Shown piece after piece: positions 1 to 41,127 of a stretch of 41,127 nucleotides of DNA (position 1 is its first letter; each line of letters starts with the position of its first letter). The translations under genes were made by a program, and so were the position numbers. This DNA comes from Deltaproteobacteria bacterium (GTDB taxonomy: Bacteria; Desulfobacterota; Desulfarculia; Adiutricales; Adiutricaceae): positions 1 to 41,127 of the forward strand of contig JAISZC010000217.1 in the NCBI GenBank assembly GCA_031269485.1, read 5' to 3'. Below the pieces are notes generated by a model. The model did not search any database. It was not told where the DNA came from and saw only the letters and a list, made by a program, of their open reading frames with translations.

Positions 1-631
1 TTAAATTTAAATTTAATAATTTATGTTATAATTAAATAATATTTTTTAATAAATATTTTTGCTAAAACAAATTTTTATAGTTGCGTAATGCGAAATATCG
101 TAAAAATAAACAGCTTCGAATGAAAAAATTCCCGCCGAACTGCCGGGCAGCGACGCGCCTGCGCCAATTGTTTCCGGGCCGGCCGCCGAAGCGCGGCCGG
201 CCCGGCGGCGCCCGGCGACGCCGGCCAAGCGGCGGCGGAAATTTCGGCGGTGCGGCCAGGGGGCCTATCGATCCGACCGGCGCCCTTTCGGTCAGACATG
301 AGGCAATCGTCAATGTCGACCGACCGGCCGATCTGGATCTGTTTCTAGCTGTTGAGGGCGGTTCAAGTCAGTCCGCGGCGAGCAGACGGCCCGCGCGCCG
401 GGCGGGAGGACGAGTTTTCAAGGGCGACCGGCGCTGACGACCGGAGTCAATTATTTTTCTTTGCTCGGCCTTTTTTGCCTTCAACCGCCCTCAACGGATC
501 GATCTGGCCAAACGGCGCAGATAGGCGCTTTCAGGACCCTTGCGTCAAAGATAGGCCGCGGCCGCCGGGCCGGCGCTCAACGAATTGTCTACCCAAGTTC
601 CCAATTTAACTATTGATTTTCTAAATCCTCC

Positions 632-678
632 TTTTGTAAATTACAAAATTTGACAAAAGCGCGAATTCATGGTTAAAT
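632..678 (+). promoter_or_regulatory. Perfect palindrome TTTTGTAA-A-TTACAAAA (632-648) abutting a sigma70-like promoter TTGACA-N17-TTAAAT (650-678)
   Basis: Read directly; lies upstream of the hydrogenase operon. Confidence 0.5.
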
Positions 679-882
679 GCCCCATCCTGCCAAGACAACA
701 CCAACCATGCCTTGCCCCTTTCGGCCGTCAAGGCTGGGCGGCCCAGACGGCTGGATCGCTGGACCGCCCAAAGATTTGCAAGTCCGTCCGGACTTTCGGC
801 CGACGGGACGGCCCCCGTCGCCGTGAACAGACCAGAATTTTTTTCGCGCTTCGCCTAACTTTTTTTCAAGGAGTGCTAGCGT

Positions 883-1374
883 ATGGGCAGCGTTTCCAAA
901 ACCCCGGCTCAGGACATTGATCTGGCCAAACTCGGACCCATCTTCGAGAGCTACAAGCACGTGGTCAACGGAGCTCTCATCCCCGTTCTTCAGGCCGCCC
1001 AGGACGCCTACAGCTACCTGCCGGTCCCAGTTCTGGAGGCCATCGCCGTCAAGCTGGACATCCCCATCAGCCAGATCTACGGCGTGGTTACCTTCTACGC
1101 TCAGTTCCACCTCGAGCCGCGCGGCAAGCACGTCGTCAGGACCTGCCAAGGCACCGCCTGCCACGTCCGCAACGCGTCCCGGATCCTGGAATCCCTCAAA
1201 AACTCCTTGGGCGTCGGACCAGGCGGCACCACCGAAGATCTTCAGTTCACGCTGGAAACGGTGGCCTGCATCGGCGCCTGCAGTCTGGCCCCGGTCATGA
1301 TGGTCGATCACGACACCCATGGCCGCCTCAAGCCAGACTTGGTTCCCAAAATTTTGGATCAATATCGCAACTGA
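883..1374 (+). CDS. hndA: NuoE-like [2Fe-2S] subunit of multimeric [FeFe]-hydrogenase (HndA type)
   Basis: 163 aa, thioredoxin-like ferredoxin fold with CQGTACHVRNA and CIGACSLAPVMMV cysteine motifs; good RBS (aaggag); followed by NuoF-like and H-cluster genes. Confidence 0.9.
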   Translation: MGSVSKTPAQDIDLAKLGPIFESYKHVVNGALIPVLQAAQDAYSYLPVPVLEAIAVKLDIPISQIYGVVTFYAQFHLEPRGKHVVRTCQGTACHVRNASRILESLKNSLGVGPGGTTEDLQFTLETVACIGACSLAPVMMVDHDTHGRLKPDLVPKILDQYRN

Positions 1375-1393
1375 AAGCGGGGTTTAGTCAACT

Positions 1394-3304
1394 ATGAGCC
1401 AAACACCAACCCTGGCCCGTTTGAGCAGTCCGGCCGATCTCGAGGCGCTCAAGATCAAGGCGGCCCCGAAGCTTGGCATTCGCCATGATCCCAAGGCCGC
1501 GCCTTACGAGGGCGTCACCAGCCATATCATGATTTGTTGCGGCACCGGCTGCACCTCCTCCAATTCGCCGGCCATCGTCGAGGCCTTCAAGCAGGAGCTC
1601 GACAAGAACGGCCTGGGCGCCAAGGTAGATGTCGTCATCACCGGCTGTCACGGCTTCTGCGAAATGGGACCCCTGGTGGTCATATATCCCCAGGACATCT
1701 TCTACGTGCTCGTCAAGCTGGAAGACGTCCCCGAAATCGTCGAGCAGTCCATCAAAAACGGCCAGCCGGTCGAAAGGCTGCTCTACCGCGCCCATGCGGA
1801 CTCGGAACCCACCGTACGCTACCACGACATCGACTTTTACGCCAAGCAGAATCGCCTCACGTTGGCCAACTGCGGGCACATCAACCCCGAGGACATCCAC
1901 GAGTACATCGCCAACGACGGTTATCTGGGCCTGGCGAAGGCCTTGGCCCAAAAGGCCGACACCACGGGCCTCCTCGAGGAAGTCAAGAAGTCGGGGCTCC
2001 GCGGCCGCGGCGGCGCCGGCTTCCCCACGGGCCGCAAGTGGGAGCTGTGCCGCAACGTTCCGGGCGAGAAAAAATACGTCATCTGCAACGCCGACGAAGG
2101 CGACCCCGGGGCCTTCATGGACCGTTCGGTCCTGGAGGGCGATCCTCACCGGGTCATCGAGGGCATGGCCATCGGCGCCCTGGTGATCGGGGCCGACGAA
2201 GGCTACATATACGTCCGCGCCGAGTATCCGCTGGCCGTCCACCGCCTCAGGGTGGCCATCGCCCAAGCCGAGGCCATGGGCCTTTTGGGCCAGAACATCC
2301 TCGGCAGCGGCTGGAACTTCGAGCTGCACATCAAGGAGGGCGCCGGCGCCTTCGTCTGCGGCGAAGAGACGGCTCTGATCCAGTCCATCGAAGGCAAGCG
2401 CGGCATGCCCACGGCCCGCCCGCCCTTCCCGGCCGTCTCCGGCCTGTGGGGCAAGCCCACCAACAACAACAACGTCGAGACCTGGGCCAACATCCCGGCC
2501 ATCATCCGCAACGGCGGAGCCTGGTTCGCGGCCTACGGCACCGACAACTCCAAGGGCACCAAGGTCTTCGCCCTCACCGGCAAGGTCAGGCACACCGGCC
2601 TGGCCGAAGTGCCCATGGGCATGAGCATGAGGGAGATCATCTTCAACATCGGCGGCGGCATTTTGGGCGGCAAGAAGTTCAAGGCCGTCCAAATCGGCGG
2701 CCCCTCGGGCGGCTGTCTGCCCGAATCGATGATTGACCGCCCCGTGGACTACGACTCGCTCATCGAGGCCGGCGCCATGATGGGCTCGGGAGGCCTGGTC
2801 GTGGTGGACGAGGACACCTGCATGGTGGATCTGGCCCGCTTCTTCCTGTCCTTCACCCGCGACGAGAGCTGCGGCAAGTGCACCCCCTGCCGCGAGGGCT
2901 CGACCCGCATGCTCAACATCCTCAACAACATCACCCAGGGCAAGGGGCAGTCCGGCGACATCGAACTGCTCGAGGAACTGGCCAGGAACATCAAGCTCAG
3001 CGCCCTATGCGGTCTGGGGCAGACCTGTCCCAACCCCATCCTCTCGACTCTGCGCTACTTCCGCCACGAGTACGAGGCCCACATTTTCGAGAAGAAGTGC
3101 CCGGCCAAGGCCTGCACCGATCTTCTGACCTTCTGGATCGACCCCGACAAGTGCATCGGCTGCGGCGCCTGCAAGAAGCTGTGCCCTGCCACGGCCATTG
3201 AGGGCGAAAAGAAGGAGCCTCACACCATCGACCCGCTCAAATGCGTCAAGTGCGGTTCCTGCCTCGACGCTTGCCGCAAGTCCAAAGCCGTCAGCAAAAA
3301 GTAG
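1394..3304 (+). CDS. hndC: NuoF-like NAD(P)/FMN-binding hydrogenase subunit (HndC type) with N-terminal thioredoxin-like [2Fe-2S] domain and C-terminal 2x[4Fe-4S] domain
   Basis: GRGGAGFPTGRKW, ADEGDPGAFMDR, SCGKCTPCREG, CIGCGACKKLCPA and CVKCGSCLDAC motifs; N-terminal CCGTGCTSS...CHGFCEMGPLV. Confidence 0.95.
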   Translation: MSQTPTLARLSSPADLEALKIKAAPKLGIRHDPKAAPYEGVTSHIMICCGTGCTSSNSPAIVEAFKQELDKNGLGAKVDVVITGCHGFCEMGPLVVIYPQDIFYVLVKLEDVPEIVEQSIKNGQPVERLLYRAHADSEPTVRYHDIDFYAKQNRLTLANCGHINPEDIHEYIANDGYLGLAKALAQKADTTGLLEEVKKSGLRGRGGAGFPTGRKWELCRNVPGEKKYVICNADEGDPGAFMDRSVLEGDPHRVIEGMAIGALVIGADEGYIYVRAEYPLAVHRLRVAIAQAEAMGLLGQNILGSGWNFELHIKEGAGAFVCGEETALIQSIEGKRGMPTARPPFPAVSGLWGKPTNNNNVETWANIPAIIRNGGAWFAAYGTDNSKGTKVFALTGKVRHTGLAEVPMGMSMREIIFNIGGGILGGKKFKAVQIGGPSGGCLPESMIDRPVDYDSLIEAGAMMGSGGLVVVDEDTCMVDLARFFLSFTRDESCGKCTPCREGSTRMLNILNNITQGKGQSGDIELLEELARNIKLSALCGLGQTCPNPILSTLRYFRHEYEAHIFEKKCPAKACTDLLTFWIDPDKCIGCGACKKLCPATAIEGEKKEPHTIDPLKCVKCGSCLDACRKSKAVSKK

Positions 3305-3313
3305 GGAGCCCCA

Positions 3314-5041
3314 ATGAGCAAGACAGTAACCCTGACCATAGACAACCAGCCCGTCACCGTGCAGGCCGGCGTCACCATCTGGGGGGCGGCCCGCAAACTC
3401 GGCATCCATATACCGACCCTGTGCCACCACTTCGACGTCAAGCCCTACAGCGGCTGCCGCGTCTGCGTGGTGGAGGTCCAAGGCGGCCGAGCCTTGGCCG
3501 CGGCCTGCTCCTTCCCCGTCACCGAAGGCCTGGTGGTCTTCACCAACTCGCCCAAGGTCCGGGAGGCTCGCCGCATGGTGGTCGAGCTGCTGCTGGCCAA
3601 CCATCCCAACGAATGCCTGACGTGCTCGCGCAGCCAAAACTGCGAGCTGCAGGCCCTCGCCAGCGAGCTGGGCATCACCAAGGTCCGCTTCCCCCAGGCC
3701 AAGCCCAACTGGCCGCTTGACGAGAGCAACCCCAGCCTGGTGCGCGATCCCAACAAGTGCATCCTGTGCGGCCGCTGCGTGCGCTTCTGTTCCGACAAGC
3801 AGACCTGCAGCGTCTACACCTTCGCCAACCGCGGCTTCAGCTCCACCGTCACCCCGGCCTTCGGCAAGGGCCTGGGCGACGTCAAGTGCGCGCTGTGCGG
3901 CCAGTGCTCGGTCATCTGCCCGACCGGAGCCATCACGGTCAAGGACGACACCGACAAGGTCCTCGACGCCATCAATGATCCCGACAAGGTCGTCATCGTC
4001 CAAACCGCCCCGGCCACCCGCGTGGCCTTGGGCGAGCTCTTCGGCGCCGACACCGGGACCATCGTGACGGGCAAAATGGTGGCGGCGCTCAAGCGCATCG
4101 GCTTCGACGTGGTGCTCGACACCAACTTCACCGCCGACGTGACCATCCTCGAAGAGGCCACCGAGTTCCTGAACCGGTTCAAGGAAAACCGCGACATGCC
4201 CATGATCACCAGCTGCTCGCCGGGCTGGATCAATTTCATGGAAATGTTCTATCCCGAGCTGGTCCAGCACCATTCTTCGTGCAAGAGCCCCCAGCAGATC
4301 TTCGGCGCCTTGGCCAAGACCTGGTACGCGGAAAAGCAGAAGATCGACCCGGCCAAGATCGTCTCCGTCTCGATCATGCCCTGCACGGCCAAGAAGTTCG
4401 AGTGCCGCCGCCCGGAGATGCGCTCCAGCGGCTACCAGGACGTCGACTACGTCCTGACCACTCGCGAGCTGGGCAAGCTCATCAAGAGCTTCGGACTGTC
4501 CTTCAATGACCTGCCTTCGGAAGATTACGACCCGATCATGGGCGTGGGCACCGGCGCCGCCACCATCTTCGGCAACACCGGCGGCGTCATGGAGGCGGCC
4601 ATGCGCACGGCCTACGAAGTGGTCACCAAGAAGACGCTTCCCGGCCTTGAATTCGCCTCCATCCGCGGCCTCGGCGGCCTGCGCGAGGCCGAAGTCGACC
4701 TCGAAGGGACCAAGCTCAAGCTGGCCATCGCCCACGGTCTGGGCAACGCCCGCAAGGTCATGGACCTCATCAAGGAAGGCAATCCCCGCGGCTGGAACTT
4801 CATCGAGGTCATGGCCTGCCCCGGCGGCTGCATCTCCGGCGGCGGCCAGCCCATCAGCCACGATCTCAACTACCGCTCCAAGCGCATCGCCGGCCTCTAC
4901 ACCGACGACCGTCAGCTGCCGTTGCGCAAGAGCCACGACAACCCCGAAGTCAAGCAGCTCTACGCCGAATTCCTCAAGGAGCCCTGCGGCCACAAGAGCC
5001 ACGAGCTGCTGCACACCCCGCTCCCCGGCAGCGGCCACTGA
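3314..5041 (+). CDS. hndD: [FeFe]-hydrogenase catalytic subunit (HndD/HydA type)
   Basis: H-cluster motifs TSCSPGW (L1 variant), MPCTAKKFE (L2), EVMACPGGCISGGGQP (L3); N-terminal [2Fe-2S], His-Cys3 and two [4Fe-4S] ferredoxin motifs. Confidence 0.97.
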   Translation: MSKTVTLTIDNQPVTVQAGVTIWGAARKLGIHIPTLCHHFDVKPYSGCRVCVVEVQGGRALAAACSFPVTEGLVVFTNSPKVREARRMVVELLLANHPNECLTCSRSQNCELQALASELGITKVRFPQAKPNWPLDESNPSLVRDPNKCILCGRCVRFCSDKQTCSVYTFANRGFSSTVTPAFGKGLGDVKCALCGQCSVICPTGAITVKDDTDKVLDAINDPDKVVIVQTAPATRVALGELFGADTGTIVTGKMVAALKRIGFDVVLDTNFTADVTILEEATEFLNRFKENRDMPMITSCSPGWINFMEMFYPELVQHHSSCKSPQQIFGALAKTWYAEKQKIDPAKIVSVSIMPCTAKKFECRRPEMRSSGYQDVDYVLTTRELGKLIKSFGLSFNDLPSEDYDPIMGVGTGAATIFGNTGGVMEAAMRTAYEVVTKKTLPGLEFASIRGLGGLREAEVDLEGTKLKLAIAHGLGNARKVMDLIKEGNPRGWNFIEVMACPGGCISGGGQPISHDLNYRSKRIAGLYTDDRQLPLRKSHDNPEVKQLYAEFLKEPCGHKSHELLHTPLPGSGH

Positions 5042-5096
5042 CCGCCGGACGGCCGGCGGTCCAGCCAGCGCCGGCCGTTTTCCTCGCCTAGTTTGG

Positions 5097-5132
5097 GGCG
5101 GGCGTCCCTCCGGGGCCGTCCGCCTTTTTTTT
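5097..5132 (+). terminator. Intrinsic terminator of the hydrogenase operon
   Basis: GGCGGGCG...CGTCCGCC stem (one G.T pair) followed by 8 Ts; a second perfect 9-bp stem-loop (5040-5061) begins at the hndD stop codon. Confidence 0.75.
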
Positions 5133-5444
5133 GGCGTTTACATCAAATTTTTCTCTTGGCGGCTAGCAATCTCCGGTCGAGATCGCGGAAAATAATTCGA
5201 CCTGGCGGCCCAGCTGCCGTGGCGGCCGAACCGTCCACAGGCGGCCAAGCCGCATTCCTGGCCCGACCGCTTCCGCGCCTTGACTCGCGTCCGCAGCGGC
5301 GGCAAGGTTTGAAAAAGATGCGCGGCGCCTGGACGGCGGCCAAACGGCCGCCGCTTCCGACCGGCGAGGCCGCGAAAGCTCAGCGCGCCGACCAAATCGG
5401 CGCCGGCCTCAGATACGGCCGCTTCCGCCAAAAGGAACTCCCCC

Positions 5445-5879
5445 ATGCTCCATGACCAGCTTCCGGTCCAGCATTTTCGGCCGCCGGCCGTCCCGCTCGT
5501 CGTTTTGCTGATCTGGCTTTCGCTGCCGGCCTGGGCGGCCCAGGCGGCTCTCAAAGCCGGCCCGGCCCTGGTCATCGACGAGCCCGTCTTCATGGCCGGG
5601 CGCGTCGCGCCCGACGCCGTGGTCGAGCATGACTTCGTCGTCCGCAACGAGGGAACCGAGGAGCTCGTCATCGAGGACGTTTCGCCGGATTGCGGTTGCA
5701 CCGTGGCCGCTTTCCCCCCGGTTCTCGCGCCAGGCCAAGCCGGAACGATAAACGTCAAGCTGGAAATTTACGAGTTCTGGGCGGGTCAGACCTTGAAGAA
5801 ATCGGCGACGGTTTACACCAACGACCCCGAACGCCAAGCGGCCCGCATCACCATCAAGGCCGTGGTCGACGAACGTTGA
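5445..5879 (+). CDS. DUF1573 domain-containing secreted protein
   Basis: N-terminal hydrophobic segment; VVEHDFVVRNEGTEELVIEDVSPDCGCTVA...VYTNDPERQAARITIKAVV is characteristic of DUF1573. Confidence 0.8.
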   Translation: MLHDQLPVQHFRPPAVPLVVLLIWLSLPAWAAQAALKAGPALVIDEPVFMAGRVAPDAVVEHDFVVRNEGTEELVIEDVSPDCGCTVAAFPPVLAPGQAGTINVKLEIYEFWAGQTLKKSATVYTNDPERQAARITIKAVVDER

Positions 5880-6099
5880 GGGCGTCGCCGCGGTCCGCCG
5901 CGTCAATCGGCAGGCCGTCAATCGTCTCAGACGGCCCTGGGCCAGAAGGCCCTGGAAAGCCTTGGCCTGCGGACCCGACAGGCCCGGCGCGCCGTTGAGG
6001 CCGCGAGTCGCCGCCCGGCAAGCCGCCAGCCGACAAGCCCCCGCCCGACAAGCCCCCGCCCGCCGTTCTCTTTTTTCTCCCCCAAAAAAACCGCCGCTC

Positions 6100-6113
6100 T
6101 TGATCAAGATCAA
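6100..6113. promoter_or_regulatory. CRP/FNR-family (FNR-type) binding site TTGATCAAGATCAA
   Basis: Exact TTGAT-N4-ATCAA palindrome about 207 bp upstream of the hcp start codon. Confidence 0.55.
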
Positions 6114-6320
6114 GGTCCGGCCTTCGGCCAAAGGGTATGCTGGCGGCAAAGGCTACGAAGCGGCAAGTTCGGTCCAAGCGCCTGAGCGCGACCGCCGCGT
6201 CGCCTCAAAGCCGTAATGCCGGCGCTCCGCCAGGCCACGTCAAGGAGCGCCCAAACCAGGACGGGAGCCGGAATCTTCGTCAAAGAAGCCGGAGTCTTCG
6301 TCCAACAAACGGGAGGCGTC

Positions 6321-7931
6321 ATGTATTGCTGGCAATGTGAGCAAACCCTCAACGGAACGGGCTGCGTCAAGTCCGGAGTCTGCGGCAAAACTGCCGAAAC
6401 GGCGGCTTTGTCCGATCTGCTGATGTATGCCCTCAAGGGCTTGGCCTGGGCGGCGGCCCGAGCCAGACGAGAAGGCCGGCCGGACTTGGAGGCGGATCGC
6501 TGCCTGACGCGCGGGCTGTTCGCCACGCTCACAAACGTGGATTTCGACCCGAACAGCCTGTCGGCGTTGATCGATCAGGCCGTCGAGCTCCGCGACCGGC
6601 TCAAGGTTCCAGCCGACGCGCCGACGGCGGCGACTTTCAAGCCCGCCGGCTCGCTGGCCGGACGGGTCGCCCAGGGCGAGGCGCACGGTTTCCGGGACGG
6701 TCCGACTCCGCAAATTTTGTCGCTGCGCGAGACGGCCGTCTACGGCCTCAAGGGCTTGGCGGCCTACGTCCACCACGCCGCCGCGCTGGGACGGGAGGAC
6801 GACGAGCTGCACGCCTTCGTCGAGGAGCTGCTGGCCCAAACCCTCGATCCCTCGCTGGGTCTGGAGGCTTGGCTGGCCGCGGCCTTGAAGGTCGGCGAAA
6901 AGAACTTGCGGGCCATGGAGCTGCTCGACGAGGCCAACTTGGCGGCCTTCGGCGTTCCGACGCCAACCAAGGTCTCCTTGGGCTGGCGGGCCGGACCGGC
7001 GGTGTGCGTCAGCGGCCACGATCTCAATGATCTGGCGCAGCTGCTGGCCCAGGTCCGGGGCCGAGGCGTCAACGTCCACACCCACGTCGAAATGCTGCCG
7101 GCCCATGCCTATCCGGGCCTCCAGGACCCGCAGCTCGTCGGACACTGGGGCACGGGCTGGCACAACCAGACCAAGGAGCTGGCCGATTTTCCGGGGCCGA
7201 CGCTCTTCACCAGCAATTGCCTGCAAAAGCCCGCGGCTGTGGAGCGCGTCTTCGTCACGGGCCCGACGGCCTGGCCGGGCGCCAGGCGAATCGAAGCCGG
7301 GCCGGACGGTCGCAAAGATTTCGGGCCGGTCATCGACCAGGCCTTGGCGCTGGGCGGCTTTCAGTCCGCCCAGGAGGGGCCGTCGGTCTTGACGGGCTTC
7401 AACTGGCGGACCGTGCTGGGGGCGGCCGACCAGGTCGTGGATTTGGTCAAACGAGGCCGGATCAAGCGCTTCATCCTGATCGGCGGCTGCGACGGCGCCC
7501 GCGGCTCGAGGTCCTATTATCGGGAACTGGCGCTCAAGGCGCCTCAGGACGCGATGATCCTCACGCTGGCCTGCGGGAAGTTCCGGTTCTTCGATCTCGA
7601 CCTGGGGGACATTGAGGGCCTCCCGCGCCTGATGGACTTGGGGCAGTGCAACGACGCCCATTCGGCCGTCAAGATCGCCGCCGCCTTGGCTGAGGCTTTC
7701 GGCGTCCCCCTCGACGAGCTCCCGCTGAGCCTGGCGCTTTCCTGGTACGAGCAAAAGGCCTGCGCCATCCTGCTGAGCCTTCTCCATCTGGGGCTCAAGA
7801 ACATCCGGCTGGGCCCGAGCCTGCCAGCCTTCGTCCACCCCGACGTGCTGGCCGCGCTGGTCGACAAATGGGGCCTCAAGCCCACCGGCGACCCTGAGGA
7901 TGATTTGAGGGAAATCATGGCCGGCCGGTGA
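6321..7931 (+). CDS. hcp: Hydroxylamine reductase / hybrid-cluster protein
   Basis: N-terminal MYCWQCEQTLNGTGCVKSGVCGK, then VCVSGHDLNDL, VNVHTHVEMLPAHAYPG and GGCDGARGSRSYY motifs; likely start is the ATG at 6321 inside the longer 6216 ORF. Confidence 0.93.
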   Translation: MYCWQCEQTLNGTGCVKSGVCGKTAETAALSDLLMYALKGLAWAAARARREGRPDLEADRCLTRGLFATLTNVDFDPNSLSALIDQAVELRDRLKVPADAPTAATFKPAGSLAGRVAQGEAHGFRDGPTPQILSLRETAVYGLKGLAAYVHHAAALGREDDELHAFVEELLAQTLDPSLGLEAWLAAALKVGEKNLRAMELLDEANLAAFGVPTPTKVSLGWRAGPAVCVSGHDLNDLAQLLAQVRGRGVNVHTHVEMLPAHAYPGLQDPQLVGHWGTGWHNQTKELADFPGPTLFTSNCLQKPAAVERVFVTGPTAWPGARRIEAGPDGRKDFGPVIDQALALGGFQSAQEGPSVLTGFNWRTVLGAADQVVDLVKRGRIKRFILIGGCDGARGSRSYYRELALKAPQDAMILTLACGKFRFFDLDLGDIEGLPRLMDLGQCNDAHSAVKIAAALAEAFGVPLDELPLSLALSWYEQKACAILLSLLHLGLKNIRLGPSLPAFVHPDVLAALVDKWGLKPTGDPEDDLREIMAGR

Positions 7932-7950
7932 GCCTGCGCGGCGTCCGTCC

Positions 7951-7992
7951 GGGGGCGAGCGGCGTCGGGCCTGGCCGACGCCGCTCGCCCCC
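7951..7992 (+). terminator. Perfect 18-bp stem / 6-nt loop hairpin downstream of hcp
   Basis: GGGGGCGAGCGGCGTCGG-gcctgg-CCGACGCCGCTCGCCCCC read directly; no strong T-tract. Confidence 0.6.
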
Positions 7993-8340
7993 GAAAACCA
8001 GACTCCCCTGCAAACCAGATTCCCCAGCAAACCAGCCCCGAAAACCCGCCCTCCCGAGGACAGCCCCAGGTGGCCGGCCCCGAAGGCCCGGCCCAGAAGG
8101 TCCGCCCCCGACGGCCCGCCGCCGGAAACAGCCCGCAAGCCGGTCCGGCGATCGCCCCTGCCAACCGCCCCTGGCTCTCCATCGCGCGCTCCGCCGCGCC
8201 TTCCGCCGCCCCCTCCCCGCGCCCTCCCCCGCGCCCTCCCCCACGCCTCCGCCAGCCGGCCGCGAAAAAGGCGACCGGCGAGGAGACGGCCAGGCCGCGG
8301 CAGCCAAGGCCATTGTCCAGGCCATTATCCAAGCCAGAGC

Positions 8341-8405
8341 CCAGGCCAGGCCAGGCCAGCCCAGCCCAGCCCAGCCCAGGCCAGGCCAGGCCAGGCCAGG
8401 CCAGA
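8341..8405. repeat. Pentanucleotide tandem array CCAGG x3, CCAGC x4, CCAGG x5 (+CCAGA)
   Basis: 12 consecutive 5-bp units occupy 8341-8400 exactly. Confidence 0.95.
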
Positions 8406-8747
8406 ACCCAAGCCAGGGCGGCCCGCGCCGCTCGCTGGCGGCGGACCTTCGTCCGCGACTTGTCGAGCATTTTTTGCCGCAATTTTCGGCCCTTGCCGCA
8501 GTTTTCAGACCCCTTGTCTTAGTCAATAAATATGTTTTACCTATATTATTAGTTGACTTGACTAGCTATATTGATTTTTTTTCGCGGTTGATTTAAAGTC
8601 AAAGCTTGCAGCGGGCCCGCTTTCACAATCGGGCCTCAGCCGGGACGCGGGCGCCCCGACCACGCGACGGCGGCGCCTACGACCGGCCTGGGCCGCGTTT
8701 TTTCTAAGCCTCAGCGGCGTCAGCCGTTTTGCCATCGAGGAATCATC

Positions 8748-10850
8748 ATGAAAGCTGCTTTTCACACCTTCGCCAAGTCGGCCATCAGGTCGGCGGCGGC
8801 CCTGCTTCTGGGCCTGACCGGGGCCTCGGCCTCCGCGGCCTGGGCCCAAGAAGGCGCCCTGGATTTGCCGCCGGTCATGGTCACCGCCAGAGGCTACGAG
8901 ACCAGCTTGGCCGACATCCCCGGCGGCACGGCCGTGGCCGGAGAGCGCGACGTGGCCCTGGCCGGCCGCAAGGGCAGCCTCGTCGACGCCTTGGATCGGC
9001 TGCCGGGCATTTCACGGACGGGCGACTCGCCCTGGGGCCAGGACATCTCCATCCGCGGCCTCTCCGGACCTTCGGTCGTCATATTGATCGACGGCCGGCG
9101 GATCATCACGGCCACCGACCTCAACGCCCGTCTGGGCTACCTCTCGCCCGACGACGTCGAGCGCATCGAGGTGCTCAAGGGCCCGGTCAGCGCTTTGTAC
9201 GGCTCGGGCTCCTTCGGCGGCGTGGTCAACGTCATCACCCGCAAGCCCCGCGAATTCGCGGACGAGCCGACCTTCGCCGGACGGCTGTCGGCCTCCGGCT
9301 CGACCAACCCCGAAGGCGGCTCGGCCTACGGCTACCTGTCGTACTCCAGCCCAAAATTCGTCATCTCGGCCTCCGGCGGCTACCGCTCCTACGACGACTT
9401 TTTCGGCGCCCATCACGATCGGGTGATCAACAGCGGCTTTCGGGACAGCTTCGGCCGCGCCTACCTGGCCTTCAAGCCGACGGAGGAGGTGACGCTGCGG
9501 ACGGAGTTCGCCAAAGCCGTCGGCCACGACATAGGCCTGCCGGGCGGCGTCTCGTCCATGCCGGCCTTGGCTTGGGTGACGTATCCGACCAGCGAGTTCA
9601 CCATGCTGAGCCAGAGCCTGGCCTACGAGCCGGCCGGCGCCTTGCTCAAAAAACTGGAGCTGGAATTTTATTACACCGCCAACCGCCGTCGGGTGCGGGT
9701 CGACAACATTCCGCCGGTCCCCACGCCTCCAATTCCGGTGGAGCTGCGCCCGCAAGCCGATCACGACACCTTCGGCGGCAAGCTCCAGGCCGTGCTGACG
9801 CCCGGCGACCATGTCCTGACGACCGGAGTCGACTTTTGGACCTGGTCCATGGATTCCAGCCGCTTCCGGATTGTCAGGACTCCGGCCTGGGTCATGTTCA
9901 GGTCGATCGACAAGCCCACCCCGAAAGCCGAGCAACTCTCCGCGGGCTTTTTCGTCGACGACGCCTGGAAGATCACGCCCGACTGGACGCTCAACCTAGG
10001 CGGCCGAGTCGATCGCTTGCGGACCGAAGCCAAGGAAGACCTGTGGCTCGTCAATCCCATCACCGGCGTGCGCATGCGCAAGCTCCAAAACGCCGGCAGC
10101 CAAGTCGACTGGGGCTGGCAGCTCCACGCCGGCGCGACCTGGCGCTTCGCCGAGGACTGGTCGCAAAGCTTGTTGCTGGCGACGGCCTATCGGGCGGCCG
10201 ATTTGCTGGAACGCTACAAATTCATCAGCCTGGGCGGCGGCGTCGAACTCTTCGGCAATCCCAACCTCAAGCCGGAGCGCTCGATCTACGTGGAGCACGG
10301 ACTGCGCTACGACGGCCAGCCTTTCAGCTTTCAAACCAGACTTTTCGCCAACTTCATCGACGACTACATCGTCGAAAGACGAGTCACCGCCGCCAGACGC
10401 GAGATGGCCAACGTCCAAACGGCCCGCATCTTCGGCGCCGAGCTCGAGCTCAACCTCAACCCCCTCGACGGCCTTGACCTCTACGGCTCGCTGGCCTACC
10501 TCCACGGCCAGGATCAGGCCAACCGCCAGCCTCTGCCGGGCGTGGCCCCCCTGACCGCGCTGGTCGGCGTCGAATACCATCACTCGACCGGCCTGTGGGG
10601 CCGGCTGGAAAGCAAATTCTTCGCCAAGCAAAACCGCGCGCCCGTCGGCGTCGAGCGCATGCCGGGGGCGACGACGGTTTCGGCGGCCTTGGGTTGGAAA
10701 GGCTCCTCCGGTCGACTCGAGCACGACGTCTCGCTGGCGGTCCACAACATCTTCGACGAGCGCTACGTCAACGCCCTTTCCCATCAACGCGGCTTCACGG
10801 TCTGGGAGCCGGGCCTGTCGGCCACGCTGACCTACACCCTCAACTTCTGA
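8748..10850 (+). CDS. TonB-dependent outer-membrane receptor
   Basis: 700 aa, signal peptide, plug domain (DLPPVMVTARGYETSLADIPGG...SIRGLSGPSVVILIDGRRI...VERIEVLKGPVSALYGSGSFGGVVNVITRKP), terminal aromatic residue (LTYTLNF). Confidence 0.95.
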   Translation: MKAAFHTFAKSAIRSAAALLLGLTGASASAAWAQEGALDLPPVMVTARGYETSLADIPGGTAVAGERDVALAGRKGSLVDALDRLPGISRTGDSPWGQDISIRGLSGPSVVILIDGRRIITATDLNARLGYLSPDDVERIEVLKGPVSALYGSGSFGGVVNVITRKPREFADEPTFAGRLSASGSTNPEGGSAYGYLSYSSPKFVISASGGYRSYDDFFGAHHDRVINSGFRDSFGRAYLAFKPTEEVTLRTEFAKAVGHDIGLPGGVSSMPALAWVTYPTSEFTMLSQSLAYEPAGALLKKLELEFYYTANRRRVRVDNIPPVPTPPIPVELRPQADHDTFGGKLQAVLTPGDHVLTTGVDFWTWSMDSSRFRIVRTPAWVMFRSIDKPTPKAEQLSAGFFVDDAWKITPDWTLNLGGRVDRLRTEAKEDLWLVNPITGVRMRKLQNAGSQVDWGWQLHAGATWRFAEDWSQSLLLATAYRAADLLERYKFISLGGGVELFGNPNLKPERSIYVEHGLRYDGQPFSFQTRLFANFIDDYIVERRVTAARREMANVQTARIFGAELELNLNPLDGLDLYGSLAYLHGQDQANRQPLPGVAPLTALVGVEYHHSTGLWGRLESKFFAKQNRAPVGVERMPGATTVSAALGWKGSSGRLEHDVSLAVHNIFDERYVNALSHQRGFTVWEPGLSATLTYTLNF

Positions 10851-10931
10851 GACCGCGCCGGAGGCGGCCGGCGATCCGCCTCCGGCCGCAAGACGTCCGC
10901 AACCCGTCCGCAGCTCGCCTTCGGCCCGCCG

Positions 10932-10953
10932 AAGCCGGGCTGCGGCTTTTTTT
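10932..10953 (+). terminator. Intrinsic terminator after TonB-dependent receptor
   Basis: AAGCCG-ggctg-CGGCTT stem running into TTTTTTT; preceded by a perfect 11-bp hairpin GCCGGAGGCGG/CCGCCTCCGGC at 10857-10886. Confidence 0.7.
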
Positions 10954-12089
10954 CGCGGTCTCGGTCCGGTTTCGCGGTCGGCGCCAGGTGGTTGGCGGTC
11001 GGCGCGGCGGGCTCGACGAGCCCGAACGCGCCCGACGACGGCGACGACCAAGCGGCGACGACCAAGCGACGCCCGGAGAAGCCGCCGCCAGCCGCGACGG
11101 GGGCCCGCCGATTTTCCTTCGACGCTCGCGCTCGCGCCGATCATTGACGCGCAAGCGGCGCCCATGACGCCAGTCAGGCCGACGCCTGGGACGTCAAGCC
11201 GACCGCCGGCCTGGCGCAGACCGGCCTCGTCGCCGACCTCCTCGCCGACGGGACGGCCCCGCGACCGCCAAAAAAAAAGTCCTTAGGCCAAATGCCAAGG
11301 CTGGTCAACGTAAATTTTCCATCGCCAATTGGCCAATTTTAATGGCCCGTCGGCTGGGCGTCGTGACGCGCCGCCCCGGCCGGCCGAAAATCGTCGGCCG
11401 CTCCGGTTCGACGAGAGACCACAGGACGGCTCAAGCTCGGACCGGCCGAAAAAACAATCGCCGCGAGACTCGGCTTCGTTCTTCGCTCGTTGAGCGACGA
11501 CGCGACGACAGGCCCTGCGGCCGCGCCGCCAAGCGGACGGCCTTCAGGCGGACGGCCGCCAAGCGGCAGCTGAGGCCGTCGTTTTCGGACGGCGTCCAGA
11601 GCCGCGCTCAGGCCGGCGGCCGGAACGTCAATCAGACCGCCTTTCAACCCGCCTTTTTGGCCGCCGATCTGGCCCCGCCTTTCTGGCCGCCTTCAAGCCG
11701 CCGGCCTGCCGCCGGCCTGGCGCCGGCCGGCCTCGTCACGGCCCAGGCGGCGATCATGAAACCCGCGGGCGGCCGCCTCAAGATCACCGCGCGGGGCCGT
11801 CATTTTTTTCGGCCCGGGCCAAATTTTTTCTCTCTCCGCCCGACCCCAAGCCTCAAAAGGCGAAGGCCCGGTCTTGACGGCGAGGCGTCGGCCGCTCCTC
11901 CCAAGCGCCAATTGATCGCCTGACCGACGCCCGTCGAAAAATTTTTCTCCCCCTCCACGGCCAAAATTTTCTTCCCGGCCGTCCGAATCCCTTAGGTCCG
12001 CCCCCCTTTTTCAGGCCTAATACCCCGAAATAACTGGCAAAAAAAAATTTCTCCTGGCCAGCCTAAAAGGGTCTTTTTACTATTGCAAT

Positions 12090-12104
12090 TGAGAATCATT
12101 TAGT
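12090..12104. promoter_or_regulatory. Fur-box-like half-conserved site TGAGAAT-C-ATTTAGT upstream of flavodoxin
   Basis: Left half matches TGATAAT 6/7, right half weaker; about 100 bp upstream of flavodoxin start. Confidence 0.3.
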
Positions 12105-12199
12105 TTAAACTTGGATTCGTCAACAAACGACGATGGGCGCCCGCCCGGGCTCCCCGAACATTTTCGGCCGCTGAGGCCGTCTTGAAAGAGAGATTGAGC

Positions 12200-12646
12200 A
12201 TGTCCAACGTGTTGATAGTTTACGGCTCCACCACCGGCAACACCGAATGGGTGGCCGGCAAGCTCGCCGCCCAAATCAAGGAAGCCGGCCACACGGTCGA
12301 GTCGGCCAAGGCCGGCTCCATCGGCGCCTCGGGGCTCTGCTCCGGCCGCGACTTGGTCCTTTTCGGCTGCTCGACCTGGGGTCAGGACGAAATCGAGCTC
12401 CAAGACGATTTCATTCCGCTCTTTGAGGCCTTCGACTCCATCGGGGCCTCCGGCGTCAAAATCGGCGTGTTCGGCTGCGGCGACGAAGATTACACCCATT
12501 TCTGCGGGGCCGTGGACGCCATCACCGGGAAGCTCGAGGGCCTAGGGGCCAAGCTGGTCGGCGGCAAGCTCAAAATCAACGGCGACCCTGGGGACTCCGA
12601 AGCGGCCGTCGCCACCTGGGGTCAGGCGGTGCTGGCGGCCCTCTGA
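12200..12646 (+). CDS. Flavodoxin
   Basis: MSNVLIVYGSTTGNTEWVAGKLA...FGCSTWGQDEIELQDDFIPLFE...VGVFGCGDEDYTHFCGAVD-type flavodoxin signature; start ATG at 12200. Confidence 0.93.
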   Translation: MSNVLIVYGSTTGNTEWVAGKLAAQIKEAGHTVESAKAGSIGASGLCSGRDLVLFGCSTWGQDEIELQDDFIPLFEAFDSIGASGVKIGVFGCGDEDYTHFCGAVDAITGKLEGLGAKLVGGKLKINGDPGDSEAAVATWGQAVLAAL

Positions 12647-12724
12647 GACCGGCGAACCGCCGCCGCGCGATGGGGCGGAGCCGCCGAGGCCAGGCTCGTA
12701 GGCGGCCGCCCCTAAACTTCTTTT

Positions 12725-13957
12725 TTGGAACGGTGCGAGCAAATGGAAACTGAATTGGCGCTCAACAAGATGTTCAACAACGTTTGGCCCCACCTGGGGG
12801 AGCGGGAACGGCGCCTGGTCGCCGCCAGCGAAGCCAGGCGGATCGGCCGACGCGGCATATCCATGGTCAGCCGGGCTTGCGGGCTGTCGCGAGTGACCAT
12901 CACCAAAGGCCTCAAAGAGCTCGACGAGGCGCCTTTGGCGCCGGGCAAGACCAGACGCGCCGGGGCCGGCCGGCCACGGGTCGAGAAGGTCGATCCCGGC
13001 ATTTGGCGGTCGCTCGACGGCCTGATGCGGGAGACCACCTGCCAGGAAACTTGCCCGGCCCTGCTGTGGTCCGTCAAGTCCACCAGGCGCCTGGCCCAGG
13101 AGCTGACGGCCGACGGACACCGCATCAGCCATGAGAAAGTGGCCCAGATCCTGCGCCAGAACGGCTACAACCTCCAAGGCACCCGCTGCAACGAAGAAAG
13201 CCGGCTTCAGCCCGACCGCGACGCCCAGTTCAGGCACGTGGGACGCCGAGCCGCCGCTCGTTTGGCCGAAGGCCAGCCGGTGGTGGCCATCGACACCCGT
13301 CGCCGCGAGCCCGCCTTCGTCGCCGAGACCCGAACCGGCCACGGCGCGTTCGCCTCTTCGGACCGCCTGCTGCAAGGCGATTGCCCCACCGGCATCTACG
13401 ACCCCCAACTGGCTCGGGACGCCGTCAACGTCGAGACGGCCCTGGAGGCCGCGGCCTTCACCACCGACTCCATCCTGGGCTGGTGGCTCATCGAGGGCCA
13501 GGAGCTCTACCCTCACGCCCAGTGCCTGATGGTCGCCGCCGACGGAGTCGGCGCCAACCAGCGCTCCCAATGGAAACGCCAGATGCAGAAGCTGGCCGCG
13601 GCCATCGGCCTGCCGGTGGAGTTCTGCCGCTTTCCCCCAGGCACCTCCAAGTGGAACCGCCCCAGCCAGCGGCTGTTTTCCTTCGTTTCCTCGCAGTGGG
13701 CCGGCGAAACTGAGCGCGACTACGAAATTTCGGCCAAAATCGTCTCTCCGCCGTCCGAAACGCGGACCATGGCCCTGGGCCTGCGGCTCGACCACAGCCG
13801 CTTCCGCCTTCCGACCAGGCCGCCCGAAGACGATCGGGCCCTGCTGATTTACCCCTCCGAGTTCCACGGAGACTGGAACTTCACCATTCGCCCCGAAGCC
13901 TTGGGGCCCTACCAACTGCCGGTCTGCGGGCGCGACCGTCTGGCCGCCGCCATGTAA
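12725..13957 (+). mobile_element. ISAzo13-family-like transposase ORF (410 aa), possibly catalytically inactive or domesticated
   Basis: ISAzo13 / Rhodopirellula-type DDE signatures (SVKSTRRLAQELTADGHRISHEKVAQILRQNGYNLQ, DRDAQF, VVAIDTRRRE, CRFPPGTSKWN..RLFSF, FHGDWNFTIRP); no terminal inverted repeats identified. Confidence 0.8.
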
Positions 13958-14014
13958 CGCCGCCTTTAAACGCCGCCAATAACCCCCCAAACCCGGAGTC
14001 CCTCCTCTTCGGTC

Positions 14015-14047
14015 GAAACGGGCCGCGAACTGTTCGCGGCCCGTTTC
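14015..14047 (+). terminator. Perfect 16-bp inverted repeat (GAAACGGGCCGCGAAC t GTTCGCGGCCCGTTTC)
   Basis: Read directly; immediately downstream of the transposase ORF, no T-tract. Confidence 0.5.
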
Positions 14048-14495
14048 GTCTGCTCCGCCTCGCCTGCCTTTTCGGGCGTCTCCAAAGTCATCTAGATGTC
14101 ATTCCCTCACATAACTCGCGTTTTTTTCGCTTCAAGCTTGCAAAATCATTCATTTTGCCTCAAAATAACATTAGCGCAAGTTCCGAGCGGCGCGCCGCCG
14201 CCCTGACGGACCATCCGGCCGATGACGGCCAATGACGGCCCAGGGCGTCGGCGCTCGGCGGCCGAGCCCGGCCCGCCGTCCGCCGCGGCTTGACAAAAGA
14301 CGCTCAAATATCTTATCATTGAGCCATAGGACATGGAGGCAGTTGTTTCGTCTGCCCACGGCGCCAAAGCCGCCGGGGCGTCCGCCTCGCCGCGGCCCCC
14401 GCCTCGCGGCCGGCGGGCCTGCCGAGACGCCGCCCGCGAGTTTGGCCCATGACCTTTCAGCTGGGCGGGAACCGTTTTTTTCTTGAAGGTGAGCC

Positions 14496-14891
14496 ATGGT
14501 TTTCGACGCTCTGCACTTGGCCGTCATCGTCTTTTTGGCCGCGGCGGCCATCTTCGCCGCCTCGCCGCTGGTCATCGCCTTTCTGATCGCTCCCCGCAAC
14601 CGCGGCGGAGAGTTTCAGACGCCCTACGAGTGCGGAGTCAAGCCCTACGGACGCGCCTGGGACCATTTCGGCTTCAATTACCACATTTATGCTCTGATCT
14701 TCATCGCCTTCGACGTCGACGTTCTCTATCTGATCCCGGTCGGAGCGGCCTATCGATTGCTGCCCGGACTGATGCCGTTGGCCGAGCTGAGCTTTTTTCT
14801 TTTTTTCGTCCTCTTGGCCGTGCTCTACTTTAACGCCAAAGGCGTCTTTTATTGGCCTCGTCGACTGACAATGCCTCAAACATTGGAATAA
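14496..14891 (+). CDS. nuoA: NADH-quinone oxidoreductase subunit A
   Basis: PYECGVKPYG and FDVDVLYLIPVG motifs; first gene of the nuo cluster. Confidence 0.95.
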   Translation: MVFDALHLAVIVFLAAAAIFAASPLVIAFLIAPRNRGGEFQTPYECGVKPYGRAWDHFGFNYHIYALIFIAFDVDVLYLIPVGAAYRLLPGLMPLAELSFFLFFVLLAVLYFNAKGVFYWPRRLTMPQTLE

Positions 14892-15087
14892 TATTACTGA
14901 AAATTTATATTATTTTGACTTTTTAGACAGCAATTGATCATAACAGATATTGTTAGCCTAAAATAAAACTTGACAACCTCTGATATAGATCATAAGGACA
15001 ACCAACTGGGCCGCTGGCGGCCGACTTCCCGTCAAGGCCAGGCCCTTCCTCCCTCGGCGTTAGTCGCGGGTTCCTTAGGGGAGCAAC

Positions 15088-15639
15088 ATGAGTCCGGAGC
15101 CCCATCCGGCCCAATCCGAAATCCTGCCGCCGCTGATCAACCTCAAGCCCGTCAACTGGTTCTTTGACGTCAACCGGGCCATGTCGTTGTGGCCGGTCAC
15201 TTTCGGCTTGGCCTGCTGCGCCATCGAAATGATGGCCGTCAGCATGACCCGCTTCGACATCGCCCGTTTCGGGGCCGAAGTTTTCCGGCCCTCCATCCGC
15301 CAGGCCGACTTGATGATGGTCACCGGCACGGTGACCAAAAAGATGGCCCCGGCCGTGGTCAGGCTCTACGAGCAGATGCCGGCGCCCAAATTCGTGCTGG
15401 CCTGCGGCAACTGCGCCATCTCCGGCGGTCCGTTCAAATTCGAGGGCCAATACGGCATCGTCGAAGGAGTCGATCAGCTCATTCCGGTCGACGTCTACGT
15501 GCCGGGCTGTCCGCCTCGGCCTGAAGCCATCTTGGAGGGCGTCTTCAGCATCCAGGAAAAAATCACCGGCCGCCGTTGGTGGCCAGGTCCGGAGGAAATG
15601 CCCTCCGATCCGGCGCCGCCCGCCAAGGCCGCCACTTGA
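15088..15639 (+). CDS. nuoB: NADH-quinone oxidoreductase subunit B
   Basis: [41 protein letters not shown]2-cluster motifs. Confidence 0.97.
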
Positions 15640-15794
15640 CGGCCGCCGTCAGGAAGCGAGCCGGCGACGCTTCGAATTCGATCGGGCCGCGAGCTCGATC
15701 ATAAATTGGCCGACGATTTCGGCGAACGTGAGCTCCACCGGCCGCTTTTTTTGAAACAAATGCCCCATCGACACGAAGTCATGGGTTTGGGTGC

Positions 15795-16349
15795 GTGAAC
15801 GCTATGACCGTTTTGGACAACTTGGCCGCCGACTGGAAAAAATGCGGCGCCTGCGTGGTCTCGCGGCACGACTTCCGCAAGGACGGCCTGACCCTTTCGG
15901 CCGTGACGCCGACCAAGGCCTTGAAGGCCGCGGCCGAGGCCCTGCTCCGCGCCGGCTACGCGCTGCTGGACGTTTCGGTCATGGAGGTTCGCGAGGGCTT
16001 TTTAGCCACCTACCATTTCGACAGCTTCGCCGAGGCCGGCCGGACGGCTTTGCGGACGCTGGTCCCCTTCGAGGCCCCCGAGCTGCCCAGCCTCAGCGGC
16101 CTTTTTCAGGGCGCCGAATGGCACGAGCGCGAATGCTCGGACTTTTTCGGCGTGCGGTTCTTCGGCAACCCCAATCCCGTCCCGCTGCTGCTCCCCGACG
16201 ACTTCGACGGCCCGCCGCCCCTGCGCAAGGACCCGGCCGCCCTGGCCCCGCTGTCGGCCCTGGGCCTCTTCGGCGTCCCGGAAATCCTCGACCCGGCCTG
16301 GGCGGAGCTGATCGGCCCGGGCGGCCGGCCCAAAGGAGACCGGGCATGA
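15795..16349 (+). CDS. nuoC: NADH-quinone oxidoreductase subunit C
   Basis: HERECSDFFGVRFFGNPNPVPLLLPDDF motif (30 kDa subunit signature); GTG start; ATGA overlap with nuoD. Confidence 0.92.
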   Translation: MNAMTVLDNLAADWKKCGACVVSRHDFRKDGLTLSAVTPTKALKAAAEALLRAGYALLDVSVMEVREGFLATYHFDSFAEAGRTALRTLVPFEAPELPSLSGLFQGAEWHERECSDFFGVRFFGNPNPVPLLLPDDFDGPPPLRKDPAALAPLSALGLFGVPEILDPAWAELIGPGGRPKGDRA

Positions 16350-17539
16350 GCGGCTTAGGCTTCATCAACCCCTTTGGGGTGCGCGAACTGCCCGGGACCA
16401 CGACCGGGGACTTCTACACGGCCAATTTCGCCCAAAAGGCCCAGCCCGGCCGCGTCATCCTGAACCTGGGCCCCCAGCACCCGTCGACCCACGGCGTGCT
16501 GCGCATCTTGGCCGAGATGGAGGGCGAGTACGTTTGGCGGGCCGAGCCGGTGCTGGGCTATCTCCACCGCATGCACGAGCGGATGGCCGAAGTCAAGACC
16601 CCCCAGCAGTTTCTGCCCAACATGGGCCGGGTGGACTACCTCCACCCCCTCGCCTGGAACTGGGCCTACGTCGGCGCGGTCGAAAAGCTGGCCGGCCTGG
16701 AGCCGCCCGAGCGGGCCCAATGGCTGCGCACCCTCAGCTGCGAGCTCAACCGCATCTCCTCGCACCTTTTGTGGTGGGGCGCCTTCGTGATGGATCTGGG
16801 CGGCGTCACGCCCATCCTCTACGCCTTCGAGGAGCGCGAAAAAATCAACGACATTTTGCAGATCATCACCGGCTCGCGCCTGACCATGAGCTACTTCCGC
16901 CTCGGCGGGGTTTGCGCCGACGCCGACGACCGCTTCCTGGCCTTGACCCGGGAGTTCGTCCCCTACCTCCGGGAACGCCTCAAAATGTACCGCGGGCTGG
17001 TCACCGACAACGTCATCCTCCGGCGGCGCCTGGAGGGCGTCGGACCCATCGACGTGGACATGTGCCGGCGTTACGGGGCCACCGGACCGGTCCTGCGGGC
17101 GGCGGGCTCGCCCAACGATCTGCGCCGCGACGTCCCTTACGGCACGTATCCCCAGCACGACTTTTGGCCGGCGACGGGCTTCCCCGACGACTGCTTCGGC
17201 CGCTACCTGGTCCGCCTGGCCGAGATCGAAAGCAGCCTCGACATCGTCGAGCAGGCCGTCCGAGGCCTCCCGCCAGGGCCGATCATGGTCGACAAGCCCC
17301 CCAAGGCCAACTTCAAAATGCCGGCCGGCGAGACGTACTTCGCCGTCGAAGGCGCCCGCGGCCAGGTGGGCGTCCACCTGGTCAGCGACGGCGGCAAAAA
17401 TCCTTACCGCGTCAAGCTCCGGGCCCCGGGCTTTTCCAATCTCTCCCTTTTCGCCGAAGCCGCTCAAGGAACCCTCTTGGCCGACGCCGTGGCCATCTTG
17501 GGCAGCCTCGACTTGGTCATTCCCGAAATCGACCGCTGA
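16346..17539 (+). CDS. nuoD: NADH-quinone oxidoreductase subunit D
   Basis: LGPQHPSTHGVLRI, ELNRISSHLLWWGA, SQ-binding and 49 kDa signatures; start at 16346 inside the longer reported ORF. Confidence 0.96.
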   Translation: MSGLGFINPFGVRELPGTTTGDFYTANFAQKAQPGRVILNLGPQHPSTHGVLRILAEMEGEYVWRAEPVLGYLHRMHERMAEVKTPQQFLPNMGRVDYLHPLAWNWAYVGAVEKLAGLEPPERAQWLRTLSCELNRISSHLLWWGAFVMDLGGVTPILYAFEEREKINDILQIITGSRLTMSYFRLGGVCADADDRFLALTREFVPYLRERLKMYRGLVTDNVILRRRLEGVGPIDVDMCRRYGATGPVLRAAGSPNDLRRDVPYGTYPQHDFWPATGFPDDCFGRYLVRLAEIESSLDIVEQAVRGLPPGPIMVDKPPKANFKMPAGETYFAVEGARGQVGVHLVSDGGKNPYRVKLRAPGFSNLSLFAEAAQGTLLADAVAILGSLDLVIPEIDR

Positions 17540-17581
17540 CCGCCCCTCAGCCGCCGACAACAATCGCGGGGTCTCAGGCTC

Positions 17582-18556
17582 ATGGCTCTCTCGCTCGCCG
17601 TCTTCGTTCAAATAATCGTCGCCGTCCTGCTCGTCATCGGCTTGATGGTCGGCAACGCCGTGGTCATGGTCTACGTCGAGCGCAAGGCCTGCGGCTTCAT
17701 CCAGCGCCGGCCCGGCCCCTTCGAGGTCGGGCCCCGAGGCCTTCTGCAGGCCGTGTGCGATTCGATGAAGCTGCTGGGCAAGCAAATCTTCGTCCCCGGC
17801 AACATCGACTGGCCGCTGCACTTCCTGGCGCCCGTCGTGGCCTTCCTGCCGGTGCTGCTTTTGTATTTGCCCATTCCCTTCGGGCCTTATCTGACGTCGC
17901 TGCAGGTTGACGACGGCATTTTGCTGATCTTGGCCTTCGCCGGGCTCGGCGCGGTCTCCAACATCCTGGCCGGCTGGTCGTCCAACAACAAATACGGCCT
18001 TTTGGGCGCCGCCCGGGCCGTGGCCCAGTCGGTGGCCTACGAAATTCCCATGATCATGGCCCTGCTGGCCGTGATCTTCATGACCGGGACCATGAACCTC
18101 ACGACCCTGGTCGAAGGCCAGGGCGGCTGGCCCTGGCAGTGGAACATCGTCCGCCAACCCTTGGCCTGCTTCATCTACGTGGTGTGCCTGGTGGCCGAAA
18201 CCAACCGGGCCCCCTTCGATCTGCCGGAAGCCGAATCGGAGCTCACGGCCGGCTTCCACACCGAATACTCGGGCATGGGCTTCGCCCTGTTCTTCTTGTC
18301 GGAATACGCCAACATGCTGCTGGTCTCCTTCGTGTGCGCCGTCTTCTTCCTGGGCGGCTGGCGGGGACCGTTTCTCGACGGCTTTTGGTGGACGTTCGCC
18401 AAGGCTTACGCGATCATGTTCTTCATCGTCTGGATTCGCTGGACCTTTCCCAGGGTGCGCTTCGATCAGCTGCTGAACCTCAACTGGAAATGGCTGCTGC
18501 CGCTGTCCATCCTCAACTTGTGGCTCACGGCCGTCGTCGTCAAGCTCGCGAACTGA
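17582..18556 (+). CDS. nuoH: NADH-quinone oxidoreductase subunit H
   Basis: VYVERKACGFIQRRPGP, AETNRAPFDLPEAESELTAGFHTEYSGM motifs. Confidence 0.97.
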   Translation: MALSLAVFVQIIVAVLLVIGLMVGNAVVMVYVERKACGFIQRRPGPFEVGPRGLLQAVCDSMKLLGKQIFVPGNIDWPLHFLAPVVAFLPVLLLYLPIPFGPYLTSLQVDDGILLILAFAGLGAVSNILAGWSSNNKYGLLGAARAVAQSVAYEIPMIMALLAVIFMTGTMNLTTLVEGQGGWPWQWNIVRQPLACFIYVVCLVAETNRAPFDLPEAESELTAGFHTEYSGMGFALFFLSEYANMLLVSFVCAVFFLGGWRGPFLDGFWWTFAKAYAIMFFIVWIRWTFPRVRFDQLLNLNWKWLLPLSILNLWLTAVVVKLAN

Positions 18557-18651
18557 ACGCCGCCGTTTGAGCGTCGCGCGATGGACGCCGGCCGCGGCCC
18601 GGCCAAGATCAGACGCAATTAGAGCCAATTTAGGGCCAAGCCTTGGCAAGA

Positions 18652-18712
18652 ACCATAAGGATCAGGCAAGGACCATAAGGATCAGGCAAAACCATATTGG
18701 ATCCGTTCAAGG
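18652..18712. repeat. Short tandem repeat (about 20 bp, ACCATAAGGATCAGGCAAGG) between nuoH and nuoI
   Basis: Two near-perfect units (18652-18671, 18672-18690) and a degenerate third beginning ACCATATTGGATC at 18691. Confidence 0.85.
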
Positions 18713-18775
18713 CCATGCAATGATCGGGCAATGACCGCATTGTCCGGCCATATTAGGATCGCATAAGGACCATCA

Positions 18776-19288
18776 ATGCTGCGCGCCATCATCGACAACT
18801 TGAAGGGACTCTACAGCCTGCTGGTGGGCCTGTCGATCACCGGCCGATTTCTGCTGAGCCCCCAAAGGACCGTCCACTATCCTCGCCAAGTGGTGGCGCC
18901 GGAGTCGCTGGCCTCCTTCCGAGGGCCTCTGGAACTGGTCCCCTCGGCCGACGACCCGGCCAAGACCAGGTGCATATCTTGTCAAATGTGCGTCCGGGCT
19001 TGTCCCGACAACTGCCTCAAGGTCGTCAAGGGCGAAGGCGGCAAGGCCCCGGCGGTCTGGGTCTACGACTTTTCGCTGTGCTGCCTGTGCGCGGCCTGCG
19101 TGGAGGCCTGCCCGGCCTCGGCCCTCAGGTTCTCCCACAAGGTCTATCTGACGGCCCTGACCAGAGACGAGCTCAAGCTCGATCTGCTGGCCGACCTCAA
19201 GGCCCGGGCGGCGAAGGCCGCGGGCGGCGCGGACGCGCGGCCGCCGGCCCAGCCGCCGGCCGGGCTTGAGCCTCAGGCCCGGCTTTAG
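18776..19288 (+). CDS. nuoI: NADH-quinone oxidoreductase subunit I (2x[4Fe-4S])
   Basis: CISCQMCVRACPDNCLKV and CCLCAACVEACPASAL ferredoxin motifs; position in the nuo cluster. Confidence 0.94.
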   Translation: MLRAIIDNLKGLYSLLVGLSITGRFLLSPQRTVHYPRQVVAPESLASFRGPLELVPSADDPAKTRCISCQMCVRACPDNCLKVVKGEGGKAPAVWVYDFSLCCLCAACVEACPASALRFSHKVYLTALTRDELKLDLLADLKARAAKAAGGADARPPAQPPAGLEPQARL

Positions 19289-19366
19289 GCCGAACCGCCG
19301 GCCAAGACCGGCCTTTCGACGCCCGGGACGGCTTTTTCGCTTTTTTCGCGCCCAAAGGATGGCCAC

Positions 19367-19972
19367 ATGGACTCGCCCATCGCCCAAGTCCTCGCCCTAA
19401 TCAAGGAGCTGCTCGACAGCCTCCAAGCCGCCGTCGCCCCCTGGCTCCCCAGCCAGCAAGTCCCGGCCTACCTGGCCTTCGCCCTGTACGTCCTGATGAT
19501 GCTGGGCGGCGGCCTGACCGCCGTCGGCGCCCGCAACCTCGTCCGGGCCATGATGGGGCTGATTCTGACCTTTCTGGGCGTCTCGGGCCTGTATCTGCTG
19601 ATGGCCAGCCCGTTCATGGCCTTCATGCAGCTGCTGATCTACGTCGGGGCCGTGTGCGTGCTGATCTTCTTCGCCATCATGCTCACCGCCAACGTCCCCG
19701 GCGGCCAGGAGGCCAAGCTGCCCGGCCCCGGCGGCGCCTTGCGGGGCCTGGCGGTCTTCGTGGCGCCGCTGGCCGTCCTGGGGCCGCTGTTGGTCAAGCA
19801 CGTTCCGGACCTCGAGCTCGCGCTCCCCGAGGCCACCCCCACGTCCGAGCTGGGCCGCGGCCTCATCGGCGAAGACGTCGTGCCTTTCGAGCTGATTTCC
19901 ATCATCTTGCTGGCGGCCATGGCCGGGGCGGTCTTTCTGGCCTGGCGCCGCCGCCCGGAGGGGAGGGCCTGA
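19367..19972 (+). CDS. nuoJ: NADH-quinone oxidoreductase subunit J
   Basis: RAMMGLILTFLGVSGLYLLMASPFMAFMQLLIYVGAVCVLIFFAIML signature. Confidence 0.94.
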   Translation: MDSPIAQVLALIKELLDSLQAAVAPWLPSQQVPAYLAFALYVLMMLGGGLTAVGARNLVRAMMGLILTFLGVSGLYLLMASPFMAFMQLLIYVGAVCVLIFFAIMLTANVPGGQEAKLPGPGGALRGLAVFVAPLAVLGPLLVKHVPDLELALPEATPTSELGRGLIGEDVVPFELISIILLAAMAGAVFLAWRRRPEGRA

Positions 19973-20283
19973 TGACCGCCCTGACTTTGTTCTTTCTGGC
20001 CTCCCTGCTGCTGTTGTCTTTGGGGCTGGCCGGCCTGGTCACCAGACGCACCTTGGTGGGCATGCTCATCAGCGTCGAGCTGATGCTCAACGGCGCCGGC
20101 CTGGCCTTGGTGGCCGCGGCCAAGTGCACCGCGGCCCCAGACGTCCACGGCCAGTTGACGGCCTTGTTCGTGATGGGCTTGGCCGCGGCCGAGGCCACGC
20201 TGGTGCTGGCCATGATCTTGGTGGTCCAACGCCGTTTCGGACACGTCAAGGTCGACGACATGTCGGTCATCCAGGCTGAATGA
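19972..20283 (+). CDS. nuoK: NADH-quinone oxidoreductase subunit K
   Basis: 104 aa; LVGMLISVELMLNGAGLAL, ...AAAEATLVLAMILVVQRR; TGATG overlap with nuoJ. Confidence 0.94.
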   Translation: MTALTLFFLASLLLLSLGLAGLVTRRTLVGMLISVELMLNGAGLALVAAAKCTAAPDVHGQLTALFVMGLAAAEATLVLAMILVVQRRFGHVKVDDMSVIQAE

Positions 20284-20342
20284 AAAATTGTCATTATATT
20301 AATAATTTAATTCCTATATTTCTTAAATATAAATAATAAGAG

Positions 20343-20460
20343 AGCCAATGAGACATGGTTGCCCCAAGGCCCCATCTTCGGTGCCATATATATGTGGCAA
20401 GTCCTGGCTCTTGATGTCAGACATTGGCTGACTTGGCGGCCAAGGTCAGAGCACCTAGTT
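20343..20460 (+). other. Candidate structured RNA / leader element within the nuo locus
   Basis: AGCCAATG (20343-20350)/CATTGGCT (20422-20429) plus GACA (20352-20355)/TGTC (20415-20418) long-range stem; internal TTGCC/GGCAA and TGCCA-tatatatg-TGGCA; trailing GTCAG/CTGAC and CTTGG-cgg-CCAAG. Confidence 0.35.
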
Positions 20461-20634
20461 TCTGTCAGCGAAATAGCGATACCGATGAGTTATCCTTTTT
20501 TAAAGTCCAATAATTAAGTATTTTTGATATTAATCATTATCATATTCAATACATTTAAGATAAATAGGATTTATTTTAAATCATTTTAGTTATAACTCCA
20601 TTCCGCCCTTGCCTAAAAACGAGGGATTCCTGGC

Positions 20635-22134
20635 GTGAATAATATGACCGTCATCGAAAGCAGCAAGACTCTCTGGCCGCTCGTGGTCACCTTCCTGGCT
20701 CCTCTGGCCGTGCTGGCCTTCGGCCGCAACCAGAACTTGCGGGAAAGCGTCTCCATCGCGGCCGGAACTCTCACGGCCCTGGTCATGCTCAGCTTCGCCC
20801 CGTCGGTCCTGAAAGGCGTGATCTACCATCACGAAGTCTTTCACATCCTGCCGGGCCTGACCGTGGCCTTCGCCCTCGACGGCCTGGGCTTCATCTTCGC
20901 CTTCATCGCGCCTTTCCTGTGGGTCTTCGCCACCAGCTACAACATCGGCTACATGAGAAGCCTTAAGGAACACGCCCAAACCAGATATTACTTCTGCTTC
21001 GCCGTGGCCATCTTCGGGGCCGTGGGCGTGGCCATGGCCGCCAACGTCTTCACCTTGTACCTTTTTTACGAAATCATCTCGATCTTCACCTACCCGCTGG
21101 TGGCGCACCACCAAGACGACGAGGGCTTTCAGGGGGCCAAGAAGTACATGGTCTACCTCATGGGCACCTCGAAGCTTTTTTTGCTCCCGGCCATGGTCTT
21201 GACCTACGTCCTGGCCGGCACCTTGGACTTTCCCCTGGCCAACGTCAAAAGCGGCATCTTTCCCGCGGCCGTCATAGCCGAGCACCCCAACCTGGTGCGG
21301 CTGACGTACGTGCTGTTCATCGCCGGCCTGGCCAAAGCCGCCCTGATGCCTTTCCACAATTGGCTGCCCTCGGCCATGGTGGCGCCCACCCCGGTCTCGG
21401 CCCTCCTCCACGCGGTGGCCGTGGTCAAGGCCGGCGTCTTTTCGGTCAGCCGCATAATCCTTTCGGGCTTCGGCCTGGACGCCATGCATTCGCTGGGCCT
21501 GTCGCTCCCGACGGCCTACCTGGCCGCCTTCACCATCGTGGCGGCCTCGTTCATCGCGTTGACCAAGGACGACATCAAGGCCCGACTGGCCTATTCGACG
21601 GTCAGCCAGCTGTCGTACGTGATCATCGGCGTGGCCCTGGCCGCCCCGCTGGCTGTCCAGGGCGGGCTTTTGCACATCGGCCACCACGCCTTCTCCAAAA
21701 TCACGCTCTTTTTCGGGGCCGGGGCCATCTACGTCGCCAGCCACCTCAAAAGCATCAAAAAGATGAACGGCCTGGGCCGCCGGATGCCCTGGACCTTCGG
21801 CGCCTTCGGCCTCGCCAGCCTGTCGATGATCGGCATGCCGCCGGTCTGCGGCTTCGTCTCCAAATGGTACCTGATCAACGGGGCCGTCGACCAGGCCCAG
21901 CTGATCCTCCTGGTCGCCTTGCTTCTGTCGACCGTCCTCAACGCCGGCTATTTCGTGCCGATATTTTACCGGGCCTTTTTTCTGGCGCCGGACCCTGAGG
22001 CCCACATCGAGCAATACAAGGAAGCCCCGCTGTCGATGGTGGTCCCGCTGGTTTTCACCAGCCTGGTCTCGGCGGCGTTGGGCTTTTATCCAGAGATTTT
22101 TCAGAACTTCATCAAGATGTTCGGCCAATTTTAA
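20635..22134 (+). CDS. Monovalent cation/proton antiporter subunit D-like (MrpD/NuoL-family) complex I subunit
   Basis: 499 aa membrane protein with proton-antiporter-M signatures (GLAKAALMPFHNWLPSAMVAPTPVSALLHAVAVVKAGVF; YSTVSQLSYVIIGVAL). Confidence 0.88.
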   Translation: MNNMTVIESSKTLWPLVVTFLAPLAVLAFGRNQNLRESVSIAAGTLTALVMLSFAPSVLKGVIYHHEVFHILPGLTVAFALDGLGFIFAFIAPFLWVFATSYNIGYMRSLKEHAQTRYYFCFAVAIFGAVGVAMAANVFTLYLFYEIISIFTYPLVAHHQDDEGFQGAKKYMVYLMGTSKLFLLPAMVLTYVLAGTLDFPLANVKSGIFPAAVIAEHPNLVRLTYVLFIAGLAKAALMPFHNWLPSAMVAPTPVSALLHAVAVVKAGVFSVSRIILSGFGLDAMHSLGLSLPTAYLAAFTIVAASFIALTKDDIKARLAYSTVSQLSYVIIGVALAAPLAVQGGLLHIGHHAFSKITLFFGAGAIYVASHLKSIKKMNGLGRRMPWTFGAFGLASLSMIGMPPVCGFVSKWYLINGAVDQAQLILLVALLLSTVLNAGYFVPIFYRAFFLAPDPEAHIEQYKEAPLSMVVPLVFTSLVSAALGFYPEIFQNFIKMFGQF

Positions 22135-22251
22135 ATATTTTAGGCTCTGTAGACTGCTTTAGACGTCTTTAGTCTTTTAAGCCGTTTTGACGGCTGGAGG
22201 CGACCGAGCCAAACGTTTTCTCGTTTTTTCAAGTTTTTTGGGAGAGAGCTC

Positions 22252-22524
22252 ATGCCCGATCCAGGCTTTCTTGGCCGTTTTTTGGCCGCCCAGCTGACCC
22301 AGGAGCGCGTTCGCCTGTGGAGGACGATCTTCTTCGTCATCCTGGCCGTCCTGGCGCTTCTGAATTTGGTCGTCGCAAATCACCACCCGCATTTCGGCGT
22401 GGACGCTTATCCTTTCTTCTGGCCCCTTTTTGGGCTGGTCGTGGGCCTAGCGCTGATTTTCGCGGTCAAAAAGATCATTCAGCCCCTGATAAAAAGGTCC
22501 GAGGACCATTATGGCGACCTCTGA
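22252..22524 (+). CDS. Small two-TM membrane protein between antiporter-type subunits
   Basis: 90 aa, two hydrophobic helices (LWRTIFFVILAVLALLNLVVA; FFWPLFGLVVGLALIFAVKKII); overlaps the next start. Confidence 0.75.
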   Translation: MPDPGFLGRFLAAQLTQERVRLWRTIFFVILAVLALLNLVVANHHPHFGVDAYPFFWPLFGLVVGLALIFAVKKIIQPLIKRSEDHYGDL

Positions 22525-24298
22525 GTTCTACCATCCCGCTTTGGCCTTCGCCATGATGGCCGCGGTGCTGCCCTTTCTGCCCGGCAACCGGCGCTGGAAA
22601 TGGCTGTTGCTGATCCCGCCCTTGGCCGCGATTTACGCCGCCTTCAACAACGCCCCGGGCGATCATGCGACTTTCCAATGGCTGGGGCAAACCTTGCAGC
22701 TGGGCCGCGTGGACGCCTTGTCGTCCGTCTTCGCCCAAGTCTTCGCCGTGATGAGCCTCGCGGGCCTGATCTACTCGCTGCACGTCAACGACAAGGCCCA
22801 GCACATGGCGGCGCTTTTGTACGTGACCGGGGGCTTCGGCTGCCTTTTGGCCGGCGACTACCTGACGCTCTTCGTCTTTTGGGAGCTGATGAGCCTGGGC
22901 TCGGTCTTTCTGGTCATGCTCAACCGCACCCGCGAGTCTGTGCTGGCCGCCTTCCGGTATTTTCTGTACCACGTCTTCGGGGGGCTTTTGCTCCTCGCCG
23001 GCCTCCTTTTGCGCCATCAAGCCCTGGGCACCTTCGAGTTCGGGCCCATCGACCCGGCGACGGCGGGCTGCCACGATTGGCTGATCCTGTTGGGCTTCTG
23101 CGTCAACGCGGCCGTGGTGCCGCTCCACGCCTGGCTCCCTGACGCCTATCCCCGCGGGACGGTCACCGGCTCGGTGTTCATGTGCGCCTACACCACCAAG
23201 ACGGCCGTCTACGTGCTGGCCCGCGCCTTTCCGGGCTGGGACGTGCTGGCGATCGCCGGCACGGTCATGGCCGTCTACGGGGTCGTCTACGCGTCGATGG
23301 AAAACAACGCCAGGCGCATCCTGTCGTATCACATCGTCTCGCAGGTCGGCTACATGGTCGCCGGCGTCGGGGTCGGCACGGCCATGACCCTCAACGGGGC
23401 CGCGGCCCACGCCTACGCCCACATTTTGTACAAAGGGCTGCTGTTCATGGGGGTCGGGGCCGTGCTTTACAGCGCCGGCACCCAAAAGCTCGACGAGCTC
23501 GGCGGCCTGGCCTCGCGTCTCCCGTGGGTCATGGTCTGCTACATGGTCGCGGCGCTGTCCATCTCCGGGATGCCGCTGTTCAACGGCTTCGTGAGCAAAA
23601 CCATGACCATCGCCGGCGCGGCCGAGGCCCATCGGACCTTCGTGGCCCTGGGGCTCGAGCTGGCCGCCGTGGGCACCTTCATCTCCGTGGGCCTCAAGCT
23701 GCCCTATTTCGCCTTTTGGGGCGGCAAGGCCCCCGATCCGCAAAGGGTCCTCAAGCCCATCCCGGCCAACATGTACTGCGGCATGGCCGTTTTGGCCGCG
23801 CTGTGCCTGGCCCAGGGCCTTTTTCCCCAAATCCTTTACCGCTCTTTGCCCAACCCCGAGGTCGCCTTCGAGTACCAGCCCTGGACCGCCTGGAACGTGC
23901 TGCAGGCCTTGATGCTGCTGTCCTTCTCGGGCCTGGCCTTCTACCTGCTGCGCCGCGTCATCGCCCCGCACAAGGCCCTAAACCTCGACTTCGACTGGTT
24001 CTACCGCCTCCTGGGCCGCGGCGCGCTGCGGCTCGTCAGCCGTCCGGCGGCCTGCCTCGACGGGCTGTGGACCAACGTCTGGGAAAAAGTTGGCCTCAGG
24101 GTCCTCAAAGGCCTGGCCTGGCTGGCCTCGCTGTTCGACCGCCACGTCATCGACGGGGTGGTCGACGGGACGGCCAGCGGCGTCCGAGGCCTGGGCGGCT
24201 TGACGGCCTTGCTGCAAAACGGCCGTCTGCAGCAGTATCTGGGCCTGGCCACGGTCTTGGCCCTGCTGATCTTCGCCTATTTCTGGTACGGCTTTTGA
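22511..24298 (+). CDS. Na+/H+ antiporter subunit D-like complex I subunit with NuoL-like C-terminal extension
   Basis: 595 aa; PLHAWLPDAYPRGTVTGSVFMCAYTTKTAVY, ILSYHIVSQVGYMVAG; C-terminal FDRHVIDGVVDGTASGVRGLGGLTALLQNGRLQQYLGLATVLALL resembles the NuoL tail. Confidence 0.87.
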   Translation: MATSEFYHPALAFAMMAAVLPFLPGNRRWKWLLLIPPLAAIYAAFNNAPGDHATFQWLGQTLQLGRVDALSSVFAQVFAVMSLAGLIYSLHVNDKAQHMAALLYVTGGFGCLLAGDYLTLFVFWELMSLGSVFLVMLNRTRESVLAAFRYFLYHVFGGLLLLAGLLLRHQALGTFEFGPIDPATAGCHDWLILLGFCVNAAVVPLHAWLPDAYPRGTVTGSVFMCAYTTKTAVYVLARAFPGWDVLAIAGTVMAVYGVVYASMENNARRILSYHIVSQVGYMVAGVGVGTAMTLNGAAAHAYAHILYKGLLFMGVGAVLYSAGTQKLDELGGLASRLPWVMVCYMVAALSISGMPLFNGFVSKTMTIAGAAEAHRTFVALGLELAAVGTFISVGLKLPYFAFWGGKAPDPQRVLKPIPANMYCGMAVLAALCLAQGLFPQILYRSLPNPEVAFEYQPWTAWNVLQALMLLSFSGLAFYLLRRVIAPHKALNLDFDWFYRLLGRGALRLVSRPAACLDGLWTNVWEKVGLRVLKGLAWLASLFDRHVIDGVVDGTASGVRGLGGLTALLQNGRLQQYLGLATVLALLIFAYFWYGF

Positions 24299-24563
24299 GC
24301 TCCAGGCACCAAGCCGTCTGACGTTGGCCTTTCAAAGCCAGTTTTCATCAGACGCTGCTTTAGGCCCTGATTTCAGCGCCCGCTTTTTTCGATTTTCTTA
24401 TTTCGAGCGTTTTTTCCAGCGTGTTGGCCAAATTTGTTTTTTCGAGCCTCAGCGGCCGTCTTTGTCAGCCGTTTGAGGCGTCAAAAGCCCCGGCTTTCCG
24501 AGGCCTTTTAGGGCCGCCGTCTTTCAAGGCGGCGCGGCCCATCATCATAGCGGACATCCAACC

Positions 24564-26135
24564 ATGACTAGCTGTTATCCGGTCTTGACCGCGCTGACCT
24601 TTTGGCCGGTCGTCGCCGCCTTGGCGCTGGCCCCGGTCAAGAGCGAAATAAACGTCCGGCGTCTGACGCTGGCCGCTTCCTTGATTGAGGCGGCTCTGGC
24701 CGCGCCTTTGATCGGCTTTGAGAGCCGCGAGGGCTTTCAGTTTCTCGAAAGCCTGCCTTGGGCCCCGGACTGGGGGCTGACTTACGCCATGGGCGCGGAC
24801 GGCATCAGCATCTTGATGATCTGGCTCTCCATCCTCACGCTCCCGCTGTGCGTGCTGTGCTCTTGGACCTACATCGGCCGACGGGTCAAGGAATTTCACG
24901 TCTGCCTGCTTCTGATGACCACGGCCTGCGTGGGCGTCTTTTCGGCTCTTGACTTGGTGCTTTTCTACGTTTTTTGGGAAGCCCTTCTCATCCCCATGTA
25001 TCTGATGATCGCCATCTGGGGCGGCGATCAAAAACGCTACGCGTCCATCAAGTTTTTTCTCTACACCCTGTTCGGTTCGACGCTGTTGCTGGTGGCCATC
25101 GTGGCCTTAAGGCTCAACGCTGGAACTTTCTTTATCCCTGACTTAATGAAGAAAAATTTTTCCTTTAATTTTCAATATTGGGTTTTCTTAGCCTTTTTCT
25201 TGGCTTTCGCCATCAAAGTGCCCATGTTTCCGTTTCACACCTGGCTCCCAGCGGCCCACGTCCAAGCCCCTTCGGCCGGCTCGGTCATTCTGGCCGCCGT
25301 GCTGCTGAAGATGGGGACTTACGGCTTTCTGCGCTTTTCGCTGCCCCTGGCCCCGGCGGCCTCGGTCCACTTCGCGCCCTTGATGATCGCCATCTCGATC
25401 GCCTCCATCCTCTACGGCGGGGCCGTGGCCTTGGGCCAAAGCGACGTCAAGAAGCTGGTGGCCTACTCTTCGGTGGCCCACATGGGCTTTGTGACCTTGG
25501 GCATCTTTTTGTTCAGCGCCGACGGCGTCAACGGGGCCATCTTTCAAATGCTCAGCCACGGCATCATCACCGGGGCCTTGTTCATGCTCATCGGCGCCGT
25601 CTACGAGCGCAGTCACAGCCGAGAACTGTCCCAAAACTCGGGGTTGGGCAAATATTTGCCGGCTTTCATGTTCTTCTGGGGCCTTTTTGGCCTGGCCTCC
25701 TTCGGCTTTCCCGGCACCAACGGCTTTGTGGGCGAGTTTTTGATCCTGGCGGCCGCTTTCAAAAAGAACGTGTATTTGGGCTTGCTGGTCGTGCCCGGGG
25801 CTTTGTTGGCCGCGGCCTACATGCTCAAGGCCGTCCTGCGGATGGCCTGGGGCCGGCCGGCCTCGCCCGAGGGCCGCGGCTGGCGCGATCTCAAGAAAAA
25901 AGAATGGGCCTATCTGGCCGTGCCGGCCGCGCTGGTGCTCTATCTGGGCCTGGCGCCGGGCGGCCTGCTGAAGCTCATCGCCCCCAGCGTCGAAGAGACC
26001 CTCCGCAACTTCGAGACCCGTAGCCGCCTGGTGGGCTTCATCAAGTCGGCCGATTTGGTCGACGGCCGCCGAAGCGTCATTGTCGAAGAGGATCTGGCCC
26101 CCGTCGAAGCGGCGGCCGCCGGGGAGGTGCGCTGA
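24564..26135 (+). CDS. nuoM: NADH-quinone oxidoreductase subunit M
   Basis: MGADGISILMIWLSILTLPL, FWEALLIPMYLMIAIWGG, KVPMFPFHTWLPAAHVQAPSAGSVILAAVLLKMGTYG. Confidence 0.96.
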   Translation: MTSCYPVLTALTFWPVVAALALAPVKSEINVRRLTLAASLIEAALAAPLIGFESREGFQFLESLPWAPDWGLTYAMGADGISILMIWLSILTLPLCVLCSWTYIGRRVKEFHVCLLLMTTACVGVFSALDLVLFYVFWEALLIPMYLMIAIWGGDQKRYASIKFFLYTLFGSTLLLVAIVALRLNAGTFFIPDLMKKNFSFNFQYWVFLAFFLAFAIKVPMFPFHTWLPAAHVQAPSAGSVILAAVLLKMGTYGFLRFSLPLAPAASVHFAPLMIAISIASILYGGAVALGQSDVKKLVAYSSVAHMGFVTLGIFLFSADGVNGAIFQMLSHGIITGALFMLIGAVYERSHSRELSQNSGLGKYLPAFMFFWGLFGLASFGFPGTNGFVGEFLILAAAFKKNVYLGLLVVPGALLAAAYMLKAVLRMAWGRPASPEGRGWRDLKKKEWAYLAVPAALVLYLGLAPGGLLKLIAPSVEETLRNFETRSRLVGFIKSADLVDGRRSVIVEEDLAPVEAAAAGEVR

Positions 26136-27589
26136 TGCCGGGCCTGAACTTCAGCCTAAATCTGCTGGGCCCCGAACTGGTTTTCCTGCTTTTGGCGCTG
26201 ACGCTTTTTCTGGCCTCCATGCTCGAGCCCCAAAAGCCCGCCCTGGCCCGCCGGCTCGTCGGGCTTTGCCCCGTGGCCGCCCTGGCCTCGGCCGTCTGGG
26301 CCTTGGCCGCCTGCCCGACGGGCGCCGACATGTTTTTCGGCGGCTACCGCGTGGACCGTCTGTCGCAATTTTTTAAAATTTTGATCTCTTTGGGCTTTTT
26401 GGCCACCTATCTCAACGCCCGTCGCCAAAAGACGGTCACCGAGGACCAAAAGCCCGATTATTTCATGTTTTTGAGCCTGTCGTCCTTCGGCCTGGTGGTC
26501 CTGGCCTCGGCCGCGGAGCTGGCGGCCATTTATTTGGCCATGGAGCTGTCTTCGTACTCCCTCTACGTCCTCATCCCGGCCCGCACCCGCTCCAAGGCCG
26601 CGGCCGAAGCCGGCCTCAAGTACATTCTCTTCGGGGCCGCGGCCACGGCTCTGGCCCTTTACGGGCTGGCCTTCATCATCGCCAGCCAGCACCACACCCA
26701 GCTCGGCGCCCTCGCCGGCCTCGACTGGCGGCTGGCCACCAACCCCTTGGCCGTGACGGGCCTGACGCTCTTCATGGGCGGGCTGTTCTTCAAGCTGGCC
26801 CTTTTTCCCTTCCATTTCTGGTGCCCCGACGTTTATCAAGGGGCCGGCAACGAGACCGCGGCCTACGTCGCCACGCTGCCCAAGCTGGGCGCGATCGTGG
26901 TGCTCATCCGGCTGGCCCAGTTCCTGGTCCCGGGCGAGGCCTTGACCAACCTCTTGGCCGTCTTGGCCGCCGCGTCGGTCACCTACGGCAACCTGTGCGC
27001 CTTGGCCCAAAAGGACCTCAAGCGCATGCTGGGCTTCTCCTCGGTGGCCCACGCCGGCTACATCCTGGTGGGCCTGGTCGCCGGCACCCCCGAGGGCCTG
27101 GCGGCCGCGGCCTTCTACGCCATGGCCTATCTGCTGATGAACCTTTTGTGCTTTTGGATCATCGCCCGCCTGTCGCCTGACGGCCGCAACCTCGTCTACG
27201 AGGACCTCAACGGCCTGTCGACCCGCTCGCCCTCGCTGGCGCTGTGCCTTTTGGCCTCGGCCTTCTCGCTGGTGAGCCTCCCGCCGACGGTGGGCTTCAT
27301 CGGCAAGCTTTGGCTGATCACCAGCGCTTGGGGCCACGGCTACGACTGGCTGGTGATCGTGGTCTGCGTCAATTCGGCCATCGCCATCTTTTACTATCTC
27401 TCGCTGGTCAGGCACGCCTACGCCGAAGAAACCCCCGGCCGAACCGTCGAGACGGCCGTCGATCTGAGCTTTTTGAGCCGGGCCGGGGCCCTGATCATGG
27501 CCATCCTGGTGCTGCTCTTGGGCGTGCTGCCGGGACCGGTGTGGAGCTTGGTCTTGGCGGCCAGCCGGAGCTTGTGGCCGGCGGCCTGA
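26135..27589 (+). CDS. nuoN: NADH-quinone oxidoreductase subunit N
   Basis: YLAMELSSYSLYVL, FKLALFPFHFWCPDVYQGAGNETAAYVATLPK, MLGFSSVAHAGYILVGL. Confidence 0.96.
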   Translation: MPGLNFSLNLLGPELVFLLLALTLFLASMLEPQKPALARRLVGLCPVAALASAVWALAACPTGADMFFGGYRVDRLSQFFKILISLGFLATYLNARRQKTVTEDQKPDYFMFLSLSSFGLVVLASAAELAAIYLAMELSSYSLYVLIPARTRSKAAAEAGLKYILFGAAATALALYGLAFIIASQHHTQLGALAGLDWRLATNPLAVTGLTLFMGGLFFKLALFPFHFWCPDVYQGAGNETAAYVATLPKLGAIVVLIRLAQFLVPGEALTNLLAVLAAASVTYGNLCALAQKDLKRMLGFSSVAHAGYILVGLVAGTPEGLAAAAFYAMAYLLMNLLCFWIIARLSPDGRNLVYEDLNGLSTRSPSLALCLLASAFSLVSLPPTVGFIGKLWLITSAWGHGYDWLVIVVCVNSAIAIFYYLSLVRHAYAEETPGRTVETAVDLSFLSRAGALIMAILVLLLGVLPGPVWSLVLAASRSLWPAA

Positions 27590-27667
27590 GCGCCGCCGAC
27601 GCTCTGAAACGCTGGCCCGGGGCCAGCCCGAGGCGTCCGCCGAGCGCGGGACGCCGGGAGCCAAACC

Positions 27668-27937
27668 ATGGCCGTAGGCTGGGCCGGCGACGGCGCCGTG
27701 GACAAGCAGATCAGCGACTCCATCGAGGACGCGGTCAACAGGGCCCGTCGCGAGTTGCCGCAAGGGGCAAGCTTGGCGGAGTGCGAGGAGTGCGGCGAGC
27801 CGATTGGGGAAAAACGCCGCCAGGCCCTGCCGGGCGTCAGGCTGTGCCTGGAATGTCAAAAGGAAAAGGAGACGGCGGCCAAAAAGTCGTCGGATTTGTA
27901 CAATCGGCGGGGCAGCAAGGACAGCCAGCTGCGCTGA
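27668..27937 (+). CDS. DksA/TraR-family C4 zinc-finger protein
   Basis: CEECGEPIGEKRRQALPGVRLCLECQ zinc finger; 89 aa. Confidence 0.88.
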   Translation: MAVGWAGDGAVDKQISDSIEDAVNRARRELPQGASLAECEECGEPIGEKRRQALPGVRLCLECQKEKETAAKKSSDLYNRRGSKDSQLR

Positions 27938-28306
27938 AGGCGGACGGCTCAAGGCGGCGCCCATCCGACGGCGCCCGACGCTTCAACGGAGCGCGCCTTC
28001 AGGCGGCCGAGTCGACACTGCGAAAGCTTCCCCGGGTCAATCGACGGGCTGGAAAGAAAGAGTCTGGAATTGCGGTCAAAGCCAGAGGGACATTAGTTTC
28101 TTCGTGTCTCGACGTCCCCAGGCAGAACACATATTAGCACAAGACAACATCAAATTTTTAACATAAAAGCGGCAGAATTTCCAAGTGGCCCTCTAATCGT
28201 TTAATTTTATTTTATGACTAAATTTTATGCCTAAGAACAATTTTTATTTTATATACTTATACCTTGCAAAAGCGTATAAATTTAACATGCAAAAACATAA
28301 GGATAT

Positions 28307-29468
28307 TTGCGCATGAAATATCCTTATGTCACAATTAAAGATTCGATATTAAAATGGGCTATTCAAGAATCAGATATTGATAATGGCACTATCTATAGTC
28401 GTTTTCCGAAACTTGACGATTGGATTTCTGGTAAAGAACAACCAACTATGAAACAACTTTCTGATTTTAGTTTGATGACACATATTCCATTAGGATATTT
28501 TTTTTTAGATAATCCTCCTACAGAATCGGTTGGTTTATTAAAATATCGTACATTTAATAGTGTTCATAATCAAAAACCTAGTAAAAATCTACTTGATACA
28601 ATTTTTGAAATGGAAATGCGTCAAGATTGGATGCGTGAGTTTCTTATTAGTAATTTAGAGGAAAAAAAATACCTTTGTTTCTTCATTAAAGACTACCTTT
28701 ACCATTGAAAAGCTGGCAGAGATTATTAGAACTAATTTAAATATTGATATAGAATGGTATAAACATCATAGTGATAAAGACAAAGTTTTTAATTTTTTAC
28801 GACACCAAATTTCGACATTAGATATACTTGTCATGATGAACGGTATTGTTGGCTCAAATCCACGTCGTAGTTTGAATCTTGAAGAATTTCGTGCTTTTAC
28901 ATTAATAGATGAATATGCACCATTAATTTTTATTAATGCAAAGGATTCAACAGCTGGACGAATTTTTTCACTTATTCATGAGTTGGTACATCTTGGACTT
29001 GGTATTAACAGTTTATTTTATGATGATAGAACTAGTGATATTAATGGATATACTGGCACTGAAAGAATATGCAATGCGGTTGCTGCGGAAATACTCGTTC
29101 CAATTGAATCATTTAAGGTCATGTGGGAAAAATATAGTAAATATGATATTAGTTCAAAAATAACTCAACTCGCTAAGGATTTTAAAATCAGCGAAGCTGT
29201 TATTGCACGTCGAGCCTTTGATCTAAATTATATTAGTCACGCTATTTATAATGAAATGATTACCAATATGATTCATAAGCCAAAAAATATTACTAAACGC
29301 GGTGGAGGAGACGCTATTAAAACTTTTTTATCTCGTATTGATCATAATTTTTTTAAAACTATAAGCCAATGTGTGCGTACGGGCCATCTTTTATATACTG
29401 ACGCCTATCGCCTAACTGGATTGAGTAGAATATTTTTTGATAAGGCAACAGATATATTTGAAGGATGA
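28307..29468 (+). pseudogene. Xre-ImmA/IrrE (COG2856-type) metallopeptidase, single-base frameshift
   Basis: ORFs 28307-28708 and 28833-29468 join into one protein if the A8 run near 28661-28669 is read as A7 (EEKNTFVSSLKTTFTIEKLAEIIRTN...); contains HELVH metalloprotease motif and IPLGYFFLDNPP...RQDWMREFL. Confidence 0.85.
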
Positions 29469-29477
29469 GTTAGATAA

Positions 29478-29797
29478 ATGACCTCGAATACTACTATCAT
29501 TTATCTACTTGATTCTCCTGAAGAACGCATAACATCAATCAGCCAAGTTCGCGATGAAATATGCCATCAACAAGAAGATGAAAAAATGATGAATTACAGA
29601 AATGGATAGAAAATAATTATCTTGGTAAATTTATAAATACATTAACAAATAAAAATATTTTTTATAATTATAAAAAATTATCAATTTCATTAATTCTTCA
29701 AATCCAATATAGTTCTAAAACACTGAATCAATGGTCATCAAACACCGTTGCTGATGGCTGGATTATCGCAACCGCAATGACAAAATGTCGCCTCTGA
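29478..29797 (+). pseudogene. DUF4411-family (PIN-like toxin) remnant
   Basis: IYLLDS...ISQVRDEICHQQEDEK(N)DELQKWIENNYLGKF...ADGWIIATAM across two frames; A6 run near 29581 needs +1 A; apparent internal deletion after YLLDS and truncated C-terminus. Confidence 0.65.
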
Positions 29798-30588
29798 ATG
29801 GATCAGCTGTGTGGCAATTAGCAACCTTTATACGGCATATTATGGACAATAATTTTAATACTGCTTATAAAGTGAATAAAAATGAAGATTTAGAAATAAA
29901 ACCGTTAAATATTAATCTTATTTCTAATAATCAGAACTTTATAAATAATTATAATAATGATATTTATTCACATAGCGATAATAATCTTCCAGATTGGGAA
30001 GTATATCTTAGTTTATTGAAAAAATTTTATATATATTCTAAAAGTTTATCAGAATTAGATATTATCTCTTGGAATAAATACTATACTAGTATTGATGATC
30101 TTAATATGATTACAGGATATAGACTGACTGATAAATTTATGGCTATGCCAATTTTAGATAATTTTAATGAGATATCAACTTGTGCTTGTTATTTAGAAAG
30201 AACAAAAACAATTGAATCAATAATGATTAAATTTGGTAATTTAAAATTTATTGTGCCTACAGAAAAAGAATTACTTATTTGCAAAGTATTTTTGATGTTA
30301 AAGAGAAATTTATTTCGTGATTATATAGATTTTATCGAAATATGTCATAATATTAATAATATTAGTTATTTAGTTTTGATATTGCAGAGTTTAGACAATT
30401 TATACCCACAAAAATGTAAACAATCTGCCTTACATCAACTAATTATACAATTATCCGAAATGAAACCATATGATTTGCTTAATATCGACAAAAAACAATA
30501 TTTAAATCGCAATTCAATTTTTAAATCGTGGAAAAAATTAGTTAATTATTCAGAAAAATTATCATTCAATATATTCGATTCCCTTTAA
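29785..30588 (+). CDS. Uncharacterised protein, possible AbiEii/nucleotidyltransferase-like
   Basis: 267 aa AT-rich ORF; only weak motif resemblance (IVPTEKELLICKVFLMLKRNLFRDYIDFIEI). True start uncertain. Confidence 0.45.
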   Translation: MSPLNGSAVWQLATFIRHIMDNNFNTAYKVNKNEDLEIKPLNINLISNNQNFINNYNNDIYSHSDNNLPDWEVYLSLLKKFYIYSKSLSELDIISWNKYYTSIDDLNMITGYRLTDKFMAMPILDNFNEISTCACYLERTKTIESIMIKFGNLKFIVPTEKELLICKVFLMLKRNLFRDYIDFIEICHNINNISYLVLILQSLDNLYPQKCKQSALHQLIIQLSEMKPYDLLNIDKKQYLNRNSIFKSWKKLVNYSEKLSFNIFDSL

Positions 30589-30612
30589 AGCCAAATTATA
30601 GAGGAAATAAAA

Positions 30613-30831
30613 ATGATTCATAGAAATATAGATGGTGAAAGTTATTCTATGATGTCAATTGAAGATTTTATTGTTAATGGGAAACTTGATGATTGGATTG
30701 AATTACGTAATTATATAAAAAATAATAAATTTATAATAGAAAAAATTAAGTTAATTTGTGATTTAAATGACTATGAATTACATTCACAATTTTATAGATT
30801 TTGGAAAAAATATGTCGAACAAACTAAATAA
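30613..30831 (+). CDS. Small uncharacterised protein, possible partner of upstream ORF
   Basis: 72 aa, 24 bp after the upstream stop with a GAGG-type RBS (agaggaaataaaaatg). Confidence 0.5.
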   Translation: MIHRNIDGESYSMMSIEDFIVNGKLDDWIELRNYIKNNKFIIEKIKLICDLNDYELHSQFYRFWKKYVEQTK

Positions 30832-30900
30832 TACAAATTTATTTTCTTGGAATGATTTATTATTTTCAGCATTTTCACCATTAATTGACTGCATTAATCA

Positions 30901-31085
30901 ATGGAATTTAAAATATTAAAATATTTCATTGCTATCGCGCATGAAAAAATATTACAAAAGCTGAAGAAATGCTTCATGTCACTCAACCAACATTATCACG
31001 TCAAATAATGCAGCTTGAAGATGAATTTGGTAAAAAATTATTAATTAGGAGTAATAACAATATAAGTCTGACTAGTGGACGATAG
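30901..31085 (+). pseudogene. LysR-family regulator N-terminal fragment
   Basis: MEFKILKYFIAIAHEK(N)ITKAEEMLHVTQPTLSRQIMQLEDEFGKKLLIRSNNNISLTSG after restoring one A in the A6 run 30944-30949; truncated afterwards. Confidence 0.85.
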
Positions 31086-32108
31086 CGCTTAGCCTTTATT
31101 TAAAAATAATATTTAACCTATAATATTGAAGAGCCCGGCAACGGCGCAGTTCGTTGGACTGAATGAAAGCCAGGGAGACGGCGCCCAGGTCCGCCGCTGA
31201 GGACCCGCCGCCGCAGACCGACCAGACTCGCCGCCAAGCTCCCCCAGAAAAGGCCCAAGCCCCTGTCGTTTCCGCCTGCGAAGCCGTTTTTTTCCATGGC
31301 TCCATCGCCTATAAAGCATTTCTGGCCATAGGAAATAGGTATTTGACATATCCGCCGGCCAGGCTTATGATGAAGCCGCCTGATTGAAGAAAGCCGGATT
31401 TTCGTTCCCCGTCCGTGGCGTTGACTGCCGGCGTCCATTTTCGTGAGAATTCATGGGCGGGCGCTCGCCAAGACGAAAATCGACGTCGGAAGATGACCGC
31501 GGCTGGGCCGCTCATTGGGTCCGGCGCTTGTCGTTCGCCCGGCCGAGCTGAGCGCCAAGGGCGGCAGGGCAGGAACTTTCGCGGCTTGCGGCGCCGAGGT
31601 CGCGCCACCCGACGTTTGGCTCTTGAAAAATGTCCAATCCGTCGGGGCGGCCATTAGGAGGGTCGTCGCCAGCTTGGCCTGCTTGGGCGACCCCGAGCCG
31701 TCCGGCATTTGAAGCGGGAATTCCGAGCCAGGCCGCGCCGGCGGCCTCGCTCAGAGTTTTTTGGGCTGGCCCTTTTGCGCCTTTCTTGGGCGGGCGGCCG
31801 AAGCGGCTTTTAGCGTCTGGGCTTGACGACCGGCTGGAGCTGGCGTCCGCAGGTCAGCTCACCCGCCGGGCAACAGCCGGCGAGCGACCGCCGAGCTTTC
31901 TGCTCCGCTTTTAGGCGGCCGAGATGAAGCCAGTCGAGCTGCTCCAGCCTTTGTCGCGGTTCTGCCTCTAAAACGTTTATTTTTGTCAAAAAATCATAAA
32001 TGATTTTTTAATATTTTAATCGACATAAAAAAAATAAATTTACACAATTTACCATAAAATTATTGAAATATTTACTTTTAACATCAATAAAATCTACGGA
32101 GGCTCCTA

Positions 32109-32720
32109 ATGACCAAACAATTTATAATTATTTTAGCAGTAATACTGTCGAGTATGATTTTCATTTATTTGCCTTTATTAGCGACTTCCAATTCACCAAC
32201 AGATCAAAATACGCAGGAGACAATTAATAATGATAAAATATTAATTGCATTTTTTTCATGGGACGGGCATACGAAAAAAATTGCTGAAACAATTGATGAA
32301 AAAATTGAAGCAGATCTATTTGAAATAAAAGTAGTTAATCCATACTCAAATGATTATAGTACAACTGTAGAGACCGCGCAAAAAGAACTTGCGGAGCAAG
32401 CTAGACCAGAATTAGCGACACATATCGCTACGATAACGGAATATAAGACCATAATTTTAGGTTATCCAAATTGGTGGGGTTCTATCCCTATGCCAGTTGC
32501 TTCTTTTCTTGAAGAATACGACTTTACTGGCAAAACAATAATTCCTTTTTGTAGCCATGAAGGTGGAGGTTTCGGGCAAAGCCTGAACGCTATAGCGAAG
32601 TTAGTACCAAATGCAATTATCGGTGAAGGACTATCAATACGTTCTACTGGTGGCTTTAACCTTTCTAACGATATTTCAAAATGGCTTAACGACAATCATT
32701 TAATCTTAATAGCTAATTAG
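32109..32720 (+). CDS. Membrane-anchored or exported flavodoxin-family protein
   Basis: N-terminal signal/anchor; ILIAFFSWDGHTKKIAETI...ILGYPNWWGSIPMPVASFLEEYDFTGKTIIPFCSHEGGGFG. Confidence 0.88.
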   Translation: MTKQFIIILAVILSSMIFIYLPLLATSNSPTDQNTQETINNDKILIAFFSWDGHTKKIAETIDEKIEADLFEIKVVNPYSNDYSTTVETAQKELAEQARPELATHIATITEYKTIILGYPNWWGSIPMPVASFLEEYDFTGKTIIPFCSHEGGGFGQSLNAIAKLVPNAIIGEGLSIRSTGGFNLSNDISKWLNDNHLILIAN

Positions 32721-32734
32721 CTGCTATATCAGAT

Positions 32735-33101
32735 ATAATATTTCCACAGCTGTTTCCACCGGGCGAAAAAGTACTATCTATTCAGAATATTTTAGTGACA
32801 ATAGTTATTTAAAATTTTGAACCAGGTTGTCGCAATAATTGGCATATTCATAGCTCATCGAGCGGCGGTGGACAGATTTTGCTTTGCGTCGGCGGACGAG
32901 GCTGGCATCAGGCAGGGGGGCCAAGAGGCCAGAAAGTTGAGACCTGGCGACGTCGTTTCAATTGCGGCCGGGTTGAAAAATTGGCACGGAGCCGCCAGCG
33001 ATAGTTGGTTTTCAAATCTCGCCATAGAAGTTCCGGGAAAAAATAATCAAACCAAATGGCTAGAGCCGTTAAGCGATTCTGAATATGATAAACTGAAATA
33101 A
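32735..33101 (+). pseudogene. Cupin-domain protein, multiply disrupted
   Basis: YSEYFSDNSYLKIL / FEPGCRNNWHIHSSSSGGGQILLCVGGRGWHQ / ARKLRPGDVVSIAAGLKNWHGAASDSWFSNLAIEVPGKNNQTKWLEPLSDSEYDKLK lie in different frames; last switch is at the G6 run near 32916-32921. Confidence 0.8.
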
Positions 33102-33117
33102 TACTACCTAAAAAGAA

Positions 33118-33846
33118 TTGTGGAGATTTTATTTGAAGAAATATAGTATATACAAATTAATTTGTCTTATATGCATGATATTCAGTCTTATTTCGTCAAT
33201 GTCGTATATAATTATCGGAGAAATATTCCATGAATGGAATGGTATAGTTTTATTATTGTTATTTATCTTTCATAACATATTAAATAAACAATGGTATAAA
33301 ATTTTATTTAAAGGTAAATATAACGCACTTCGGATTATTCAAACCGTTGTTATTATATTAATTATAGTTTTTTTCATAATTTTAATGACCAGTGGCTTAA
33401 TACTTTCTCGTCATATTTTTAAATTTATAAACATTTCTGGGTTTACTGTTTTATCACGTAGTCTACATCTATTAGCAGCCTATTGGTTCTTTTTATTTAT
33501 CTCAGTACATCTAGGGTTGCATTCTAATAAGATTATTATGAAGATAAATAAATTATATCGATTAAAATATACTAAAAAAACTATATTATATTTAATTAGA
33601 GGATTTTATGTCAGCGCAAGTTTATATGGATTGTATGCTTTTTTAAAACATAATTATCTAGATTATATACTTTTTAGAACTCAATTTATTTATTTCGACT
33701 TAAATATCTCTAAATTATTATTTTTCTTAGATTATTTGGCAATAATGTCAATGGTAACTCTATTATTTTTTTGTATAAAATTTATATTGACTATTTTTAG
33801 AAATAAATTAAAATATTACAAAAGAAAAATTTTATTCATACAATGA
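33118..33846 (+). CDS. DUF4405-like integral membrane protein
   Basis: HNILNKQWYKILFKGKYNALR...SGLILSRHIF...LSRSLHLLAAYWFFLFISVHLGLH pattern with paired His in TM helices; non-ATG start likely. Confidence 0.7.
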   Translation: MWRFYLKKYSIYKLICLICMIFSLISSMSYIIIGEIFHEWNGIVLLLLFIFHNILNKQWYKILFKGKYNALRIIQTVVIILIIVFFIILMTSGLILSRHIFKFINISGFTVLSRSLHLLAAYWFFLFISVHLGLHSNKIIMKINKLYRLKYTKKTILYLIRGFYVSASLYGLYAFLKHNYLDYILFRTQFIYFDLNISKLLFFLDYLAIMSMVTLLFFCIKFILTIFRNKLKYYKRKILFIQ

Positions 33847-34045
33847 CACTAAATACAAAATTTTATTATAAAAAAGATTTTTTAACTATAGCAAGCTAAT
33901 GATAGTCATAGGCTTTATAATCATAGCTAAGGTCATCGCACAATATTAATCTATTTATTCTTTTATACCCTCCCCCCAATACCATACCATATATATTAGT
34001 CTATTAGAGCTATTTTATTTATATTTTTCTAAAATAATATCATCA

Positions 34046-34546
34046 TTATCTATTCGAAAAAAGATTGGCCAGTTCAGGATTATATAACATCCTATTAATA
34101 ACCTCATCAGGATAATCATTCCTATTCCGGCAAAATTCAAAAAACATTTCAAAAGGCATAAAATTTTCTATAAATTTATCATTATGGTCTTCATGGTTGC
34201 TTTCAAGGTGGTAGTGAGGACTATAATAGCAGTAGCTGGCAGTAAATAGTCCTTCAATACACCAATCGCAAAAATGCTCACTATCATCAAATTTAAGATC
34301 ACATTTATATTCTTTTAATAGCCAATAGGCCCTAATAACTGCTTCAAGTGGGGAATATTTCCTAAAATTATGGAAAATTATTTCTGTACTTTGATAACAT
34401 GCAAAAATATCTAAACTAGTTATATCTATGGCGTTCCCAACATACTGAATAACTTCATCATTACCGACATATATGCCATGCAGATTATATAATAAACTAC
34501 AAACCCTAATATGGTCACCATATTTGTAGTTTTCGCTATTTGACAT
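34046..34546 (-). CDS. LRAT/NC-domain-like protein with substituted catalytic residues
   Basis: YGDHIRV...LHGIYVGNDEVIQYVG...SEHFCDWCIEG matches the LRAT-like layout (GDHI, HxxIYVG, NCEHF). Confidence 0.65.
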   Translation of the reverse strand: MSNSENYKYGDHIRVCSLLYNLHGIYVGNDEVIQYVGNAIDITSLDIFACYQSTEIIFHNFRKYSPLEAVIRAYWLLKEYKCDLKFDDSEHFCDWCIEGLFTASYCYYSPHYHLESNHEDHNDKFIENFMPFEMFFEFCRNRNDYPDEVINRMLYNPELANLFSNR

Positions 34547-34686
34547 GTTGATCTCTATTTATTAGTATCCCGATCAAAAATTTAAGCCATGCCGCCCCTC
34601 AGTTCCGGCCGCCGGCCGTTCTTCGCCGGCCGCGACAACCGGCCGCCGTCCGCGAAGGATTTTTCCCTGGCCGGCCCGTCGACCTC

Positions 34687-35316
34687 TCAACCCTCCGTCG
34701 GCGCCGAGGACGACTCGGCGGCTGGTTCGGGCGACTGGGCTTTGACGGGCGCCGGCAAAGGCAGATCTAGGCCGTACAACCGGAGCGTAGCGGGCTTGAG
34801 CTCCAGGCGCTCGAAGACCAGCCTGAACCTGGCCGCCGACCTGGGGAGGACGGTAAAATCCTGGCCTTGCTCCAGCGGTCTGGGCAACGCGTAGGCGAAG
34901 CCGTCGGCGTCCAAGACGACGACGTTGACGTCCTGGTCGAGGTTTATCAGGCGCACCGGTTGCTCGCCCTCGTTGCGCAGCGCCAAGGTCATCGCGTAGG
35001 TTCCTGGGCCGCGCTCTTCGACCAAAGCGCTTTGCACGGCGAGCAGCTTTTCAAAATCGGCCCGACTGGCGACCAAAAGGGCCCCGTCGAGACTTCGCCC
35101 TGATTGGCGGCCCTCGTCGACGCCTTCCACGATGCCGGCGGCCGTGTTCTTGACGCCGGAGACCACGGCCGAAACGCCGCTTTTGACCAAACTGCCGTCC
35201 TTCCGGGCCTCTTGCTCCTCTTGGTCGCCGCCGCAGGCGGTCAACGCCAAAAGAAAAACCCCCAGCCAGGCGCCCCACGTCCAGGCGCGGCGGCCCGGCT
35301 TGTCGCTGATCAGCAT
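34687..35316 (-). CDS. Putative lipoprotein
   Basis: Signal peptide with lipobox LTAC followed by GGDQEEQ. Confidence 0.75.
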   Translation of the reverse strand: MLISDKPGRRAWTWGAWLGVFLLALTACGGDQEEQEARKDGSLVKSGVSAVVSGVKNTAAGIVEGVDEGRQSGRSLDGALLVASRADFEKLLAVQSALVEERGPGTYAMTLALRNEGEQPVRLINLDQDVNVVVLDADGFAYALPRPLEQGQDFTVLPRSAARFRLVFERLELKPATLRLYGLDLPLPAPVKAQSPEPAAESSSAPTEG

Positions 35317-35541
35317 AAAACGCTCCCCGCCGCCGTGGTCTCGCCATCGACGTTCAATTAACCTGCTTTTTTTTCAATTAATTCAAAGCCGCGTCCGTCC
35401 CCGCGGCCGGACCACGACGCGAGCGCGACGCGGACGGCTTTTGGCGCGGAGAAGCGCGGATCAGGCGCCGCCTAACGACGCGGAGGCCGCAGAAGGTCGT
35501 GCGCCTTCCTGCGGCCCCCGAGTCGAAAGTCCTCGGCGTCG

Positions 35542-36579
35542 CTAATCGCTCTTGATGGTCCAAGCCAGCTTTTTGTGGGCCCAAATTTGGTAGGCGATGA
35601 CCGTCGGCACGAAGATCAAGGCCACCACCAGCATGATGCCCAAAGTCTTGGGCGTCGAGGAGGCGTTGAAGATGCTGAGATGCCCGGAGGCGGACAGCCG
35701 CGAGGGGATGAGATTGGGGAACATGCCCATCACCCCGGTGAGGGTGAGCGTCAGGATGCCGCCGCAGGAAGCCAGCAGCGCCTTGGCCGGGTTGTCCTTG
35801 AAATACATTTGATGGCCCGACAGGACAAACAGCGCGGCGCACAGCAGCGGCAAGGCCAAAAGCAGCGGCGAGGCGAAATAGTTTTGGTAGAGACCGGCCC
35901 AGGCGAAGGTCAACACGACGTAGAGCAGAAAGACCAGCAAAAAGATCGGCCAGGTGGCCTTGGCCATGTAAAAGGCCTTGTTGCGCAGATCGCCGTCGGT
36001 CCGCCAGGTCAGATACAAGGCGCCGTGGACCAGAAACATCAGCACGAACAGGACGCCGCCCAACAGGGCGTAGGGGTGCAGCAGGTTGAGGATGTTGCCG
36101 CGGAACATGAAGAAGTCCTGAGCGCCGTCGTACTCGATGGGCAGGCCCCGGAAGAGGTTGGAAAAGGCCACGCCCAGCAGGATGACCGCCACCAGGCTGG
36201 AGACGAAGGTCAAGCCGTCGCAGGCCAGGCGGAAGTGGCGGTTAGTCCATTGGAACCTGAGCTCGCTGGCGACTCCGCGGAGGATCAGACAGAAGAGCAA
36301 GATCATCAACGGGGTGTAAAGGCTGGAGAAGAGCACGGCGTAGGCCAGCGGAAAGGCCGCGAAGGTGACGCCGCCGGCCGTGATGAGCCAGACCTCGTTG
36401 CCGTCCCAGAAGGGGCCGGTGACTTGGTGCATGGCCGAGCGCTCTTTTTCGCTGGAGGCGCCCAAGAGAGGCAGCCACATGGCGACGCCGAAGTCGTAGC
36501 CGTCAAGGACGAAATACACGCCCCAGAGAACTCCCCAGAGAACGAACCATATGACAGGCAAAATTAATGTCGTTTCCAT
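35542..36579 (-). CDS. cydB: Cytochrome bd oxidase subunit II
   Basis: FVLDGYDFGVAMWLPLLG, PFWDGNEVWLITAGGVTFAAFPLAYA, LRGVASELRF. Confidence 0.96.
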   Translation of the reverse strand: METTLILPVIWFVLWGVLWGVYFVLDGYDFGVAMWLPLLGASSEKERSAMHQVTGPFWDGNEVWLITAGGVTFAAFPLAYAVLFSSLYTPLMILLFCLILRGVASELRFQWTNRHFRLACDGLTFVSSLVAVILLGVAFSNLFRGLPIEYDGAQDFFMFRGNILNLLHPYALLGGVLFVLMFLVHGALYLTWRTDGDLRNKAFYMAKATWPIFLLVFLLYVVLTFAWAGLYQNYFASPLLLALPLLCAALFVLSGHQMYFKDNPAKALLASCGGILTLTLTGVMGMFPNLIPSRLSASGHLSIFNASSTPKTLGIMLVVALIFVPTVIAYQIWAHKKLAWTIKSD

Positions 36580-36597
36580 GACGTTCCTCCACGGCCT

Positions 36598-37923
36598 TTA
36601 TGCGTAGTGCTGTTCGAGCTTGCCGGGTCCCTGGACCGCCGCCCGGATCATCAGGACGAAGCCGGCCAGCGAAATCAGGGCGTATATGCCGGCCATGGCC
36701 GCAAGGGTGAAGAGCACCTGATACCCTTCGACCGGCGGGCTCCCGGCGTCGGCCGTTCTCAGCACGCCAAAGACCACCCAAGGCTGGCGTCCCAGTTCCG
36801 TCACCAGCCAGCCCAGCTGGGCGGCGACGTACGGCAGCGGTATCAGCAGGATGTAGACCCACAGGCCCCAGCCCAGACTTGGCGCGAAGCCTTTGATGAC
36901 GAAGGTCAGGACGGCCACGGCGAACAGCAAAAAGCCGATGCCGACCATGAGTCGGAACGAGATGAAGACGGGCCAGACGGGCGGTCTGTCCTGAGGCGGA
37001 ATGCGATCAAAGCCAGTGACTTCGCCGTCCAAGGTGTTGGTGGCCAAAAAGCTGAGCATGCCCGGAATCGGCAGGGCCTCCACCAAGTTGCCTTCCTCGC
37101 CGTTGAATTTCGGGATCTGCAGCAGATACGAGGGGGCGTTGGTCTGGGTCGTCCAAACCGATTCCATGGCCGCGAACTTGGACTTCTGGTGCTCGGCGGT
37201 GACCTGGCCGAGAAAATGGCCGGCGACGATGGACAGCGTGGTGGACACCAAGGCGAACCAGGCCGCGGTCTTGAAGGCGGTGTGGAAAAAATCGACGTGC
37301 TTGTTCCAAAAGAAATGCCAGGCGCAGACGCCCATGATCAGAAACGAGGCCAGAATGAAGGCGCCCAGCACGGTGTGGAAGTACATGTGCCAGCCGTAGG
37401 TGTTGGTCAGCACGGCGACGAAGCTGTCGAGCTGGGCGACGCCTCCTCTTTCCACGTAGCCGACCGGATGCTGCATGAAGCCGTTGGCCAAAAGGATCCA
37501 CAGGGCGGAAATGGTGCTGGCGCCGGCCACCAGCCAGATGGCGACGCAGTGGAGCTTTTTGGGGATCCTTTCCCAGCCGAAGGCCCAGACGGCGATGAAG
37601 GTCGACTCCAAAAAGAAGGACACCGTGGCCTCGATGGCCAGCAAGGAGCCGAAGATGTCGCCGACGTATTTGGAGTATTTGGCCCAGTTGGCGCCGAACT
37701 GGAACTCCAGAGCGATGCCCGTGACCACGCCCAGGACGAAGTTGATGAGGAAAATCCGGCCCCAAAACTTGGCCTGCAGCTTGTATTGCTCGTCCCCGGT
37801 TCTGACGTACTTGGTCTCGACCCAGGCGATGTAGAAGGAAAGCCCGATGGTCAGGGGCACGAAGAAGAAATGGACGGCGGTAGCCAGCGCGAACTGCAGC
37901 CTGGAAAGAATTACAGGGTCCAT
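36598..37923 (-). CDS. cydA: Cytochrome bd oxidase subunit I
   Basis: LSRLQFALATAVHFFFVPLTIGLS, FQFGANWAKYSKYVGDIFG, GWHMYFHTVLGAF, GRQPWVVFGVLRTADA; start MDPVIL (ATG complement at 37921-37923). Confidence 0.95.
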   Translation of the reverse strand: MDPVILSRLQFALATAVHFFFVPLTIGLSFYIAWVETKYVRTGDEQYKLQAKFWGRIFLINFVLGVVTGIALEFQFGANWAKYSKYVGDIFGSLLAIEATVSFFLESTFIAVWAFGWERIPKKLHCVAIWLVAGASTISALWILLANGFMQHPVGYVERGGVAQLDSFVAVLTNTYGWHMYFHTVLGAFILASFLIMGVCAWHFFWNKHVDFFHTAFKTAAWFALVSTTLSIVAGHFLGQVTAEHQKSKFAAMESVWTTQTNAPSYLLQIPKFNGEEGNLVEALPIPGMLSFLATNTLDGEVTGFDRIPPQDRPPVWPVFISFRLMVGIGFLLFAVAVLTFVIKGFAPSLGWGLWVYILLIPLPYVAAQLGWLVTELGRQPWVVFGVLRTADAGSPPVEGYQVLFTLAAMAGIYALISLAGFVLMIRAAVQGPGKLEQHYA

Positions 37924-38337
37924 CAGGATCCTCCGATAAGGAAGGGGATGCTCGCAGGCAAACCGCCCAGGAGCCGGTCGCCCGCCAGCCTCCCCGCCTC
38001 CGATTGCGAAAACGGCGAAGCGGCCGGACAAATAATTTTTTGATGAATCAGTTTAGGCCTTGTCTCGGAACGCGTCAACCGCCGGCCCGCGCCTTGGGCC
38101 GGCCGCCGGCATGAAGCCCGGCGGCCGGCGCGTCCGCGCCGCCGGCCAGACCCAACAGGTTCGATTTAATCATTTTATTGAACCAAGCGCAAGGGCCTGG
38201 CCGGCCGCCTCGTCAAAAAAACGTAAATTAAAGGCGCAGGGGCGCAGGCGCGGAACGGTTGACAGACTGGGGGCTTTTCCGCTAAAAATGAAGCGCGGCC
38301 CCGAAGCGGACGCCAAAGCGAAAAACAGGAGGCGCGC

Positions 38338-38883
38338 ATGAGCGAAAAAGTCGTCGTCATGCTGGGCGACAGCTTGACCGAGGGCTGGAGATGGCAGGAC
38401 GGGCTGGCCGACGTCCGGGTGGTCAATCAGGGCCTCTCGGGCGACACCACCATGGGCGTGTGGAGCCGCCTCAACCTATGCGCCCGCCAAAAGCCCCAGC
38501 TCGTCTTTTTGCAGATCGGCATAAACGATCTAGGCCAGGGCCGGACGCCCCAGGAGATCGCCGACGGACACCTGCGCATCTGGCGGGCCCTGGCCGAAAG
38601 GCTCCCGGAGGCCCAGCTGCTGGTCTGCTCGCTTCTGCCCGTCAACGAGGAAAAATTCGGCTGGCCGAGCCAGACTCTCAAGAACTCCGCCGTCAGAGAA
38701 GCCAACCGGCTCATCCAGGCGGCCGCCGAGCGCGAAGGGCTGACCTTCGTCGACCTTTACGCCGCCGTGGCCGACGAGCGCCAGTCTTTGCCCGACTACA
38801 TGACCGACGACGGGGTGCACCTCACCGCGGCGGCCTATCAGGTCTGGACGGCCGTCATAAAGCCTTGCTTGGCGACGCCTTGA
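38338..38883 (+). CDS. SGNH/GDSL-family hydrolase
   Basis: VVMLGDSLTEGW, GLSGDTTMGVWSRL, QIGINDLGQG, DDGVHLTAAAYQVW (SGNH blocks I, II, III and V). Confidence 0.92.
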   Translation: MSEKVVVMLGDSLTEGWRWQDGLADVRVVNQGLSGDTTMGVWSRLNLCARQKPQLVFLQIGINDLGQGRTPQEIADGHLRIWRALAERLPEAQLLVCSLLPVNEEKFGWPSQTLKNSAVREANRLIQAAAEREGLTFVDLYAAVADERQSLPDYMTDDGVHLTAAAYQVWTAVIKPCLATP

Positions 38884-39208
38884 CGTCGATTCCCTGACAT
38901 TCGGCGCCTTTGGCACATTCGGCGCCTTTAGTCGACCTTGACTGTTTGTCTTTGAAGCGGCCAATTCGGGCTTGCCGGCCAATAGGCCGAGCCAAGGCAA
39001 TTCAGAGGAATTCAACGGAATGCAAGCGTTCTAGGCGGCGACCGGGGCGCTAAATGTCCCTTATAAACTAGTTTCTGACGTTATTTAAACGACATTTACA
39101 GCAATATTGATATTTGAGCGCAAATATTAATATTATATTTTTACAATTATTTTAAAACGCAAACAAATTACCATTATCATATAGCCCATAAATTTATCCT
39201 ATCATAAA

Positions 39209-39225
39209 ATGGCATTAAATGCCAT
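39209..39225. repeat. Perfect palindrome ATGGCATT-A-AATGCCAT in AT-rich convergent intergenic region
   Basis: Read directly; followed by a second stem AATGCTT/AAGCATT around 39236-39260. Confidence 0.7.
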
Positions 39226-39465
39226 AATCTAAAAAATGCTTTTATTCAACAAGCATTATATCAGCTTTAGCAGCTTTTTGTCTTCAAAAAAAAATGCAAA
39301 ATTCATTTATACCTCTCGTCTTAATCTCTCCTCAATGCTTTTGACAATTATCGTTTTTTCATTAGGCAAATAGTCATTTTTCCCCAGCCCAGGCATCAAG
39401 TCACGAAAAAACGACGTCAACCGGCCGCTCCGGGCCAGTCCGACGCGCCGCCTCAGCCGCCGCCT

Positions 39466-40830
39466 TCAGCGGGGGCTGGCGATCGCCTTCAGCGCGGGCT
39501 GTCCGGTGCGCTCCAAGACGCTGTTCCACAATTCGCCGCTCGGGTCGATCTTCTTGCGGCTGGCGATGGCCTTGGCGATGGGCACGTGGACGAAATGATC
39601 GTTCCACTGGCCGATGAGCAGGTTGGTCTTGCCGGCCATGGCCGCGTGGGCGGCCTTCTGGCCCAAAAAACTGCAAAAGACCTGGTCGGAGGAGTTGGCC
39701 GGCGCGCTGCGAATGATGTAGCTGGGGTCTATGTATTTAAGGTTGAGCTCATGGCCGATGTCCCGAAAATGTCGCCTGATGCGGTCAGCCAAAAACTGGC
39801 CTATGTCCTTGTGCAGGGTGTTGCCGGAGGCGTCCTTGACGATCTGCTCGTCTTCGAAAAACTTCTGCCCGGCCCCCTCGGCCACGACGATGACCGCGTG
39901 CCCCCGGCTGCTCAGGCGATCCTGAAGCCGCTGCAGCAGGGCCCCAGGCCCTTGGACGTCGAAATCGACCTCGGGAATGAGCACGAAGTTGGCGTCCCCG
40001 CGGGCCAAGGCGGCGGTGGCCGCAATGAAGCCCGAGTCGCGGCCCATGAGCTTGACCAGCCCGACGCCCCAAGGGGCGCCCAAGGCCTCGGTGTGAGCGC
40101 TGCGAATGACCTCGGTCGCCACGGCCACGGCCGTCTCGAAGCCGAACGAGCGGGAGACCATGCTGATGTCGTTGTCTATGGTCTTGGGGATGCCCACGAT
40201 GGAGAGCTTCAGGCCCCGCGCCTTGATTTCCTGGCAGATGGCGTGGGCGCCCCGGAGAGTGCCGTCGCCGCCGATGCAAAACAGGATGTTCATGTTGAGG
40301 CGCTCGAGCGAGTCCACCAGTTCCTCGATCGACTGGTTGCCCCGCGAGGAGCCCAAGACGGTGCCTCCGAACTGGTGGATTTCGGACACCACCATGGGGG
40401 TCAGCTGCACCAGGCTGTGGCCGAAGGCCGGAATCAGGCCCTGGTAGCCGTACTTGACGCCCAGGATGTTCTGGACCCCGTAGCGGTAGTAAAGCGTCAT
40501 CACCAGCGAGCGGATGACGTCGTTGAGTCCGGGGCACAAGCCGCCGGCCGTGAGAATGCCGGCTCTGACCTTGGAAGGGTCGAAATAAATCTTGCGTCGG
40601 GCGCCGGCCTGCTCGAAGCTGTCGGGCATTTGGCCGCCGTTTTTGAAGACGCTGAGCGATTCCAGGGTGGCGTCCATGAGGATCCGCTGGCCGTCGTCGG
40701 TGAAGGCGTCCCAAGCCAGCGATTCGTCGGTTTCCCGCTCTCGGTTGGGGTAGCCCAGCAGAGGCGAGTCAATCTTGGGCGGTCCCAATATTTCTATGTC
40801 CAAAGAACGATCCTCAACTGTGTTGGCCAT
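39466..40830 (-). CDS. pfkA: 6-phosphofructokinase (ATP-type signature GGDGT with PKTIDND)
   Basis: GGLCPGLNDVIRSLV, GSSRGNQS, CIGGDGTLRGA, GIPKTIDNDI, LVKLMGRDSGFIA, VVAEGAGQ motifs. Confidence 0.93.
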   Translation of the reverse strand: MANTVEDRSLDIEILGPPKIDSPLLGYPNRERETDESLAWDAFTDDGQRILMDATLESLSVFKNGGQMPDSFEQAGARRKIYFDPSKVRAGILTAGGLCPGLNDVIRSLVMTLYYRYGVQNILGVKYGYQGLIPAFGHSLVQLTPMVVSEIHQFGGTVLGSSRGNQSIEELVDSLERLNMNILFCIGGDGTLRGAHAICQEIKARGLKLSIVGIPKTIDNDISMVSRSFGFETAVAVATEVIRSAHTEALGAPWGVGLVKLMGRDSGFIAATAALARGDANFVLIPEVDFDVQGPGALLQRLQDRLSSRGHAVIVVAEGAGQKFFEDEQIVKDASGNTLHKDIGQFLADRIRRHFRDIGHELNLKYIDPSYIIRSAPANSSDQVFCSFLGQKAAHAAMAGKTNLLIGQWNDHFVHVPIAKAIASRKKIDPSGELWNSVLERTGQPALKAIASPR

Positions 40831-41127
40831 TTTTCACCTTTCCAAGTCGACAGCCGGCCATCACGGTCCGCCGGCCTCGACGCGAAAGTTTTCCAACGGC
40901 GGTCTGCGGCCCCTGTCGTCGAACAAGACGTCAGGCCTCAAATTGGCCGGCAGGGCTTAAAAATCCGCCGCCGACCTTCAATCGCCTTTTCAGCCAAATC
41001 CAGCCGACGCTTTCCGTTCTGTCAGACCTATCCAAATCTAACCATCTGATTTGGTGCTGACTTTCTGCTTCATAGAGGCCGGTTTCACCTTGTGACTGCC
41101 CGCAAGGCCAGAGCCTTCCTCTCCACA

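Follow-up and report, generated by a model that had tools for sequence, protein, structure and literature searches.

A gene of the ISAzo13 transposase family has, in our reading, been converted into a regulator of transcription within one family of Deltaproteobacteria. We describe this gene in a window of 41,127 nucleotides, the whole stretch of DNA that was analysed. We consider it likely, with good but incomplete confidence, that a dead DDE transposase was exapted as a regulator that uses transposon-end-like DNA as its operator, is linked to flavodoxin and Fur, and activates a metal-ATPase operon. According to this proposal, an ISAzo13 transposase would have been captured by an ancestor within the family, would have lost its cutting activity, and would have been kept as a transcription regulator whose expression is coupled to that of the flavodoxin gene upstream. 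Through its unchanged helix-turn-helix (HTH), the protein would still recognise the transposon's former end sequence, GTCAATAAATAAnnTTTACA, and it would activate target promoters from a position ~15-23 nt upstream of a sigma-70 -35 element. The chief target would be an operon encoding a small membrane protein and a P1B metal ATPase, possibly joined in some genera by the NADH-[FeFe]-hydrogenase operon. Coordinates of the features are collected in the table; handles such as G004, g5, and L124 denote genomes, genera, and loci.

Features of the window and of related loci
Feature	Position	Strand	Basis or remark
NADH-dependent [FeFe]-hydrogenase operon (NuoE-like, NuoF-like, HydA-like)	898..5038	+	no end-like site at this copy; counterpart in g2/g4/g7/g8 has one
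ISAzo13-end-like site, candidate operator	8522..8541	+	18.1 bits, best in window (next 10.1); not conserved
TonB-dependent receptor gene, candidate target	8748..10847	+	PF00593/PF07715
Fur-box-like element CTATTGCAATTGAGAATCATTTA, upstream of flavodoxin	12080..12102	+	conservation and resemblance
Flavodoxin gene, conserved upstream partner	12200..12646	+	TIGR01753; adjacent in 22/23 loci
ISAzo13-like transposase CDS, 404 aa, domesticated; proposed DNA-binding regulator	12743..13957	+	NF033519/PF07592, orthologue starts, dN/dS 0.11
HTH codons, residues 38-60, GISMVSRACGLSRVTITKGLKEL	12854..12922	+	group consensus, invariant columns, region dN/dS 0.037
D184, first catalytic Asp position (D1)	13292..13294	+	alignment; Asp in window copy, Glu in 21/23 orthologues
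D267, second catalytic Asp position (D2)	13541..13543	+	alignment; Asp in 18/23, Glu in 5/23
Ser308, replacing catalytic Glu	13664..13666	+	alignment
nuoA, first gene of downstream nuo operon; variable neighbour	14496..14891	+	without consistent end-like site
Second paralogue loci (relatives)	L055-L065, L106-L116 (e.g. L109:635-1609)		relatives' loci

Identity and descent of the transposase-derived gene

The open frame at 12725-13957 is real. It matches the ISAzo13 profile NF033519 over residues 21-390 (E 8e-85; 285 bits against a cutoff of 200) as well as PF07592 (5.5e-60), and the initial annotation was correct in calling it a full-length ISAzo13-like transposase. The 410 codons it counted are indeed open; the true start is the in-frame ATG at 12743, the Met at which orthologues also begin, so that the protein has 404 residues. 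Its central claim, that the catalytic Glu is gone, is borne out by alignment of the segment FPPGTSKWNRPSQRLFS with FPPGTSKWNKVEHRLFS of the 14 nearest intact relatives. Since all 14 retain the Glu of WNKVEHRLFS, Ser308 occupies the catalytic position, and the DDE triad is incomplete. The remaining features reported at the outset are also present: the HDTxxFA motif reads LEAAAF, the final FHGDWNF block is unbroken, and no terminal inverted repeats lie within 400 nt of 12743-13957, in a scan that was positive in 11 of the 14 intact relatives. A search of the window's own genome for other copies returned none, the closest sequence being a paralogue of 31% identity. Predicted structures of the window protein and of an intact relative (pLDDT 79.7 and 76.3) are alike in secondary structure; when the model was compared with the PDB by Foldseek, no solved structure matched it significantly. 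Just 3' of the gene, a 35-nt self-complementary hairpin (14014-14048, 97%) with a short T run is a possible terminator.

We searched 98 genomes for orthologues, including 37 of the same bacterial family; nearly all genomes compared are draft MAGs. Judging by isolate codes and general knowledge, we take the relatives' Deltaproteobacteria MAGs to be termite-gut Candidatus Adiutricaceae. An orthologue is present in 26 of the 37 family genomes, always as one gene per genome: the window copy, 22 other full-length copies with 54-71% identity, and three incomplete copies (G006, G015, G024), which lie on fragments or at the ends of contigs. None was found outside the family in the 98 genomes, and the gene is missing from each of the seven genomes in genus g5. 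The orthologues span ten genera and form one clade (support 100/99) whose sub-clades track genus, the pattern of vertical descent. Every full-length copy has an unbroken reading frame, and all 23 have lost the catalytic Glu, in favour of Ser (8), Ala (8), Cys (5), Asn (1), or Gln (1). A loss fixed in every full-length orthologue is not chance.

Selection has preserved the gene throughout. The dN/dS ratio is 0.110 over the whole gene, and by region it is 0.037 for residues 1-92 (the HTH part), 0.063 for 93-170, 0.116 for 171-325 (the catalytic part), and 0.164 for the C-terminus; the comparators are 0.071 for flavodoxin, 0.041 for nuoB, and 0.082 for active ISAzo13. Strong purifying selection, together with the orthologues, indicates a gene that is domesticated rather than decaying, with the HTH part as the most constrained. 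The evidence strongly favours capture of an ISAzo13-family DDE transposase by an ancestor within the family and its domestication as a DNA-binding regulator, one of two outcomes the initial annotation had offered; loss of catalysis and DNA binding remain inferences.

The other outcome, very recent inactivation, is excluded by orthologues in ten genera and a dN/dS of 0.11. A recent pseudogene, an insertion sequence on its way to loss, would account for the missing Glu and the absent terminal repeats; with the same loss across ten genera, intact frames, and an HTH part at 0.037, we give this explanation very little credence. Even less credible to us is an active transposase that employs a different acidic residue. 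D1 and D2 are both present in the window copy; among orthologues, no conserved Glu or Asp in the alignment substitutes for residue 308, and the two Asp positions themselves drift to Glu (D1 in 21 of 23 copies, D2 in five). Single copy number, fixed synteny, and the lack of terminal repeats also speak against continued transposition, and an alternative catalytic Glu was rejected on the alignment. Thus, the observations that had been named in advance as refuting domestication, namely another Glu near the site, mobile copies of the frame, or a want of orthologues in relatives, were not made.

The flavodoxin neighbour and a Fur-box-like element

In 22 of the 23 loci, all except G008, the flavodoxin gene, of the iron-starvation type, lies directly upstream of the transposase-derived gene, in the same orientation and at a gap of ~65-580 nt. 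Conversely, a full-length flavodoxin match was obtained in 25 family genomes, 23 of which carry the transposase gene beside it; those without are G004 and G026, of g5. Of the two neighbours to which the initial annotation drew attention, flavodoxin is the one that matters, and adjacency to nuo is variable: the nuo genes and the hydrogenase operon are neighbours in some genera only. An Rfam search of the tested loci detected no RNA element except a tRNA.

A 23-mer resembling a Fur box precedes every flavodoxin examined; it mostly reads CTATTGCAATTGAGAATCAGTTA and is more divergent in g6. Similar boxes occur before flavodoxin in the two g5 genomes without the transposase gene and upstream of an FbpA-like iron-transport gene in G025. 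The identification as a Fur box is an inference from resemblance alone, without Fur binding data. Given such an element at the flavodoxin promoter region, the regulator would be made under iron scarcity, and it is probably an activator that relays Fur or iron status; its binding, its activating effect, and the iron signal are all inferred. In the long-gap genera (g2, g4, g7, and g8), promoter-like sequences are visible by eye before the transposase gene itself. Elsewhere, a Fur-box-like element also stands before similar exported proteins, nitroreductase/SagB-like in looks, at L124 (the window's own genome, C67:689) and L153 (G007).

Transposon-end-like sites and candidate target promoters

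The HTH core SRACGLSRVT.TKG is identical in active ISAzo13 elements and in the orthologues. We scanned 37 genomes for sequences like the ends of active elements, which read GTCAATAAATAAnnTTTACA, allowing at most 2 mismatches and using the reversed pattern as a control, which the end-like sites clearly outnumber. Two contexts recur. The first is a site before a conserved gene for a membrane-protein-like product of ~81 aa, found in five g10 genomes; this small protein has no Pfam family match, and its gene is followed by that of a P1B heavy-metal ATPase (TIGR01525, 7e-142). The second is a site in G001, G003, and G032 that precedes hydrogenase-type operons whose first gene is NuoE-like. Single-genome sites lie near a 4Fe-4S protein, a protein with a secretin/TonB-type N-terminus, a periplasmic protein, and a NapC/NrfH-like cytochrome (L166, L167, L168, and L176), neighbours that are possible further regulon members.

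For the first context, we collected the small-membrane-protein gene from all genomes by protein homology and scored the 450 nt upstream with a matrix built solely from active-element ends, with no learning from promoters. At least 12 bits are reached in 19 of 23 tested genomes that carry the regulator gene; in a twentieth site-bearing genome, G025, the site is ~525 nt upstream and thus outside the scored region. Five discovery loci had been found with the site pattern itself, and their exclusion leaves 15 of 18 gene-bearing genomes as an independent test. Three genomes with the regulator gene (G011, G013, and G017) lack a strong site here. The clean absences of the gene (G004, G005, G012, G026, and G030) score -5.3 to 6.1 and thus lack an end-like site there; sites of 13.1 and 26.5 bits occur in G010 (92% complete) and G033 (74% complete), in neither of which the regulator gene was found. 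In random windows, 12 bits is reached by 16 of 1500; in a second pool, which includes hydrogenase loci with their own sites, by 108 of 2000. Operator-like sites upstream of these target promoters are thus conserved and co-occur with the regulator gene. Because the genomes are related, the independent contrasts in this pattern of presence and absence are few, namely G005 and genus g5. The small-membrane-protein gene was not detected in the 76%-complete assembly of the window genome.

Nearly all genomes with a strong site also have a TTGnnn-N17-TAnnnT-like promoter that begins 15-23 nt past it (37 nt in G003); the distance is 15-17 nt in one orientation and 20-23 nt in the other. Taken singly, the promoter calls often stand out only weakly from shuffled sequences; the constant spacing, which is striking, is the stronger argument. 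It would centre the site near -60 to -68, a usual position for an activator. Real IS ends have an outer GGCG tip that is absent at promoter sites, which makes these sites unlikely to be solo transposon remnants.

There are two rival accounts of the sites. The first holds that the protein was domesticated for another DNA-binding role, such as nucleoid or chromosome architecture or the silencing of ISAzo13 elements through occupancy of their ends, and that the sites serve that role or another regulator. A dead end-binder could inhibit transposition, Glu-intact ISAzo13 relatives persist in several family members (L028, L031), and G004, which lacks the gene, holds 25 scattered end-like sequences (e.g., L156 and L182). 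Two of these that we inspected have the common flank ggctctGTCAATAAATAA..CT.TACATC, and the 25 are probably, as far as sequence can tell, remnants of an ISAzo13-type or MITE element. Against this role, the window's own genome has no good IS-end matches, only three 3-mismatch matches to the 21-mer; the sites stand at a fixed distance from a promoter-like sequence, before the same gene in many genera and without the GGCG tip; and linkage to flavodoxin fits physiology better than defence. We judge this account unlikely.

The second supposes that an unrelated regulator binds the promoter sites, that their motif resembles ISAzo13 ends by chance, and that the domesticated protein has other targets. 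Direct binding evidence is indeed lacking, as are expression data, and the motif is AT-rich and includes TTTACA. The motif was, however, derived from IS ends and not from promoters, and the HTH is the same in the insertion sequences and the orthologues. In addition, g5 and G005, which lack the gene, also lack the sites, and the reversed matrix scores mostly low at the same P1B-ATPase operon promoters. Coincidence of this kind seems to us somewhat less likely again than a different DNA-binding role. Regulation of the metal-ATPase promoter by the transposase-derived protein remains our preferred reading.

The same upstream regions suggest how that regulation may have arisen. Fur-like boxes of 15-29 bits occupy them in G004, G012, G026, and G030; gene-bearing genomes have end-like sites there and, except for G006 and G017, no Fur-like box. 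The background rate of such boxes is 0 of 2000 windows at 14 bits. Within the few phylogenetic contrasts available, this suggests that direct control by Fur was replaced by a route from Fur through flavodoxin and the regulator to the end-like site, or that the reverse took place.

Other candidates are less secure. A site of 10-26 bits, in a single orientation, lies 523-715 nt upstream of hndA in 9 of 9 genomes of g2, g4, g7, and g8; other genera have no end-like site upstream of hndA, and the one in G004 is probably a remnant. These sites are far upstream, without a clear promoter, and the NADH-[FeFe]-hydrogenase operon is only possibly a target in some genera, in the absence of binding data. 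The only strong site within the window sits 206 nt before the TonB-dependent receptor gene and is not conserved at the orthologues of that gene in G007 and G003. A run of short CCAGG/CCAGC repeats (8340-8410) lies upstream of the promoter region of the same gene. There is no consistent end-like site before flavodoxin, the transposase-derived gene itself, or nuoA, and hence no evidence for autoregulation or for nuo as a target. The initial annotation had placed a possible regulator next to the flavodoxin and nuo genes; its targets likely lie elsewhere, at the metal P1B-ATPase operon and, for certain genera, at the hydrogenase operon.

A second paralogue and comparison with known systems

Eleven genomes of g2, g4, g7, and g8 contain a second inactivated ISAzo13-derived paralogue. 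In the tree it is sister to the orthologues (94/94) on a long branch, and it has the same HTH motif. Its linker ranges from short to hundreds of residues, with EASGE-type repeats (L056). Downstream lie a cysteine synthase, identified by profile match, and, from reading of the sequence, a JAMM-like peptidase, ThiS-like and MoeZ-like proteins, a family-2-encapsulin-like shell protein, and a SufS-like desulfurase with a long N-terminus. Upstream, L061 and L063 have a leader in common, CGGCTGATCATC...ATGAAGGCTGAAA, with a terminator-like hairpin and a T run after it; the leader is attenuator-like and has no Rfam match. A wider proposition, that a DDE transposase became an iron/redox regulator, its end sequence an operator code, a metal-transport promoter was taken over from Fur, and a related gene became a second regulator beside sulfur and encapsulin-like genes, is tentative, and as a whole we would sooner doubt it than assert it. 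The physiological role in particular is inferred.

Eukaryotes are well known to have exapted transposases as transcription factors; for bacteria, the recent clear examples are the TldRs, which derive from TnpB and are RNA-guided. In the open-access literature, we found no DDE insertion-sequence transposase described as having become a conventional regulator of promoters with its element's end sequence retained as operator. Orthologues are available from ten genera, some lineages lack the gene, the parent element has living relatives, and the motif is defined, so that the path from selfish element to regulator can be tested step by step. The case also serves as a warning that genes annotated as transposases can be core regulators.

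The window protein shares with ISAzo13-family transposases (NF033519, PF07592) homology over the whole length, an identical HTH core, and conserved blocks; it differs in lacking the catalytic Glu and terminal repeats, in a D1 that is usually Glu among orthologues, and in its single copy and fixed synteny. Among domesticated bacterial transposases, TnpA-REP is of a different kind, tied to dispersed REP repeats that it is thought to mobilise (PMC8266576), and is not a promoter regulator, unlike the role proposed here. The passages on transposases in a review of exaptation cover roles other than transcription regulator (PMC8987985). TldRs are nuclease-dead TnpB proteins, derived from bacterial insertion sequences, that have lost catalytic residues, are linked to a non-transposon gene, and regulate transcription (PMC13418256); they are RNA-guided and descend from a nuclease, whereas the window protein, a DDE transposase, carries an HTH of its own, shows no evidence of a guide RNA, and is probably an activator. 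In SETMAR, the Hsmar1-derived protein of primates, the transposase-derived DNA-binding domain keeps its specificity for the terminal repeats, which serve as genomic binding sites (PMC9062482). SETMAR is a eukaryotic mariner-methyltransferase fusion with thousands of sites left by transposition (PMC9062482); the window protein, unlike it, is bacterial and unfused, with few promoter sites, placed like the operators of an activator.
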